From: an uncultured Bacteroidales bacterium
GTDB taxonomy: Bacteria; Bacteroidota; Bacteroidia; Bacteroidales; Bacteroidaceae
Length of the DNA stretch: 64,000 bases
Direction of reading: 5' to 3'
Assembly: GCA_902760965.1 (NCBI GenBank)
Contig: CACWIN010000001.1
Span: 83,686 to 147,685, forward strand
Shown: positions 1-64,000 of the stretch, one piece after another
Position numbering within the stretch: position 1 is the stretch's first letter
Layout: each line of letters begins with the position of its first letter
Position numbers and translations under genes: made by a program
Notes under the pieces: generated by a model
Databases searched by the model: none
Seen by the model: only the letters and a program-made list of their open reading frames with translations
Told to the model about the DNA's origin: nothing

Positions 1-921
1 CTGGCCAACGCCCAGTATCACCGCCATTGCAGTCTGCATTACCCTTGCCACTACAGTAAATGCCGCTATTGTGGAAGCCTCCTGCCCTTCAAGTGCATAA
101 CTTGCAGCCGCCCAGTTCATACAGATGGCCGAAATACTTGACAAAGATTGTCTCATCAATGATGGAAGCCCGCCGGCTCCTATCTCACGTAAACGATCTG
201 CCGATGGGGCATAATTGCGAAGATATATATGAACATTGCCCTCAAAGGTTGTGGCCCAGAACAGCAGACACCATGAAATAAACTGGCTTATGAGCGTTGC
301 CAGAGAGGCTCCCTGTACCCCCATATCCAGACGGTCTATGAGCAACCAGTCAAAGAATATATTCAGTACAGCTCCTGCCGCTATGCCTATCATAGCCAGC
401 ATGGCATTGCCCTGCAGGCGCAGCTGGTTGTTCAGTGTCATCTGCGACACCAGGAATGGAGTTGCTATCAGTATCCACTTAAGATAGGCGTTGGAGTAAG
501 GCACCACATCGGGGGTTGCACCAAGCAGCCTTGAAAGCGGAGTCATGAAACAAAGTCCCAGCGCCATGAACACCAGTCCTAAAAGGAATGATGAAATGAA
601 TCCCGTGGCAGCCATCTTGCCGGCACCCTCTGTATCACGGGCACCAAGAGCACGGGACATATAGTTGCCTGATCCGTGTCCAAAAAAGAAACCGGTCGCC
701 TGAATGAGTGACTGGTATGCAAAAGCCACACCGACACCCGCCGTAGCGACAGTGCTGATGTGGCCCACAAACCATGAATCTACAATATTGTAGATGGCCG
801 ATATTGACATACTGATTATGGTGGGCACTGCCAGACTCATCACCAGTCTGGGTACCGGTGTTTCCGTGAGCCGTCTGTAACGAGCCTCACTCTTCAGTAT
901 GTCACTATTGTTGCTGTGCAC
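1..921 (-). CDS. MATE-family multidrug/Na+ efflux transporter (3' end outside window)
   Basis: The minus strand is open from a GTG at 921 to the window edge. It encodes a polytopic membrane protein that begins with a short polar leader and then PRLVMSLAVPTIISMSISAI, the typical first helix of MATE exporters, followed by YNIVDSWFVGH and FFFGHGSGNYMSRALGAR, both characteristic of the family. MATE proteins export drugs or metabolites across the inner membrane using a Na+ or H+ gradient; the substrate cannot be read here. The carboxy-terminal third lies outside the window. The same frame contains an ATG at 957 that overlaps the stop of the upstream acyl-CoA dehydrogenase gene, but a TAG at 930-928 closes it after nine codons. 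I therefore take the GTG two codons further on as the start. Confidence 0.85.
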   Translation of the reverse strand, partial: MHSNNSDILKSEARYRRLTETPVPRLVMSLAVPTIISMSISAIYNIVDSWFVGHISTVATAGVGVAFAYQSLIQATGFFFGHGSGNYMSRALGARDTEGAGKMAATGFISSFLLGLVFMALGLCFMTPLSRLLGATPDVVPYSNAYLKWILIATPFLVSQMTLNNQLRLQGNAMLAMIGIAAGAVLNIFFDWLLIDRLDMGVQGASLATLISQFISWCLLFWATTFEGNVHIYLRNYAPSADRLREIGAGGLPSLMRQSLSSISAICMNWAAASYALEGQEASTIAAFTVVARVMQTAMAVILGVGQ

Positions 922-956
922 CAGAGTCTATTTAAAACCTGGCACAAAATTACTCA

Positions 957-2648
957 TTATTTGTAATACTCCATGCTTTCAGCATTCCAGGTCATTACCA
1001 CGCTGTAGTGGCCCTCCACCTGTGAACGTGAGTAGTCCAGGAACACCTTAAGGGACTTGTCAAAGAGATCCGGCGTCTCAATGGAATCACGTAGCAGCAG
1101 GGTGCTCATTACGCAGTATGCAGCACTCTCCATAAGACGGCGTCCGCAGAAATCATTAACCTCAGTCTCCTTCTGATCTGTAACATGGGCAGTCATGGCA
1201 TCCAGTTTCTCAACCAGAGCGCTGATGGCTGCCTTGTTCTCTGACTCAGGCAGAGTAGCCAGCATATCCTTCACGTACTGTGAGTATACGCCGCTTGTCA
1301 CGTAACGCAGGGCGGCTACTACCTGAAGCTGTGTGGTACCCTCATAGATAGAGGTGATACGTGCATCACGGTACAGTCGCTCGCAGGCGTAGTCACGCAT
1401 AAAGCCAGAGCCTCCGTGAATCTGTATGCTATCGTATGCGTTCTGATTGGCAAACTCACTTGTCATACCCTTGGTGATAGGTGTCAGGGCATCGGCCAGA
1501 CGGCTGTAACGCTTGCTCTCCTGACGCTCCTCAGGTGTGAGTGTGCGCACCTTGGCAATCTGATCAAGTGACTTGTATATATCTACGTAACGTGAAGTCT
1601 CATACATAAGTGAGCGTGAAGCCTCAATCTTAGCCTTCATAACGGCCAGCATCTGATATACTGCCGGGAATGCATCTATGTTACGGCCAAACTGGCGGCG
1701 CTCTGCAGCATATGCCGTAGCCTCACGCCATGCAGCATCCTGAATACCTACGCTCTGTGTTGCTATGCCCAGACGTGCTCCGTTCATGAGTGACATCACA
1801 TATTTGATAAGACCCAGGCGGCGGTCACCGCAAAGCTCTGCCTTGGCGTTGTTGAACACCAGCTCGCATGTGGGTGAACCGTGAATACCCATCTTATCCT
1901 CAATACGGCGAACGTTCACGCCGCCGTTACGCTTGTCATAGATAAAGAGAGACAGACCGCGGCCATCGGTAGTACCCTCTTCACTACGGGCCAGAACCAG
2001 ATGGATATCGCTGTCACCGTTGGTGATGAAACGCTTTACGCCGTTCAGGCGCCAGCAGCCGTTCTCCACGTCCTCGGTTGCCTTGAGCATCACACTCTGC
2101 AGGTCACTGCCGGCATCGGGCTCGGTAAGGTCCATTGACATGGTGGCGCCGTTGCTTGCCATGGTCAGGTATTTCTCCTTCTGCTCAGGGCTGCCGAATT
2201 CGTTTATTGTATCGGCGCAAGACTGCAGGCCCCATACATTCTGGAAAGAAGCATCGGCTCTTGAAATCATCTCACCTACTGCACTGAATACGGTAGCAGG
2301 CATATTCAGACCTCCATACTGACGGGGTAGTCCGAATCCTGAAAGTCCGGCCTGATGCATAACCTTAAGATTATGGGCAGTACCCTCGGAGTACTGTACA
2401 CGGCCGCCACTACAATGTGAGCCTTCGCGGTCAACACTCTCGGCATTAGGAGCAATCACCTCATCGCATACACTGCCGGTAAGCTCCAGCACACGGTCAA
2501 AATTGTCCATTGCATCGGCAAAATCGGCAGGTGCATAATCATACTTGTCAGCCTCGGAATAGAAGTTCTCCTTAAGCTCAACTATGCGCTCCATAAGCGG
2601 AGAGTGCATGCGGGCTTTCAGTTCAGGGGTATCCTTATAGTTGTTCAT
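957..2648 (-). CDS. Acyl-CoA dehydrogenase family protein (563 aa)
   Basis: FAD-dependent acyl-CoA dehydrogenase that would form the 2,3-double bond of an acyl-CoA and pass electrons to the ETF encoded just upstream. It shows the family signatures LTEPDAGSDLQS in the middle domain and GGSGFMRDYACERLYRD followed by SIYEGTTQLQ near residue 435, whose Glu is the usual catalytic base position. At 563 residues it is longer than the classical 380-residue enzymes and has the extra helical carboxy-terminal region of the long bacterial subfamily. Its ATG overlaps the etfA stop (ATGA), so etfB-etfA-acyl-CoA dehydrogenase is a translationally coupled operon. Acyl chain specificity cannot be inferred. 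Confidence 0.93.
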   Translation of the reverse strand: MNNYKDTPELKARMHSPLMERIVELKENFYSEADKYDYAPADFADAMDNFDRVLELTGSVCDEVIAPNAESVDREGSHCSGGRVQYSEGTAHNLKVMHQAGLSGFGLPRQYGGLNMPATVFSAVGEMISRADASFQNVWGLQSCADTINEFGSPEQKEKYLTMASNGATMSMDLTEPDAGSDLQSVMLKATEDVENGCWRLNGVKRFITNGDSDIHLVLARSEEGTTDGRGLSLFIYDKRNGGVNVRRIEDKMGIHGSPTCELVFNNAKAELCGDRRLGLIKYVMSLMNGARLGIATQSVGIQDAAWREATAYAAERRQFGRNIDAFPAVYQMLAVMKAKIEASRSLMYETSRYVDIYKSLDQIAKVRTLTPEERQESKRYSRLADALTPITKGMTSEFANQNAYDSIQIHGGSGFMRDYACERLYRDARITSIYEGTTQLQVVAALRYVTSGVYSQYVKDMLATLPESENKAAISALVEKLDAMTAHVTDQKETEVNDFCGRRLMESAAYCVMSTLLLRDSIETPDLFDKSLKVFLDYSRSQVEGHYSVVMTWNAESMEYYK

Positions 2649-3664
2649 TTTGAAATCTCCTTTAAGTTACGGATCAGTTTGGGGATCACATCCTCTACAC
2701 GGCCTGTCACCACATAGTCGGCAATGGCGTTGATGGGAGCATCGGGATCCTGGTTGATTGACATGATCAGGCTGCTCTCACGCATACCTGCTATGTGCTG
2801 AATCTGGCCCGATATACCGCAGGCAATATAGAGTTTGGGGCGTACGGTAATACCGGTCTGACCTATCTGACGGTCATGATCCACAAAACCGGCATCTACT
2901 GCGGCGCGGCTTGCGCCAACCTCGGCATGAAGCTGCTCGGCCAGCTTGAACAACATGTCAAAACCTTCGCGGCTGCCCATTCCGTAACCGCCGGCAACCA
3001 CTATGCTGGCGCTGTCCAGATGGTGTGAAGGTTTTTGCATATGACGCTCAATCACGCTCACGGCCAGATCGGCCTGGCTAACGTAATCGGTCACTTTATG
3101 CTTTACTATCTCACCCTTATAGTCTGCCTTAAGGATCTCATTCTTCATCACACCCTGACGTACGGTTGCCATCTGGGGGCGATGGTCGGGGTTGACGATG
3201 GTTGCTATGATGTTGCCGCCGAATGCGGGACGGATCTGATAGAGCAGGTTCTCATATACCTTGCCTGTCTTCTTGTCCTCATACTCACCAATCTCCAGGT
3301 TTGTGCAATCGGCTGTAAGTCCGCTACCTAATGCCGATGAAACCCTGGGGCCCAGGTCACGGCCTATCACGGTTGCACCCATAAGTGCAATCTGCGGCTG
3401 CTCCTCCTGGAACAGCTTTACCAGTATTGCTGAATGGGGTGCTGTAGTGTAAGGTGCCAATGCCTTGTCATCAAACAGATGCAGCACATCAACTCCGTAA
3501 GGAAGAATCTGTTTCTCTATGCCGTCCAGTCCGCTGCCTATTGCAATAGCCTCAAGCTTTACGCCAAGCTGGTTTGCAAGAGAACGGCCTTTAGTGAGCA
3601 GTTCCTGACTGACGGGAGCCACCTGGACTCCTTCCAGTTCGCAATATACGAATATGCTGTTCAT
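2645..3664 (-). CDS. etfA: Electron transfer flavoprotein alpha subunit
   Basis: Large, FAD-binding subunit of the electron transfer flavoprotein, which takes electrons from acyl-CoA dehydrogenases. The carboxy-terminal FAD domain has the ETF-alpha signature LYIACGISGQIQHIAGM followed by SSLIMSINQDPDAPINAIAD and the TGRVEDVIPKL end. The length of 339 residues is normal. It lies 3 nt after etfB and overlaps the start of the acyl-CoA dehydrogenase gene by 4 nt, so the three products are expected in fixed ratio. Whether this ETF is a simple carrier or a bifurcating type cannot be decided by eye. Confidence 0.95.
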   Translation of the reverse strand: MNSIFVYCELEGVQVAPVSQELLTKGRSLANQLGVKLEAIAIGSGLDGIEKQILPYGVDVLHLFDDKALAPYTTAPHSAILVKLFQEEQPQIALMGATVIGRDLGPRVSSALGSGLTADCTNLEIGEYEDKKTGKVYENLLYQIRPAFGGNIIATIVNPDHRPQMATVRQGVMKNEILKADYKGEIVKHKVTDYVSQADLAVSVIERHMQKPSHHLDSASIVVAGGYGMGSREGFDMLFKLAEQLHAEVGASRAAVDAGFVDHDRQIGQTGITVRPKLYIACGISGQIQHIAGMRESSLIMSINQDPDAPINAIADYVVTGRVEDVIPKLIRNLKEISK

Positions 3665-3667
3665 GGC

Positions 3668-4474
3668 TTATCCTATTATATGGTTAACGGCCAGTTCATC
3701 AATCAGAGCTGCGATATCGGCATCGGCTGCACCAAAGCGCTTGCTCTCCTTGGCCTGGAATACTATGTTCTCAATCTTCTTTACCTTTGTGGGTGAACCT
3801 GACAGTCCGCACTTGGCGGGATCGGCGTTCACATCGGCCACAGCCCATGTGGGTACCTCATAACGTTTGCGGCTCATGAGCAGCTTGGCGTTGCGTGGGC
3901 GGCAGGGGGCAGCGCTTCCGTTCACGGTAAGCAAGCAGGGCAGCGGAGCCTTTACGGTCTCAACACCACCTGTGATCACACGCTTTACGGTTACGCTCTT
4001 GGCATCCATTTCCAGCACCTCTTCAACGTAGGTTATCTGGTTCAGACCCAGCTTCTCGGCTACCTGCGGGCCTACCTGGGCGGTGTCACCGTCAATAGCC
4101 TGACGGCCACCTATTATGATGTCAAACTTGCCAATCTTGCGGATTGCTGTTGACAGGGCATATGATGTGGCAAGTGTATCGGCACCTGCAAACAGACGGT
4201 CTGAAAGCAGATATCCGTCATCGGCACCACGGTATACACCCTCCATCACTATCTCTTTTGCTCTCTCAGGACCCATTGTGAGCATTGTCACTGTGCTGCC
4301 GGGAAAACGGTCCTTGATGGCAAGGGCCTGCTCCAGGGCGTTGAGGTCCTCCGGGTTGAACACTGCCGGAAGTGCGGCACGGTTTATGGTGCCGTCGGCA
4401 TTCATGGCGTCCTTACCAACCTGACGGGTATCGGGCACCTGCTTTGCCAAAACTATTATATTGAACTTATCCAT
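3668..4474 (-). CDS. etfB: Electron transfer flavoprotein beta subunit
   Basis: Small subunit of the ETF heterodimer, beginning MDKFNIIVLAKQVPDTRQVG, with the family segment ALEQALAIKDRFPGSTVTMLTMGP and the GGRQAIDGDTAQVGPQVAEKLG loop that contacts the nucleotide cofactor. The length of 268 residues is typical. I start it at the ATG at 4474; a TTG four codons earlier is also open but gives a poor amino terminus. First gene of the etfB-etfA-acyl-CoA dehydrogenase operon, with a good promoter box 9 nt upstream of the ATG. Confidence 0.95.
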   Translation of the reverse strand: MDKFNIIVLAKQVPDTRQVGKDAMNADGTINRAALPAVFNPEDLNALEQALAIKDRFPGSTVTMLTMGPERAKEIVMEGVYRGADDGYLLSDRLFAGADTLATSYALSTAIRKIGKFDIIIGGRQAIDGDTAQVGPQVAEKLGLNQITYVEEVLEMDAKSVTVKRVITGGVETVKAPLPCLLTVNGSAAPCRPRNAKLLMSRKRYEVPTWAVADVNADPAKCGLSGSPTKVKKIENIVFQAKESKRFGAADADIAALIDELAVNHIIG

Positions 4475-4483
4475 AGATGGCTG

Positions 4484-4491
4484 CAAAGATA
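4484..4491 (-). promoter_or_regulatory. Bacteroidetes -7 promoter box for the etf operon
   Basis: The minus strand reads TATCTTTG, matching the Bacteroidetes TAnnTTTG element, ending only 9 nt before the etfB ATG. The transcript would have a leader of just a few bases. No clear -33 TTTG element was found at 19-21 nt upstream. Confidence 0.5.
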
Positions 4492-4578
4492 CGGATTAAC
4501 AGTCCGATGGCTGATTGGGGGAAGGACAAAACGGAGCGTTTTGCACAGTCTCTCCTATTTTGTAAACTCCGCTGGATA

Positions 4579-5436
4579 TTAGTCCTCGAGCATGGATTTC
4601 TGGTTCCTGCGCTCCAGGTGGTGGAACTCGCTGTCTGTCTTGATAGTGGCTATGGTGGCTATTACGGCGTTGTAGAGCTCGCTTCCCTCACGGTAATCAC
4701 CGGGGCAGGCAAAGTTTACGCGGCCTCTCTGAACCAGGTTGCGGGCCTGTGCACGGCTGGTATCGCTTTCGGGCTTGTAAATGGCAATTGAGCGGCCTCC
4801 TTCGCTCTTGACTATACGCATGCTGGGTATGTCAGTCTCTCCGTCACCAAAATAAATCATGTGCTGGAACGGGACCGGGCGGCCTTCATCGGGCATTGAA
4901 TCATTTATCTGGGCATTACGCCAGATCTCATGAATACCCTTGTTTATCATGAATATGAACTGAGTCTTGGATGTAAAATCTACTGCAACGGCGGGCCAGA
5001 CGGCCTTGTCGTTCTCATACATGAATGAGCAGGCGTATATCTGCTTGAAATACTTGGCTATGCTTGTACCCTCTATCAGTTCCTTAAGGCCCGATGATAT
5101 TATGTAGTGCTCCACGTTCACACCCATCTCCTCACCCTTTCGGTTGATCAGTTCAAACCACTGCTCCACACCGGGAAAGAATCCTATTCCACGCCCAAAC
5201 TCCACGAACTGCTGGCGGCGGATGCTGATACCGTTCTCCTGAGCCTTATCCACCATCAGTTTCATGTAGGCCAGGATTGTACTGGACTGCTGCTTCTCGG
5301 CCAGTCCGTGCGATGCCTTCCAAAAAGACTCTTTATCTGTGAGCCCTATGGCATCCATAAAGTCATACTCCTGCATATATGACGGAGACAGCGTTCCGTC
5401 AAAATCATACATCAAGGCTACTGTGGGTCTTTCCAT
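4579..5436 (-). CDS. HAD-superfamily phosphatase, PSPase-like (285 aa)
   Basis: Haloacid dehalogenase-type hydrolase. Motif I is DFDGTLSPSY near residue 11 (nucleophile and acid/base Asp), motif II is YIISSGLKELI, and motif IV is IYFGDGETDIPSM. The architecture with a helical cap after motif I suggests a phosphoserine-phosphatase-like enzyme acting on a small phosphorylated substrate, but the substrate is unknown. The start is the ATG at 5436; the open frame extends 24 codons further upstream through and beyond the promoter box. The gene appears monocistronic, between the etf operon and hipBA. Confidence 0.85.
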   Translation of the reverse strand: MERPTVALMYDFDGTLSPSYMQEYDFMDAIGLTDKESFWKASHGLAEKQQSSTILAYMKLMVDKAQENGISIRRQQFVEFGRGIGFFPGVEQWFELINRKGEEMGVNVEHYIISSGLKELIEGTSIAKYFKQIYACSFMYENDKAVWPAVAVDFTSKTQFIFMINKGIHEIWRNAQINDSMPDEGRPVPFQHMIYFGDGETDIPSMRIVKSEGGRSIAIYKPESDTSRAQARNLVQRGRVNFACPGDYREGSELYNAVIATIATIKTDSEFHHLERRNQKSMLED

Positions 5437-5457
5437 ACTGTTCTGCTTTAAGGAATA

Positions 5458-5465
5458 CAAAGATA
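5458..5465 (-). promoter_or_regulatory. -7 promoter box for the HAD phosphatase gene
   Basis: TATCTTTG on the minus strand, matching TAnnTTTG, 21 nt upstream of the chosen ATG. It helps decide that start, because the longer open frame would place the start codon upstream of the promoter. Confidence 0.5.
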
Positions 5466-5530
5466 AATATAAACTATGTATTGTGTTACGGAATGAACAG
5501 GTATACAATAGGGACGTTTCACCTTGTATC

Positions 5531-6811
5531 TTACAGACAATCAGTTTGAGTCTTGATATATGGCGAGATTATTTCCTTCCATACTGTCTTTACCAGTGGC
5601 TCAGTGGATTTGTTTTGGAAAGACAACACCGTATCAGCTATTTCCTGCACAATATCTTTTGCACCACTAATGTCATTGCCTTCTGCTAATCTGATGAATT
5701 GGGGCATAGTGATATTTCTGTTGCATTCTTCAATTGTCATGGCATGTCTGTCACTACGGAACGGATTCTGCAGATTTACGGTGAATGTCACATCGTATGC
5801 CGGTGACATATTCCATTTGCCATCGGGTGTCAAGATAAATGAGAAGTTCTTGTCATGGTCATCACATACTCCTGTAAGGTAATTGAACACCACCCTTCGA
5901 AACATTTGCTCTATCTGGCCAGCCGGAAGATGCAGCATACGGCAGACTCTGAAGATATCCTCATAAGAATAAACAGCCCCGCACAATGCCTGTAGGGTGG
6001 CAGTGTGTTGTTTTTGTCCGTTTTTTCTGTCAAATCTTTCTGTCAGAAAATGATTGACTCCCTGAACCGGCAGTAATAGGGATTTCTCCATTGTTATTCC
6101 ACAACTCTTGGCCATCAGATAATAGTTGTACTCCACTTCGGCAGTCGGCCAGTTATCTGAATCACGGAACTTGAGGATATACTGCGTAAAACTGCCAGGA
6201 AGCAGTACCTGTCCAGATCTGACCTCTTTCGTATCCCAATCAATTGCAACAATAGCTTTAGGATGTTGCCCTCCGGCACTCATTCCAACTGACATCAAAT
6301 CATTTATACGTGTATCAGTGGACAGTTCAATTGAAACATCCTCTCTGGATTCCTGTATAGCTCTTGCCAATGAATATAGTTCATCAAGTAGAATGACATC
6401 ATCAGTAGCATGGCTATATAGTTGCGGTTCAAATTCAAAAGCTCCCATTCCGCGGCTTCCGATGAATGCAAGTTTATCAACAGAACTTATTTCTGACCTG
6501 TGCAAATGATTCTTCTCTATCCAGGCAGAGAAGACCTTATTGCCCCAATCATCCGGTAGAGAACCGCTCAGGAATCTTGGCAGACCATCATATTCTGTGG
6601 CTCTACATAAATCTGACAGACCTTTTTGAACAATGTATTTAGAAAGGCTGTATGGACCCAGAGGATCTGGATCCAGTCCTAAAAGATGAAAGTCAGGATT
6701 AAAAGACACTACCGCACCCAGTTTCCCGAACCTGGGTTTATATCCGCCTCTCCATTCAAGCAGACAGACCTCATGTCCCCACAATCTAACGCTTACTATA
6801 TTGTTTTTCAT
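5531..6811 (-). CDS. hipA: HipA-family serine/threonine kinase toxin
   Basis: HipA toxins are Ser/Thr kinases that in E. coli inactivate glutamyl-tRNA synthetase and cause persistence. The 426-residue protein has the N-terminal coupling domain (ending around GSLPDDWGNKVF) and the HipA_C kinase fold. Visible motifs are the Gly-rich nucleotide loop GMSAGGQHPKA at 176-186, TERFDR at 257-262, the catalytic loop DDHDKNFSF at 317-325 and the Mg-binding SPAYD at 336-340. All key acidic residues are present, so it should be active. The start ATG shares one base with the stop of hipB (TAATG), so the antitoxin is made first. The kinase target here is unknown. Confidence 0.9.
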   Translation of the reverse strand: MKNNIVSVRLWGHEVCLLEWRGGYKPRFGKLGAVVSFNPDFHLLGLDPDPLGPYSLSKYIVQKGLSDLCRATEYDGLPRFLSGSLPDDWGNKVFSAWIEKNHLHRSEISSVDKLAFIGSRGMGAFEFEPQLYSHATDDVILLDELYSLARAIQESREDVSIELSTDTRINDLMSVGMSAGGQHPKAIVAIDWDTKEVRSGQVLLPGSFTQYILKFRDSDNWPTAEVEYNYYLMAKSCGITMEKSLLLPVQGVNHFLTERFDRKNGQKQHTATLQALCGAVYSYEDIFRVCRMLHLPAGQIEQMFRRVVFNYLTGVCDDHDKNFSFILTPDGKWNMSPAYDVTFTVNLQNPFRSDRHAMTIEECNRNITMPQFIRLAEGNDISGAKDIVQEIADTVLSFQNKSTEPLVKTVWKEIISPYIKTQTDCL

Positions 6812-7137
6812 TATTTTCTCTTGCTTGCTCTTTGTCTTTGATTACGTATTGAGCGTTTGTCATACAGGCTTTCCGGCATATCAGGGATGACATCGGCAAT
6901 GTTTTCAAGTAACTGCAGAGCACGCATAAGTGCAATGAATTTGTTAAGTCCAATGGAACCAAACTCTCCACTTTCAAAACGCACCAATGTCATAACAGAA
7001 ACTCCGCTCTGTTCTGATACTTCCTTTTGGGTAAGATTCAGAGCGATTCTATAATTTTTGAACCTCTTTCCAAGATCAACGGATATGTCACTGTTTGACA
7101 ATCCGTACAATTCCAGATCCTCAATTGTATTATTCAT
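6811..7137 (-). CDS. hipB: HipB-like XRE-family antitoxin and repressor
   Basis: Helix-turn-helix protein of 108 residues with an XRE domain (LGKRFKNYRIALNLTQKEVSEQSGVSVMTLVRFESG, about residues 22-57) and a basic tail ending RNQRQRASKRK. HipB proteins neutralise HipA by direct binding and repress their own operon. It precedes hipA with a one-base overlap. The promoter box ends only 4 nt before the ATG, so the mRNA may be leaderless or nearly so. AT-rich repeats upstream are the likely operator. Confidence 0.88.
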   Translation of the reverse strand: MNNTIEDLELYGLSNSDISVDLGKRFKNYRIALNLTQKEVSEQSGVSVMTLVRFESGEFGSIGLNKFIALMRALQLLENIADVIPDMPESLYDKRSIRNQRQRASKRK

Positions 7138-7140
7138 GGT

Positions 7141-7180
7141 GCAAATATACAGATATGATTAGTTATAAGCAAATATTTGC
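7141..7180 (-). promoter_or_regulatory. hipBA promoter and candidate HipB operator
   Basis: On the minus strand TATATTTG (7149-7142) matches the TAnnTTTG -7 box. On the plus strand GCAAATAT occurs at 7141-7148 and again at 7169-7176, where it forms the perfect 12-bp palindrome GCAAATATTTGC (7169-7180). A palindrome and a half-site flanking a toxin-antitoxin promoter is the expected arrangement for autoregulation by HipB. This is inferred from position and symmetry only. Confidence 0.45.
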
Positions 7181-7290
7181 ATTAATTTTTCATATTTGAT
7201 ATATAATACATAAAACATAAGGCCAATTTGTTGTTGTTGTGTGCCCCAAAACGTGTATCCAGCTCCTGTAAAGGGAAAATGAAAAATTTC

Positions 7291-7332
7291 AGCTAAAAAG
7301 TTTGGCTGGCTCGGCTAAACGTTTTAGCTTTG
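7291..7332 (+). promoter_or_regulatory. Double dyad operator overlapping the blaI promoter
   Basis: Two 17-bp imperfect palindromes stand side by side: AGCTAAAAAGTTTGGCT (7291-7307) and GGCTAAACGTTTTAGCT (7313-7329), consensus RGCTAAAnnnTTTnGCT, with centres 22 bp apart. Together they also form a larger dyad. The second overlaps the -7 box TAGCTTTG (7325-7332), so a bound repressor would block RNA polymerase. Position and symmetry fit autoregulation by the BlaI-type protein encoded 28 nt downstream. Confidence 0.6.
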
Positions 7333-7360
7333 CAGTGAAAATCATTAGTTGACGTGTCTT

Positions 7361-7720
7361 ATGAGAAAACTGACATCAAAAGAAAAGGTCATTATGGAGC
7401 ACTATTGGGCTCATGGTCCTATGTTTGTAAGGGAGTTGCAGGAGCTTTATCCGGACCCCAAACCAAGTTTCAGCACACTATCCACACAGGTTCGCACTCT
7501 GCAGGCCGACGGGTTCATTGACCACGAGGCTTTTGGCAGCAACTACCGCTATTTTGCGACAGTAAGCAAGGAGGAGTACAGCGCCTCCGGACTAAGCGGA
7601 CTTGTTGAAGAGTTTTTCAGCAGTTCATACAAGAACGTGGTCATGACATTTCTTAAGGATGAGAAACTCTCTGTCGATGAGCTTAAGGATATTATCAATC
7701 AGATTGAAACCGGCAAATAA
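7361..7720 (+). CDS. BlaI/MecI/CopY-family transcriptional repressor
   Basis: Winged-helix repressor of 119 residues. The N-terminal half (MRKLTSKEKVIMEHYW, then PSFSTLSTQVRTLQADGFIDHEAFGSNYRYF) is the DNA-binding domain typical of Bacteroidetes BlaI proteins; the C-terminal half (LVEEFFSSSYKNVVMTFL) is the dimerisation helix region where the family is cut by its protease partner. It normally pairs with a BlaR1/MecR1-type M56 membrane protease. Here the partner gene 2 nt downstream is broken. The start is the ATG at 7361; an open GTG/TTG-type start at 7349 lies between operator and gene and is less likely. The natural target is probably its own operon. Confidence 0.88.
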   Translation: MRKLTSKEKVIMEHYWAHGPMFVRELQELYPDPKPSFSTLSTQVRTLQADGFIDHEAFGSNYRYFATVSKEEYSASGLSGLVEEFFSSSYKNVVMTFLKDEKLSVDELKDIINQIETGK

Positions 7721-7722
7721 CT

Positions 7723-8048
7723 ATGGAGGCATTCTTTATCTATATACTTAAGGTGGCCGTACTGACAGCCGCCTTTGGAATCCTCTATCACTATCTGCTC
7801 AAGAAAGAGACATTCCACCGCTTTAACCGCATAACTTTGGCTGTATCACTTCTGCTGGCATACATTATCCCTTTCTTTGTGATAACGGTAAGCAAACCCG
7901 GCGGAAAGATAAGACCTGATGAGTATCAGCAATATCAGAACACAAAGACTCTACCCAGCAATTCAGCATGCGCGTCTATTACTCGGGCATACTGTGTCAG
8001 GAACAGGCTATTCAGGGAAACAGTTTTGAAATAACCATTGAGGAGTAA
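7723..8048 (+). pseudogene. Remnant of a BlaR1/M56-family sensor protease
   Basis: The frame starting at 7723 encodes MEAFFIYILKVAVLTAAFGI, then KETFHRFNRITLAVSLLLAYIIPFFV: the two N-terminal transmembrane helices of Bacteroidetes M56/BlaR1-like sensors, which are normally several hundred residues long. It then runs into junk and stops at 8034. In a second frame, from about 7955, the sequence QQFSMRVYYSGILCQEQAIQ and on to FEITIEE ends with a TAA at 8046-8048, and looks like the genuine C-terminal end. The HEXXH protease domain is absent. The simplest reading is a large internal deletion that joined the two ends out of frame. It is possible that the 103-residue N-terminal membrane peptide is still made. 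Confidence 0.6.
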
Positions 8049-8050
8049 AG

Positions 8051-9295
8051 TCAGGGAATAAGCAGCGAAGAGTCGCCGTAACTGAGGAAACGGAAACCGT
8101 TGTCCAAGGCGTAGCGATAGATCTTTTTCCAGTCGCCGTTTACAAAGGCCGATACCAGCAACAGCAGAGTGCTCTGGGGCTGGTGGAAATTGGTAACCAT
8201 CATCTTTACGATGTGGTACCTGTACCCCGGTGCTATGATAATCTGAGTGCTGGTCTTAAGCACATCTATATGGTGGCGATCCAGATAATCCAGTATATAT
8301 TGCAGCGCTTGAACCGATGTCATTGTGGGATTGGTCTCATACGGAGTCCATTGGTTAACGTGCATATCCTCCTCAGTTGCATCGGGATGGGTGCTAAGAT
8401 AGACACCTATATAATAAAGGCTCTCTATGGTGCGGACCGATGTGGTACCAACAGCAATAGTCTCACCGCCATGAGCAATCAGTTTCTCAATGGTGCTGCG
8501 ACGCACCGCAATGAACTCAGTATGCATCTCATGCCCACTGATCTCCTCCGATTTTACCGGCCGGAATGTACCCGCACCAACATGCAGGGTCAGTTCCTCA
8601 CGGTCAATCCCATGAGCATCCAGATCACGGAGCACCCGCTCAGTAAAATGCAGTCCGGCAGTAGGAGCCGCCACACTACCCTTAATCTTGGAATAAACGG
8701 TCTGATATGTAGTCTTGTCACTCTCCTGTGATTCGCGGTTCAGGTATGGAGGAATAGGTATCTCACCCACAGCCTCAAGCAGCTCGGCCCAGCTTACGCC
8801 GCCGTCCCACTTAAAGTCAATCCTGTGGCTGGTTCCATGCATAGGCCCACGCTGAGCGGTAAGAGTAACCGTCTTGCCGGCAACCTGAACGGTGTTGCTA
8901 AGGATTGGAGTATCATCCTTCCAGCGTTTGAGGTTACCCACCAGACAGTACCAGCTGCAAGATGAAGTCTGAGTAAACATAACCTGATAATCCGACGGAT
9001 CTGCCGGCTCCAGCAGGAAAATCTCAATCAGAGCCCCCGTTGACTTGGGGCCGCCGGTAGCCTCCTTACGGAAATGCAGACGGGCCTGAATCACCTTGGT
9101 GTTATTGAACACCATCAGAGCCCCTGAGGGCAGATACTGGGGCAAGTTACGGAACACATCCTCACTAACCTTCCCATGCCTGTACAGCAACAGCTTTGAA
9201 CTGTCCCTCTCAGCCAGCGGAAACTTAGCGATCCTCTCATCCGGAAGCTCATAATTGAACTCAGCAATCCTGATATGTTTAACGTTCTCCTCCAT
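8051..9295 (-). CDS. queA: S-adenosylmethionine:tRNA ribosyltransferase-isomerase
   Basis: QueA transfers the ribose of S-adenosylmethionine to 7-aminomethyl-deazaguanine in tRNA to make epoxyqueuosine. Family segments are seen throughout: NYELPDERIAKFPLAERDSS at the start, MVFNNTKVIQARL, GEIPIPPYLNRE, TVYSKIKGSVAAPTAGLHFT, HVGAGTFRPVK and NFHQPQSTLLLLVSAF. The 414-residue length is longer than E. coli QueA (about 356) but usual for Bacteroidales. The ATG lies 9 nt from a good promoter box. It is convergent with the broken sensor gene, whose stop is 2 nt away. Confidence 0.96.
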   Translation of the reverse strand: MEENVKHIRIAEFNYELPDERIAKFPLAERDSSKLLLYRHGKVSEDVFRNLPQYLPSGALMVFNNTKVIQARLHFRKEATGGPKSTGALIEIFLLEPADPSDYQVMFTQTSSCSWYCLVGNLKRWKDDTPILSNTVQVAGKTVTLTAQRGPMHGTSHRIDFKWDGGVSWAELLEAVGEIPIPPYLNRESQESDKTTYQTVYSKIKGSVAAPTAGLHFTERVLRDLDAHGIDREELTLHVGAGTFRPVKSEEISGHEMHTEFIAVRRSTIEKLIAHGGETIAVGTTSVRTIESLYYIGVYLSTHPDATEEDMHVNQWTPYETNPTMTSVQALQYILDYLDRHHIDVLKTSTQIIIAPGYRYHIVKMMVTNFHQPQSTLLLLVSAFVNGDWKKIYRYALDNGFRFLSYGDSSLLIP

Positions 9296-9303
9296 TCGGA
9301 CCG

Positions 9304-9311
9304 CAAAGGTA
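9304..9311 (-). promoter_or_regulatory. -7 promoter box for queA
   Basis: TACCTTTG on the minus strand, a full match to TAnnTTTG, ending 8 nt upstream of the queA ATG, implying a very short leader. Confidence 0.5.
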
Positions 9312-9327
9312 AAGAAAGAATTGAAAA

Positions 9328-10014
9328 CTAGAGAGCAAGCGCCAGTGTAAAAACCGAGATTCTGACATCAGGCACAGCCAAAACAATAGTATCAATCAAA
9401 GAGCATAGCGTAGCCCCCGTAGTCATAACGTCGTCAACAACCAGGATATGCCTGCCACGCAAAGGCTCACAGTCAGACACCTTGAACAGACCCTGAGCGT
9501 TACCCCACCGCTGAAACTTGCCAAGCGTAGCCTGACGCGTACGGTCCTCATCACGTATGACCGAACCCGTCACGACAGGCAATCCCGTTACCTGACTTAT
9601 GCCCTGAGCTATATACATGCATTGGTTATACCCTCTCTGCTTTTCTTTTGAGCGGGTTAAAGGAAGAGGCACTATGCAGTCAACACCTTGAAAGAATCCT
9701 TTAGGCATCAACTTTTCGGCACCTATCCGGGCCAACCAGGAACCCACCTCCGGATGATTCCAGTATTTAAGATGAAACAGTATATGGCGGTAATCACTCT
9801 CACGATCGTAATGAATGACCGATGAAGCCCTGACCACCTTACTGTTAGTCAACAATATGCGTTCTGCCGGACTGATACCGTCGGGCTTATAATCCATGAA
9901 CGGCATAGAAAGATAACAGGCAACACACAGATGGATTTCGGCCGTATCAAGCCTCCTGCCGCACACCTTGCAATAACGTGGCAGCACAAAATCCAATACT
10001 CTTTTCCAGAACAT
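9328..10014 (-). CDS. ComF-family phosphoribosyltransferase-like protein
   Basis: A 228-residue protein with an N-terminal CxxC...CxxC zinc-type motif (CKVCGRRL, HLCVACYL) followed by a PRTase domain with the PRPP loop ILVVDDVMTTGATL near residue 195. This is the ComF/GntX/amidophosphoribosyltransferase-like family; ComF assists DNA uptake in transformable bacteria, but in Bacteroidetes the role is not established. The ATG at 10014 is preferred over a TTG at 10026 that would overlap recX. It follows recX and prmC on the same strand. Confidence 0.85.
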   Translation of the reverse strand: MFWKRVLDFVLPRYCKVCGRRLDTAEIHLCVACYLSMPFMDYKPDGISPAERILLTNSKVVRASSVIHYDRESDYRHILFHLKYWNHPEVGSWLARIGAEKLMPKGFFQGVDCIVPLPLTRSKEKQRGYNQCMYIAQGISQVTGLPVVTGSVIRDEDRTRQATLGKFQRWGNAQGLFKVSDCEPLRGRHILVVDDVMTTGATLCSLIDTIVLAVPDVRISVFTLALAL

Positions 10015-10022
10015 CAATCTTG

Positions 10023-10490
10023 TCAAAAGGAGTCCGGACCGTCATTAAAATCCAGCATCTTGCTGACCAGTGCCGGCTCAAATCCGCGTCCACAGACTGT
10101 TTTCATGGTTTTCATTTTACGCTCATACTCCGTAGCGCCTTTTGTAACACGGTATCGGGACTTTACGACATCCCTGAGTGATGTCATATATTCATCCTCA
10201 TCAATTGTTTGGAGTGCGTCGGTTGCCACATCCTTTGGTATGCGTTTCTGCCACAGAGCCTGTGCAATCTTTTTTCGGCCCCATTTGGCAAAACGTACCT
10301 TGTCATGAACAAGAGCACGCGCATAACGCGCCTCATCAATATACCCTTCCTTGACAAGATGATTTATTACACGGTCTATATCTGCACTCTCCACATTACG
10401 TCTCTCAAGCATTGCCCTGACTTCGGTACAGCAATGCTCGGCTCCCGAACAATACCGTTCGGCAATTGTCTTAATCTCGGGTTCTGTCAT
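10023..10490 (-). CDS. recX: RecX-family regulator of RecA
   Basis: A 155-residue helical protein with the RecX repeat signatures: INHLVKEGYIDEARYARALVHDK, then FAKWGRKKIAQALWQKRIP and, near the end, MKTVCGRGFEPALVSKMLDF. RecX binds along RecA filaments and limits recombinase activity. The start overlaps the prmC stop (ATGA), so the two are translationally coupled. Spacing to the ComF-like gene is 8 nt. Confidence 0.9.
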   Translation of the reverse strand: MTEPEIKTIAERYCSGAEHCCTEVRAMLERRNVESADIDRVINHLVKEGYIDEARYARALVHDKVRFAKWGRKKIAQALWQKRIPKDVATDALQTIDEDEYMTSLRDVVKSRYRVTKGATEYERKMKTMKTVCGRGFEPALVSKMLDFNDGPDSF

Positions 10491-11320
10491 AGTATAGCTT
10501 TTATCATACGTTGTTTTCCAAATATGTCACTGCGCAGTTCAACATCATGGTAACCTGCTTCAATAAGCAGCGTTTCCATTGCCTGCGCCTTTAACGGATT
10601 TATCTCAAAATACAGACTGCCGCCTGTTTTCAGGGCCCGCCTACCTAATTCCGCTACGGCACGGTAATACAGCAACGGATCATTGTCCTGCACAAACAGA
10701 GCAAGATGCGGTTCATAGTCAAGCACCGTACTCTCCATTTGAGCCTTCTCGGACTCCATTACATACGGCGGATTGCTTACTATCACGTCAAAACAGTATT
10801 CCTGTTCCGGCACTTTAAGAATATCCACCTTGCTGAACACAACATCAGTACCATTCAAACTGTTGTTGAAACGTGCAACTTGTAGAGCGTCATCACTTAT
10901 ATCCCACCCCTGAACCTTGCAACCTTTCAAATTGTGAGCCAATGTTACGGCAATGCACCCGCTCCCGGTACCCACATCCAGCAGACTCCCGGAATCCGGA
11001 CAATCCCGTGCCACCCACTCCACCAACTCGGCCGTTTCTGGCCTTGGAATAAGCACACGTTTGTCAACCTTGAACTGCAAGCCGCAAAACGGAGCCCACC
11101 CAATTACATATTGTAAAGGTTCGCCCTTCTTAAGGCGGTCCAATGCGTCAAACAAACGGGCATCCCGTTCACTGTCATCGGGCAGGGACTCTTTTGTGTA
11201 AAAAGAAAGAGCACTCACACCAAGCAATTCGGTGCAAAGCGCCCTTTTGACTGTTTCAAGCTCCAAAGCGTCAAAACACCCTTTCAAAGAATCATCTATT
11301 AACGCTCCAAGCCTTTTCAT
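10487..11320 (-). CDS. prmC: Peptide chain release factor N5-glutamine methyltransferase
   Basis: PrmC methylates the GGQ glutamine of release factors 1 and 2. The 277-residue protein has a helical N-terminal domain (about 1-80) and a Rossmann methyltransferase domain with SAM motif LLDVGTGSGCIAVTLAH and the diagnostic catalytic NPPYV, followed by ALFVQDNDPLLYYR. Length and motifs are normal. It starts the prmC-recX-comF group and lies 4 nt after the small lipoprotein gene. Confidence 0.95.
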   Translation of the reverse strand: MKRLGALIDDSLKGCFDALELETVKRALCTELLGVSALSFYTKESLPDDSERDARLFDALDRLKKGEPLQYVIGWAPFCGLQFKVDKRVLIPRPETAELVEWVARDCPDSGSLLDVGTGSGCIAVTLAHNLKGCKVQGWDISDDALQVARFNNSLNGTDVVFSKVDILKVPEQEYCFDVIVSNPPYVMESEKAQMESTVLDYEPHLALFVQDNDPLLYYRAVAELGRRALKTGGSLYFEINPLKAQAMETLLIEAGYHDVELRSDIFGKQRMIKAIL

Positions 11321-11324
11321 CCTG

Positions 11325-11744
11325 TTACGGATTTATCTTTACTGACCCTGAGGCCGATGCAGAACCTTTCATGGATGTATTTACATCGCCCATGGTATAA
11401 CTGAAACTGGCAGTCATAGTAATATTGTATGTGCCGTTTGTAGAAAATGTACAAGTAAGCTCTGGGGCATCAGGAATAGAACTGGCTCCACTCTCACGTC
11501 TTGCACTTGATTGACGGTCAAAATCATCATTTCCTCTAATTTTCCAGCGATATACAGCATTGTTTATCCTGTTACCAGGTTCTTTAATCTCAACTGTCAA
11601 CACAACAGGCTGGCCTACCTTTGGATTGGGAGTCTTGCAGTATATCTTACCGTAAACCGGAGGATATGCATACTCCTCCTTTTTGCAACCGGCAAACATG
11701 AACAGTAATGCCATTAAAGTCAATGTCAGATTTATCCTTTTCAT
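11325..11744 (-). CDS. Small lipoprotein with a PKD/Ig-like domain, function unknown
   Basis: A 139-residue precursor with an SpII signal (MALLFMFAGCKKEE; lipidated Cys about residue 20). The mature part (NPKVGQPVVLTVEIKEPGNR, YRWKIRGNDD, TCTFSTNGTYNITMTASF) has the pattern of a single PKD/Ig-like beta sandwich, a fold often used for surface or periplasmic binding. The two Lys after the Cys give no surface-export signal of the SDDDD type. The ATG at 11744 is preferred over the TTG at 11750. It follows deoD by 2 nt. Specific function is unknown. Confidence 0.7.
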   Translation of the reverse strand: MKRINLTLTLMALLFMFAGCKKEEYAYPPVYGKIYCKTPNPKVGQPVVLTVEIKEPGNRINNAVYRWKIRGNDDFDRQSSARRESGASSIPDAPELTCTFSTNGTYNITMTASFSYTMGDVNTSMKGSASASGSVKINP

Positions 11745-11746
11745 AT

Positions 11747-12460
11747 TCAAGCAATTTCAAGTGCTACATCCATCATATTTGTAAAGCTTGACCTGCGCTC
11801 CTCAACCGATGCAAACTTTCTGTGTACCAACTGGTCCGATATGGTACAAATGGTCAGTGCCTTCTTACCCGCAGCTGCGGCATTTATATAAAGGCCCGAT
11901 GATTCCATCTCAACGGCCTTGACTCCAAACCTGCCCCATTTCATCTGACGGTTTGACTCGTCATAAAACACATCGGCACTGTAAATGTTACCCACCTGGA
12001 AGGGATATCCCTTGGCTCGTGCCACATTCACGGCTGCTTCAAGAAGATCAAAGTCTGCTATAGGAGCAAAACGGGCAGGGAATCCATACTGATGTCCGTA
12101 ATCGGAATCAGTGCAGGCGGCCTGGGCAAAGAGCATATCGCCAATCTGCATGTCTTCGCTTAAGGCACCGGCAGTACCCACCCTGATAATACGCTCAACA
12201 TCAAAAAAGTTGAACAGCTCATAAGAGTAGATTCCTATTGACGGGATACCCATGCCATGCCCCTGCACGGAGATACGCTTTCCCTTGTAGGTTCCTGTAT
12301 ATCCAAGCATTCCGCGGACTTCGTTGTAAAGCACCGGATTTTCCAGATATCTCTCAGCAATGAACTTGGCACGCAACGGGTCACCGCACATTATCACGGT
12401 CTTGGCAACCTGATCATACTGGGCATGAATATGCGCAGTTGGGGTATCTTGCTTACTCAT
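11747..12460 (-). CDS. deoD: Purine-nucleoside phosphorylase, DeoD type
   Basis: Hexameric purine nucleoside phosphorylase that splits purine (deoxy)nucleosides with phosphate for salvage. The 237-residue sequence has the phosphate-binding MCGDPLRAKFIAERYL, GHGMGIPSIGIYSYEL, RVGTAGAL and the nucleoside-binding VEMESSGLYINAA followed by TICTISDQLV. All are diagnostic of the DeoD (trimer-of-dimers) family. It sits between purN and the small lipoprotein, with short spacers that suggest a shared transcript with purN. Confidence 0.95.
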   Translation of the reverse strand: MSKQDTPTAHIHAQYDQVAKTVIMCGDPLRAKFIAERYLENPVLYNEVRGMLGYTGTYKGKRISVQGHGMGIPSIGIYSYELFNFFDVERIIRVGTAGALSEDMQIGDMLFAQAACTDSDYGHQYGFPARFAPIADFDLLEAAVNVARAKGYPFQVGNIYSADVFYDESNRQMKWGRFGVKAVEMESSGLYINAAAAGKKALTICTISDQLVHRKFASVEERRSSFTNMMDVALEIA

Positions 12461-12463
12461 ACT

Positions 12464-13135
12464 TTAAATTTTTTCTTCAAGAGGAGGTGATACGATGCAC
12501 CCCTCAATATAATCTATCTTTTTAACCTTATCTTGAGCGGGAGCCACAAATACCTTATGACCTGTGGTTGAGACACGTCCCTCAGCATACCACTGCAGAG
12601 CCTGCGGAAATATACGGTGCTCCATGCGGTGTATCTGTGCCTCAAGTTCATCAACGGTACCGTTTATCGGTACAGCAGCCTGTATAATTACAGGACCAGC
12701 ATCAAGTTCAAGGGTTACCAGATGTACCGAACAACCCGTAATCCTCACGCCGTGCTCATACGCATCAACTATGGCAGTGGCACCCTTGAAACTAGGCAGC
12801 AACGCGGGATGCAGATTAAGTATGCGGCCCGAGTAAGCGTTGATGAACACCTCACTCAGTATGCGCATCCAACCGGCAAGCGCAATGGTATCAACATCAT
12901 ACTTTTTCAATGTCTCAACCACAAGCGCGTCATATTCAGCGCGGTTGCGATGCCCCTTTGAGGGCACAATCTCTACCGGCACGCCCAGACGGTGGGCACG
13001 CTCAATCACGCCGGCATCAGGTTTGTTTGTCAAAACCACTCTTACATCAGCATCAAGCCTCCCAGCCTGCACAGCCTCAATTATAGCCTGCGCGTTGGTT
13101 CCGTTGGCCGATGCCAGTATCGCTAATCGTATCAT
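12464..13135 (-). CDS. purN: Phosphoribosylglycinamide formyltransferase
   Basis: Third step of de novo purine synthesis: transfer of formyl from 10-formyl-THF to GAR. The sequence has the N-terminal IRLAILASANGTNAQAI loop, ALAGWMRIL, the catalytic NLHPALLPSFKG region and TGCSVHLVTLELDAGPVIIQ. The ATG at 13135 gives 223 residues; the GTG at 13141 lies inside the promoter box. That box ends 5 nt before the ATG, so the transcript is probably leaderless. First gene of a purN-deoD unit. Confidence 0.95.
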   Translation of the reverse strand: MIRLAILASANGTNAQAIIEAVQAGRLDADVRVVLTNKPDAGVIERAHRLGVPVEIVPSKGHRNRAEYDALVVETLKKYDVDTIALAGWMRILSEVFINAYSGRILNLHPALLPSFKGATAIVDAYEHGVRITGCSVHLVTLELDAGPVIIQAAVPINGTVDELEAQIHRMEHRIFPQALQWYAEGRVSTTGHKVFVAPAQDKVKKIDYIEGCIVSPPLEEKI

Positions 13136-13140
13136 AGTCA

Positions 13141-13148
13141 CAAAGGTA
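13141..13148 (-). promoter_or_regulatory. -7 promoter box for purN
   Basis: TACCTTTG on the minus strand, full match to TAnnTTTG, with its last base 5 nt upstream of the purN ATG. It rules out the upstream GTG as start and predicts a leaderless mRNA. Confidence 0.5.
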
Positions 13149-13151
13149 AAT

Positions 13152-13188
13152 AAAAAAGGCGCGCGAAAAATCTTCGCGCGCCTTTTTT
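13152..13188 (-). terminator. Rho-independent terminator after groEL
   Basis: A 10-bp GC-rich stem GGCGCGCGAA / TTCGCGCGCC (13158-13167 with 13173-13182) is flanked by six A and six T, so it can work in both directions. It lies between the groEL stop and the purN promoter. Confidence 0.9.
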
Positions 13189-13201
13189 CGTCTCAGAGCT
13201 A

Positions 13202-14854
<1,653 letters not shown>

Positions 14855-15130
14855 TTATTTTTCAACCACGGCCAGAACGTCGCTCTGGCGCATAATCAGA
14901 TATTTTGTTCCCTCAACTTCAAGCTCTGTGCCTGAATACTTGCCATACAGGACCTGGTCACCCTTCTTGAGAACCATTGCCTCATCCTTGGTGCCGTTTC
15001 CTACTGCAATAACCTCACCCTTAAGGGGTTTCTCTTTTGCTGTATCGGGGATAATAATGCCACCGATGGTCTTCTCCTCGGCTGCTGCCGGAAGAATCAG
15101 AACGCGGTCTGCTAACGGTTTGATGTTCAT
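14855..15130 (-). CDS. groES: Co-chaperonin GroES
   Basis: 10-kDa lid of the GroEL chamber. [20 protein letters not shown], the mobile loop [14 protein letters not shown] and [14 protein letters not shown] are all canonical; 91 residues is normal. First gene of the groES-groEL operon, with a 140-nt upstream region that has no good TAnnTTTG box but contains a sigma-54-like element. Confidence 0.98.
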
Positions 15131-15192
15131 TGTTATATTGTTTTTGAGTTATTAATTCTGTCACAAAGCCCCTTATCGGGCAATACAGTCAG

Positions 15193-15208
15193 TGCATAAA
15201 ACATGCCA
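15193..15208 (-). promoter_or_regulatory. Candidate sigma-54 (-24/-12) promoter upstream of groES
   Basis: The minus strand reads TGGCATGTTTTATGCA, matching the RpoN consensus TGGCAYRNNNNTTGCW at all informative positions but one (A for T at the start of TTGC). The GG and GC dinucleotides are correctly spaced. It lies about 63 nt upstream of the groES ATG. It is part of an inverted pair TGCCAAAC/GTTTGGCA across 15204-15254, which could instead be a regulator site. Confidence 0.3.
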
Positions 15209-15270
15209 AACCGCCATTCGGGTTCAATGTGTCACCCGTTATGACAGTTTGGCACAACTTTATACGTTTC

Positions 15271-16047
15271 TTATCTGACATTCTCTGCCAGATACCTTAA
15301 CAGGCTATCGGCCGAGAGATCACGCTGGAATGAGCCCTTGTGGAATACAGTAATCTGTCCGGTCTCTTCGGACACCACCACTGCCAATGCATTGGTCTTT
15401 TCGGATATACCCATGGCTGAACGGTGGCGCAGACCAAACTCCTTTGGCAGTTCCTCAGACTGGGAGAGCGGAAGTATGCAGGCGGCCGATTCTATGCGGT
15501 CACCCACAATAATCATGGCTCCGTCATGCAGCGGACTGTTCTTAAAGAAAATATTCTCAATCAGGAGCTGGTTGATATTGGCGTTCACCTCCTCGCCGCT
15601 GGCTATCACGTCATGAAGTTCATCGTTCTGACCCAATACAATCAGGGCGCCCTCCTTGTGATGGCTCATATTCTCACATGCCTTTACAATTGGTTCCCAT
15701 TTGCTCAGGTCACCACTGGCATGATGCCTGCGGGTAAGCCAATGGAACAGCTTACGGGTACGGGTAGAGGTACCAATGTCACGGAAAAAGTGACGTATGT
15801 CATCGGCAAACAGGACAATAAGGGCTATAACTCCCACATCGACCAATTTGTCCATCACGGCACCCAACAGTTGCATTTTGAGTACCTGCGACACTATCAT
15901 CCATACAAAGATGAATACCAGAATGCCAATGAACATATTGAGCGATCCTGTTCTCTTCATGAGTTTGTACAGATAGAACAGGAGCAGCGAGACGCTCAGC
16001 ACGTCTATTATGTCCTTGATTCCGAATGAGACGAAGTAGTCTATCAT
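15271..16047 (-). CDS. cdaA: Diadenylate cyclase CdaA (c-di-AMP synthase)
   Basis: Membrane-bound enzyme making cyclic di-AMP from two ATP. The 258-residue protein has three N-terminal transmembrane segments (about 10-30, 36-55 and 60-80) and a DAC domain with the diagnostic DGA at 175-177 (SPLHDGAMIIV) and RHR at 207-209 (FGLRHRSAMGIS). Next to folP, a pairing I know from Bacteroidetes. Separated from folP by a hexamer tandem repeat. Confidence 0.95.
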   Translation of the reverse strand: MIDYFVSFGIKDIIDVLSVSLLLFYLYKLMKRTGSLNMFIGILVFIFVWMIVSQVLKMQLLGAVMDKLVDVGVIALIVLFADDIRHFFRDIGTSTRTRKLFHWLTRRHHASGDLSKWEPIVKACENMSHHKEGALIVLGQNDELHDVIASGEEVNANINQLLIENIFFKNSPLHDGAMIIVGDRIESAACILPLSQSEELPKEFGLRHRSAMGISEKTNALAVVVSEETGQITVFHKGSFQRDLSADSLLRYLAENVR

Positions 16048-16059
16048 ATTTTTAAATCT

Positions 16060-16101
16060 TTGGCGTTGGCTTTGGCGTTGGCCTTGGCCTTGGCGTTGGC
16101 T
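16060..16101. repeat. Seven tandem copies of the hexamer TTGGCN
   Basis: On the plus strand the last base of each unit reads g, t, g, c, c, g, t: seven units of TTGGC plus one variable base, 42 nt in total. It occupies nearly all of the short folP-cdaA spacer and runs into the folP stop codon (16102-16100). Because the unit is six bases, expansion or loss keeps the phase. It has the form of a slippage-prone microsatellite; effect on cdaA translation is unknown. Confidence 0.85.
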
Positions 16102-16870
16102 ATTTATTGTCAGTTAGGGCTTGTACTATTTTCACGGTGTGGACAGCTTCGGCCACATCGTGAACGCGAATCCAGTCGGCACCGTTCATAAGCGCTACGG
16201 TATTCATTGCAATTGTGGCTGGCAGAGCATCATCAGGTGTAATCTTAAGAAGTTTCCACGCCATTGATTTGCGGGAAAGAGCCGACAGAACTGGCAGCCC
16301 GAATTCACGCAACCTTGCCTGGTTGGCCAGAACGGTGTAGTTCTGCTCAACGGTCTTGCCAAATCCGTATCCGGGATCCAGAATCACCTTACTGCCTACA
16401 TCCACACCGGCCTTTTTCATTTTTTCCAGCTTGTTCCCAAAGAACAGCATCATCTCCCCTATTGGATCATCCTTTATGTCCTCCGACCACATAAGCACAT
16501 ACTGCGCACCTGTATCGGCAACCACCTTATACATACTGTCATTGCCACCGTAAACATCATTTATGATACTAACTTTCCACTCACGGACACAGCGCTCAGC
16601 TATATCCGGGCGATAGGTGTCAACTGACAGCAGTATATCCGGGAACTCCGCCCGTATGGAATCAAGTCCCCATTCAAGGCGTTTCATCTCCTCCTCGGCC
16701 GATGCCTGAACGGCATTAGGACGCGTGGAGCAACCGCCAACATCTATTGCATCGGCACCTTGGGAAATCATAGTCCGGACACGTTCAACCAAAGTTGTCT
16801 TGTCCTGAACACGTGACCCGCTCCAAAAGGAGTCAGGGGTCACGTTTATGATTCCCATTATCCTGGCCAT
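16100..16870 (-). CDS. folP: Dihydropteroate synthase
   Basis: Folate pathway enzyme joining p-aminobenzoate to dihydropterin pyrophosphate, the sulfonamide target. Motifs: IMGIINVTPDSFWSGSR at the start, GADAIDVGGCSTRPNA, LLSVDTYRPD, IINDVYGG, ILDPGYGFGKT and LSRKSMAW; it ends IRVHDVAEAV. At 256 residues it is slightly short because it begins almost directly at the first strand. The start is the ATG at 16870, which shares one base with the stop of the SGNH hydrolase gene (TGATG); the GTG in front lies inside that gene. Confidence 0.95.
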   Translation of the reverse strand: MARIMGIINVTPDSFWSGSRVQDKTTLVERVRTMISQGADAIDVGGCSTRPNAVQASAEEEMKRLEWGLDSIRAEFPDILLSVDTYRPDIAERCVREWKVSIINDVYGGNDSMYKVVADTGAQYVLMWSEDIKDDPIGEMMLFFGNKLEKMKKAGVDVGSKVILDPGYGFGKTVEQNYTVLANQARLREFGLPVLSALSRKSMAWKLLKITPDDALPATIAMNTVALMNGADWIRVHDVAEAVHTVKIVQALTDNK

Positions 16871-17538
16871 CACTTCTTTTCGGAGTCAAGGAAAGCCTGG
16901 ATCTGCTCGGCAATCTTTGTCATACCGGCAGCTGTGGGGTGATTCATACGCTTCTCAATACCCTCAACAGCAATTACGGGAACACCGTAGTGCTTGCAGA
17001 TCTCTCTCATTGACTCGCCCAGATTATCACTCATGCCATCATTCAGGAGCGAGTAGATTTTCATCTTGGGATACAGTTTCTTGAGGTTGTCAAGCAGGTA
17101 TGCAAATGCCGGACGATAAAAATAAAGGTCCTCCTTTGTCCAGTCTGAATACTTGTAGTCACCAAAAGGCTCGTGAGTCCAGTCATCGTTTGTACCGCCA
17201 AAAATGAACAGGATATCGGGAGCGCCGATGCAGTTCAGACGGGTCACGAAAGCACGGTCTGAGTAGTCATCGTGATTGTAACCGCGGCAGCAAACGGTAC
17301 TGCCTGACCATGAATCGTTCTTTTCAAGAACCCATCCGTTCTTCTCAATAACCTGAGCCCACCACTGCTGGCTCTGCTCAGTTACACCGCAGAACTGGTT
17401 AGGATAGAATGTGTCATAATACTTGGGCATGGTACCCGTAAAGGTTGAGTAAGAGTCACCCATAACGGAAACCTTTAACTGTGCGGACATGATTCCGCAT
17501 ACAAGAACACTTGCAAATAAAGCTACAAACTTTTTCAT
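16870..17538 (-). CDS. Secreted SGNH/GDSL-family hydrolase
   Basis: A 222-residue protein with a Sec signal peptide (MKKFVALFASVLVCGIMSAQ). Block I is VMGDSYSTF (nucleophile Ser), block III IFGGTNDDW, and the catalytic His is in RMNHPTAAGM. SGNH enzymes are esterases or lipases; some deacetylate sugars or peptidoglycan. Its place between murF and folP invites a wall-related role, but this is only positional. Many Bacteroidetes homologues act on polysaccharide acetyl groups. Confidence 0.85.
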   Translation of the reverse strand: MKKFVALFASVLVCGIMSAQLKVSVMGDSYSTFTGTMPKYYDTFYPNQFCGVTEQSQQWWAQVIEKNGWVLEKNDSWSGSTVCCRGYNHDDYSDRAFVTRLNCIGAPDILFIFGGTNDDWTHEPFGDYKYSDWTKEDLYFYRPAFAYLLDNLKKLYPKMKIYSLLNDGMSDNLGESMREICKHYGVPVIAVEGIEKRMNHPTAAGMTKIAEQIQAFLDSEKK

Positions 17539-17539
17539 A

Positions 17540-18844
17540 TTATAAATTGGTTATTATTTTGGTCAATCCTATACTGTTTGAACCTTTAATAAGTATACTG
17601 TATCCGCTCAAAGATTCAATTTTAAGGGCTTGGTTCACGGACTCCACATCTTCAAAGAGCCTGAATCCGGACCCTTGAGCAACTTTTTTGAACTCGCAGC
17701 CTACCAACCACACCTTAGTAAAACCCTTTTCCTTAAGCAGGTCCACTATATTTCTGTGCTCAGCTTGGGACACCTCTCCAAGTTCTCTCATATCACCCAG
17801 TATAAGCATCTTGTCATCTGCTTTCATCATACTGAAATTCTCTATAGCAGCAGTCATGCTTGTAGGGTTTGCGTTATATGCGTCAACCACCAGATGGTTA
17901 CGTCCCGTCTCCGTCAACTGAGAACGGTTGTTCTGGGGTTTGTATCCTGCCACCGCATCCGATGCATCCTGCTCCTTTACTCCAAACTTAAGGCCGATGG
18001 TTATGGCGGCAAGAGCATTGTCAACATTGTAGGCACCAATCAGATTGGTCTGGACTATGTGCCATTCACCCTTACGGCTGCGCCAACGGAACTTGACAAA
18101 AGGATTGCACTCCAGTACCTCACCTTCCACAAGAAGTCCTTCCTGTCCGGGCTTGCCGTACTCAATAAGCGGCAGCCCAGCACACATCTGCTGCAGATGC
18201 CCGTTGTCACGGTTCACAAATGCAGTTCCATTATGCTCACGCAGCCAGTCATACAGTTCACCCTTGGTGCGCATAACTCCCTCAAAAGAGCCGAATCCCA
18301 ACAAATGCGCCTTACCAACATTGGTTATCAGTCCGTAATCCGGCTGGCTTATCTCAACCAGTTCCTTTATGTCACCCGGATGGCTTGCACCCATCTCCAC
18401 AATAGCATAATCATGGTCAGGTTTAAGCCCAAGTACGGTTAAAGGGACACCTATTGAGTTGTTGAGATTGCCCTGTGTACACAATATATTATAGGTGGTG
18501 CTCATTACGGCATTGGTAAGTTCCTTGGTGGTGGTCTTTCCGTTGGTTCCAGTTATCCCTATAACAGGAGTTCCCAACTGCCTGCGGTGATAAGCCGCTA
18601 CCTGCTGCAAAGTGCGGAGTACGTTATCTACAAGAATCATCCGTGAATCCGTATCATCGTATAGTTCCGCATCATCCATGACAGCATACCGGCAGCCCTT
18701 TTCCAGCGCTCCGCGAACAAACTCATTGCCGTCAAAACGCTCGCCCTTGAGCGCAAAGAACATCAGTCCCGGACCACATTTGCGGCTGTCAGTAGTAACA
18801 CCCGAGCACTCTTTAAACCTGCTGTAAATCTCCTCTATTTTCAT
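17540..18844 (-). CDS. murF: UDP-MurNAc-tripeptide:D-Ala-D-Ala ligase
   Basis: Adds D-Ala-D-Ala to the UDP-MurNAc tripeptide, the last cytoplasmic step before MraY. The 434-residue protein has the Mur ligase P-loop [19 protein letters not shown], the EMGASHPGDIKEL segment, NVGKAHLLGFGS and the C-terminal DAYNANPTSM and LGDMRELG motifs. The start is the ATG at 18844 (MKIEEIYSRF), just after a promoter box; the frame is open 18 codons further upstream but without support. murF is outside the dcw cluster that carries the other mur genes, which is usual in this group. Confidence 0.96.
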   Translation of the reverse strand: MKIEEIYSRFKECSGVTTDSRKCGPGLMFFALKGERFDGNEFVRGALEKGCRYAVMDDAELYDDTDSRMILVDNVLRTLQQVAAYHRRQLGTPVIGITGTNGKTTTKELTNAVMSTTYNILCTQGNLNNSIGVPLTVLGLKPDHDYAIVEMGASHPGDIKELVEISQPDYGLITNVGKAHLLGFGSFEGVMRTKGELYDWLREHNGTAFVNRDNGHLQQMCAGLPLIEYGKPGQEGLLVEGEVLECNPFVKFRWRSRKGEWHIVQTNLIGAYNVDNALAAITIGLKFGVKEQDASDAVAGYKPQNNRSQLTETGRNHLVVDAYNANPTSMTAAIENFSMMKADDKMLILGDMRELGEVSQAEHRNIVDLLKEKGFTKVWLVGCEFKKVAQGSGFRLFEDVESVNQALKIESLSGYSILIKGSNSIGLTKIITNL

Positions 18845-18851
18845 TATAGCG

Positions 18852-18859
18852 CAAAAATA
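18852..18859 (-). promoter_or_regulatory. -7 promoter box for murF
   Basis: TATTTTTG on the minus strand, matching TAnnTTTG, 7 nt upstream of the murF ATG. It would drive murF, the SGNH hydrolase, folP and cdaA. Confidence 0.45.
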
Positions 18860-18936
18860 GAAAAATAACGTAAAATGGGCCACAGACATGAAAAACAAAT
18901 TTTTTTCAAATATTTTTTCATCTTAACATTTTTTCT

Positions 18937-18944
18937 TATCTTTG
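18937..18944 (+). promoter_or_regulatory. -7 promoter box for the small barrel protein
   Basis: TATCTTTG on the plus strand, full match to TAnnTTTG, in AT-rich DNA 72 nt before the ATG at 19017. The implied 5' leader is about 65 nt and AT-rich. Confidence 0.55.
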
Positions 18945-19016
18945 ACTCAACTTTATTAACCAAATAAAGCGATAATTACTAAACATTATTCATTATCAAC
19001 TAATTAAAAAGGAACT

Positions 19017-19601
19017 ATGAAGAAGTTTTTATTCGCAGTTGCAGCTTTAGCAACAAGTTTGACCGCTAGTGCACAGTTATGGGTAGGTGGTTCTTTAAAT
19101 TTTGAAAATTCAAAAGAATGGCAGAATGACAAATCAAGGACAGATTGGGGTATCAGCCCTAAAGTCGGTTATGCTCTTGATGATGCTCTTGAGGTTGGTC
19201 TAGGATTTGGCATTACTGGTGCAAGTTTTGAGAACAATCTTGAGACTAAAAGTTCTCAATTAACTTTCTCAGTTGCTCCTTTTGTAAGATATTCATACTT
19301 CTCAGAGGGAAACTTCAGTCTGTTTGTTGAGGGTAACGTAAGTTACTATTACTATTCAGGCAAGCAAGAGCCCAAAGTTGGCGAAACCGCAAAAACCAGT
19401 AACTGGAGCTTTGGAATCAATATTTTACCCGGTTTCAAATATACTTTGACAGACCACTTTGCATTGGTTGGTACATTTGGAAGGTTAAGTTACAATCATT
19501 ATCGTCCTGATAAAGAAGATCCAGTCTGGATTGGTGCTCAGAATTCATTCGGATTCAATCTTTCCTCGGGTTATAGCATTGGATTGTACTACGCATTCTA
19601 A
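19017..19601 (+). CDS. Outer-membrane beta-barrel protein, OmpA/OprF N-terminal-like
   Basis: A 194-residue precursor with a clear signal peptide (MKKFLFAVAALATSLTASAQ, cut before LWVGGSL). The mature part alternates polar and apolar residues in short strands (GISPKVGYALDDALEVGLGF, FSVAPFVRYSYFSEGNFSLF, GINILPGFKYTLTDHFALVG) and ends with the aromatic strand GYSIGLYYAF, as in eight-stranded outer-membrane barrels. Function is unknown. Codons are richer in A/T than in neighbours, common for abundant envelope proteins. It is monocistronic with its own promoter and terminator. Confidence 0.85.
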   Translation: MKKFLFAVAALATSLTASAQLWVGGSLNFENSKEWQNDKSRTDWGISPKVGYALDDALEVGLGFGITGASFENNLETKSSQLTFSVAPFVRYSYFSEGNFSLFVEGNVSYYYYSGKQEPKVGETAKTSNWSFGINILPGFKYTLTDHFALVGTFGRLSYNHYRPDKEDPVWIGAQNSFGFNLSSGYSIGLYYAF

Positions 19602-19625
19602 ACAAACCACAACAAATAACCATAG

Positions 19626-19655
19626 ACAGCCGGCCACAAGGTCGGCTGTTTTTTT
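19626..19655 (+). terminator. Rho-independent terminator after the barrel gene
   Basis: Stem ACAGCCG...CGGCTGT around a GGCCACAAGGT loop region, followed by seven T. It lies 25 nt after the stop at 19601. Confidence 0.85.
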
Positions 19656-19709
19656 ACCTATATGCAAAACACAAGAAAGAGAGGAAAACCTCTCGGAAAT
19701 CCTCTCTTG

Positions 19710-19791
19710 TACGGGCGATAGGACTCGAACCTACACGAACTAGTTCACTAGATCCTAAGTCTAGCGCGTCTACCAATTCCGCCACGCCCGC
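19710..19791 (-). tRNA. tRNA-Leu (anticodon TAG)
   Basis: Read on the minus strand, the acceptor GCGGGCG pairs with CGCCCGT (one G-T pair at the end), the anticodon arm is CTAGA-CTTAGGA-TCTAG with anticodon TAG, and the T arm contains GGTTCGAGTCC. A long variable arm (GTGAACTAGTTCGT region) gives 82 nt and marks it as a class II, leucine tRNA. It decodes CUA and probably other CUN codons. CCA is not encoded. Confidence 0.95.
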
Positions 19792-19802
19792 CTAAAGCGC
19801 TG

Positions 19803-19810
19803 CAAAAGTA
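19803..19810 (-). promoter_or_regulatory. -7 promoter box for tRNA-Leu
   Basis: TACTTTTG on the minus strand, matching TAnnTTTG, 11 nt upstream of the tRNA 5' end; CTTG (19834-19831) is a possible -33 element with a 20-nt spacer. Confidence 0.5.
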
Positions 19811-19867
19811 ATTCAATTTACAATAATAACCAAGAGTAGACAGGCCTCTTTAGAGTCATCCTTTCTG

Positions 19868-20926
19868 TTACGGATTGATTATCCGGTCGTTAATGTATTT
19901 GCGGGCAAATTCTATATAGGTATCAACGCCCTTTTTAAGATCCGCCTCATCCATCTGTAAACATATGTCGGGTGCCACACCGCTTTCAATATGCTTTAAC
20001 TGAGCATCAAGAGTCGGAGCCGATGAAAACCTTACAAACCAGCCGTTGGGTAGTTCCGAAACAAACGGCAAACCTCCTCCGCCACCTGTGGTATCACCCA
20101 CAAGAGTTACAGTAGGAATGGCTTTCATCACATTGGCAAAATCATTGGCGCTGCTAAAGCATCCCCTGTTTACAAGAAGCACAACCGGTTTTACCCATCT
20201 AAGATTATTCCAGTCCGGTTCAAGCCAGTTCTTCTCCAGCTCCGAAAAATCATTGTGTCCGGGACCGTTCTTGTAACAGGAATAACTAACAAGTATGGAT
20301 TCCTCTATAAAACGGGAAGCAAGGTCATCCACCGCCATCACATAACCGCCGCCATTGTTGCGAATGTCAATTATAATGCCGTTACACAACATCATATAGT
20401 TGAACATGGCATTAAGCTGACTGTCCGATATTGTATTCTCAAAACTGGTTATGGCCAGATAACCTATATTATCATCCAGAATCTTGTATAGATAGGTCCC
20501 GTTTGCAATTAAGTAATCGTTACCAAGATAACTGTCCTGGATATCTTTTGAGTAGTTCTCGGGGTAATCGGTTTTCCAACTCCAGTTTCGGCCAAAATCA
20601 TACGAACTTATAAGGTTTACATGACCGTCACGCAGTTCGCCTATCATTGAACAGAGAACCTCAAAAAGGGCACGGTTACTCATATTGTCCGATATTGACG
20701 GACTGTATTTGTAATAGACCTGGTTCCAGTTTACGCCAAAATCCTTCTCTTTCAGGTCAAAAAAGCAGTAATGCCTGTCCATGATTGTCCATAAGGCCTC
20801 AAAGTTGCCGCGCGGAGTGTTGGCATATTCAGCATGATCGTCTTTCCTGTTATCCGAACATGAAAGCAAACACAGCACAATTGCCGTTACCAGAACAGTT
20901 ATTACTTTTGGTGCCTTTTTTTTCAT
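19868..20926 (-). CDS. S41-family (tail-specific) peptidase lipoprotein
   Basis: A 352-residue precursor with an SpII signal (VLCLLSCSDN; Cys about residue 23). It contains the C-terminal-processing peptidase domain: GIIIDIRNNGGGYVMAVDDL, then VLLVNRGCFSSANDFANVMK with the nucleophile Ser in the usual place, and VGDTTGGGGGLPFVSELPNG. There is no obvious PDZ domain, as in the short Bacteroidetes S41 lipoproteins. Predicted to act in the periplasm or at the outer membrane; the substrate is unknown. Its start overlaps the DUF3316-like gene stop (ATGA), so the two are coupled. Confidence 0.88.
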   Translation of the reverse strand: MKKKAPKVITVLVTAIVLCLLSCSDNRKDDHAEYANTPRGNFEALWTIMDRHYCFFDLKEKDFGVNWNQVYYKYSPSISDNMSNRALFEVLCSMIGELRDGHVNLISSYDFGRNWSWKTDYPENYSKDIQDSYLGNDYLIANGTYLYKILDDNIGYLAITSFENTISDSQLNAMFNYMMLCNGIIIDIRNNGGGYVMAVDDLASRFIEESILVSYSCYKNGPGHNDFSELEKNWLEPDWNNLRWVKPVVLLVNRGCFSSANDFANVMKAIPTVTLVGDTTGGGGGLPFVSELPNGWFVRFSSAPTLDAQLKHIESGVAPDICLQMDEADLKKGVDTYIEFARKYINDRIINP

Positions 20927-21798
20927 CGGTTCATCTCTTTAAGCCTCAACTTGTAAACCCAGCCCACAGTAAAATCCCAATCCAATATCCGCCTATAGTG
21001 TCCGCCCAAGGTATTTCCCAGGTAGTCTAACGAACATCCCACCTTTAAGCTCCCGGCACGCAATGGATACAGTAAGGATATCTGCTCTTTTAATGCAAAA
21101 CAGTTTCCTACCCACGCAAAATGTATTAGCTTGTCATACTGATTATACTTGTAAACAAACCAGTATGGCTGGTCATAGTCCGGAGCAGGACTTATACCCA
21201 TCAACGGAGAGAACAGGCTGACCTGAAGTGCCAAAGGGCGGTTCTTAATACTGAAACGGTAAGTGTAATCCACACATAATCCGGCCGACAGATAACCCTC
21301 GGCAGTAGCGGGATTGTTTGAACCGGACCCGTCATAAACGCACCCCAACTTAAGCATAACCGAAGGTCCCAGGAGCAGGTCCGATGTATTGGTATGGATG
21401 GCATTCCATGCCCGGGAGTAGAAATAGTCAAAATTGAAATACAACATCCTGCCGCCACCCAGACTGTTGGTATAACTGCCGAACATTACCGATGTATGCG
21501 TCCTGCCGTAGTTTAATACGCTTAGCGGGGAATAGCCTTTCCATGTATCCTCCTGGATTGTAACCGACGGACCGCTGTAGGTACTTTCCGAAACGTAAGT
21601 CTCCCTTGCGGTGGTACTTCCAACGCCAACCACTAATCCCTTGACTCTTTCCTTGTATCCGGGCAGTTCCCAGGCCGATGTCTGAGCGGCCGCCGTCAAA
21701 AACATAGACGGCAGTAAAACCAGAATAATGGCTACGGACAAGACCTTAAAACAAAGAGAGTTGTCCGTCGTCGGGCATATTGGTGTTTTCTTCTTCAT
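20923..21798 (-). CDS. DUF3316-like secreted protein
   Basis: A 291-residue protein whose segments VGVGSTTARETYVSESTYSGPSV, NYGRTHTSVMFGSYTN, NFDYFYSRAWNAIH and SLFSPLMGISPAPDYDQPYW resemble my memory of the DUF3316 family, which is confined to Bacteroidetes and looks like an outer-membrane barrel. The best start is the ATG at 21798, which gives a signal peptide with a KKK n-region and VLSVAIILVLLPSMFLTAAAQ. That start lies 53 nt inside the end of parC in another frame. A TTG just after the parC stop would give a signal without positive charge. Function is unknown. Confidence 0.7.
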   Translation of the reverse strand: MKKKTPICPTTDNSLCFKVLSVAIILVLLPSMFLTAAAQTSAWELPGYKERVKGLVVGVGSTTARETYVSESTYSGPSVTIQEDTWKGYSPLSVLNYGRTHTSVMFGSYTNSLGGGRMLYFNFDYFYSRAWNAIHTNTSDLLLGPSVMLKLGCVYDGSGSNNPATAEGYLSAGLCVDYTYRFSIKNRPLALQVSLFSPLMGISPAPDYDQPYWFVYKYNQYDKLIHFAWVGNCFALKEQISLLYPLRAGSLKVGCSLDYLGNTLGGHYRRILDWDFTVGWVYKLRLKEMNR

Positions 21799-24421
21799 CG
21801 GGTTCTGGAATCCGGGGTTCTTCCTGTACTTCGGGCTCAGGTTCTGGAACGCGCAACGGCTCAAGTTCCTCAACATCCTGGATTGCAAATGATGTAACCC
21901 TGCGTCCGCGCGCCTTGACACCCTTTATGCCTACAAAACTTTCGGCATCAATCTCCATGGGCTCGCGGAAGCTGTCAGCACCACCCATGGTAACCAGCAC
22001 GCGCGGATAAACAGTATCCGTAAGGAGTACCAGGCGGCTGTCTTTTTCTTCACCCAGGATATTTATACGCTTTGCCGAAGGATCAAGATTGAATCTCTTA
22101 AGGTAAAGGAATCCCTTTTGTGAAGCATCAAACAAAAGTGCTGTCCAGACCTTACCCTGGTCATATTTCTCAATGCGCAGCAGGCCCGGATCAAAGTGGC
22201 AGTTGGCATCGGGGGCAGTAGTGTAGTACTCACCGTTGGCATTCACCACAAGCAGCAGGTCATCGCTGTCAAACTCGCCCAGGAATTCACCATGTCCGTC
22301 AAAGTCAAGTCTGAGTATATCCTTGTCAAACCACACCTTGCGGCCGCCCAGAGTTGATGTGCCCTGCGATTTTAATCCTATACGCTGAACCTCATTACGG
22401 GTGAGCAGATTACCCATTGACTGCCGGCCCTTAATCAGCATTTCACTGAAATCCCTGTCAAAAACAGGTTTCTTTAGTTTGGGGTTAGGCTTTAGGGTTA
22501 TCTTAATGACCTCGGCCTCGCCGTTATGGTTGGCACTAAAGTAACATATCTTGGAGCCCGGTTTGCCCTGAGTCAGGTCATACTCCTTGTCACGGGTCAG
22601 ACCTGTAGCGGCAAAACGTTTCATAAAATAAGCACCGTTGCGGCCGTCGCGATAAACAACGTTGTAGATGGTGCGCTTGTCGTTCTTCTTGAACACGTCA
22701 AGATAGAGCACGCCCTGACCTACAAACAGCTTATCGGCCACCTTTACAACCTTGTACTTGCCGTCCTTATAGAACAGGATTATATCGTCAATATCCGAAC
22801 AGTTGCATACGTATTCGTCCTTCTTAAGGTCAGTGCCTATGAATCCGTCCGCACGGTTAATGTACAGTTTCTCGTTGGCCTCGACCACCTTGGTGGCAAC
22901 TATAGTGTCAAAATTCTTTATTTCGGTCTTGCGTTCATACTGAGCTCCGTATTTATCCTTGAGCATGTTGAACCATCTAATGGTAACCGCCACCATGCTG
23001 TTTAGGTCTTTGTCAATACGGGCAATATCGGCCTTCATTCTGGCTATGGCCTCCTCGGCCTTGTCCTTATTGAACTTAAGGATACGGGCCATCTTGATTT
23101 CCATCAGCTTAAGGATATCCTCCTTGGTCACCTCGCGTATCATCTGCGGATAGTACGGAGTAAGACGGTCATCAATATGCTCGCAGGCGGCATCCATTGT
23201 GGGAGCCTCTTCAAATTCACGGTCCTTGTATATACGTTCCTCAATGAAAATCTTTTCCAGTGATGCAAAATGCAGCTGCTCAAGCAGCTCTCCACGCTCA
23301 ATCTCCAACTCACGGCGCAACAGGGCCTTGGTGTTGTCGACCGATTTGCGCAGCACATCACTTACAGTAAGGAAATGCGGTTTGTTCTCATCAATCACGC
23401 AGCAGTTGGGCGATATGCTCACCTCGCAATTGGTGAATGCATACAACGCGTCAATGGTCTTGTCCGATGACACTCCGGGGGCAAGCGAAATGCGGATCTC
23501 AACCTTATCGGCTGTAAGATTCTCAACCTTGCGGATCTTGATTTTGCCCTTTTCACCGGCTTTTACGATTGATTCGCACAGAGTCATAACGTTCTCGCCG
23601 TAAGGTATCTCGGTTATGACAAGCGTCTTGTTGTCGGCCTCCTTGGATATCTTGGCACGTATGCGGACCATTCCGCCACGCTCTCCGTCATTGTAACGGG
23701 ATACGTCAATGGCACCGCCGGTCTGAAAATCGGGATAAAGATGGAACTCCTCTTTCCTGAGGTACGAGACTGCAGCATCGCACAGCTCATTAAAGTTATG
23801 CGGCAGGATTTTGCACGAAAGACCTACGGCAATACCTTCGGCACCCTGGGCAAGCAGCAACGGAAACTTTACCGGAAGCGTAACCGGTTCCTTGTTGCGG
23901 CCGTCATACGAGGCTTTCCATTCGGTAGTCTTGGGATTGAAAAGAGTTTCAAGGGCAAACTTTGACAGGCGGGCCTCAATGTATCGGGGTGCAGCGGCAC
24001 GATGACCTGTAAGGATATTTCCCCAGTTACCCTGACACTCTATAAGCAGGTCTTTCTGGCCCATCTGCACAAGTGCGTCACCAATTGACGCATCACCGTG
24101 GGGATGGAACTGCATGGTATGACCCACAATGTTTGCCACCTTGTTGAAACGGCCGTCATCCAGACGTTTCATGGAGTGAAGGATACGCCTTTGTACAGGC
24201 TTGAGTCCATCCACGAAATGAGGCACGGCACGCTCCAGGATAACATACGAGGCATAATCCAGGAACCATCCCTGGTACATGCCCGACAGCTGATGCCTTA
24301 TCATCCCGTTGTCATCCTTTACCGGATGATATGACGAATGCCCGGCATCCTGTCCGTCATCTACTCCTTCCGTCTCCGCGTCGCGGAGTTCCTCATCCAT
24401 GCTCTCTATCTCGTCACTCAT
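21746..24421 (-). CDS. parC: DNA topoisomerase IV subunit A (GyrA/ParC family)
   Basis: Type IIA topoisomerase A subunit (891 residues) that breaks and rejoins DNA. The winged-helix region has GLKPVQRRILHSM and FHPHGDASIGDALVQM (quinolone-resistance region), and the active tyrosine is Tyr147 in AAAPRYIEARLSKF. The C-terminal part forms the DNA-wrapping beta-propeller region and ends in a Glu/Pro-rich acidic tail (EPEPEVQEEPRIPEPDEEE). The sequence lacks the GyrA box motif QRRGGKG as far as I can see, so I prefer ParC over GyrA. No parE gene lies beside it here. Confidence 0.88.
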   Translation of the reverse strand: MSDEIESMDEELRDAETEGVDDGQDAGHSSYHPVKDDNGMIRHQLSGMYQGWFLDYASYVILERAVPHFVDGLKPVQRRILHSMKRLDDGRFNKVANIVGHTMQFHPHGDASIGDALVQMGQKDLLIECQGNWGNILTGHRAAAPRYIEARLSKFALETLFNPKTTEWKASYDGRNKEPVTLPVKFPLLLAQGAEGIAVGLSCKILPHNFNELCDAAVSYLRKEEFHLYPDFQTGGAIDVSRYNDGERGGMVRIRAKISKEADNKTLVITEIPYGENVMTLCESIVKAGEKGKIKIRKVENLTADKVEIRISLAPGVSSDKTIDALYAFTNCEVSISPNCCVIDENKPHFLTVSDVLRKSVDNTKALLRRELEIERGELLEQLHFASLEKIFIEERIYKDREFEEAPTMDAACEHIDDRLTPYYPQMIREVTKEDILKLMEIKMARILKFNKDKAEEAIARMKADIARIDKDLNSMVAVTIRWFNMLKDKYGAQYERKTEIKNFDTIVATKVVEANEKLYINRADGFIGTDLKKDEYVCNCSDIDDIILFYKDGKYKVVKVADKLFVGQGVLYLDVFKKNDKRTIYNVVYRDGRNGAYFMKRFAATGLTRDKEYDLTQGKPGSKICYFSANHNGEAEVIKITLKPNPKLKKPVFDRDFSEMLIKGRQSMGNLLTRNEVQRIGLKSQGTSTLGGRKVWFDKDILRLDFDGHGEFLGEFDSDDLLLVVNANGEYYTTAPDANCHFDPGLLRIEKYDQGKVWTALLFDASQKGFLYLKRFNLDPSAKRINILGEEKDSRLVLLTDTVYPRVLVTMGGADSFREPMEIDAESFVGIKGVKARGRRVTSFAIQDVEELEPLRVPEPEPEVQEEPRIPEPDEEENTNMPDDGQLSLF

Positions 24422-24603
24422 TATCCCAATTCAGATTTGTTAGACGCGAAATTACTGCTTTTCAATCAAAAATCCCAACCGGATGCCTCCAACTTGACCA
24501 TTTTTGCGCACCAACTTTTCAACAACAGCACAACATTGGCCTTATCAGCTCTTAATTACCTTATTTTAAGACTCTGCTATACCTCCCTTATTAAATAAAA
24601 GAG

Positions 24604-24611
24604 TACCTTTG
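24604..24611 (+). promoter_or_regulatory. -7 promoter box for glyS
   Basis: TACCTTTG on the plus strand, full match to TAnnTTTG, 27 nt before the glyS ATG. The 216-nt region 24422-24637 holds this promoter and, on the other strand, presumably that of parC, for which only TAATTTCG (one mismatch) was seen. Confidence 0.55.
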
Positions 24612-24637
24612 CGGAAATTTTCGCGTAATAGCATATT

Positions 24638-26176
24638 ATGGCACAAGAAGACGTTTTCAAAAAGATTGTAGCGCATTGCAAGGAGTACGGTTTTGTATTC
24701 CCCTCAAGTGAGATTTATGACGGACTCGGAGCTGTTTACGATTACGGACAGCTGGGAGTTGAGATGAAAAACAACATAAAGAACTACTGGTGGCAGAGCA
24801 TGGTTCTGCTGCATGACAACATTGTGGGAATTGACTCCGCAATATTCATGCACCCTACCATCTGGAAGGCATCAGGTCATGTTGACGCATTCAACGACCC
24901 CCTTATTGACAACCGCGATTCCAAAAAGCGTTACCGCGCCGACGTCCTTATTGAGGACCAGATAGCCAAGTATGACGAGAAGATAGAAAAAGAGGTTGCC
25001 AAGGCCGCCAAGCGTTTCGGTGACTCTTTCGATGAGGCCAAGTACCGCGCCACCAGCGCCAACGTACTGGAGCACGTAGCCAAGCGTGACGCCCTGCACG
25101 AGCGTTACAAAAAGGCCATGAATGACGGTAACCTTGACGAACTCAAGCAGATCATCCTGGACGAAGGCATTGTATGCCCCATAAGCGGCACCCGCAACTG
25201 GACCGATGTACGTCAGTTCAACCTTATGTTCCAGACCGAGATGGGTTCTACCGCCGACGGCGCAATGAAAATCTACCTGCGTCCCGAGACCGCTCAGGGT
25301 ATCTTTGTAAATTACCTGAACGTTCAAAAGACAGGCCGCATGAAGATCCCCTTCGGTATTGCCCAGATAGGTAAGGCTTTCCGTAATGAGATTGTAGCCC
25401 GTCAGTTCATATTCCGTATGCGTGAGTTTGAGCAGATGGAGATGCAGTTCTTTATCAAGCCCGGCACCGAGCTTGACTGGTTTGCCAAGTGGAAGGAGAC
25501 CCGTATGAAATGGCATCAGGCTCTGGGCTTCGGTGCTGACCACTACCGTTTCCACGACCATGACAAGCTGGCCCACTACGCCAACGCAGCTACCGATATA
25601 GAGTTCCTCATGCCGTTCGGATTCAAGGAGGTTGAGGGTATCCACAGCCGCACCAACTTTGACCTGTCACAGCACGAAAAGTACAGCGGCAAGAGCATCA
25701 AGTACTTTGATCCCGAAACCAACGAGAGCTACACTCCGTACGTAATTGAGACTTCAATCGGCGTTGACCGCATGTTCCTGAGCGTTATGTGCGCTTCATA
25801 CGAGGAGCAGGCCCTTGAGAACGGCGAGACCCGCACTGTTCTGCATCTGCCCGCACCTCTGGCTCCCATCAAGCTGGCAATCCTGCCGCTTGTAAAGAAA
25901 GACGGACTGCCCGAACTTGCACGTTCCATCCAGAACGACCTCAAGTTCCACTTTAACTGCCAGTATGACGAGAAGGATTCAATCGGTAAGCGTTACCGCC
26001 GTCAGGATGCCATAGGCACCCCGTTCTGCGTAACCGTTGACCATCAGTCACTCGAGGACAAGACCGTTACCCTGCGTAACCGTGACACCATGGAACAGCA
26101 GCGCGTAAACATTGCCGACCTGTGCAATATCCTTTCGGATACAGTTTCAATAACAAGCGTACTCAAGACTCTCTGA
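24638..26176 (+). CDS. glyS: Glycyl-tRNA synthetase (single-chain, dimeric type)
   Basis: Class II aminoacyl-tRNA synthetase charging tRNA-Gly. The 512-residue chain is the alpha2 (eukaryote-like) type used by Bacteroidetes, not the GlyQ/GlyS tetramer. It shows GLGAVYDYGQLGVEMKNNI, the class II motif 2 region FRNEIVARQFIFRMREFEQMEM and motif 3 SIGVDRMFLSVM. An anticodon-binding domain follows (PLAPIKLAILPLV to the end). An FKBP lipoprotein gene follows after 1 nt. Confidence 0.97.
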   Translation: MAQEDVFKKIVAHCKEYGFVFPSSEIYDGLGAVYDYGQLGVEMKNNIKNYWWQSMVLLHDNIVGIDSAIFMHPTIWKASGHVDAFNDPLIDNRDSKKRYRADVLIEDQIAKYDEKIEKEVAKAAKRFGDSFDEAKYRATSANVLEHVAKRDALHERYKKAMNDGNLDELKQIILDEGIVCPISGTRNWTDVRQFNLMFQTEMGSTADGAMKIYLRPETAQGIFVNYLNVQKTGRMKIPFGIAQIGKAFRNEIVARQFIFRMREFEQMEMQFFIKPGTELDWFAKWKETRMKWHQALGFGADHYRFHDHDKLAHYANAATDIEFLMPFGFKEVEGIHSRTNFDLSQHEKYSGKSIKYFDPETNESYTPYVIETSIGVDRMFLSVMCASYEEQALENGETRTVLHLPAPLAPIKLAILPLVKKDGLPELARSIQNDLKFHFNCQYDEKDSIGKRYRRQDAIGTPFCVTVDHQSLEDKTVTLRNRDTMEQQRVNIADLCNILSDTVSITSVLKTL

Positions 26177-26177
26177 T

Positions 26178-26816
26178 ATGAAACGGTTCATTGCATTATC
26201 CATTCTTTGGGTTGCCGCTCTGACAGTTCTCTGCTCTTGCAGTGAAACCAAAGAAACCAGTGAATATTCAAACTGGGAGGAGCGCAATTCTGACTACATT
26301 GAAAGCATTGCCCAGCAATGCGCCCAGTTCCGTAGCCAGGGAGTGACCGTGGATAATGCCCAAGAGAACCAGATGTTCAGACTGCTCTCATACAAACTTG
26401 ACCCCAGCCAGGAATGGGAAAACAGTTCATACGTTTATTGTCAGGTCATAAAAAACGGAAACGGTACTGACACACCGTTCTTTACGGACAGTGTTTACGT
26501 AAACTACCGTTTAAGGCTTATCCCTACCGACAATTACCCGGAGGGACAGGTCATGGACCAGTCATACAAGACCGCAAAACTGGATCCCGACATAAACATC
26601 CCGGCTGCATTCCAGGTTTCAAGTTGCGTAAAAGGAGTTTCGACCGCTCTCATGTACATGAATTGCGGAGATATCTGGAGAATATATATTCCCCAGGGAC
26701 TTGGCTACGGCTCAAGCCCTAAGACAGGTTCCTCAATTCCTGAATATTCAACTCTCATCTTTGACTTAAACCTGGTTGAGATTGCAAGGACAGGACAGGA
26801 ACTATCACCTAGATAA
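26178..26816 (+). CDS. FKBP-type peptidyl-prolyl isomerase lipoprotein
   Basis: A 212-residue precursor with an SpII signal (VAALTVLCSCSET; Cys about residue 23). The C-terminal half is an FKBP domain (PFFTDSVYVNYRLRLIPTD, FQVSSCVKGVSTALMYMNCG, WRIYIPQGLGYGSSPKTGSS, STLIFDLNLVEI). Such lipoproteins are thought to help folding of envelope proteins. It begins 1 nt after the glyS stop, so expression is tied to glyS. The isomerase pocket aromatic positions are only partly conserved, so activity is likely but not certain. Confidence 0.88.
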   Translation: MKRFIALSILWVAALTVLCSCSETKETSEYSNWEERNSDYIESIAQQCAQFRSQGVTVDNAQENQMFRLLSYKLDPSQEWENSSYVYCQVIKNGNGTDTPFFTDSVYVNYRLRLIPTDNYPEGQVMDQSYKTAKLDPDINIPAAFQVSSCVKGVSTALMYMNCGDIWRIYIPQGLGYGSSPKTGSSIPEYSTLIFDLNLVEIARTGQELSPR

Positions 26817-26851
26817 ACAACTAACACCAAATACATAATCATTTTATTACT

Positions 26852-27082
26852 ATGGCAAAAATTAGAGGTGCTGTTACAGTTGACAACGAACGTTGTAAAG
26901 GCTGTGAGCTTTGTGTCTCAACCTGTGACAAACAGGTTCTGGGCATGTCGACAGCAGTCAACAGCAAGGGTTACCACTACGCCTATATGGCTAACCCCGA
27001 AGCATGCATAGGTTGCACCAACTGCGGCATTATCTGCCCTGATGGAGTTATTTCAGTTTACAGGGTAAAAGTTGAGGAGTAA
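26852..27082 (+). CDS. korD: 2-oxoacid:ferredoxin oxidoreductase, ferredoxin (delta) subunit
   Basis: A 76-residue protein with two 4Fe-4S motifs, CKGCELCVSTC and CIGCTNCGIICP. It supplies the electron outlet of the four-subunit oxidoreductase encoded by this gene and the next three. The order delta-alpha-beta-gamma and the short spacers (2, 8 and 15 nt) mark one operon. The complex could be 2-oxoglutarate (Kor) or branched-chain 2-oxoacid (Vor) specific; sequence by eye does not decide, so the kor symbols are provisional. Confidence 0.9.
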   Translation: MAKIRGAVTVDNERCKGCELCVSTCDKQVLGMSTAVNSKGYHYAYMANPEACIGCTNCGIICPDGVISVYRVKVEE

Positions 27083-27084
27083 TT

Positions 27085-28164
27085 ATGGAAGAAAGAGAAA
27101 TGAGACTTATGAAAGGCAACGAGGCAATTGCCGAAGCCGCAATCCGCGCCGGCGCCGATGCCTTTTACGGTTACCCCATCACTCCGCAGACGGAGGTAAT
27201 GGAGTATCTGATGGAGACCGATGCCACAGCCCGCACAGGCATGGCTGTACTCCAGGCAGAGAGTGAAGTTTCCGCCATCAACATGGTATATGGCGGCGCA
27301 TCAACCGGTCACAGGGTCATGACATCATCGTCAAGCCCCGGTATCAGTCTGATGGCAGAAGGAATATCATATCTGGCAGGCGCCGAGCTGCCCTGTCTGC
27401 TTATCAACGTGTCACGAGGAGGTCCCGGACTGGGAACCATCCAGCCCAGTCAGGCCGACTATTTCCAGACTGTAAAGGGCGGTGGCCACGGCGATTACAA
27501 ACTGCTCACGCTGGCACCCTCATCGGTCCAGGAGCTGGCAGACTTTATTGCACTTGGTTTTGACCTTGCATTCAAATACCGTAACCCCACAATGATCCTG
27601 GCCGACGGTGCTCTGGGACAGATGATGGAAAAAATCTATCTGCCTGCTCAGCGTCCCCGCTTTACCGAGTATCCCGATTGGGCTACCAACGGCACCCCCG
27701 AAGGCAAGGAACGTCGTTATATCACCTCACTGAACCTGTTGCCGCAGGAGCATGAGCTGGTAAACATCCGCTTGCAGAAGAAATACCGCGAGATGGAAAA
27801 GAACGAGGTACGTTACGAGATGATTCAGTGCGATGACGCCGATTACGTGATTGTTGCATTCGGTATTATTGCACGTATTGCACAAAAGAGCATTGAGCTG
27901 GCTCGCGCCAAAGGTCACAAGATTGGCTTGTTCCGCCCCATCTCACTCTATCCTTTCCCATATGACCAGATCCGCGAGCTGGCTGACAACCCGCGTATCA
28001 AGGGCCTCATGTCTGTAGAGCTCAGCGCCGGTCAGATGATTGAGGATATCCGTCTGGCTGTAGAGGGCCGCAAGCCCGTAGGCTTCTTTGGCCGTCTGGG
28101 CGGTATGGTTCCCACTCCCGAGGAGATAGAGACTGCTCTGTACAATTACTTTAATATCAAATAA
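27085..28164 (+). CDS. korA: 2-oxoacid:ferredoxin oxidoreductase alpha subunit
   Basis: A 359-residue pyrimidine-binding subunit of a thiamine-diphosphate enzyme that oxidatively decarboxylates a 2-oxoacid with CoA and ferredoxin. It has LMKGNEAIAEAAIRAGADAF, YPITPQTEVMEYLM, the segment ESEVSAINMVYGGASTGHR and SSSPGISLMAEGISYLAGAE, all standard. The C-terminal domain (VIVAFGIIARIAQKSIELAR) matches the transketolase C-like domain. No internal deletion. Confidence 0.93.
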   Translation: MEEREMRLMKGNEAIAEAAIRAGADAFYGYPITPQTEVMEYLMETDATARTGMAVLQAESEVSAINMVYGGASTGHRVMTSSSSPGISLMAEGISYLAGAELPCLLINVSRGGPGLGTIQPSQADYFQTVKGGGHGDYKLLTLAPSSVQELADFIALGFDLAFKYRNPTMILADGALGQMMEKIYLPAQRPRFTEYPDWATNGTPEGKERRYITSLNLLPQEHELVNIRLQKKYREMEKNEVRYEMIQCDDADYVIVAFGIIARIAQKSIELARAKGHKIGLFRPISLYPFPYDQIRELADNPRIKGLMSVELSAGQMIEDIRLAVEGRKPVGFFGRLGGMVPTPEEIETALYNYFNIK

Positions 28165-28172
28165 GCACGGCA

Positions 28173-28967
28173 ATGGAAGTAAACGATATAATCAAACCTG
28201 AAAACCTGGTCTATCAGAAAAGCCGTCTGATGGCCGAGAAACAGTTCAACTTCTGCCCCGGCTGCGGCCACGGTGTTGTTGTACGCACTATTGCCGAGGT
28301 AATAGAGGAGATGGGAATTGAGCATGACGTTATTGGTATATCACCGGTAGGCTGCTCGGTATTCCTTTATGATTTCTATAAGTTCGATGTAGTTGAGGCT
28401 GCTCACGGACGTGCCTGCGCCGTTGCAACAGGTATTAAGCGCGTTCAGCCCGATAAGTTTGTGTTCACCTACCAGGGTGACGGTGACCTGGCCGCCATAG
28501 GTACAGGTGAAACCATGCACGCCTGCAACCGTGGTGAGAACATAGTAATTGTGTTCATAAACAACGGTATTTACGGTATGACCGGCGGTCAGATGGCTCC
28601 TACCACCCTTGAGGGAATGAAGACCACCACCTGCCCCCGCGGCCGTGACGTAAAAACCATGGGGTATCCCCTCAACATCACTCCGCTGCTGGCTCAGCTG
28701 GACGGTGTATGCTACGTGACACGTCATTCAGTACACACTCCCGCCAACGTACGCAAGCTCAAAAAGGCCCTTCGTCAGGCATTTGAGAACCAGCGTGACA
28801 AAAAGGGTACATCAATCGTTGAGGTTGTATCAAACTGCAACTCAGGCTGGGGTCTCACTCCTAAGGCCGCCAACGACTGGATGGTTGAGAACATGTTCAA
28901 GAAATATCCTCTGGGCGACATCAAGGTCGATGGCAAGCTTGTCATGGACATGAACGCACCCAGATAA
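28173..28967 (+). CDS. korB: 2-oxoacid:ferredoxin oxidoreductase beta (TPP-binding) subunit
   Basis: A 264-residue thiamine-diphosphate-binding subunit. The motifs are QFNFCPGCGHGVVVRTIAEV, the TPP/Mg motif YQGDGDLAAIGTGE followed by IVIVFINNGIYGMTGGQMAP, where the GDG and NN residues bind Mg and diphosphate. It forms the catalytic core together with the alpha subunit. It ends 15 nt before the gamma gene. Confidence 0.94.
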   Translation: MEVNDIIKPENLVYQKSRLMAEKQFNFCPGCGHGVVVRTIAEVIEEMGIEHDVIGISPVGCSVFLYDFYKFDVVEAAHGRACAVATGIKRVQPDKFVFTYQGDGDLAAIGTGETMHACNRGENIVIVFINNGIYGMTGGQMAPTTLEGMKTTTCPRGRDVKTMGYPLNITPLLAQLDGVCYVTRHSVHTPANVRKLKKALRQAFENQRDKKGTSIVEVVSNCNSGWGLTPKAANDWMVENMFKKYPLGDIKVDGKLVMDMNAPR

Positions 28968-28982
28968 TAAGGAGGTATAATC

Positions 28983-29519
28983 ATGACAGAAGAGATAATC
29001 ATAGCCGGTTTTGGAGGACAGGGTGTCCTCTCAATGGGTAAGATAATAGCTTATTCAGGCCTTATGCAGGGTCTGGAGGTTTCGTGGATGCCGTCTTACG
29101 GCCCTGAAATCCGTGGAGGTACAGCAAACGTAACGGTTATCCTGAGCGACAGCCGCATTAGTTCACCTATCCTTCAGAAATTCAGCACCGCTATCATCCT
29201 GAACCAGCAGTCAATGGACAAGTTTGAGCCTATGGTAAAGCCCGGCGGCGTACTCATCTACACCCCCAGTACCATAACCCGCAAGCCCACACGCACTGAT
29301 ATCACAATCTACCCCATCAAGGCCATTGAGGAGGCAGCCAAGATCAATGCCGCCAAGGTAGCCAACATGTTCCTGCTTGGAGCTTTCATGAAGATTCGCC
29401 CCATACTGGATGTGGAGTATGTTATGGAGGGCATCAAGCACTCCGTATCAGAGCGTAACTGGAAGTACCTGCCCCTGAACGAGAAAGCCATTAAGGCCGG
29501 AATGGAGCTGGTTAAGTAA
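28983..29519 (+). CDS. korC: 2-oxoacid:ferredoxin oxidoreductase gamma subunit
   Basis: A 178-residue CoA-binding-type gamma subunit: IIIAGFGGQGVLSMGKIIAYSG, SWMPSYGPEIRGGTANVTVI, then ANMFLLGAFMKI. It completes the four-subunit enzyme. Its start has an unusually good Shine-Dalgarno sequence for this phylum (GGAGG, 9 nt before the ATG), which supports the chosen start. A barrel protein gene follows after 23 nt and may share the transcript. Confidence 0.93.
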   Translation: MTEEIIIAGFGGQGVLSMGKIIAYSGLMQGLEVSWMPSYGPEIRGGTANVTVILSDSRISSPILQKFSTAIILNQQSMDKFEPMVKPGGVLIYTPSTITRKPTRTDITIYPIKAIEEAAKINAAKVANMFLLGAFMKIRPILDVEYVMEGIKHSVSERNWKYLPLNEKAIKAGMELVK

Positions 29520-29542
29520 AACAATAAACAACTAGTATCCCG

Positions 29543-30520
29543 ATGAAATATCTCGGAATAACAACTGTTCTGGCAGCTGCATTGTCAATTGGCAATGTAA
29601 CTGCCAAAACTTTTGATTTCAATCCTGACTTTAAGGTAGGATTTGATGCAGGTACCACAGGTACCGGAATTGTACTGGAGTCCAGGATCAATGACATGTT
29701 TGGAGTACGTACCGGTTTTGACTGGGTACCTCACTTTGAATTCCCCATGCAGTTTACCATTCAGGTAGGAAAGGATGGCAAGCAGACCGAGGAGAGCAAA
29801 TCCAAATTCAACCGTCTGGCTGGCTATCTGGAGGATATGACAGGATTCAAGATAGACCAGCATGTTGACATGATAGGCGAACCCAACTTTTACAACTTTA
29901 AGCTGCTGGTCGACGTTTATCCGTTCAACAACAAGAAATGGTACTTTACAGCCGGATTCTATGCAGGTCCTTCGGTTATTGGCCGTGCCTACAACCGCAC
30001 CGAGGATATGACTACCCTTATGTGCGTAGCCATGTACAACAGCATATACGAGAAAGTATGGGACATTGAGTACAACGAAGACAGTGAGTTGGATGGAGTA
30101 TTCCTTGGCCTGGAACTGCCGCCAAGCATAAACCAGAAGATACTTGAGTCAGGACGTATGGGTATGTATGTAGGTGACTATAATGACAGGACCGACCAGG
30201 ACGGTAATCCCGCATATATAATGGAGCCCGACGGTGACAATATGGTAAAGGCCGAGATGAAAGTTGATCCCTTCAGACCATATATAGGTGCCGGATACAA
30301 CGGTCTTATTGACAAAAAGAATGACCGTTTAAAGTTTGCTATAGACTGCGGCATTATGTTCTGGGGAGGAACTCCAAAAGTCTACACACACGATGGTACC
30401 GAAATTATTATGGGACTGGACAATGTGATTGGACAAGTTGGAAAATACACCGATATAGCAAGACGCTTCAAAGTCTTTCCGATGCTTAACCTGAGTGTCT
30501 CATACACTCTGTTCAAATAA
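29543..30520 (+). CDS. Secreted outer-membrane beta-barrel protein, function unknown
   Basis: A 325-residue precursor with a signal peptide (MKYLGITTVLAAALSIGNVTAKT). The mature part shows barrel-type strands (GIVLESRINDMFGVRTGFDW, YNFKLLVDVYPFNNKKWYFT, FRPYIGAGYNGLIDKKNDRL) and ends VFPMLNLSVSYTLFK with a terminal aromatic. The long loop in the centre (residues about 155-235) is acidic. There is no sequence sign of the substrate. Lies downstream of the kor operon and ends at a bidirectional terminator. Confidence 0.8.
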   Translation: MKYLGITTVLAAALSIGNVTAKTFDFNPDFKVGFDAGTTGTGIVLESRINDMFGVRTGFDWVPHFEFPMQFTIQVGKDGKQTEESKSKFNRLAGYLEDMTGFKIDQHVDMIGEPNFYNFKLLVDVYPFNNKKWYFTAGFYAGPSVIGRAYNRTEDMTTLMCVAMYNSIYEKVWDIEYNEDSELDGVFLGLELPPSINQKILESGRMGMYVGDYNDRTDQDGNPAYIMEPDGDNMVKAEMKVDPFRPYIGAGYNGLIDKKNDRLKFAIDCGIMFWGGTPKVYTHDGTEIIMGLDNVIGQVGKYTDIARRFKVFPMLNLSVSYTLFK

Positions 30521-30550
30521 AAAAAGGTTCGCGGTTGCGAACCTTTTTTT
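30521..30550. terminator. Bidirectional rho-independent terminator
   Basis: Stem GGTTCGC (30526-30532) with GCGAACC (30537-30543), a GGTT loop, A-run on the left and seven T on the right. It lies between two convergent genes and can serve both; the T-run overlaps the stop region of the minus-strand gene. Confidence 0.9.
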
Positions 30551-31700
30551 ATTTAACAACTTTCCTGTTGTCTATGATATAGATTCCCGGATCCAGCAAA
30601 TCCAACTGATCCTGATTCATAAGACCCTTAAACTCTCCCGAGATACTGTAAACGTTATACAGACGATTCTCCAAAGCTGAGCCAACGCCGGCAGCCCTTT
30701 CGGCAAGAATCGCCTCATATTCACTCTCGGTAATAAGAGGTATTTCGGCAGGGAAATCCTCATCAACGATCAGATATGACTGGTTTGCCTCAAGATACTG
30801 CTTTTTGGTCTTTGTGTCAGGTGTAACCTTTGACAGGACATAACCCAGACGACCGTCCTCCATAACGCCAAGTACGCGCATGGTCTTGCTGTCATACTCT
30901 TTACGGGCATCAGCCGACTTTGGTCTGTATTTATTATTAAAATAAACACCATTAAGCTTATTATCCTGCGGACCACCTGCGTAAGAATATACCAAATCAA
31001 GCTTATTCTCCTCCGGCTTGTCCGAAACACACTCAATAATGACAGGAGTATTGGCAGGGATTACATTATCTGTTATCTCCTTGATTACAGCACCCTCTTT
31101 GTCAATGGCCATAATATACCAAACCTTCATTCCGGCAGGTACGCAGCTAAAGCCAAAATCGGCAAAGAAAGGATGAAGATATCTGCCCTGGCCTGATACA
31201 GTCGATTTTACGCCAAACCATTCATCGGATTCTGGATCAACCGGATTAGCCAACCACTTGCGATAATCGCCCTTTTGTTCATATCCCAAAGCTCCCGATG
31301 GCAATTCACTGGATTCATTGTCACAAAGATATTTTCCTTCGGCATAAAGCTGGTAATAACCATTCTGGTAATGGATATAAACATAATAGTTTATTATCTG
31401 CTTTACACTGGTACCCTGGCTTGAAAGATTATAATAGGGACCTGAGGTATTGGAACCCATCTTTTTGAGATAGATTATCGATGCAGGGTCCGAAAAGGTT
31501 TTTGAATGGTCCTTCCAAAGCTGGATTGCACCCATATCGGCGGTCACAGCGGCATATTCAATCTTACCGGTATTGTCACATACATAGACATACCTATCGG
31601 TTTTCTTGTTATGTACCCTGTAATAACCGTCAGGAATATCCTGGGCATCCAAAAACAGTACAGGAATTACAAATAGAATAATGAGTAGAATTCTTTTCAT
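30549..31700 (-). CDS. Secreted protein with possible type IX-style C-terminal tail
   Basis: A 383-residue protein with a signal peptide (MKRILLIILFVIPVLFLDAQ). The N-terminal third (DIPDGYYRVHNKKTDRYVYV, YYNLSSQGTSVKQIINYYVY) resembles the ricin-like or fascin-like repeats of Bacteroidetes surface proteins. The middle contains VIPANTPVIIECVSD. The end, LYNVYSISGEFKGLM followed by LDPGIYIIDNRKVVK, looks like the short terminal sequence seen in many Prevotella/Bacteroides secreted proteins and recalls the C-terminal domains used by type IX secretion. I do not recognise a named family; function unknown. Confidence 0.7.
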   Translation of the reverse strand: MKRILLIILFVIPVLFLDAQDIPDGYYRVHNKKTDRYVYVCDNTGKIEYAAVTADMGAIQLWKDHSKTFSDPASIIYLKKMGSNTSGPYYNLSSQGTSVKQIINYYVYIHYQNGYYQLYAEGKYLCDNESSELPSGALGYEQKGDYRKWLANPVDPESDEWFGVKSTVSGQGRYLHPFFADFGFSCVPAGMKVWYIMAIDKEGAVIKEITDNVIPANTPVIIECVSDKPEENKLDLVYSYAGGPQDNKLNGVYFNNKYRPKSADARKEYDSKTMRVLGVMEDGRLGYVLSKVTPDTKTKKQYLEANQSYLIVDEDFPAEIPLITESEYEAILAERAAGVGSALENRLYNVYSISGEFKGLMNQDQLDLLDPGIYIIDNRKVVK

Positions 31701-31716
31701 CCGGTAGTATTTAAAA

Positions 31717-31766
31717 AGAGACTTGCCTATAGCCTGTCAGTTAAGGCAGACCACAGGCAAGTCTCT
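31717..31766 (-). terminator. Terminator hairpin after the OmpA-family gene
   Basis: A perfect 12-bp stem AGAGACTTGCCT / AGGCAAGTCTCT (31717-31728 with 31755-31766) with an inner CCTGT/ACAGG pair. On the minus strand it is followed by TTTTTAAAT. It ends the lipoprotein-ompA transcript. Confidence 0.75.
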
Positions 31767-31785
31767 CTATTTTAAGATAAGCTGT

Positions 31786-32952
31786 TTACTTAGCTACGCA
31801 AATGCAGACGCGGTTAAGCTTCATATCCTCGCCGTCATACGGGTTCTCGGCAGAACCGTGAGCTGAGGTCTTGATTCTTGACTCGTCTATGCCAGCCTCC
31901 TTAAGAGCCTTGGCTACGTTAGCAGCACGTCTCTGTGACAGATCCATGTTGTAGCTTGCAGTACCGGTAGCACGGTCAGCATGACCTGATATCTCGATTG
32001 TTGCCTCAGGATACTTGTTCATGAAATCAACAATGCGACGTACCTTGTACTTTTCAAGCTGTGAAACCTTGTCCTTGTTGAGTGAGAAATAGATCTCCTC
32101 ATACAGTTCGGGCTTTGATACCTCGACAGGAACCTGAACAGTCTTCTCAACAATCTTCTCAACAGGATCGCAGGCAGGAGCGTAGTCACCAGCCTCGGTA
32201 ACAGGAATAAGCATAACCTTAGGAGTCTTGTCATGAGTCTTGCCAAAGCAGTACTTAATGCCAAGCAAACCGTTAAAGTACCAGTCAACGTTGTTATCGT
32301 TAGCCTTTACTGAGTTATACTTATCTGTCAGGAAGTTAGCCTGAACCTCCAGACCAAGAGCCCACTTGTCGGTAATATGCCAGTCAGCAAATGTACCCAG
32401 ACGGCCTACAAAAGGCAAACCCTTCTGGTCATAATACTTGATAGGTGTCTGCATATCCCAGGCAGCAGGATAAGTAGCAAGCAACTCTTCTCTCTTTGAC
32501 TCTACGTCGCCCTTACCGTAAAAGTTAAGGCCTACACCGGCAAAGAGTCCAAATCCAAACTTACGCTCGGGGTTGAATCCCTTGATAAGGTTCGTAATGT
32601 CAAACATAGCGTCAATTGAGGGAGCTACATAGTTCCAACTCCATTTGAATGTCCTGTCAGCATCTCTCTTGACGCCGGCCTTACTCTGCCAGAAATCAAC
32701 AGAAAGACGGGCAGCCAACCAAGGATTGAACTCATAACCCAAACCTATCTGTACGTTGGGGCTAAGCAGTTCAGCAAACGGAATCTCGCCTAATGTATAC
32801 TGTACACCACCCTGAGCCTGGATAAACCAGTGGCGGTTGAAAGTATAATCATACTCGGGCTCGCCATTTCCAGAATTGTCCTGGGCCTGAACGGGCATCA
32901 CGGCACATACTGATAACAGTAAGGCTGTAGCGAATATCTTTAATTTCTTCAT
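31786..32952 (-). CDS. OmpA-family outer-membrane protein
   Basis: A 388-residue precursor with a signal peptide (MKKLKIFATALLLSVCAVMPVQAQ). An N-terminal barrel domain (about 40-240, with WFIQAQGGVQYTLGEIPFAE and GLGYEFNPWLAARLSVDFW) is followed by a linker with VEKTVQVPVEV and a C-terminal OmpA domain (IYFSLNKDKVSQLEKYKVRR, then IEISGHADRATGTASYNMDL and SQRRAANVAKALKEAGI). It should anchor the outer membrane to peptidoglycan. The start is the ATG at 32952; a GTG three codons earlier is disfavoured. It follows the coiled-coil lipoprotein by 21 nt, so the two are likely cotranscribed. Confidence 0.9.
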   Translation of the reverse strand: MKKLKIFATALLLSVCAVMPVQAQDNSGNGEPEYDYTFNRHWFIQAQGGVQYTLGEIPFAELLSPNVQIGLGYEFNPWLAARLSVDFWQSKAGVKRDADRTFKWSWNYVAPSIDAMFDITNLIKGFNPERKFGFGLFAGVGLNFYGKGDVESKREELLATYPAAWDMQTPIKYYDQKGLPFVGRLGTFADWHITDKWALGLEVQANFLTDKYNSVKANDNNVDWYFNGLLGIKYCFGKTHDKTPKVMLIPVTEAGDYAPACDPVEKIVEKTVQVPVEVSKPELYEEIYFSLNKDKVSQLEKYKVRRIVDFMNKYPEATIEISGHADRATGTASYNMDLSQRRAANVAKALKEAGIDESRIKTSAHGSAENPYDGEDMKLNRVCICVAK

Positions 32953-32973
32953 ATTATCCACAATTTAAAGTGT

Positions 32974-35769
32974 TCACTTTGCGCGAATGTAGAACCTGCG
33001 GGTAGAGATATAACCCTGGAAGTCAATAGCAGAGTAAACAATCTCATAAATATAATCACCCTGAGGCTTGAATGTTACAGACTGGTTGGGCTCAATAACC
33101 TGGCACATGTTAGTGCTGTTCTGGTTAGCATTTACAAGTGCGGTCTGATAAACACCACCGTCGTCCTGTGCATTGGCACCGGTATTGTAATCTATAACAT
33201 TGGTAACTGCAACGAATCTCTTGTATGCAGGTGCAAGGATATCGGCTGTAAGTGATGTAGGATACAGCTCAATCTCTGATGCATTGTCAACCGAAGGAAT
33301 ACCCTTTGATGCACTCATAGGACGGAACGAACCATTCTTTTCATACAGAAGTGATACCTCGAGCAGCTCATTTGCATTGTCAAGAACCTTGTTGAACTTG
33401 CTTGCAAGAGAATTGATCCTGTTAATGAACTTGTTGCTGCCAATCTGATTCTTAACGTCGTCAAATACAACACCGATCTGCTCGTTAAGCTTAATGTCAA
33501 GGCTGTCAAGCATAGTGTTAACCTGTACGGTAATCTGATTCTTGATATTGTTGGTGATACGTGTTACTCTGGCCTCGGCGCTGTCAAGAGATTCGCTTAT
33601 ATCGTCAACCAGACCATCAATCTTGAGCAACTCATTGTTAAGATCGGTCATAGGAACTTTGGCTGTACCAACCTCATTTCCAAGATTATCTTTTACAGAA
33701 ACAGTAATTGTATCAAGTGCAGTTGCAGTATAATTGATATCATCAATAACAAATGTTACGTCATTCATCTTGATAGGCTTGAATGACAGCTTCACAGAAG
33801 GCTGTTTGATAGCTGCCAATACCTGATCAATAGGATTCAAAGGAAGTCTCTTCTTGGTGATCTCAAACTCATCCATCAGAGCGGGCAGTGAATGATATGA
33901 CAGAGGAGTGATAGCTGCAATGGCGATATCGTAACCCGAAGTTACGTTGTGAACGCCAAGGCTGTCCTTCCATGTAACATTCAATGCATCGGCATCAAGA
34001 ACGTTGTCAAAAGTCTTGAGAACTGATGTGGTAATACCGGTCAGGCTGAAATCGCGGTTGTTCTTGAGTTCCTTGGCAATACCAACAAGAGCTGACTTGT
34101 CATAGTTAGGCTTGAATTCAGCAATATTAGCCTCGGGTATAGAAACGACCGCCTCATAGAATCCTGTAGCAGGATCATCGCCGGCACCGCGTGTACCATA
34201 TGAGTTGAATCCAAACTTGAGAGTCTTTGAAGACTTAACGATTGTATCAATCTTAACATTTGCAGCCTTACCCTGGCTGTTCTTGAATGCGAATGTGTAG
34301 TACGAAGGATCCGATGTAATGTCAACCTCGTTAGGATTAACGGTAAAGTAAAGCTTACCGGCATTACCTGCAGAGTCACCATACAGAGTGCCACTTACAT
34401 TAATACCATCAACATCAAGGTTGAAGCCGCTGGCAGCAAGCATTGCACTTTCCTTAGCTGTAAATTTCTGATCCTTGAAGAACAGTCTTGAATCACCTAT
34501 AGTCGGGAAGTTAACACCGGTAGAAGCGTTCTTAACCTCACCGTAGTAAGTCATAAGGATATTTGACTTGATACCAACAGGCAGAGCAAACATTCCGAAT
34601 GCAGGAGTCTCAGCGCCCTGAACATACAGGCTGGTGATGCGGTGCTTCTCGGCATCCATCAGGCTGTCAACCTTGAGTTCCAGAGTGTCAACTCTCAATT
34701 CAACAATGTTCAGACGCTCAATGATTGCATGGAGAGTATCCCAGATTGTGTCGAATCTCATCTTAAGAGTATCAACCTGCTTGCAGATTGAATCAATCTT
34801 GATTCTGTTAACCTTTATTGAGTCACTCATCTTAGCGAGACGGGCCTTGATGGCGTCATCGGCAGCCTTGTACTCAGCTCTTACTACCTCAAGTGAATCA
34901 TGAATCTCAACGTGAACTCTATTAGCAATAGTATCGGCATAAGCAAGAGCGCTATCCAGATAAATCTTGGCAGTGTCACTCAGGAGCTTGGTAACATTGG
35001 CAAGACTGTCAATTCTCTTGTTAAGGTCTTTATCCTTCTGGATAAGGTCAAGAATCTTGACTGAATCACGAACAGCAAGATTGTAAGCTACGGTTGCTGA
35101 ATCCAAAGCTTTCTGGATGGAATCCTTGTTGTCAACACCGGTCTGGTCGGTACGAGCCTCAAGAGCCTCGATTCTGGCAAGATGATTCTTTAATGAATCC
35201 CTGATACCCTTCAAGGAATCATAAGCATTCTTAAGAGAATCTGACATCTGGTTGGTCTTGGTCTTAAGGGTAGCAAGTTCGCCCTTGTTCTGGTTTGCAA
35301 GAGCCCAAGACATGCGGGCTGTATCAAAAGCGGACTTAAGGGAATCGCTCCAACCGTAACGCATGTTTCTCAACTCCTGAGCAAGCCACTTGGCTGTATC
35401 GTTAGCTGAATCAGCAACAGCAGCAGCATCGGTCAGACCTCTGTTCAGGTAATTGATGATGGTTGAAACACCTGTCAGCTGAGTACCGGCGCTGTCAACC
35501 TTAAGGGTATCGTAGATAGCATCACCCAGGAACTTGTAAAGAGTATCAATACGTGCCTTGAGAGTGTCATCTGCCTTCTTTTTAAGATCACCCAGATTTG
35601 TGTAGATATCCTTAAGGGTATCCTTAAGAGTACCATCGTAAACATCGCTCCTCAGATTGTCAATCTCCTCCTGAAGAGTCTCGATTTCGTAGTCCTTGCA
35701 CGATCCTACCAATGTAAGACCGAAAATGGAACAAGCTAAAATAAGATAGCCTACAAGTTTCTTTTTCAT
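32974..35769 (-). CDS. Giant coiled-coil lipoprotein (931 aa), function unknown
   Basis: The precursor has an SpII signal (LILACSIFGLTLVGSCKDYE; Cys about residue 24). Residues about 28-385 are a near-continuous heptad-type coiled coil rich in D-S-L-K and D-T-L-K steps (for example MSDSLKNAYDSLKGIRDSL and IVELRVDTLELKVDSLMD). From about 390 to 700 there are beta-rich segments with two or more Ig-like stretches, then a second helical region (DDISESLDSAEARVTRITNN) and a final beta domain. It resembles Bacteroidetes proteins annotated with DUF4988 or a PL29 N-terminal coiled-coil domain, but I see no lyase domain. Possibly a structural envelope or surface fibre paired with the OmpA protein downstream. 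No enzymatic motif seen. Confidence 0.75.
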   Translation of the reverse strand: MKKKLVGYLILACSIFGLTLVGSCKDYEIETLQEEIDNLRSDVYDGTLKDTLKDIYTNLGDLKKKADDTLKARIDTLYKFLGDAIYDTLKVDSAGTQLTGVSTIINYLNRGLTDAAAVADSANDTAKWLAQELRNMRYGWSDSLKSAFDTARMSWALANQNKGELATLKTKTNQMSDSLKNAYDSLKGIRDSLKNHLARIEALEARTDQTGVDNKDSIQKALDSATVAYNLAVRDSVKILDLIQKDKDLNKRIDSLANVTKLLSDTAKIYLDSALAYADTIANRVHVEIHDSLEVVRAEYKAADDAIKARLAKMSDSIKVNRIKIDSICKQVDTLKMRFDTIWDTLHAIIERLNIVELRVDTLELKVDSLMDAEKHRITSLYVQGAETPAFGMFALPVGIKSNILMTYYGEVKNASTGVNFPTIGDSRLFFKDQKFTAKESAMLAASGFNLDVDGINVSGTLYGDSAGNAGKLYFTVNPNEVDITSDPSYYTFAFKNSQGKAANVKIDTIVKSSKTLKFGFNSYGTRGAGDDPATGFYEAVVSIPEANIAEFKPNYDKSALVGIAKELKNNRDFSLTGITTSVLKTFDNVLDADALNVTWKDSLGVHNVTSGYDIAIAAITPLSYHSLPALMDEFEITKKRLPLNPIDQVLAAIKQPSVKLSFKPIKMNDVTFVIDDINYTATALDTITVSVKDNLGNEVGTAKVPMTDLNNELLKIDGLVDDISESLDSAEARVTRITNNIKNQITVQVNTMLDSLDIKLNEQIGVVFDDVKNQIGSNKFINRINSLASKFNKVLDNANELLEVSLLYEKNGSFRPMSASKGIPSVDNASEIELYPTSLTADILAPAYKRFVAVTNVIDYNTGANAQDDGGVYQTALVNANQNSTNMCQVIEPNQSVTFKPQGDYIYEIVYSAIDFQGYISTRRFYIRAK

Positions 35770-35870
35770 TTTGTTAATATTGTTGTTAATACCATTATTA
35801 TTTCAACTGACATATGAGGACTAAAAGCCCTCAAACCTTTTCTAACGCACTATGTGCACAATACATCGTG

Positions 35871-35878
35871 CAAAGTTA
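35871..35878 (-). promoter_or_regulatory. -7 promoter box for the coiled-coil lipoprotein gene
   Basis: TAACTTTG on the minus strand, full match to TAnnTTTG, 101 nt upstream of the ATG. The long leader contains a small possible hairpin (GAGGGC...GTCCTC region at 35816-35834). Confidence 0.5.
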
Positions 35879-35947
35879 GAACAATATTTTTGATAAATAA
35901 TCGCTTTTTTTTGATTTTTTTGATTTAATAAACTCAAAATTAATACA

Positions 35948-37612
35948 TCAAACTTTCTGAGCATCCTTGTTTCTTATCTCCACCCTCTTGATTTTTCCGC
36001 TTATTGTTTTTGGCAGTTCGTCAACAAATTCCACAACGCGCGGATATTTATAAGGTGCCGAAACCTTCTTAACGTGGTTCTGGATATCCTTGATCAGAGC
36101 ATCCTTGTCAGGGTAGTCACGATACTCCTTGGCCAGTATGATAGTAGCCTTTACCACCTGTCCGCGAACCTCGTCAGGAACACCTGTCACGGCACATTCA
36201 ACAACGGCAGGATGGGTCATAAGGGCACTTTCAACCTCAAACGGTCCTATACGGTAACCTGAACTCTTTATCACGTCATCGGTACGGCCCACAAACCAGT
36301 AGTAGCCGTCGCCGTCGCGCCAAGCTACATCGCCGGTATGATAAATGCCGTTGTTATGTACGGTCTTGGTAAGCTCAGGATTATGGTAATACTCCTCAAA
36401 AAGGCCTAAAGGCAGACGCTTATCGGTATGGAGGATTATCTCACCGCTCTCACCGTCCTCGGCCGAACGTCCGTCGTTGGTGAGCAGATCCATATCATAT
36501 GCAGGATTGGGTACGCCCAGGGAACCGGGTTTGGGAGTCATCCATGGGAACGTACCGATGGTCATGGCAGTCTCGGTCTGGCCAAAACCCTCATGTATAT
36601 CCAGTCCTGTATGCTCTTTCCAGAACTCAAATACGCTGGGATTGAGCGGCTCGCCGGCAGTTGTGCAGTACTTGAGTGCGCTCAGGTCATACTGACTCAG
36701 GTCCTCACGTATCAGGTAACGGTAAATTGTGGGAGGAGCACAGAACGATGTAACCTTATACTTAGCCATCGCAGCCAGTATGTTGGCGGGGGTGAACTTT
36801 TCGTGGTCATACACAAAAACCGCCGCGCCTGACAGCCACTGTCCGTAAAGCTTGCCCCATACAGCCTTACCCCAGCCGGTATCGGCTACTGTAAGATGCA
36901 GGCTGTTCTCATTCACGTTATGCCAGTACTTGGCGGTAACTATATGGCCCAGAGGATACAGGAAATTGTGAGCCACCATCTTGGGGTTGCCGCTTGAGCC
37001 CGATGTAAAGTACAGCAGTGAAATGTCATGATTGTCATTCACATGCTCAGGGCGTATAAACTCAGGGGCGTTTTTCATTCCCTCATCCATGCTGTGCCAG
37101 CTGCCTTCACAGTATGAACCGGTAGCTACAAGCACCTTGACCGACGGAGCATCCTTAAGGCAATCATTCACATGCTGTATCATGATTGGCTCGTCGGCAC
37201 TTACAATCATCTTTATCTTTGCGGAGTTGGCTCTATAAATAAGGTCTTTTGGAGTAAGCAGGTGGGTGGCGGGTATTGCCACTGCTCCAAGCTTATGAAG
37301 CGCAATAATCGAGAACCAGAATTCGGCACGGCGCTTGAGCATCATCATTACGCAGTCGCCGCGACCTATGCCCAGGGACTGGTAGAATGCTGCCACCTGA
37401 TCCGACTTGCGCTTTATGTCGGCAAACGTGTAACGCACCTCGGCCCCCTCATCGTTGGTCCACAAAAGGGCCAGCTTGTCAGGATTGGTCCTGGCCCACT
37501 CGTCAACTACGTCATAGCCAAAGTTGAAGTTGTCAGGTACTATTATCTCAAAATTCTTCTGGAAATCCTCCAGAGAATCAAACTCAACTTTCTTAAGGTA
37601 TTTCTCTAACAT
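35948..37612 (-). CDS. Acyl-CoA synthetase, ACSM/acetyl-CoA-synthetase-like
   Basis: A 554-residue AMP-forming ligase that activates a carboxylic acid with ATP and CoA. Signatures: the AMP-binding loop LLYFTSGSSGNPKMVAH, the core GFGQTETAMTIG, YHTGDVAWRDGDGYYWFVGR, the hinge KSSGYRIGPFEVE and the catalytic Lys region LPKTISGKIKRVE. Overall pattern (MTPKPGSLGVPNPAYD) is that of medium-chain or aryl acyl-CoA synthetases. An XRE-cupin gene ends 9 nt upstream, as in the other ligase pair. The actual acid is unknown. Confidence 0.88.
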   Translation of the reverse strand: MLEKYLKKVEFDSLEDFQKNFEIIVPDNFNFGYDVVDEWARTNPDKLALLWTNDEGAEVRYTFADIKRKSDQVAAFYQSLGIGRGDCVMMMLKRRAEFWFSIIALHKLGAVAIPATHLLTPKDLIYRANSAKIKMIVSADEPIMIQHVNDCLKDAPSVKVLVATGSYCEGSWHSMDEGMKNAPEFIRPEHVNDNHDISLLYFTSGSSGNPKMVAHNFLYPLGHIVTAKYWHNVNENSLHLTVADTGWGKAVWGKLYGQWLSGAAVFVYDHEKFTPANILAAMAKYKVTSFCAPPTIYRYLIREDLSQYDLSALKYCTTAGEPLNPSVFEFWKEHTGLDIHEGFGQTETAMTIGTFPWMTPKPGSLGVPNPAYDMDLLTNDGRSAEDGESGEIILHTDKRLPLGLFEEYYHNPELTKTVHNNGIYHTGDVAWRDGDGYYWFVGRTDDVIKSSGYRIGPFEVESALMTHPAVVECAVTGVPDEVRGQVVKATIILAKEYRDYPDKDALIKDIQNHVKKVSAPYKYPRVVEFVDELPKTISGKIKRVEIRNKDAQKV

Positions 37613-37621
37613 TTGTAAGGC

Positions 37622-38179
37622 TTAGAAAATTATTGCAAGGAACCTTGCAGGTTCGCCGTTAAGTGCCCTCATGCCATGTGGCTGGGTAGAATCAAAATAT
37701 ATGCTGTCTCCAGGATTCAGAGTAAGTTCCTTGCCACCTATGCTCAGCAGCAACGTACCTTTTAATACAAGGTTGAACTCCTGTCCTTCGTGTGAGTTCA
37801 GATGCATCTCACTCTCCATCTTGGGGTCGACCGTAACTATAAAAGGTGATGCCTTGGCATGCTTGAATCCCATAGCCAGAGCCTGATACTTGTAAGCCTT
37901 TTGGCGTTCAATGACCGGCCCCTTGCCTTTGCGTACCAGCCAGTAACTGCTCATATTGGGTGCATCACCGGCAAACAGTTCAAGCGGCTCTACGCCAAGC
38001 ACTGCTGCGGCATTGCACAGAAAGTTCATTGGTATATCCGATTCGCCGGACTCATACTGTTTCAACTCATCGGGAGTGATACCGCATTTTTGGGCAACCT
38101 CCTCAACGGTCATATCCAGATCCTCGCGCAATCCGCGAAGACGCATGGCCATCTGTTTGATCTGTTCGTTGATTTCCAT
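37622..38179 (-). CDS. XRE-cupin transcriptional regulator (185 aa)
   Basis: N-terminal XRE helix-turn-helix (RLRGLREDLDMTVEEVAQKC, DELKQYESGESDIPMNFLCN) followed by a C-terminal cupin domain (HEGQEFNLVLKGTLLLSIGG, LNPGDSIYFDSTQPHGMRAL). Proteins of this layout bind a small ligand in the cupin barrel and control nearby catabolic genes. It sits between two acyl-CoA synthetase genes, with spacers of 1 and 9 nt, so it probably senses the acid or acyl-CoA handled by them. Confidence 0.88.
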   Translation of the reverse strand: MEINEQIKQMAMRLRGLREDLDMTVEEVAQKCGITPDELKQYESGESDIPMNFLCNAAAVLGVEPLELFAGDAPNMSSYWLVRKGKGPVIERQKAYKYQALAMGFKHAKASPFIVTVDPKMESEMHLNSHEGQEFNLVLKGTLLLSIGGKELTLNPGDSIYFDSTQPHGMRALNGEPARFLAIIF

Positions 38180-38180
38180 A

Positions 38181-39833
38181 TCAGATAACTTCTATACCTT
38201 TCTCCTCGCAAAGCTTCAGGCTCAGCTCGCGAAGCTTGAATTTCTGAATCTTGCCACTGCCTGTAAGCGGGTATTCCTTTACAAAGAACACGTATTTGGG
38301 TATCTTGTATCGGGCAATCTTGCCGCGGCACCAGTCACGCACCTCATCCTCGGTAAGGCTTGCGCCATCATCCAGGATAATGAATGCGCCAACCTCCTCG
38401 CCGTATTTCTTGGACGGTACGCCTGCCACCTGAACATCGCGTACGCCGGGCAGATGATACAGGAACTCCTCAATTTCGCGGGGATAGATATTCTCACCTC
38501 CACGGATAATCATATCCTTGATACGGCCTGTAATGCGGTAGTTGCCGTTCTCATCCATTATGCCAAGGTCGCCGGAATGCAGATAACCGTTCTCGTCAAT
38601 TACCTCGGCTGTGGCAGTAGGATTCTTGTAATAACCCTTCATTACATTAAAGCCCTTGCAGCACATCTCACCCTGAGTGCCAACCGGAACCTCCTTGTTG
38701 GTCTCGGGGTCAAGCACCTTAACGTCAACAAACTCATAGTCACGGCCCACGGTTGTGTAACGCACCTCATCGGGATCGTCAATACGGGTCTGGCTCATGC
38801 CGGGCGAAGACTCGGTAAGACCGTACACGCTTGTAACGTGCAGGAACATCTTTTCCTCTACCCTGCGCATAAGTTCAATAGGACACAGGGAGCCGGCCAT
38901 GATACCTGTACGCAGGCACGAAAGGTCAAACATATCAAACATGGGGTGATTGAGCTCCGCAATGAACATGGTAGGTACACCGTAAAGGGCGGTACAACGC
39001 TCCTTGTGGACCGATGCCAATGTAACCAGCGGGTCAAAACGCTCCACCATTACCTCGGTACAGCCGTGTGTAAGGCAGTTCATTGTAGCCAGCACCACGC
39101 CAAAGCAATGGAAAAGAGGTACGCATACGCACAGTTTGTCATCCTGGGTGAATTTCATGTGCTCACCTGTAAGGAAACCGTCGTTTGCTATGTTGTAGTG
39201 GGTAAGCATTACTCCCTTGGGGAATCCTGTTGTACCCGATGTATACTGCATGTTCACCACGTCATGGCAGGTAACGGACTTGCGCAGACGCTGGAACTCA
39301 TCGTCCTCGGTATTTTCGCCAAGCAAAAGTATCTCGGCGGTATTGTACATGCCACGGTATTTTTCCTGACCTATGTACACAACGTTCTTGAGCATGGGGA
39401 ACCTTTCACTGTTAAGGTGTCCGCGCTCACACTCCCTAAGTTCGGGCAGCATAGTATAGGCCATGTCAACGTAGTTGCTCTCCCATGTACCGTCGGTAAG
39501 GCACAGGGTATGCATGTCGGAGTCTTTGCAAAGATACTCCAGCTCGTTCTGCTTGTAGTTGGTGTTTACAGTTATGCATACCGCACCAATCTTGGCACAT
39601 GCATAAAGGAAAGTAAGCCAGTCGGGCACATTCTGAGCCCACAGGCCTACATGAGTACCCTTGGTCACGCCAATGGCAATAAGACCGCGGGCCATGTCAT
39701 CAACCCTGTCATTGAATTGTTTCCATGTAAAACGCAGGTCTCGGTCGGAATATACAATGTATTCCTTGTCGGGGGTTACCTTGGCCCAATGCTCCAGGTA
39801 ATCACCCAATGTCCAATCTGATAACTGAACCAT
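38181..39833 (-). CDS. AMP-binding acyl-CoA synthetase, long-chain-like
   Basis: A 550-residue AMP-forming ligase from a different subfamily than the one downstream. The nucleotide loop is [20 protein letters not shown], the core motif is [15 protein letters not shown], then [39 protein letters not shown] and the catalytic Lys in [15 protein letters not shown]. This resembles FadD/AcsA-like fatty-acid CoA ligases (FACL) found next to XRE-cupin regulators in Bacteroidetes. Preceded by a second XRE-cupin gene at 5 nt. Confidence 0.88.
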
Positions 39834-39838
39834 AAGGC

Positions 39839-40414
39839 TTAAACCGGGGTATAAACCACTGCCAGAATACGGGCCTTCTGACCGTTATATCCGTGCACGT
39901 GATGCTTTACTATAGAATCGTAATATATGCTGTCGCCCTGCTCAAGAACGTAGGTGTTCTTGCCGTAGTTGATCTCAACCTGACCCTCAAGCACGTAAAT
40001 GAATTCTTCGCCCTCGTGTGAGGAGAGTCCGAACTCCGCATTTCCGGTAGGAAGGATATCAATTACAAACGGATCCAGATGACGGTTGTCCTTACCATCC
40101 GACAATGAATGGTAAATCATGTTCTCATGGCCCTGCGAACCGTAGTTTGAAAAACGCACGCTGTCATGCTCATCCTCACGGCGGCTTACAACAGCTCCTA
40201 CGCTCTGCTGGTCGTCAAGGAATGTACCCAGTCGGACGCCTAGTACTCTTGCTATCTTGATTAGCGGTGCCAGACCCGGTAGCGGGCAGTCATCTTCGAT
40301 AGCTTTTATTTGCTCTACAGAGAGTTGGGCACGCTCGGCAAGCTCCTCAATCTCCATCTTCTTGGATTCCCTGAGGGAACGGATCTTTTTTCCTACTGGT
40401 GTGGTTGACTTCAT
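39839..40414 (-). CDS. XRE-cupin transcriptional regulator (191 aa)
   Basis: Second regulator of the same design: XRE domain ([40 protein letters not shown]) and a C-terminal cupin ([40 protein letters not shown]). First gene of the four-gene unit. I choose the ATG at 40414 ([12 protein letters not shown]); an in-frame ATG at 40435 is also downstream of the promoter and cannot be excluded. The two regulators share the layout but differ well in sequence, so they may sense different ligands. Confidence 0.86.
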
Positions 40415-40454
40415 GTTTTCAGTATAATTATACATGGATAAATAATTCAAGCGG

Positions 40455-40462
40455 CAAAAATA
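40455..40462 (-). promoter_or_regulatory. -7 promoter box for the regulator/acyl-CoA ligase unit
   Basis: TATTTTTG on the minus strand, matching TAnnTTTG, 20 nt upstream of the ATG at 40435 and 41 nt upstream of the ATG at 40414. Confidence 0.45.
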
Positions 40463-40538
40463 CAAAAAAGCATTCAACATGTGCATAACAGTTACTAAAA
40501 ATGATTATTTTAAATAATGTGGTATCAAGTTTTTTGAT

Positions 40539-40546
40539 TACCTTTG
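40539..40546 (+). promoter_or_regulatory. -7 promoter box for gyrB
   Basis: TACCTTTG on the plus strand, full match to TAnnTTTG. The leader to the preferred gyrB ATG (40604) is about 50 nt. Confidence 0.55.
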
Positions 40547-40549
40547 TAA

Positions 40550-42658
<2,109 letters not shown>

Positions 42659-42664
<6 letters not shown>

Positions 42665-42913
42665 GAGCTTAGCGATGTGAGCGCAGAGCTTTGACTTGAG
42701 GTTAGCGGCCTTGTTCTTGTGGATGAGCTTGGTCTTAGCCATCTTATCCAGCATCTTCTGAACCTTAGGATAGGTTGCAACAGCCTCCTCCTTGTTTGTC
42801 ATGGCACGAAGCTGACGAACTGCATTACGCATTGTCTTTGCATAATAACGGTTGTGAAGTCTTCTCTTTTCGCTCTTTCTGATAGCCTTAAGGGCTGATT
42901 TGTGGTTTGCCAT
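42659..42913 (-). CDS. rpsT: 30S ribosomal protein S20
   Basis: An 84-residue basic protein, [58 protein letters not shown], matching S20 along its whole length. S20 binds 16S rRNA. Its last two codons (GCG TGA) fall in the right arm of the inverted repeat shared with gyrB. A tRNA-Glu gene lies 34 nt upstream on the same strand. Confidence 0.97.
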
Positions 42914-42946
42914 TATAACAATCTTTTTTTATATTTTACTTATTTG

Positions 42947-43018
42947 TAGCGCGTATGAGAGTCGAACTCATCTTGCAAGAATGAAAATCTTGAGTACTAG
43001 CCGATATACGAACGCGCC
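42947..43018 (-). tRNA. tRNA-Glu (anticodon TTC)
   Basis: Minus-strand 72-nt cloverleaf: acceptor GGCGCGT pairs with ACGCGCT (G-T at the end), D arm with TATATCGGCTAGTA, anticodon arm CAAGA-TTTTCAT-TCTTG with anticodon TTC, T arm ATGAG-TTCGACT-CTCAT. Reads GAA and GAG. CCA is not encoded. Confidence 0.95.
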
Positions 43019-43063
43019 ATCCTTTCCGGAACAACTCAAAGGAGCTGCCCTATAAAGCGGATG

Positions 43064-43094
43064 CAAAAGTAGTTACATTTTTCCAAACGGCAAA
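43064..43094 (-). promoter_or_regulatory. Promoter of tRNA-Glu (-33 and -7 boxes)
   Basis: The minus strand has TTTG (43094-43091) and TACTTTTG (43071-43064), separated by 19 nt, the canonical Bacteroidetes -33/-7 spacing. It is the most complete promoter I found in the window. Confidence 0.65.
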
Positions 43095-43161
43095 CAATCT
43101 CCCAATTTTTTTTATTATGAGTAATAATGGCTACATTTGCCTACAACAAACAACAACAAAC

Positions 43162-43890
43162 ATGTGGGAGGCCGAAAGCGGTATTCTGATAGGTGCGGTA
43201 AGGCATAATGACCGGAGCAGTGTGGCGCGGATCTTTACGCGCACACACGGAATGGTGCCGTTCATCTGGTTCCTGTCCAAGAGCGGAAAGAATGCATCAC
43301 GCAACACCCTGCTGCAACCCCTTACCCACCTGGAATTCCAGGCCGAATATGTACCCACCCAGGACCTTCACCATATAAAAGAGGCCAAGAACTCATTACC
43401 CTACAGGGAAATACCTTTCAATCCACAAAAGAGCGCCATTGCCCTATTCCTGTCAGAGTTCCTTACCCACGCATTAAGGGGTGAGCAGAACAACCCCGGT
43501 CTGTACAGCTTTCTTACGGAATCACTCCGCTGGCTGGACAGCTCACCGCAAGGCAGTTTTGCCAACTTTCATGTCTCATTCATGCTTGGTACCGCAAGGC
43601 ACATAGGAATATCCCCTAATGCCGATGAATACACTCCAGGCTGCATATTGGATATGCGTGACGGCTGCTTTAGCCCAATATTGCCCAAGCATACCGAGTA
43701 TATGCCTGCAGAACTGTCATACAAGCTTTATCAACTCATGAACTGCAGTTATGACACAATAAAAGACGCGCCCCTGACCGGACAGGAACGCGTCATGCTG
43801 CTCAATGCGCTGAATACCTATTTCCGTCTGCACATACCCTCTTTCCCGGTTCTCAAGTCAATTGAGGTCCTAGATACCGTATTCGGTTAG
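43162..43890 (+). CDS. recO: DNA repair protein RecO
   Basis: RecF-pathway mediator that helps load RecA on SSB-coated DNA. The 242-residue protein has an N-terminal OB domain (ESGILIGAVRHNDRSSVARI, FTRTHGMVPFI) and a helical C-terminal part (SAIALFLSEFLTHALRGEQN). I start at the ATG at 43162 (MWEAESGILIG), which fits the family; the frame is open 15 codons upstream from an ATG at 43117. Its stop overlaps the ftsZ stop by 4 nt on the opposite strand, with no terminator between. Confidence 0.85.
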   Translation: MWEAESGILIGAVRHNDRSSVARIFTRTHGMVPFIWFLSKSGKNASRNTLLQPLTHLEFQAEYVPTQDLHHIKEAKNSLPYREIPFNPQKSAIALFLSEFLTHALRGEQNNPGLYSFLTESLRWLDSSPQGSFANFHVSFMLGTARHIGISPNADEYTPGCILDMRDGCFSPILPKHTEYMPAELSYKLYQLMNCSYDTIKDAPLTGQERVMLLNALNTYFRLHIPSFPVLKSIEVLDTVFG

Positions 43891-45098
43891 GCACGCAGCT
43901 CCTTAAGTTCGGCCAGACCCACCGAGTTGCGCGAATAAGAGGGCGATGCCTCCAATGCATCAATCAGTGCGTCATTGTCAAGATCCTCATCGGACAGGTC
44001 ATACAGATACAGCTGACGTTTATTGATACGGCCGCCGTACATATCCTCTATTACGCGGTCTGCCTCCTCCTCATCGTCCATCAAAGGAATGTTCTCCATT
44101 CCGAATCCGGTAGCAAGGACGGTAATCTTGACCTCATCAGTAAGAGTATCGTCAATGGCAAGTCCCCAGATAACCTCAATATTCTTATCCTCAAACTTAT
44201 CCATAAAGTGACGCACCTCATTCATCTCGTCAAGCATGAGCTGGTACTCGGCATGCGTACTCTGATATATGTTAAAGAGTATCTTTTTGGCCCTGTGAAT
44301 ATCATTGTTGTAAAGAAGCGGTGATTTCAGGGCCGAATCAAACGCCTGATTCACGCGGTTCTCACCCTTGGCAACGCCTGTACTCATTATTGCCACACCA
44401 CCCTTGCTCAGGATTTTCTTTACATCACGGAAATCAAGGTTTATTATGCCACGGCAGGTAATAAGTTCAGCTATGCTCTTGGTCGCTGTGGTCAGAGTCT
44501 CATCCACGTGCTTGAATCCTGTAGCCACGCTCTTGTCAGGATACATCTCAAGCAGTTTCTCATTGCTTATCACAAGCAGGGCGTCAACATTCTGTGCCAT
44601 CTCCCTGACACCCTTGAGAGCCTGTTTGATTTTGGGACGCTGCTCAAACTTGAACGGGATGGTCACAATACCAACCGTGAGCATTCCGCACTCCTTGGCG
44701 CATTTGGCAATTACAGGAGCCGCACCTGTTCCTGTTCCGCCGCCCATACCGGCTGTAATGAACACCATCTTGGTTTCGTCCTTGAATTGAGCTCTGATCT
44801 CCTCAATGCTCTCCTCGGCGGCTTTACGGGCCACTTCGGGATCATTGCCGGCGCCAAGACCGTTGGTAGTCTGTCGGCCCAGTTGGAGCTTTATTGGTAT
44901 ATCGGAATCAACCAATGCCTGCTGGTCTGTATTGGCAATGACAAAAACCACGTCACGGATGCCCTCGCGGTACATGTTCTTGATTGCGTTACCTCCGCCG
45001 CCACCAACACCAATAACCTTGATAATCTTACGCGATTCGGTTGGGAAATCAAACGGCAGGATCTGATTCTCTTCAAAATCTTTTATTTCCTGATTCAT
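43887..45098 (-). CDS. ftsZ: Cell division GTPase FtsZ
   Basis: Tubulin-like GTPase forming the Z ring. The 403-residue protein has [17 protein letters not shown] near the N-terminus, the signature GGGTGTG at 119-125 (with AGM before and AAPVI after), and the T7 loop [11 protein letters not shown]. The C-terminal tail after the GTPase domain is short, ending with [20 protein letters not shown], where PSYSR may be the conserved binding peptide for FtsA. Last gene of the dcw cluster. Convergent with recO. Confidence 0.97.
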
Positions 45099-45116
45099 AG
45101 CTGCAATCGGTTAAAG

Positions 45117-46580
45117 TCAATTACCATTGTTTACGTTCTGCTGGGCCTCATCCTTGTCATCAAAAAAGTTTTCGCCCATATTCATAAAGCTGTCATACCA
45201 ACGCTTGAATACGCTGGGTTTCTTTTTGGCGCTCCTGGCCTTTTCTTCGTCCTTTTTGTTCTCCTCATTCTGTACAGCTGTCTCCTCGGCCTGACGGCGT
45301 TCCTCCTGCTCCTTACGGTCGCGCTCCTCCTGTGCGCTTTCGCCCTCATCGGTGAACAGGCTCTGCTGAACCACCTTATCCTGATCCTCGGGTGCCATCT
45401 TGTCTATCTCATCCATAGGCTTGAGTACGCAGCAGTTTTCATCACCCTTGGCCATTACAGACAGCAGAGCCAGCTGAGAACCGTCACCACGTTTCCAACG
45501 GATCTCGTTCCAGACAACTCCGCAGGCAGGTTCGGTTGCAATACGCGGCTGACGCATGGAAGGCATCATATCCTTAAGCACATGGTCAAGCTGGCGCAGC
45601 TGGGAACCTCCACCGGTAAGAACCATTCCGGCATAAAGCACTTCACTGTAGCCCGATGCCTTGATCTGGTTTATTACATTCCGGATTATCTCCTCGTTGC
45701 GGGCCTCAATAATCTCACCTATCTCATTCAGGGATAACTTACGGTCATTTATTACGATAGTCTCTCTGTTATCCTGGCTTCCTATCAGATTGCACAGGCC
45801 ATAAGTACATTTAAGCTGCTCGGCCTGCTCCATCTCAATCTTTAGGATGGCCGAAAGGTCACGGGTTATCAGCGCGCTACCCAACGGAATCACACGCAAA
45901 AAACGCAACAGTCCGTTCTTATAGACCGATACGGTGGTAGTGTCGGCTCCGTAATCCACCAGCACGCAGCCCTGCTGGCGGTCATCATCGGTCAATACGG
46001 CATCGGCCTGGACCATGGGAGCCACATATCCGTCAATTATCTCTACCTGAGCCGCCATAAAGCACTGGGCAATATAATCGGCCACCTGTTTCTTGAGCAG
46101 GATGTTCAGATAATTACCCTCCAGCTTGCGGCATGCAACACCCATAGGATCGGTCTCCGTGCCACGCTTATTGTCAACCACATACTCCTGGGACTCCTGG
46201 AACAGGTTCACATAACCGTCATATTCAATCTCGCTGCACTGCTGGAACATGTCATCAAGCACCTCCTGGTTAACTACAGTCTCCTCATCGAACCTATGTT
46301 CCACCCGGCCGATAACTGATTTTAGTCCCTTTGCGTTGTAGCCCACATAGACCTTTTCTATCTTGGTGGAAAGAATGGTGTTGAGCCTTTCCACCACCTC
46401 AGCAATAGCATTGGCGGTTTTGTCCAGATTATAAACGGCACCATGCCTTATACAAGAGGATGACGGCACCGAAGCGTATGCCATAACCCTTAGCGAGCCG
46501 TCATACTGTATCTGTCCGGCCACGCCCGAGATCTTGGATGAACCAAGCTCAATAGCAACAATAGTTTTGTCGTTTTCCAT
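45117..46580 (-). CDS. ftsA: Cell division protein FtsA
   Basis: Actin-fold membrane tether of the Z ring. The 487-residue protein starts MENDKTIVAIELGSSKISGV (phosphate 1 loop), has the SHS2-like 1C domain around IGRVEHRFDEETVVNQEVLD, CVLVDYGADTTTVSVYKNG (phosphate 2) and VLTGGGSQLRQLDHVL. The C-terminus is a Lys/Glu-rich linker followed by VFKRWYDSFMNMGENFFDDK, a probable amphipathic membrane-targeting helix. This acidic extension is typical for Bacteroidetes FtsA. Spacer to ftsZ 18 nt. Confidence 0.95.
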   Translation of the reverse strand: MENDKTIVAIELGSSKISGVAGQIQYDGSLRVMAYASVPSSSCIRHGAVYNLDKTANAIAEVVERLNTILSTKIEKVYVGYNAKGLKSVIGRVEHRFDEETVVNQEVLDDMFQQCSEIEYDGYVNLFQESQEYVVDNKRGTETDPMGVACRKLEGNYLNILLKKQVADYIAQCFMAAQVEIIDGYVAPMVQADAVLTDDDRQQGCVLVDYGADTTTVSVYKNGLLRFLRVIPLGSALITRDLSAILKIEMEQAEQLKCTYGLCNLIGSQDNRETIVINDRKLSLNEIGEIIEARNEEIIRNVINQIKASGYSEVLYAGMVLTGGGSQLRQLDHVLKDMMPSMRQPRIATEPACGVVWNEIRWKRGDGSQLALLSVMAKGDENCCVLKPMDEIDKMAPEDQDKVVQQSLFTDEGESAQEERDRKEQEERRQAEETAVQNEENKKDEEKARSAKKKPSVFKRWYDSFMNMGENFFDDKDEAQQNVNNGN

Positions 46581-46585
46581 CTATC

Positions 46586-47323
46586 TTATTTACGTTTTTT
46601 GCATACTACCTGATTGTCATACGCCACGCTTATGGAACGGTATTTGTTCCAACCCACGTTGTCCAGACCATTCTCATAAAAATTCATCAAACGGTCCAGT
46701 TTTCCCTCAATGTTATCGGGCGTTCCCAGTATGAGCAGATGGTCGCCCACGCGAGGCACAAGTTCTATCTGTCCCTCTCTGGTAACGTTTATCTGCTCCA
46801 CCTGAGCTTTCCAGAACTCCGAGCGGTCAATCGCGGCCACCACTTTCAACAGCTGGTCCGATGCAAACTTGCGGTCTATGTACCCGGTTGCCAACGGCAG
46901 CTGTACCGCCAGTGAATGCTGCGAAAGGATTTCACCCTTGCTGTCTACATAAAAATCCTGCCCGCGGTTGTTCATTACCCTGACCAAAGGCACCTTGCTG
47001 GAGATGTTTATCCTGAGCATGTCACCGCCAGTCTTATAGCACTCCACATTGCCAACCAGGGGATGAAGCCGCAAAGTCTGCTCTATCCTTTCCAGGTCTA
47101 TTCCGTCAAGCGGCAAGCCAACCGGATCAACGGACTGCTCCTGAAGCAGGGACAGAATCATGTTCTCGTCAATAAGCTCAATGTCAAGACTGTCCGTAAT
47201 ATGCAGGTCAACCCCTTTGCACATACGTACATCCTCGTGCCTGTCTGTCATAGCCACGGCTGAGAACACCAGGTATCCCGCCAGCAACAACACGCATAAT
47301 ATGGACAGTATCTTTTTAACCAC
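46586..47323 (-). CDS. ftsQ: Cell division protein FtsQ
   Basis: A bitopic division protein of 245 residues with an N-terminal membrane segment (VKKILSILCVLLLAGYLVFS) and a periplasmic POTRA-like part (DLHITDSLDIELIDENMILS, GNVECYKTGGDMLRINISSK, VPLVRVMNNRGQDFYVDSKG). It starts with GTG at 47323, two nucleotides after the murC stop, because no ATG is available near the amino terminus. Order and position between murC and ftsA are as in other dcw clusters. Confidence 0.88.
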   Translation of the reverse strand: MVKKILSILCVLLLAGYLVFSAVAMTDRHEDVRMCKGVDLHITDSLDIELIDENMILSLLQEQSVDPVGLPLDGIDLERIEQTLRLHPLVGNVECYKTGGDMLRINISSKVPLVRVMNNRGQDFYVDSKGEILSQHSLAVQLPLATGYIDRKFASDQLLKVVAAIDRSEFWKAQVEQINVTREGQIELVPRVGDHLLILGTPDNIEGKLDRLMNFYENGLDNVGWNKYRSISVAYDNQVVCKKRK

Positions 47324-47325
47324 CT

Positions 47326-49830
47326 TTATTCAAGTATTTTGGTTATGGTCTCAACATAATCTTCAAGGTCACCTGCGCCAAGAGTTACCAGAACCTGTAC
47401 ATCGTCCTTAATTGACTTGACCAGTTCCGGCACCTGACTGCGGGATACGATACCCTTGCATACTCCCGGTTTCATGTTATCGGCAAGCAGGCTGCTGGTA
47501 ACTCCGGGAATGGGTTGCTCCCTGGCAGGATATATTTCCAAAAGCCATACCTCGTCAAAGAGTGACAGGCTGTTGGCAAACTCGTTGTAAAAATCCCTTG
47601 TACGGGTATACAGATGAGGCTGGAATATACATGTTATCTTTCGGTCCGCATAGAGTTTGCGCAAGGACATGGCGCACTGCCTGATCTCTTCGGGATGATG
47701 TGCGTAATCGCTCAGGTAAACCTTATCGGCCTTTTTTACATGGAAATCAAAACGGCGGTCGCATCCGCGGAAAGTTGCTATACGCTCGCGTATCACATTG
47801 TCCGATGCCCCGCTCAGCTGAGCCATGGCCATTGCAGCCACCGCATTCTCAACATTTATGGGAATAGGTACGCCAAGTTCAACATCGGCAATACTGCCTA
47901 AGGGTGAAACATAGTCAAACCTGAGTTCACCGTTACCTATCCTTATGTTGGTAGCATGGAACGTACCCTCGTCCAAACCGTATGTATGCAGGTTCACCCC
48001 TTTCTGCAGCTGCGGCTGTAGTTTCTCCGCCAGACCCACATGCAGTATAAGGTCCCCTCCCGGTTTGATGAGCGATGTATATTTGCGGAAACTCTCCACA
48101 TAAGCCTGGTATGTACCGTATATATCCAGATGGTCAGCGTCAATGGCGGTAATTACAGTACGCAGCGGGGTCAGATGGTGGAACGAACGGTCAAACTCGT
48201 CGGCCTCGATAACCACCCTTCGGCTACGGTTACTTACCATTAGGTTACTGCCTATATTCTTTAGTATACCACCCAGGAACGCGTTGCAACCCTCATCGGT
48301 CCCGTCAAGGATATGGGCAACCATCGATGACGTGGTGGTCTTGCCGTGTGTTCCGGCCACGCAAAGACCGTCCAGAGAGCGGGTAAGCGTACCTAGCACC
48401 TGGGCGCGTTTCTGTACGTCAAAACAGTGCATATTGAACCAGTTCAGTATGCGGTTGTCGGCAGGAATGGCGGGAGTGTATACAACCAGTGTCGATGACG
48501 GGTCCCTGAAACACTCGTCAATCCTGTCAACATCATCATCAAAACCAATCCTGGCTCCCTCCTTGATCAATGCCGATGTAAGTTCGGTCGACGTCTTGTC
48601 ATAACCTCCAACCTGACAGCCCCTATTAAGGAAATAACGGACCAGGGCACTCATGCCTATACCGCCTGCGCCCACAAAATATACGGACTTTATGTCGTCA
48701 AGCTTTAGAGTGCCGTTGCCGTAACCTGCCAGCTTGAGCACTTCGTGGGCAATTATCTCGGCCGAATCGTGGTAAGCCAGCTTAAGGATATTCTCACGCA
48801 GGGTTTCAAGTCTTGCCGTATCCTTTACAAGGTCAACGGCAGCCGGAATAAGTTCCTTGCGGGCATCCACGTCACGGATATGTATTGCAGCACCCTTGTC
48901 GGACAAGGCAAGGGCATTCTTGGTCTGATGGTCCTCGGCCACATTGGGCGAAGGAACCAGGATAACAGGCTTACCCAACAGGCAAAGTTCCGATATGGTA
49001 CCTGCTCCTGCACGTGAAATAACCAGGTCCGATGCCGCATAAGCCTGATCCATATCCTGCACGAACTCGGTGGGGAAAAGATTTGGTACCGGTTGCTGGT
49101 CCGCCAGCCGGCTCTTCATCTCCTCAAAATAGAATTTGCCGGTCTGCCATACAAACTGCACATCCTGCGACATGCGTATCAGGTCCAGATTGGACATAAC
49201 GCTCTCATTAAGGGTTCGTGCGCCCAGACTTCCGCCCACAATCAGCACAATCCTTTTGGACGGGTCAAGCCCCATATTCTTTGCGGCCTCCTTACGGCTC
49301 ACACCACCTTTGGTCAGTGTAGGACGCACCGGATTACCGGTCTTTAATATCTTTTCGGCAGGAAAGAAACGTTCCATACCGTCATAAGCCACACAAATCC
49401 TGTTGGCTTTCTTTGCCAATATCTTGTTGGTCACTCCTGCATAAGAGTTCTGTTCCTGCAACAGAGTAGGTATTCCCATCTTTCCGGCTATACGCAGTGT
49501 AGGGCCGCTGGCATAACCGCCCACACCTACTGCAACCATAGGAGCAAACTGACGTATTATACGGCGAGCCATAATCTGGCTGCGCATAATCTTGAACAGG
49601 ACAATTATGTTCTTGAACGGATTCTTACGGTCAAATCCGCAAATGGGCAGACCTTTTATATTAAAGCCTGCAGCAGGAACACGCTGCATCTCCATTCGGC
49701 CCTGAGCACCTACAAACAGGATCTCAGCGTCAGGATTGAGCGACTTGATTGCGTGGGCTATCGATATGGCGGGAAAAATGTGTCCGCCCGTACCGCCTCC
49801 GCTTATTATTATTCTGGGTTTGGCTTCCAT
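47326..49830 (-). CDS. murG-murC: MurG-MurC fusion: lipid II synthase plus UDP-MurNAc:L-Ala ligase
   Basis: One uninterrupted frame of 834 codons. Residues 1-367 are MurG, which adds GlcNAc to lipid I at the membrane: IIISGGGTGGHIFPA at 7-21, GVGGYASGP at 102-110, VGGSLGARTLNES at 198-210, ISRAGAGTISE at 271-281. Residues about 377-834 are MurC, the cytoplasmic ligase that adds L-Ala to UDP-MurNAc: FVGAGGIGMSAL at 385-396, AGTHGKTTTSSM at 492-503, DEFDRSFHHL, DYAHHPEEI. The join (about 48700-48725) is AGYGNGTLKLDDI with no in-frame ATG; the nearest alternative is a GTG at codon 364. In other Bacteroidetes the two are adjacent separate genes, so this looks like a true fusion. Both active sites look intact. 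Confidence 0.9.
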   Translation of the reverse strand: MEAKPRIIISGGGTGGHIFPAISIAHAIKSLNPDAEILFVGAQGRMEMQRVPAAGFNIKGLPICGFDRKNPFKNIIVLFKIMRSQIMARRIIRQFAPMVAVGVGGYASGPTLRIAGKMGIPTLLQEQNSYAGVTNKILAKKANRICVAYDGMERFFPAEKILKTGNPVRPTLTKGGVSRKEAAKNMGLDPSKRIVLIVGGSLGARTLNESVMSNLDLIRMSQDVQFVWQTGKFYFEEMKSRLADQQPVPNLFPTEFVQDMDQAYAASDLVISRAGAGTISELCLLGKPVILVPSPNVAEDHQTKNALALSDKGAAIHIRDVDARKELIPAAVDLVKDTARLETLRENILKLAYHDSAEIIAHEVLKLAGYGNGTLKLDDIKSVYFVGAGGIGMSALVRYFLNRGCQVGGYDKTSTELTSALIKEGARIGFDDDVDRIDECFRDPSSTLVVYTPAIPADNRILNWFNMHCFDVQKRAQVLGTLTRSLDGLCVAGTHGKTTTSSMVAHILDGTDEGCNAFLGGILKNIGSNLMVSNRSRRVVIEADEFDRSFHHLTPLRTVITAIDADHLDIYGTYQAYVESFRKYTSLIKPGGDLILHVGLAEKLQPQLQKGVNLHTYGLDEGTFHATNIRIGNGELRFDYVSPLGSIADVELGVPIPINVENAVAAMAMAQLSGASDNVIRERIATFRGCDRRFDFHVKKADKVYLSDYAHHPEEIRQCAMSLRKLYADRKITCIFQPHLYTRTRDFYNEFANSLSLFDEVWLLEIYPAREQPIPGVTSSLLADNMKPGVCKGIVSRSQVPELVKSIKDDVQVLVTLGAGDLEDYVETITKILE

Positions 49831-49838
49831 ACAGTTCC

Positions 49839-51131
49839 TTATATAGTTTGTTCGTCAAAAGTCTCTTTTCCGTCAACAAGCGGAGGCATCTGGGTTTCGG
49901 TACCAACCACCTGTTCGCCACTCTCCTCCTTTTGGAGAGCGTTGCTTATTCCAAGCAGCATGCCAATGCAGAAACTGGTCATAAGAACCGATGTTCCGCC
50001 TTTACTGATAAGCGGCAACGGCTGTCCGGTTACCGGGAACAGTCCTACTGCGACCGACATGTTTATGAACGCCTGGAGTCCCAACAGCATTCCCAGGCCC
50101 ATGGCCAGGAATACCGGATATTTTTCCTTGCATCGGTTGGCTATACGCCCCACCCTGAACAGCAGGATCATATATACCAGCATGACCACAATGCCACCTG
50201 CCATGCCCAACTCCTCTATTATTATTGCATAGATAAAGTCACAGCTGGCCTCCTGCAGATAATCGCGCTCAACAGAGTTGCCGGGGCCCTTGCCCAGTAT
50301 ATTACTGGTGGCAATTGCAATGTTGGCATGTGTCTCCTGAGGCTTTTCGGGGGCAACAAACTTGGCATATTCATATGCGGTGGGAGTCCCTTCGCTTCCG
50401 GGCTGGAAAAAATCCTGCAGACGGGCCTGCCATGTGGTAGCACGTGACGGAATCAGTTTTGAATCCCTTATGGTCTGGGCTGGCACAAACAACAGAATCA
50501 CCACAGCCACTATTCCTGCAGCCAACGCAATTCCCGTAAGTGTAAGCATACGTCTCCAGGCTATTCCTCCCAATATCATCATGACAAAGATTACACCGGC
50601 CAGAAGCACTGCGGTTGAAAGGTTCTCACCTACAATCAGGGCGCATACAACACCCGTAAGAGCCAGGATTTTCCAGAATGTGTTGGCTTGGCTCAGTTCA
50701 TCATCGGGTTTCAGTTTTGAGAGCCATGACGCCACAGCCATTATGACTGCAATCTTGCCCAGTTCCGAAGGCTGTAGCTGAAAGAATCCCAGATTAATCC
50801 AGCGTTCAGCACCCGATGAGGCGGCACTTTGAATTGAAAGAAAGGCCAACAGACCTATTGAAACCGGTACCAGAATTATTGGGAAGGCTCTGTACCATTT
50901 GTAATGCAGTATATGCAATACATACATAACCCCCAATCCCATACCAAGATGTATGGCATGTGATATTATAGGTGTAAGAAAACTGCTCTTACCGAATGTC
51001 AGACGACTGCTGGCACTGAACACCTCTATCAGAGATATGGCGCACAGTATGAATACCATAGCCCAAATGGTACGGTCTCCATTAAGCAGTTGCCTGCGTG
51101 CCGGTTTTTGGTCTGTACTCTCCATATTCAT
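49839..51131 (-). CDS. ftsW: Septal peptidoglycan polymerase FtsW (SEDS family)
   Basis: A 430-residue polytopic SEDS glycosyltransferase that polymerises lipid II at the septum together with FtsI. Signatures include RWINLGFFQLQPSELGKIAV, LGKGPGNSVERDYLQEASCD, FIYAIIIEELGMAGG and GLFPVTGQPLPLISKGGTS. The catalytic Asp/Glu loop is conserved. Immediately before murG-murC, 8 nt apart; start at the ATG 51131, with a second ATG two codons later. Confidence 0.95.
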   Translation of the reverse strand: MNMESTDQKPARRQLLNGDRTIWAMVFILCAISLIEVFSASSRLTFGKSSFLTPIISHAIHLGMGLGVMYVLHILHYKWYRAFPIILVPVSIGLLAFLSIQSAASSGAERWINLGFFQLQPSELGKIAVIMAVASWLSKLKPDDELSQANTFWKILALTGVVCALIVGENLSTAVLLAGVIFVMMILGGIAWRRMLTLTGIALAAGIVAVVILLFVPAQTIRDSKLIPSRATTWQARLQDFFQPGSEGTPTAYEYAKFVAPEKPQETHANIAIATSNILGKGPGNSVERDYLQEASCDFIYAIIIEELGMAGGIVVMLVYMILLFRVGRIANRCKEKYPVFLAMGLGMLLGLQAFINMSVAVGLFPVTGQPLPLISKGGTSVLMTSFCIGMLLGISNALQKEESGEQVVGTETQMPPLVDGKETFDEQTI

Positions 51132-51135
51132 TATA

Positions 51136-52470
51136 TCATAATGCTCTCACGCAAGCCTTGAACTGCTCGCCGCGGTCCTCATAACTCTTAAACAGGTCAA
51201 AGCTGGCACAGCAGGGACTGAGCAGTACTATCTCACCCTTGTGAGCCATTTTGTATGCGGCATCAACGGCATCCTTCATGGACTGGACATCGGCCACGGG
51301 CAGGCCAAAGCTGTCAAAGAATCCGTGAAGCTTTTCGTTGTGCAGGCCCATATAAACCAGACCGCAGCACTTTTCACGTACCAGGTCAGCTATCTCGTTG
51401 TAGTCATTACCCTTGTCCTTTCCGCCAAGGATCAGCACGCACTTTACGGGCATGCTCTGAAGGGCATACCAGCAGCTGTTAACGTTGGTGGCCTTGGAGT
51501 CATTTATAAAGTCTATTCCGTTAACCCTGGTAACACGCTCCAGACGGTGCTCAACGCCCTGGAATGTCTGCAAAGCCTTACGTATGGTATCGCTCTTTAT
51601 ACCGGCTATGTTGGCCGATATACCGGCAGCCATGGAGTTGTACAGGTTATGCTTGCCGGTAAGAGCCAGCGACTCCTGCTCCATATTGAACGCATACGGC
51701 TTGTCAAAGTAAAGAGTGCCGTAGTCAACATATGCGGCAAGATCCTCCTTCTTGGCCTCGGCAAAAGGATACAGGGTTGCCTGCAGTCCGTATTTCTTGA
51801 GCTCACGGGTAATTATGGGGTCATCGCTCCAGTAAACGAACGCATCGTCCTTGGTCTGGTTGCGGATAACGCGCATCTTGGCATCCACATAGTTCTGCAT
51901 CTCATAGTCATAACGGTCCAGATGGTCCGGAGTTATGTTCATAAGGATGGCTATGTCGGCCTTAAAGTCATACATGTTGTCCAGCTGGAAACTGCTCAAC
52001 TCAATCACATAGTAGTCAAAGTTCTTCTCGGCCACCTGCCATGCCAGACTGCTGCCTATGTTACCGGCCAGGCCCACGTTCATTCCCGCCATCTTGAAAA
52101 TGTGGTAAATGAGCGATGTGGTTGTGGTCTTGCCGTTTGAACCGGTTATGCATATCATCTTGGCGTTGGTGTATCGGCCTGCAAACTCTATCTCGGATAT
52201 GATAGGTGTGCCCTGAGCCATGAGTTTCTGTATGATGGGAGCCTCCTTGGGAATACCCGGACTCTTAATCACCTCATCGGCAGCAAGGATACGCTCCTCG
52301 GTATGCTGTTTCTGCTCCCACTCTATTTTGCGGGCATCCAGCTCCGAACGGTAATGCTCCTTTATTTCCGAAAGGTCCGATACAAACACGTCAAAACCCT
52401 TGGCTTTAGCCAATATGGCGGCACCTGTACCGCTCTCACCTGCTCCCAATACTACAATCTTCTTTGCCAT
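51136..52470 (-). CDS. murD: UDP-MurNAc-L-Ala:D-Glu ligase
   Basis: Adds D-Glu to UDP-MurNAc-L-Ala. The 444-residue protein has an N-terminal Rossmann domain (IVVLGAGESGTGAAILAKAK), the ATP loop CITGSNGKTTTTSLIYHIF, the segment LNITPDHLDRYDYEMQNY and the C-terminal FINDSKATNVNSCWYALQ and LGGKDKGNDYNE. All family motifs are present. Spacers to ftsW and mraY are about 5 nt. Confidence 0.96.
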   Translation of the reverse strand: MAKKIVVLGAGESGTGAAILAKAKGFDVFVSDLSEIKEHYRSELDARKIEWEQKQHTEERILAADEVIKSPGIPKEAPIIQKLMAQGTPIISEIEFAGRYTNAKMICITGSNGKTTTTSLIYHIFKMAGMNVGLAGNIGSSLAWQVAEKNFDYYVIELSSFQLDNMYDFKADIAILMNITPDHLDRYDYEMQNYVDAKMRVIRNQTKDDAFVYWSDDPIITRELKKYGLQATLYPFAEAKKEDLAAYVDYGTLYFDKPYAFNMEQESLALTGKHNLYNSMAAGISANIAGIKSDTIRKALQTFQGVEHRLERVTRVNGIDFINDSKATNVNSCWYALQSMPVKCVLILGGKDKGNDYNEIADLVREKCCGLVYMGLHNEKLHGFFDSFGLPVADVQSMKDAVDAAYKMAHKGEIVLLSPCCASFDLFKSYEDRGEQFKACVRAL

Positions 52471-52475
52471 TGTAC

Positions 52476-53762
52476 TTATCTGATTTTCAAGGTCAATATA
52501 GTAAGTGCTGCAAGACCTATGCTTATAATCCAGGTCCTGAGCGTTATTTTTGTCTCAAACTGTAACTTGCTGTCATTTCCGTGGAACTTGACGGTGCTGG
52601 TGGGATCGGCCTTAAGCACCTGCTCCATGCTGGTACGGAAATGGTCATGTATGGGGGTACGTTTCCAAATGCGCTGGTGTACTCCCTTGCGCTTGCCCAA
52701 CTTATAGTAAAAACGCTGGCATATAACCGACAGGCTCTCAACCAGGAACACGCCGCACAGGATAGGCAGGAGCAGTTCCTTGTGTATGCACAGTGCGCAA
52801 ACCGCAATTATACCGCCAATGGTAAGGCTGCCTGTATCGCCCATGAATATCTGTGCCGGATATGAGTTGAACCAAAGGAAACCTATCAGTGAACCTACAA
52901 ACGCGCACAGATAGACCACCACCTCCTGGCTGCCGGGAATATACATAAGGTCCAGATAGCTTGCTGTCACAACGTTACTGGACACATATGCAAGAATGCC
53001 AAGCGTTATGCCTATTATGGCCGAATTTCCCGCCGCCATACCATCCATACCGTCATTCAGGTTTGATCCGTTTGATACCGCCGTAACAATGAAAAGCGTG
53101 AGCAGCACAAAGAATATCCAGCCTGCCTGATACTTTACTTTATCTCCCAACCAGCCAAAAGCATCGGCATAATTAAGGTTATGGTTCTTAAAGAAAGGTA
53201 TGGTTGTTCTGGTAGACTTTACATCGGGGGTCTTTATCACTATCTCGGTATTGTTCTCAATGCGGGTCTCCACCTTCTCGTTAATGACCACCTGGGGGCT
53301 GTATCTAAGCGTAAGACCTACAATAAGACCAAGCAAAAGCTGTCCCGATACCTTAAGCCAGCCGTTCAGGCCCTCCTTGTTCTTACGGAAAGTCTTTATA
53401 TAGTCATCGGCAAAACCTATTCCGCCAAGAATCAGGGTTGTTACAAGCATGAGCAGCATATAGATGTTGGTCAGGTCACCTATCAGAAGGCAAGGAACCA
53501 CTATAGCCACTATTATGATAACGCCTCCCATTGTAGGCACGCCCTTCTTGGTTACGCCAAACGGATCCAGTTTTTCGTCACGCTGGGTCTCGGATATGTT
53601 TCTGCGTTTCAGCATGTCAATAAAGCGGCTGCCAAACCAGCAGGATATCACAATCGATGCCACCAGGGCAAAGATTGCCCTGAATGTAACGTACTGGAAC
53701 ATTCCGCCGCCCGGAATATCAATTCCGGCATTCTTTAGGTATTCAAACAGACTGTATAGCAT
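52476..53762 (-). CDS. mraY: Phospho-N-acetylmuramoyl-pentapeptide transferase
   Basis: Integral membrane enzyme making lipid I from UDP-MurNAc-pentapeptide and undecaprenyl phosphate. Motifs: GVPTMGGVIIIVA, IGFADDYIKTF (Mg-binding DD), SNLNDGMDGMAAG, FMGDTGSLTIGG and the His-rich RTPIHDHFRTSMEQ. At 428 residues it is longer than E. coli MraY (360) owing to an insert around YSPQVVINEKVETRIENNTE, which is usual in Bacteroidetes. Confidence 0.96.
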   Translation of the reverse strand: MLYSLFEYLKNAGIDIPGGGMFQYVTFRAIFALVASIVISCWFGSRFIDMLKRRNISETQRDEKLDPFGVTKKGVPTMGGVIIIVAIVVPCLLIGDLTNIYMLLMLVTTLILGGIGFADDYIKTFRKNKEGLNGWLKVSGQLLLGLIVGLTLRYSPQVVINEKVETRIENNTEIVIKTPDVKSTRTTIPFFKNHNLNYADAFGWLGDKVKYQAGWIFFVLLTLFIVTAVSNGSNLNDGMDGMAAGNSAIIGITLGILAYVSSNVVTASYLDLMYIPGSQEVVVYLCAFVGSLIGFLWFNSYPAQIFMGDTGSLTIGGIIAVCALCIHKELLLPILCGVFLVESLSVICQRFYYKLGKRKGVHQRIWKRTPIHDHFRTSMEQVLKADPTSTVKFHGNDSKLQFETKITLRTWIISIGLAALTILTLKIR

Positions 53763-53771
53763 ATTCCTTTA

Positions 53772-55229
53772 TCAAAAACATTCGCGGATTACTTCGTGGT
53801 CATCAAAGTGGTGCTTGACTCCCTTTACATCCTGATAATCCTCATGTCCCTTGCCGGCCACCAGGATAACATCGCCGGCCTGAGCCATCATGCAGGCAGT
53901 ACGAATGGCTTCACGACGGTCAACAATGGTAATTACCTTTTGCATATCCTCCTTGGTAAGACCTGCCAGCATATCGTTAATTATATCCTGAGGTTCCTCA
54001 AAACGGGGATTGTCCGATGTAATTATCACCTTGTCGCTGTACTTTACGCTCTCCTTAGCCATAAGCGGGCGCTTGCCCTTGTCACGGTTGCCGCCTGCAC
54101 CCACAACGGTAATAATCTGCCCCTTTCCGTCCAACACATCAACTATTGTAGTAAGCACGTTTGTAAGGGCATCGGGGGTATGGGCATAATCAACTATGGC
54201 TGTGAATCCCTTGGGTGAACGGATTGCATCAAACCTGCCGTTTACCGGAACCAGAGTGCTCATTATGGTAAGAACCTCCATAGGATCGCGTCCCAGATTA
54301 ACGGCTGTACCGTAAACTGCCAGAAGATTGCTTGCATTGAACTTGCCTATGAACTTAAGGAACACCTCACGGCCGTTAATCTCCAGCAGCATGCCGTCAA
54401 AACCTGATTCCAAAATACGGCCTTTAAAGTCACTCATGCTCCTCAATGAGTATGTGGTTACCTTGGCTTTGGTATTCTGGGCCATTACAAGACCGTTCTT
54501 GTCATCCAGGTTAGTGACCATAAAGGCATCCTTGCCCAATCCGTCAAAGAACATCTTCTTAGCCTTAAGGTAGTTCTCAACAGTCTTGTGGTAATCCAGA
54601 TGGTCACGTGTCAGGTTGGTGAATATACCTCCTGCATATTTAAGACCGCCAATACGTTTCTGGACAATGGCATGTGAGCTGCACTCCATGAATACGTACT
54701 TGCAGCCCTCATCGGCCATGCGCCCCATAAGGCGGTTCAGCGTAACGGCGTCGGGGGTGGTATGATCGGCGGGAACAGGCTCTCCGTCTATGTAGTTGCA
54801 GACTGTGGAAAGCAATCCGCATTTGTAACCCATTTTGCGGAACATGTTATAGAGCAGTGTGGCTATGGTGGTCTTGCCGTTTGTTCCGGTTACGCCCACC
54901 AGCTTGACCTTACCGGAGGGATCACCAAAGAAACGTGTAGCCACCGGGCCCACCACATCCTCACAATCGGCAACCTGCACATATGTAACCGTATTGACAG
55001 TCTGTTCGGGCAGGACCTCACACAATACAGCTGCCGCGCCAAGTTCTATTGCCTTGGATATGAACTGATGTCCGTCAACTGTCGTGCCGCGCATGGCAAC
55101 AAACAGGCATCCTGCGCTAACTTTACGTGAATCCAGCTGAATGTCCGTAACCTGTGCGTTCTGGTCTCCCACAACCGCAATTGTCTTGATTCCCGTTATT
55201 AACTCCCTGATAGTCATCTTGTATATCAT
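53772..55229 (-). CDS. murE: UDP-MurNAc-tripeptide synthetase (meso-DAP adding)
   Basis: Adds meso-diaminopimelate to UDP-MurNAc-dipeptide. The 485-residue protein has [31 protein letters not shown], the [16 protein letters not shown] segment (region of the carbamylated Lys) and [11 protein letters not shown], where DNPR is the motif that recognises meso-DAP. This supports DAP-type peptidoglycan. Two ATGs, 55229 and 55217, could start it; the first follows the ftsI stop directly. Confidence 0.96.
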
Positions 55230-57422
55230 TTACATTGATAATGTCAGCTGTATCCTGTCTCCCTTGCGGAATCGGGTATTCTTGGCCGGTGTCTGGCTCT
55301 TTACCTTGCCTACTCCGGTAACACTTACCCTCATACCCATACGTTCCAGCAGGTAAAGTGCATCCTGTGCACCCATGCCATGGACATCGGGCACCAGATC
55401 GTCATGGAACTCAACAGGTTTCATTACAAAACGTCCCGAATCCGAACTTACCGAGCCCCATACATCCTCATCAATATCCCTGTCCTCGCGGCTCATTAGA
55501 TTCTTTTTACCCAAGCCTTTGAGCACCTTGCTGGCCTTGGCCAATTCGCCGGACAGGACTTTTGGAATAAACTGTCTGGTTGAGTCTATTGCCTCCTTTA
55601 CGTTCCTAAGGTTACGGCTTGCCATAACCTTTTCGGATATCTCATGGAATACAGGAGCCGCCCATGTGGCACCACCGGCAGCACCGCCGTCAGTACGGAT
55701 GGATACTATGCATGAGTATTGGGGGTTATCGGAAGGGAAGTATCCGCAGAACGATACCATGTGAGTCTGCTTTCCACTCTTATAACCGCCTGCACCTTGT
55801 GAAAGCTGAGCCGTGCCGGTCTTTCCCGCCACATTGAAATACTTGGAGTTTGCATTCTTGCCGGTACCGTTCTGAACCACGTTCTCCAGCAGGAAACGCA
55901 CCTGGGCCAGAGTCTCATCCTTACACATGTGCCTTTTTACAACCTCAACCGGGAATTCCTGTATCACCTCACCCTCACGAATGACCTCAGTAACCAGACG
56001 AGGAGCTACCATACAGCCACCGTTGGCTACGCCATTATAAAAGGCAAGGGTATTTATTACAGGCAGCTGGGTGTTATATCCTATTGACATCCAAGGCAAG
56101 CGGGTGGCATCCCAGTAGCCGTCACGCCTGATTACAGGAGCGGCTGTTCCGGTAAGCTGAAGGTCAAAATGGGTGTTAATGCCAGTACGGTATATTCCAT
56201 CCACAAAAGCCTGCGGGTCATCCTTGTATGCTGCATTTATAAGTTTGGACGTTCCTATGTTGCATGAGTTCTGGATAACTCCTACCACATCAAGCCATCC
56301 GTAATTCTTGCTGGCATCCGTCATACGCGCGCCTCCGAATCCCGTATATAAGCCGTGCTCACAGAACACGCTGTCGGTCAATTTTATCTTGCCGTCATCA
56401 AGAGCCACCATCATAGATACGGGTTTGAAAGTGGAGCCAGGTTCAAACAGCTCCTTGACGGCATTGTTCTGTATTTCGCTGAACTGTCCCGATTCCGTCT
56501 TGGTAAGACTGGCTATTGCCTTAATATCGCCAGTGGGAACCTCCATGAGAACCACAATGCCCGATGCGGCGTTCCTGAATTCCAGCTGCTTGCGCAATGC
56601 CACCTCGGCAATATCCTGCATGTCCACGTTTATGGTAGTCCTTATGTCACATCCGTCAATCTGCGGAACATCGGCAATCATTCGTGATATATTCTGCACT
56701 TTTTCCATGTGACCCCGTCCGGGAACTCCGCGCAACAGCGAGTCAAATGACAGTTCCAGTCCGTTTCGGGCCGAATCCTTTGCCTCGTACATACTGCCTA
56801 TGGTACGGGCAGCCAATGATCCGAAAGGCTTCTGACGCGATATCTTGGACTCCGCACTAAAAAACCAGCCCTCATACTTGGGTTTGAGCCAAACGGTCTT
56901 GGCAAGTGACTTGTACTGGTTGTATGATATGGGGAAAGAGTTTCTTGAAGCACCGGGCAGCAGCAGCCAGGAATGTGACTTGGCCTCAAATCCCTTTTGA
57001 TAATGGCTTGCAAATTCCTGTGCCGAATACTGAGGGAAAATGTCATGCATCTGGCGGGCAAATTCGGCCAGATGTTTGGTAAACAGAGTGTCCTTGCGGG
57101 TTTGGTCCTTCTTGGCACGTTCCTGGCTCTTTTCGGCAGTCTTGAAATCCAGGAATACGCGATACTGTTTCATACTGCTTGCCAACAGCAGACCTTCGTC
57201 GCTAAGTATATTACCGCGTCTTGCATCAATAACCCTGTTTACCGGAGTCATGTTCTTTGAAACCTCGTTCCAGTATTGCCTTTCACCAAACATGACAATC
57301 GCCATCTTGAGTATGATAAAGACACCCCATGCCGACATAAGCAGAAACAGCGAGAGGTACTTGCGTGACACCCTCTTTTTTTCCTGCTTGCCTTTGGAAC
57401 TGTTGTCGGTCATGTTACTCAT
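55230..57422 (-). CDS. ftsI: Septal class B penicillin-binding protein FtsI with PASTA domain
   Basis: Transpeptidase for septal cross-linking. A short cytoplasmic tail and one membrane helix (YLSLFLLMSAWGVFIILKMA) are followed by the dimerisation domain (RVIDARRGNILSDEG) and the transpeptidase with SxxK at 330-333 (EPGSTFKPV), SCN at 386-388 and KTGT at 534-537. A PASTA-type domain (VPDVHGMGAQDALYLLERMG) lies at the C-terminus, about residues 665-730. The 730-residue length is usual for Bacteroidetes. The start overlaps ftsL by 4 nt (ATGA). Confidence 0.95.
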   Translation of the reverse strand: MSNMTDNSSKGKQEKKRVSRKYLSLFLLMSAWGVFIILKMAIVMFGERQYWNEVSKNMTPVNRVIDARRGNILSDEGLLLASSMKQYRVFLDFKTAEKSQERAKKDQTRKDTLFTKHLAEFARQMHDIFPQYSAQEFASHYQKGFEAKSHSWLLLPGASRNSFPISYNQYKSLAKTVWLKPKYEGWFFSAESKISRQKPFGSLAARTIGSMYEAKDSARNGLELSFDSLLRGVPGRGHMEKVQNISRMIADVPQIDGCDIRTTINVDMQDIAEVALRKQLEFRNAASGIVVLMEVPTGDIKAIASLTKTESGQFSEIQNNAVKELFEPGSTFKPVSMMVALDDGKIKLTDSVFCEHGLYTGFGGARMTDASKNYGWLDVVGVIQNSCNIGTSKLINAAYKDDPQAFVDGIYRTGINTHFDLQLTGTAAPVIRRDGYWDATRLPWMSIGYNTQLPVINTLAFYNGVANGGCMVAPRLVTEVIREGEVIQEFPVEVVKRHMCKDETLAQVRFLLENVVQNGTGKNANSKYFNVAGKTGTAQLSQGAGGYKSGKQTHMVSFCGYFPSDNPQYSCIVSIRTDGGAAGGATWAAPVFHEISEKVMASRNLRNVKEAIDSTRQFIPKVLSGELAKASKVLKGLGKKNLMSREDRDIDEDVWGSVSSDSGRFVMKPVEFHDDLVPDVHGMGAQDALYLLERMGMRVSVTGVGKVKSQTPAKNTRFRKGDRIQLTLSM

Positions 57423-57742
57423 TTTGGCAAACGGTACGGCGGTTCGGTTACAGGTTGCAGTCCGGAACCGTTTCGGGTTGCAACATTTTCAATGTATGAC
57501 GGTTTGCTTTTGGCCGATACGTCACTGGTGGTATTAAGAGTCTGATACTCCATATCCACAAGCTCACGTCTAAGCCTTTCGGCGTACGCCTGGTCACGCT
57601 GGTATGCGTAACGGTTTCCTATGTAAAAGATTACACAAGCCAATATCTCCAGCAGCAACCAAATGTTGTTGTGGATAAAATCAGGTACTGACTGCATTAG
57701 TCCTTTCCTTTTTGCCGTATTATTGACTTTGCTCTCCTCCAT
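57419..57742 (-). CDS. ftsL: FtsL-like division protein
   Basis: A 107-residue bitopic protein with one membrane helix (NNIWLLLEILACVIFYIGNR) followed by a short coiled-coil region (YQRDQAYAERLRRELVDMEY), the pattern of FtsL between rsmH and ftsI. Sequence similarity in this family is weak, so the call rests on topology and position. The ATG at 57742 is one base after the rsmH stop; an upstream TTG lies inside rsmH. Confidence 0.8.
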   Translation of the reverse strand: MEESKVNNTAKRKGLMQSVPDFIHNNIWLLLEILACVIFYIGNRYAYQRDQAYAERLRRELVDMEYQTLNTTSDVSAKSKPSYIENVATRNGSGLQPVTEPPYRLPK

Positions 57743-57743
57743 A

Positions 57744-58652
57744 TCAGATTCGTTCGGCAATTCTCAGTTTGGCGCTACGGGAACGCGGATTGGAGGCCTG
57801 CTCGTCGGCATCGGGGATGACAGGTTTCCCAATAGCCTTGAAAGGCACTTCACGGTTTCCGTAAAAATCGGTCTTTATCTCACCCTCTATGTTCCCGCTT
57901 TTCATAAGGTTCTTTACCATGCGGTCCTCAATGGAGTGATATGTAATAACCACCAGACGGCCTCCCTTGCAGAGAAGCTGAACACTCGATTCCAACATCT
58001 CACGCAGCGCATCCACCTCGTGGTTAACCTCCATACGCAGAGCCTGGAACAGTTTGGCGGTATCTTTCTTTTCCCTTTCACGTCCAATAACCGGACGGAT
58101 TGCATCCAACAGTTGGGTCACGGTTTCCAGACGGCAGTTCTTACGGGCACGCCCAATGGCCTGCGCCAGCTGACGTCCGTTCTGCAGCTCTCCGTATAAC
58201 CAGAACAACTGTGCCAGCCTTTCCTCGGGGTAGTCATTAAGCAAGTCCGATGCCTTAAGCCCCTCTTTCTGGTTCATGCGCATATCAATGGGACCGTCAA
58301 AACGAAACGAGAATCCGCGTGTACTGTCATCAAAATGATGCCATGACACACCCAGATCGGCCAGTATGCCGTTTACCTGTTCATGACCGTACCAGCGCAT
58401 AAAGTTGCGCATGTAACGGAAATTGGAATAAACAAACGTGAATCTTTTGTCGTTGATTACGTTGTTCATGGTATCGGAATCCTGGTCAAAACCGTAAAGA
58501 TGACCTTTAACGCCAAGTCTGGACACTATTTCACGCGAGTGGCCGCCACCACCAAAGGTGGCATCCACATAGACCCCGTCAGGGTCCGTCACAAGTCCTT
58601 CTACGCTTTGTTTAAGAAGGACCGGCACATGATATGTCCCGCTTGTGTCCAC
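57744..58652 (-). CDS. rsmH: 16S rRNA C1402 N4-methyltransferase
   Basis: Methylates C1402 of 16S rRNA (formerly MraW). The 302-residue protein has the SAM loop VDATFGGGGHSREIVSRLG, GFDQDSDTM, ILADLGVSWHHFDDSTRGFS, and the C-terminal YHSIEDRMVKNLM with NPRSRSAKLRIAER. It starts with GTG at 58652, as no in-frame ATG exists near the beginning (VDTSGTYHVPVLLKQSVEGL). Follows mraZ by 25 nt. Confidence 0.95.
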   Translation of the reverse strand: MDTSGTYHVPVLLKQSVEGLVTDPDGVYVDATFGGGGHSREIVSRLGVKGHLYGFDQDSDTMNNVINDKRFTFVYSNFRYMRNFMRWYGHEQVNGILADLGVSWHHFDDSTRGFSFRFDGPIDMRMNQKEGLKASDLLNDYPEERLAQLFWLYGELQNGRQLAQAIGRARKNCRLETVTQLLDAIRPVIGREREKKDTAKLFQALRMEVNHEVDALREMLESSVQLLCKGGRLVVITYHSIEDRMVKNLMKSGNIEGEIKTDFYGNREVPFKAIGKPVIPDADEQASNPRSRSAKLRIAERI

Positions 58653-58677
58653 TTGCCTGTTATGTATATTGCTTGTA

Positions 58678-59130
58678 TCACTCAGTCATGAATTTTTTCA
58701 GACTATCGGCAAATTCACTGTCGGTCATGAACGGCTGTTCACCTGCGGCTGCGGCATCGGGAGCCCAAATCTCAATTGTCTGCTCCATACCTACAAACAG
58801 GGCGTCCTGTTTGATGCCCACTTTATCCAACAGCGCTTTGGGCAACAGCACACGGCCGTTGCTGTCCAATTGCAATTCCTGAGCCTCCGATACCAGTTTG
58901 CGGTAAACCATCTGCTGGTTTCCGTCAAAACGGTTCAAACGGGCACGTACCCCGGCAATCTCCTGTTGCCATTGTGATGCGGGGTAAATTACAAGACAGT
59001 TCTCAAAGTAATCCTTGCGGACAACCAGAGTCTGCTCCCCCGCCTGTTGCAACAAGCGGCGGAATCCTGCCGGCATGAACGCCCTGTTTTTTGCGTCCAG
59101 CCGTACCGGGAACTGTCCTATAAAGCTCAT
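58678..59130 (-). CDS. mraZ: Transcriptional regulator MraZ
   Basis: First gene of the dcw cluster; a 150-residue protein with two SpoVT-AbrB-type domains (FIGQFPVRLDAKNRAFMPAG, then LQLDSNGRVLLPKALLDKVG). MraZ binds TGGG repeats upstream of its own gene and regulates the cluster. Three such repeats are present here at 10-bp spacing. The ATG at 59130 is preferred over the TTG at 59139. Confidence 0.94.
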   Translation of the reverse strand: MSFIGQFPVRLDAKNRAFMPAGFRRLLQQAGEQTLVVRKDYFENCLVIYPASQWQQEIAGVRARLNRFDGNQQMVYRKLVSEAQELQLDSNGRVLLPKALLDKVGIKQDALFVGMEQTIEIWAPDAAAAGEQPFMTDSEFADSLKKFMTE

Positions 59131-59156
59131 TCTTGCCAATAATCGTTATTCGGATT

Positions 59157-59164
59157 CAAAGTTA
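59157..59164 (-). promoter_or_regulatory. -7 promoter box for the dcw cluster
   Basis: TAACTTTG on the minus strand, full match to TAnnTTTG, 26 nt upstream of the mraZ ATG and directly next to the MraZ boxes. Confidence 0.6.
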
Positions 59165-59170
59165 TAACTT

Positions 59171-59203
59171 TTTGCCCCACTTAAACCCACTTTGCCCCAC
59201 TTT
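59171..59203 (-). promoter_or_regulatory. MraZ operator: three GTGGG direct repeats
   Basis: On the minus strand GTGGG occurs three times (59200-59196, 59190-59186, 59180-59176), each exactly 10 bp apart, inside AAGTGGGGCA, AAGTGGGTTT and AAGTGGGGCA. This equals one helical turn and the known MraZ-box design. The boxes span the -33 region, so MraZ binding should compete with RNA polymerase at this promoter. Confidence 0.85.
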
Positions 59204-59323
59204 TTATTTAAAAAAGTTTTTAACCGCCTGTTGATAAGTCAGCAGGCTGCAGGACAGATTATTAGCTACAGATGGTTAAAGTGGCGCTTTTAGGTATCTT
59301 TGCAAGTTGTTGATAAACTGAAA

Positions 59324-59373
59324 GGGGACGGTTCCTGATGTACCCTTAAAAGAGCACACCAGGAACCGTCCCC
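59324..59373. repeat. 18-bp inverted repeat with GGGGACGGTTCCTG core
   Basis: Left arm GGGGACGGTTCCTGATGT (59324-59341) and right arm ACACCAGGAACCGTCCCC (59356-59373) are reverse complements at 17 of 18 positions, loop 14 nt. It follows the sulP stop after 20 nt on the minus strand, but there is no strong T-run, so it is not a typical terminator. I recall GGGGACGGTTCC motifs from many unrelated bacteria near REP-associated transposases; here it stands alone. Confidence 0.8.
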
Positions 59374-59393
59374 GTAAAATCGCGAGCCGCAGC

Positions 59394-61070
59394 TCAATCA
59401 GCGAGTATTTCTTCGGCGCGTTTCAGCGCAATGTTGATGTGGCTGCAGATGTTCTCTTTGCCTACCACATCGTCCATTCCGGCATTCTCAAGTACCTTCA
59501 TGACCTGAGGATTGACACCTGAGAGCACCACCTTTACTCCCATCTGGGAACACATGCGGCACATGTTTGACAGGTTGTGTACGCCTGTTGAATCAATGAA
59601 AGGCACCTTACGCATACGGATTATGCGCACCTTGGCGCGACCGCCCATATCGCCCATCATCTCCTCAAACTTGTTGCCTATGCCAAAGAAATACGGACCG
59701 TTAATCTCATACACCTTGACGCCCTCAGGAATGGTCAGATGATCCAGATTGCCCTGAACATCACTGTCGGCATTGGGATCAATCTCATCACTCAGAACCG
59801 ATACGTTGGTGGTCTCGGCCATACGCTTCATGCAGAGCAGGCAAGCAATGAGCACACCCACCTCGATGGCTACGGTAAGGTCAAATATCACCGTGAGGAA
59901 GAATGTAACCAGCAGCACGATGATATCGGACTTGGGATTCTTGAGTATGGCCTTAAAACTGCGCCATTCACTCATGTTATATGATACCACCACCAGAATA
60001 CCAGCCAGGCAAGCCATGGGAATGAACTTGACAAGCGGCATAAGGAAGAGGTAGATTAGTGCCAGTACAACGGCGTGAGCGATACCTGCTACCGGAGTAC
60101 GTCCGCCGTTGTTTATGTTGGTCATGGTTCTTGCTATTGCTCCTGTGGCAGGTATTCCGCCTATCAGCGGTGATACCATATTGGCAATACCCTGTGCCAC
60201 AAGTTCCTGGTTGCTGTCATGGCGGTCACCAATCACACCGTCAGCCACTGCAGCAGAGAGCAGTGACTCTATGGCGCCCAGCATGGCTATTACCATGGCA
60301 GGCTGTGCCAAGCGGGTAATGCTTTCCCAATTGATCTTGGGTACCTCGGCCTGAGGCAGTTCAGTGCTTATCGAAAAGCGGTCACCGATAGTCTCAACGC
60401 CTTCAACACCTACGCCACGCAGTATAAGACATACTATTGTCATTATGATGATTGCCACCAGCGAACCGGGAAGTTTTCGGCTAATCTTAGGAGTAAAGAC
60501 TATAATCAGTATGCTGCCCACTCCAATTAAGAGTGACCACCAGCTTACAGTATCAAAATGCTGGAAATAGACAGCCCACTTGTCAATGAAACCTGCCGGA
60601 ACGCTCTCTATCTGGAGTCCGAACAGATCCTTGATCTGGGTTGCGAATATAGTAAGCGCTATACCACTGGTAAAACCTACTACAATGGGATAAGGAATGT
60701 ACTTGATTATGGTTCCAAGGTGCAGCACACCCATAAGGATAAGGAACGCGCCAGCCATGAAAGTAGCTATGCAAAGCCCGCTCATGCCGTACTCCTGTAT
60801 GATTCCATACACAATTACGATGAACGCTCCGGTAGGACCGCCTATCTGAACCTTGCTTCCTCCAAAAAATGAGATAATGAAACCGGCTACAATTGCCGTA
60901 AGAATACCGGCCTCGGGAGTTGCGCCCGATGCAATACCGAATGCAATGGCAAGCGGCAGAGCCACTATACCTACAATTACACCTGCAAGCAGGTCCTGAA
61001 CAAGAGTTTGTTTGTCATAACCGTTCTTGAGAGTTGAGAACAGTTTGGGTTGAAATCCCTTAAGATTCAT
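59394..61070 (-). CDS. SulP-family anion transporter with STAS domain
   Basis: A 558-residue inner-membrane transporter of the SLC26/SulP family (sulfate, bicarbonate or other anions). The N-terminal membrane domain has the signature GVIVGIVALPLAIAFGIASG and ATPEAGILTAIVAGFIISFF and GPTGAFIVIVYGI, with some 12 helices. The C-terminal STAS domain (about 440-550) contains GVKVYEINGPYFFGIGNKFE and IRMRKVPFIDSTGVHNLSNM, where DSTG is the usual phosphorylatable Ser position. Probably monocistronic. Confidence 0.93.
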   Translation of the reverse strand: MNLKGFQPKLFSTLKNGYDKQTLVQDLLAGVIVGIVALPLAIAFGIASGATPEAGILTAIVAGFIISFFGGSKVQIGGPTGAFIVIVYGIIQEYGMSGLCIATFMAGAFLILMGVLHLGTIIKYIPYPIVVGFTSGIALTIFATQIKDLFGLQIESVPAGFIDKWAVYFQHFDTVSWWSLLIGVGSILIIVFTPKISRKLPGSLVAIIIMTIVCLILRGVGVEGVETIGDRFSISTELPQAEVPKINWESITRLAQPAMVIAMLGAIESLLSAAVADGVIGDRHDSNQELVAQGIANMVSPLIGGIPATGAIARTMTNINNGGRTPVAGIAHAVVLALIYLFLMPLVKFIPMACLAGILVVVSYNMSEWRSFKAILKNPKSDIIVLLVTFFLTVIFDLTVAIEVGVLIACLLCMKRMAETTNVSVLSDEIDPNADSDVQGNLDHLTIPEGVKVYEINGPYFFGIGNKFEEMMGDMGGRAKVRIIRMRKVPFIDSTGVHNLSNMCRMCSQMGVKVVLSGVNPQVMKVLENAGMDDVVGKENICSHINIALKRAEEILAD

Positions 61071-61182
61071 AATGTTACATCAATTATTGCCGGCCATTTA
61101 CCGACATAGTTCTAAATCACCTTTCAATTTTCGGCCGCGAAATTACACATATTTCACGCTCATTGTAACATTAAGCCCTCAA

Positions 61183-61190
61183 CAAATTTA
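61183..61190 (-). promoter_or_regulatory. -7 promoter box, candidate for sulP
   Basis: TAAATTTG on the minus strand matches TAnnTTTG, 112 nt upstream of the sulP ATG. The region 61071-61182 otherwise shows nothing notable. Confidence 0.35.
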
Positions 61191-61263
61191 TATTATTGGC
61201 ACAATTATACATTTTTAGCCCCCATTTGTCACCTGCACATATCAAATCAGGTCTTAAAAGAGA

Positions 61264-61290
61264 CAAAAAAGCGGTCATTTTGACCGCTCC
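61264..61290 (-). terminator. Terminator of the tRNA-Val pair
   Basis: Stem AGCGGTCA / TGACCGCT with a TTT loop (61270-61288), followed on the minus strand by six T. It lies just downstream of the tRNA genes. Confidence 0.85.
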
Positions 61291-61294
61291 CTAG

Positions 61295-61369
61295 TGATCC
61301 TTGGCGGATTTGAACCGCCGACCTCTTGCCTGTCAAGCAAGCGCTCTAAACCAACTGAGCTAAAAGATC
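61295..61369 (-). tRNA. tRNA-Val (anticodon GAC)
   Basis: 75-nt cloverleaf on the minus strand: acceptor GATCTTT with AAGGATC (one T-G pair), anticodon arm CTTGC-TTGACAG-GCAAG, anticodon GAC, T arm GGCGG-TTCAAAT-CCGCC. Reads GUC and GUU. Thirteen bases downstream of the CAC-anticodon copy on the same transcript. Confidence 0.93.
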
Positions 61370-61382
61370 ATATAAAATCCGG

Positions 61383-61457
61383 TGTTTCGTGGCGGATTCG
61401 AACCGCCGACCTCTTGCGTGTGAAGCAAGCGCTCTGAACCGGCTGAGCTAACGAAAC
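61383..61457 (-). tRNA. tRNA-Val (anticodon CAC)
   Basis: 75-nt cloverleaf on the minus strand: acceptor GTTTCGT with ACGAAAC, anticodon arm CTTGC-TTCACAC-GCAAG, anticodon CAC, T arm GGCGG-TTCGAAT-CCGCC. Reads GUG only. Its D arm, anticodon stem and T arm are nearly those of the GAC gene next to it; the acceptor stems differ. Confidence 0.93.
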
Positions 61458-61477
61458 GACATGCTCAAATGCGGTGG

Positions 61478-61485
61478 CAAATATA
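61478..61485 (-). promoter_or_regulatory. -7 promoter box for the tRNA-Val pair
   Basis: TATATTTG on the minus strand, matching TAnnTTTG, 20 nt upstream of the first tRNA. Both tRNAs probably share this promoter. Confidence 0.5.
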
Positions 61486-61522
61486 CGTCTTTTTTGTTAT
61501 TGGACGTTTATAAGCCCACCCA

Positions 61523-62278
61523 TTATTGCCAATATTCAATCTGGCGGGTGATAACCTCAACCGGAAGGCGGTTCTTGTTGAATGTACGTGCCTCAGTCCA
61601 GTTCCCCTGCTCGTCAAATACGGTATATTTGATATATACGGTATCAAACGTCTCTTTGCCAGCCACATCCATACGGATTATACTTTTTTCCGTAATGTTG
61701 TTCTTCTTGTCATACTTGTTCTTTTCATGACTTGACGTTCCGCCCTTAACATCAAAAACGTCAACCTTAACGGGATATCCTTTACGGTTAACCCTGATAA
61801 TATCGGTTGTAGTAACTACCCCCTCCTCGGAAACTACCCTTTTATACTTTCTGAAAGAGAAACTCTCCTGAACGGTCATATTTATGATTTTGTTATCTAC
61901 AATCCTGTCATACAGCATTGTATTTCCGGACCGTTCCCTAAAGTTTAACCGTGCCAAAGTCCTGCCACCGGCTCTCTGGATGCTACGAATGCTGATATCG
62001 TTCTCAAAAACACTCTCGGCCTCAGCCTGGATCCGGCCCAGACTGTCCATTACGGCCGATGCTATCTCATGTCCCTGATCATCGTAAACGGCCGAATTCA
62101 TATACATTACATCGGTACCGGTATGGCCGGCAAACCACATTTCAGGCATTTTATGATATTCGGTAACCTTTTGGACCTTACCGTTCATTCCTCCAAACGG
62201 AAGCTCATGATAGCTGCGGTTGCAGGATACCATAATAATGAGGAACAGGGCAAGAACAACACTCTTTTTCATATTCAT
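61523..62278 (-). CDS. Lipoprotein of unknown function (251 aa)
   Basis: A precursor with an SpII signal (VLALFLIIMVSCNRSYHELP; Cys about residue 19). The mature protein has repeated short beta hairpin units (GKVQKVTEYH, YDDQGHEIASAVMDSLGRIQ, RVNRKGYPVKVDVFDVKGGT, YTVFDEQGNWTEARTFNKNR), reminiscent of the YD/RHS-like or MORN-like repeats of Bacteroidetes periplasmic proteins. I do not recognise a specific family. ATG at 62278 or 62272 are both possible. Adjacent to the DUF3109 gene, 3 nt apart. Confidence 0.7.
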   Translation of the reverse strand: MNMKKSVVLALFLIIMVSCNRSYHELPFGGMNGKVQKVTEYHKMPEMWFAGHTGTDVMYMNSAVYDDQGHEIASAVMDSLGRIQAEAESVFENDISIRSIQRAGGRTLARLNFRERSGNTMLYDRIVDNKIINMTVQESFSFRKYKRVVSEEGVVTTTDIIRVNRKGYPVKVDVFDVKGGTSSHEKNKYDKKNNITEKSIIRMDVAGKETFDTVYIKYTVFDEQGNWTEARTFNKNRLPVEVITRQIEYWQ

Positions 62279-62281
62279 GCG

Positions 62282-62863
62282 TCAAATTATATTCGCTTTT
62301 TTCATCTCACTTACCGTGAGTTCCAACTCGTCATACCACTCTTGGCCAAAACGGCGAATGAGCGGTTCCTTTAAGTATCTGTAAACCGGAATGTGCTCTC
62401 TGTGGCCTTTAACAACGGCAGCCTGACACACATCCCAATGATTATAGTTAAGACCCCAGTAATCGCCAATCTTTTTTATCCTGATAGGGTACAGATGACA
62501 CGAAACCGGTTTCATAAAGCTAACCTTACCCTCCCTGTATGCCTTTTCGATGGCACAAAAACAACATCCGTTCTCATCATAACAGGTAAACACGCAATCC
62601 TTGCCGTTCACGATCTGTGTTACCAGTTCACCCTCGGGATCCGGATATGCTATACCTTTTTCATTTATTGCCTTGAGTGCATCGGCCGAAAGCATATCCT
62701 TGATGACAGGCAGCAGCTGTTCTATCTGCGCTATCTCATCAACGGTTACGGGAGCACCTGCATCACCTTCAATGCAACAGGCTCCGTGACACTTTTTAAG
62801 GTCACAGCAGAACTCCTTGGTTATGACATCAAACGATACTATCGTATCCTGAATCTGCACCAT
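62282..62863 (-). CDS. DUF3109 cysteine-rich protein
   Basis: A 193-residue cytosolic protein with many Cys: FCCDLKKCHGACCIEGDAGAP, CVFTCYDENGCCFCAIEKAY, SCHLYPIRI and DVCQAAV. This matches the DUF3109 family of Bacteroidetes, related in pattern to the YkgJ zinc/iron-chelating proteins; a bound metal or Fe-S cluster is likely. Function is unknown. The ATG at 62863 (MVQIQDTIVSFDVITKEFCC) is chosen because the promoter box lies upstream of it; the frame is open 14 codons further. Confidence 0.88.
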   Translation of the reverse strand: MVQIQDTIVSFDVITKEFCCDLKKCHGACCIEGDAGAPVTVDEIAQIEQLLPVIKDMLSADALKAINEKGIAYPDPEGELVTQIVNGKDCVFTCYDENGCCFCAIEKAYREGKVSFMKPVSCHLYPIRIKKIGDYWGLNYNHWDVCQAAVVKGHREHIPVYRYLKEPLIRRFGQEWYDELELTVSEMKKANII

Positions 62864-62892
62864 GTTTTGACAGGCTAAACTGTAATGATGCG

Positions 62893-62900
62893 CAAAAGTA
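62893..62900 (-). promoter_or_regulatory. -7 promoter box for the DUF3109 gene
   Basis: TACTTTTG on the minus strand, matching TAnnTTTG, 29 nt upstream of the ATG at 62863; it also excludes the longer start at 62905. Confidence 0.5.
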
Positions 62901-62942
62901 ATCATTTTTGTCTATCTTAGCCGAGCAAAAACAGCTCATTAT

Positions 62943-63425
62943 ATGTCAACAGCACTGATTGTATTTGCGGTAATACTGGGAATTGTAGGGATTGTAGGCA
63001 GTATTGTCCCCGGATTGCCGGGCCCTCCAATTAGTTGGGCGGGGCTATTGATTGCGTTTTTTGGACGCAGAATAGCAGAGAACGGCAATGAGATAACTCT
63101 TACCTGCCTGTTGATATGGCTGGCAATTACAATTATCGTAACAGTAATAGACTATGTAATACCGGCCAAGTTCACCAAACTGGCCGGAGGTTCCAAAGCA
63201 GGAAGCTGGGGCGCAATGATAGGCCTGCTGGTCGGCATAATCTTTACAGCCATTGGAATGATTGCCGGCTGTTTTCTGGGTGCACTGATAGGTGAACTTG
63301 CATTTGGAAAGAAAGAGTTCAATACATCGTTAAAATCGGCATTGGGCGCCTTTGCCGGGGTCATGGCCGGGACAGGAATAAAACTGATCACTACAATAAC
63401 CATGTTGTTTTACATCATTTTCTGA
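62943..63425 (+). CDS. DUF456 membrane protein
   Basis: A 160-residue protein with about four transmembrane helices and Gly-rich stretches: LGIVGIVGSIVPGLPGPPIS, WLAITIIVTVIDYVIPAKFT, GGSKAGSWGAMIGLLVGIIF, MIAGCFLGALIGELAFGKKE. The PGLPGP motif and the GGSKAGSWGA segment are diagnostic of DUF456. Function is unknown; no partner gene is evident. Upstream TATCTTAG (62913-62920) is a one-mismatch promoter box. Confidence 0.88.
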   Translation: MSTALIVFAVILGIVGIVGSIVPGLPGPPISWAGLLIAFFGRRIAENGNEITLTCLLIWLAITIIVTVIDYVIPAKFTKLAGGSKAGSWGAMIGLLVGIIFTAIGMIAGCFLGALIGELAFGKKEFNTSLKSALGAFAGVMAGTGIKLITTITMLFYIIF

Positions 63426-63466
63426 AAAAAAGACACCGTTCATACCCAATCCAATCACATATCTTT

Positions 63467-63474
63467 TAACTTTG
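63467..63474 (+). promoter_or_regulatory. -7 promoter box for the esterase gene
   Basis: TAACTTTG on the plus strand, full match to TAnnTTTG, 66 nt upstream of the ATG at 63541. Confidence 0.5.
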
Positions 63475-63540
63475 CACCGCTTGGAAAGTATTATTACAAG
63501 AGAATAATTATTACAAACCTATAAACTAATTACAACAACA

Positions 63541-64000
63541 ATGAAAAGAAAGTTTCTTCTTGCAGCGGCTGTAGTAATGTCGCTCACATGTTTTGCCCAG
63601 TTCCCGGGCGGTGGCTTTGGAGGTGGAATGCCTCAGGGCGGATTTGGCGGGATTCGGCGGTCCTCAGGGCGGTGCACAGGTTGAGTGCTCCGAGAAATTC
63701 ACAGACATCAACTATGCCGGCGACGACGGTCAGGTTTATCACATGCTTGACATTTATCTTCCCAAGGAGGTTAAGGATAAGTATCCCGTAGTTGTACACA
63801 TTTACGGCAGTGCATGGGGCAGCAACAGTTCAAAGGGTATGGCCGATGTAAACACAATAGGTCAGGCACTTCTCAATGCCGGTTATGCAGTGGTTTGCCC
63901 TAACCACCGTTCAATTGCCGACGGCAAGTGGCCCGCACAGGTTAACGATATCAAGGCCGTTATCCGCTTTATCCGCGCTAACGCCGCCAAGTACAAGTTT
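63541..64000 (+). pseudogene. Secreted alpha/beta-hydrolase esterase, frameshifted and cut by the window end
   Basis: The ATG at 63541 starts a signal peptide (MKRKFLLAAAVVMSLTCFAQ) and a Gly-rich linker (FPGGGFGGGMPQGGFGG). The frame then ends at TGA 63682-63684. In the next frame the sequence continues in a clear way: GGPQGGAQVECSEKF, then DGQVYHMLDIYLPKE, YPVVVHIYGSAWGSNSSKGM (oxyanion region) and NAGYAVVCPNHRSIADGKWP, the BD-FAE/carboxylesterase-like N-terminal half. Removing one G from the GGG at 63649-63651 restores a single frame. Either a real frameshift in a Gly-rich repeat or a base-call error. The C-terminal catalytic residues are outside the window. Confidence 0.75.

Follow-up and report, generated by a model that had tools for sequence, protein, structure and literature searches.

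The murG-murC locus

The window, i.e., the whole stretch of 64,000 nt of Bacteroidales DNA that was analysed, carries on its minus strand the genes ftsI, murE, mraY, murD, ftsW, murGC, ftsQ, ftsA and ftsZ. The initial annotation had described a stop-free frame of 834 codons that joins MurG to MurC within the order ftsW-murG-murC-ftsQ. Both the frame and the gene order are confirmed for the window; respective coordinates are given in Table 1. Among the neighbours, ftsI is named by its position and by penicillin-binding-protein models that score below their cut-offs, and ftsW reaches 250.5 bits with TIGR02614, which is below the cut-off of that model. For ftsQ, no NCBIfam match was obtained at E up to 1e-30. 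As listed, the ftsQ frame has a predicted GTG start at window position 47323, 2 nt past the murC stop.

Table 1. Features of the fused gene and its direct neighbours (positions in the window)
Feature	Position	Strand	Basis and remarks
fused murG-murC gene	47326..49830	minus	834 codons + stop, single open frame, ATG start
MurG half, residues 1-367	48730..49830	minus	TIGR01133, Foldseek to solved MurGs
linker, residues 368-381 (~14 residues)	48688..48729	minus	secondary structure of the AlphaFold model
MurC-type half, residues 382-834	47329..48687	minus	TIGR01082, phmmer and Foldseek to solved MurCs
ftsW, upstream neighbour	49839..51131	minus	8 nt gap, other frame by coordinates; PF01098 213.5 bits
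ftsQ, downstream neighbour	46586..47323	minus	2 nt gap; PF03799 29.1 bits (cut-off 21)

Both halves had been described as complete, and the family models agree with this. NCBIfam matches cover residues 5-362 and 383-826, and five Pfam domains score above their cut-offs, namely Glyco_transf_28 (7-146) and Glyco_tran_28_C (194-345) in the MurG half as well as Mur_ligase (383-484), Mur_ligase_M (491-670) and Mur_ligase_C (692-818) in the MurC half. The MurG half scores 283.9 bits with TIGR01133 (cut-off 250.25; model positions 6-351 of 353), and Foldseek relates it to the solved MurGs 3s2u (TMt 0.89) and 1f0k (TMt 0.77).

The C-terminal half misses the cut-off of the murC model TIGR01082 by 8 bits (326.8 vs. 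335.1; model positions 2-445 of 449), and we therefore name it MurC-type, by its closest family. In the NCBIfam ranking of the window protein, murC is followed by the MurC-Ddl model (192.7 bits), Mpl (100.9) and MurD (79.3). When compared with solved structures, the best 12 chains (phmmer) and the best 21 chains (Foldseek) are all MurC. That is, this half most resembles MurC, the UDP-MurNAc:L-alanine ligase, an activity that is predicted by family. The separate MurCs of the unfused sister species introduced below also miss the cut-off (4/4 scored, out of six such species; 306.3-332.0 bits), so the low score is apparently a trait of the lineage and not a decay of the fused copy. The fused protein of genome G008 is above the cut-off with 337.7 bits.

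An AlphaFold model of the fusion, based on 32 sequences (mean pLDDT 85.3, pTM 0.64), predicts two folded halves and at this pTM leaves their relative arrangement unfixed. In this model, MurG ends with a helix at residues 356-367 and MurC begins with a strand at 382-386, which sets the linker borders in Table 1. For 10 pairs of fused genes, dN/dS ranges from 0.027 to 0.078 for MurG and from 0.017 to 0.091 for MurC; these are rough values, as several dS exceed 1, and the pairs are not all independent since some share a genome. They point to purifying selection on both halves.

Distribution and origin within the genus

A stop-free fusion was found in 31/37 genomes of the genus, with identities between 68 and 100%. 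The junction stretch measures 102 nt in 27 of these 31 genes, 99 nt in three and 105 nt in one. In the six unfused genomes (G011, G015, G016, G017, G022, G024), murG and murC are in different frames, and relative to the stop of murG the first in-frame ATG of murC is located at -17 to +11 nt. A scan of named species, which favours same-frame pairs, provided at least four fused cases among the 80 of 591 loci listed (L028, L029, L035, L047). Here, L028, L029 and L035 are titled Bacteroidales or Bacteroidaceae and come from gut sources; they correspond to the records G033, G018 and G008 and thus add no cases.

The window genome (G000) is a 2.3 Mb draft in 93 contigs (81% complete), so one might ask, as the initial annotation did, whether a sequencing or assembly error erased a stop or frameshift between two separate genes; this is ruled out by the stop-free junctions of relatives from different species, three of which (L028, L029, L035) stem from differently named projects.

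Each of the 37 genomes has a single murG match. Copies of murC were counted by family model in the window genome alone, where the best match (329 bits, below the cut-off) is the fused gene itself and the next one (139 bits) is MurD; at the completeness of this draft, the count leaves some room for a second murC. We also inspected a wider family sample of 301 genomes. From the 280 genomes outside the genus, 53 full-length matches that span both genes were listed, and each is interrupted by one stop or more. Seven genomes with large open-frame figures (G055, G100, G159, G198, G227, G065, G120) were considered as further fusions of the family; all seven are unfused on re-reading.

Regarding the number of fusion events in the genus, the trees differ. 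When only MurG and MurC are used (46 sequences), the tree places the fused genomes G008 and G013 apart from the other fused genomes, which hints at two separate fusions, but constraining this tree to a single origin is not rejected (AU 0.34 and 0.35). The hint is not repeated by a tree of ten dcw proteins (21 genomes, 4393 columns; the ten include MurG and MurC, one genome has a partial FtsZ and four have a partial FtsI). Here, the 12 fused genomes group together with a support of 93, parsimony yields one change, and constrained and free trees are equal in likelihood. Most likely, the genes were fused a single time, in a common ancestor of the species that carry the fusion, while two events within the genus are possible.

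Judging from the unfused sister species, the stop of murG and the start of murC would originally have been within about 20 nt of each other and in different frames. Given this closeness and the difference in frame, a small indel at the junction along with the loss of the stop would have joined the two frames in this ancestor. Our main reading, to which we assign a probability of about 0.85, is that of a bifunctional MurG-MurC enzyme, predicted from sequence to be one polypeptide with a short linker and to have been fused once in the genus.

Fusions in other Bacteroidales and in the literature

Within an order-wide sample (393 genomes), 53 matches were found at E up to 1e-210, and four of them are stop-free, i.e., those of the window genome, G507, G511 and G366. 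The resulting rate of 3/392 other genomes is a lower bound, since distant cases or cases with long linkers fall below the E limit. In a phylum sample (395 genomes; E up to 1e-200), 17 matches were obtained, and that of the window genome is the only stop-free one. A MurG-MurC fusion with a longer linker is found in L047, a Paludibacteraceae record. The fused proteins of G507, G511, G366 and L047 each exceed the cut-offs of the two family models, MurG and MurC. Trees that constrain all fused sequences to one clade, or that group each of these four with the fusions of the genus, are rejected (AU 3e-97 to 3e-5, with constrained trees from a fast-mode search).

In family f91, at least 9/39 sampled genomes carry a fusion (8 full-length stop-free matches plus G1117 on re-reading; 21/39 genomes were re-read). 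The respective linkers differ, the carriers are interspersed with unfused relatives, and grouping the fusions in a single clade is rejected with AU 3.5e-10. Parsimony on the f91 tree of 24 sequences gives 6 changes, one of which is L047; several nodes are weak and the number of f91 fusion events is uncertain. On the basis of these comparisons, we count at least five separate Bacteroidales lineages with MurG-MurC fusions, where repeated fusion is indistinguishable from an older fusion followed by later splitting.

The linker of G1117 (L169:2168-2247) is made of short-peptide repeats, and the stretch contains a 7-bp tandem repeat of 11.4 copies. Since 7 is not a multiple of three, a change in copy number would bring MurC into or out of frame with MurG, such that a switchable MurG-MurC fusion is conceivable in this genome.

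MurG-MurC gene fusions as such have been published. The legend of Figure 3 in a 2016 review names C. gilvus (PMC4929429), and MurG/MurC fusions are again mentioned in a 2019 paper (PMC6420597). By its description, on which our comparison is based, the C. gilvus fusion also combines the neighbouring dcw genes murG and murC in one gene and involves non-consecutive steps, but it is from an actinomycete while ours is from Bacteroidales. We take the genus of C. gilvus to be Cellulomonas. Verrucomicrobium spinosum reportedly has a MurB-MurC fusion enzyme, in which MurC is likewise joined to another cell-wall enzyme; the partner differs, as MurB catalyses the step directly before MurC. The MurE-MurF fusion described for Bordetella pertussis (PMC6420597) is similar in that one chain holds two cell-wall enzymes with a linker of about 20 residues, but its steps are consecutive and it has been studied biochemically.

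Another Mur-ligase fusion is present in the window genome outside the window, i.e., MurF-alanine racemase (L161:1142-3610; NF008897, 1253.9 bits, cut-off 804). It also joins a Mur ligase to another enzyme, but the partners are different and NCBIfam provides a dedicated equivalog model for it, while no MurG-MurC model is among the best 25 of 30 NCBIfam matches of the window protein. As the window additionally contains a stand-alone MurF (17540-18898, minus strand; TIGR01143, 374.8 bits), the genome has two MurF-type genes.

In the literature searched, which was mostly judged from listings, we found no paper on a MurG-MurC fusion in Bacteroidales, and none that reports fusions in at least five separate Bacteroidales lineages rather than in one clade. 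That is, this kind of fusion is known, and its recurrence in several separate lineages of one order was not found in this literature.

Possible readings: chance joining, tethering and free MurC

The N-terminal half would act as the lipid II synthase MurG and the C-terminal half, by family, as a MurC-type L-alanine ligase. The earlier description of an in-frame fusion of two enzymes with non-consecutive steps is supported. What the fusion does beyond this can be read in different ways.

The fusion may well be neutral, for which we see about even odds. In this case, adjoining, co-oriented and nearly overlapping genes would have been joined by chance indels and the halves would work as before. 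The fusion would then persist because MurC lost its own start, and the tethering would be without function. The short gaps to the first in-frame murC ATG in the unfused sister species are consistent with this, and so is the linker, which is variable in sequence and without lasting synonymous constraint. Moreover, the linkers differ in the fusions of other families, one of them being the 7-bp tandem repeat. As a control, we considered FtsW-MurG (385 genomes, E up to 1e-170), where 0/31 same-frame spans are stop-free. This is not clearly different from the 3/52 observed for MurG-MurC (E up to 1e-210), given differing limits and small counts; an enrichment of MurG-MurC over FtsW-MurG fusions was considered, and the cases are too few to claim it. 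The occurrence of fusions in at least five lineages might argue against chance, but such recurrence does not decide the matter.

More tentatively, the fusion could be an adaptive tether. MurC would then be kept at the membrane together with MurG, perhaps near MraY and FtsW, where it may aid a Mur complex or keep the first ligase and the last cytoplasmic enzyme at a constant ratio. MurG has been described as a scaffold of Mur ligases (PMC6420597), several separate lineages carry fusions, and with MurF-alanine racemase the window genome has one more fusion of a Mur ligase. On the other hand, the halves could not hand over an intermediate directly since their steps are non-consecutive, and unfused relatives are common (6/37 in the genus, as well as the stop-containing 53/53 full-length family matches listed). 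We rate a neutral origin, which fits the close co-oriented pair and the variable linker, above the tether. The wider claim that MurG-MurC fusion is a recurrent adaptation of Bacteroidales, by which the first ligase of the pathway is tethered to the lipid II synthase at the membrane within a Mur assembly, appears unlikely to us.

Finally, the fused frame might additionally give rise to a free MurC via an internal start, which we consider improbable. The initial annotation had stated that MurC has no in-frame ATG; this is true for residues 362-386 of the window gene, where GTGs are in frame at 364 and 386. Among the 31 fused genes, a GTG at residue 364 is found in 14, an ATG at residue 353, i.e., in the last part of MurG, in 16 (the window gene is not one of them), and an ATG at residue 370 or 377 in 3. 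However, no start column (ATG/GTG/TTG) within residues 345-392 is common to all 31 genes, and 6/31 have no such codon in frame at residues 362-386. Synonymous change, computed for 21-codon windows, is average to high for starts 355-380 (55th-96th percentile of the gene), though slightly low for starts 340-350 (18th-30th percentile). Neither the start columns nor the synonymous change support a conserved internal start or a constrained junction signal, and the genes give no clear sign of a retained start signal for MurC.

Among the separate fusions, an in-frame Met is located near the expected MurC start in G511 (family f96, L157:1997-4483) and within the linker in G1120 (family f91), such that a free MurC is possible in both. 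For the genus, a fixed 1:1 ratio of MurG to MurC would follow if free MurC is absent, a condition favoured by the finding that no internal start is conserved.

The fusion, found in a group of gut Bacteroidales, joins genes for different steps of cell-wall synthesis. It touches the open question in the field whether MurG holds the Mur ligases together in a complex. The fused species and their unfused sisters provide matched pairs in which effects of MurC tethering on localisation, flux and inhibitor access may be compared, and, if repeated fusion is indeed adaptive, they would be a natural experiment on the importance of the Mur complex.
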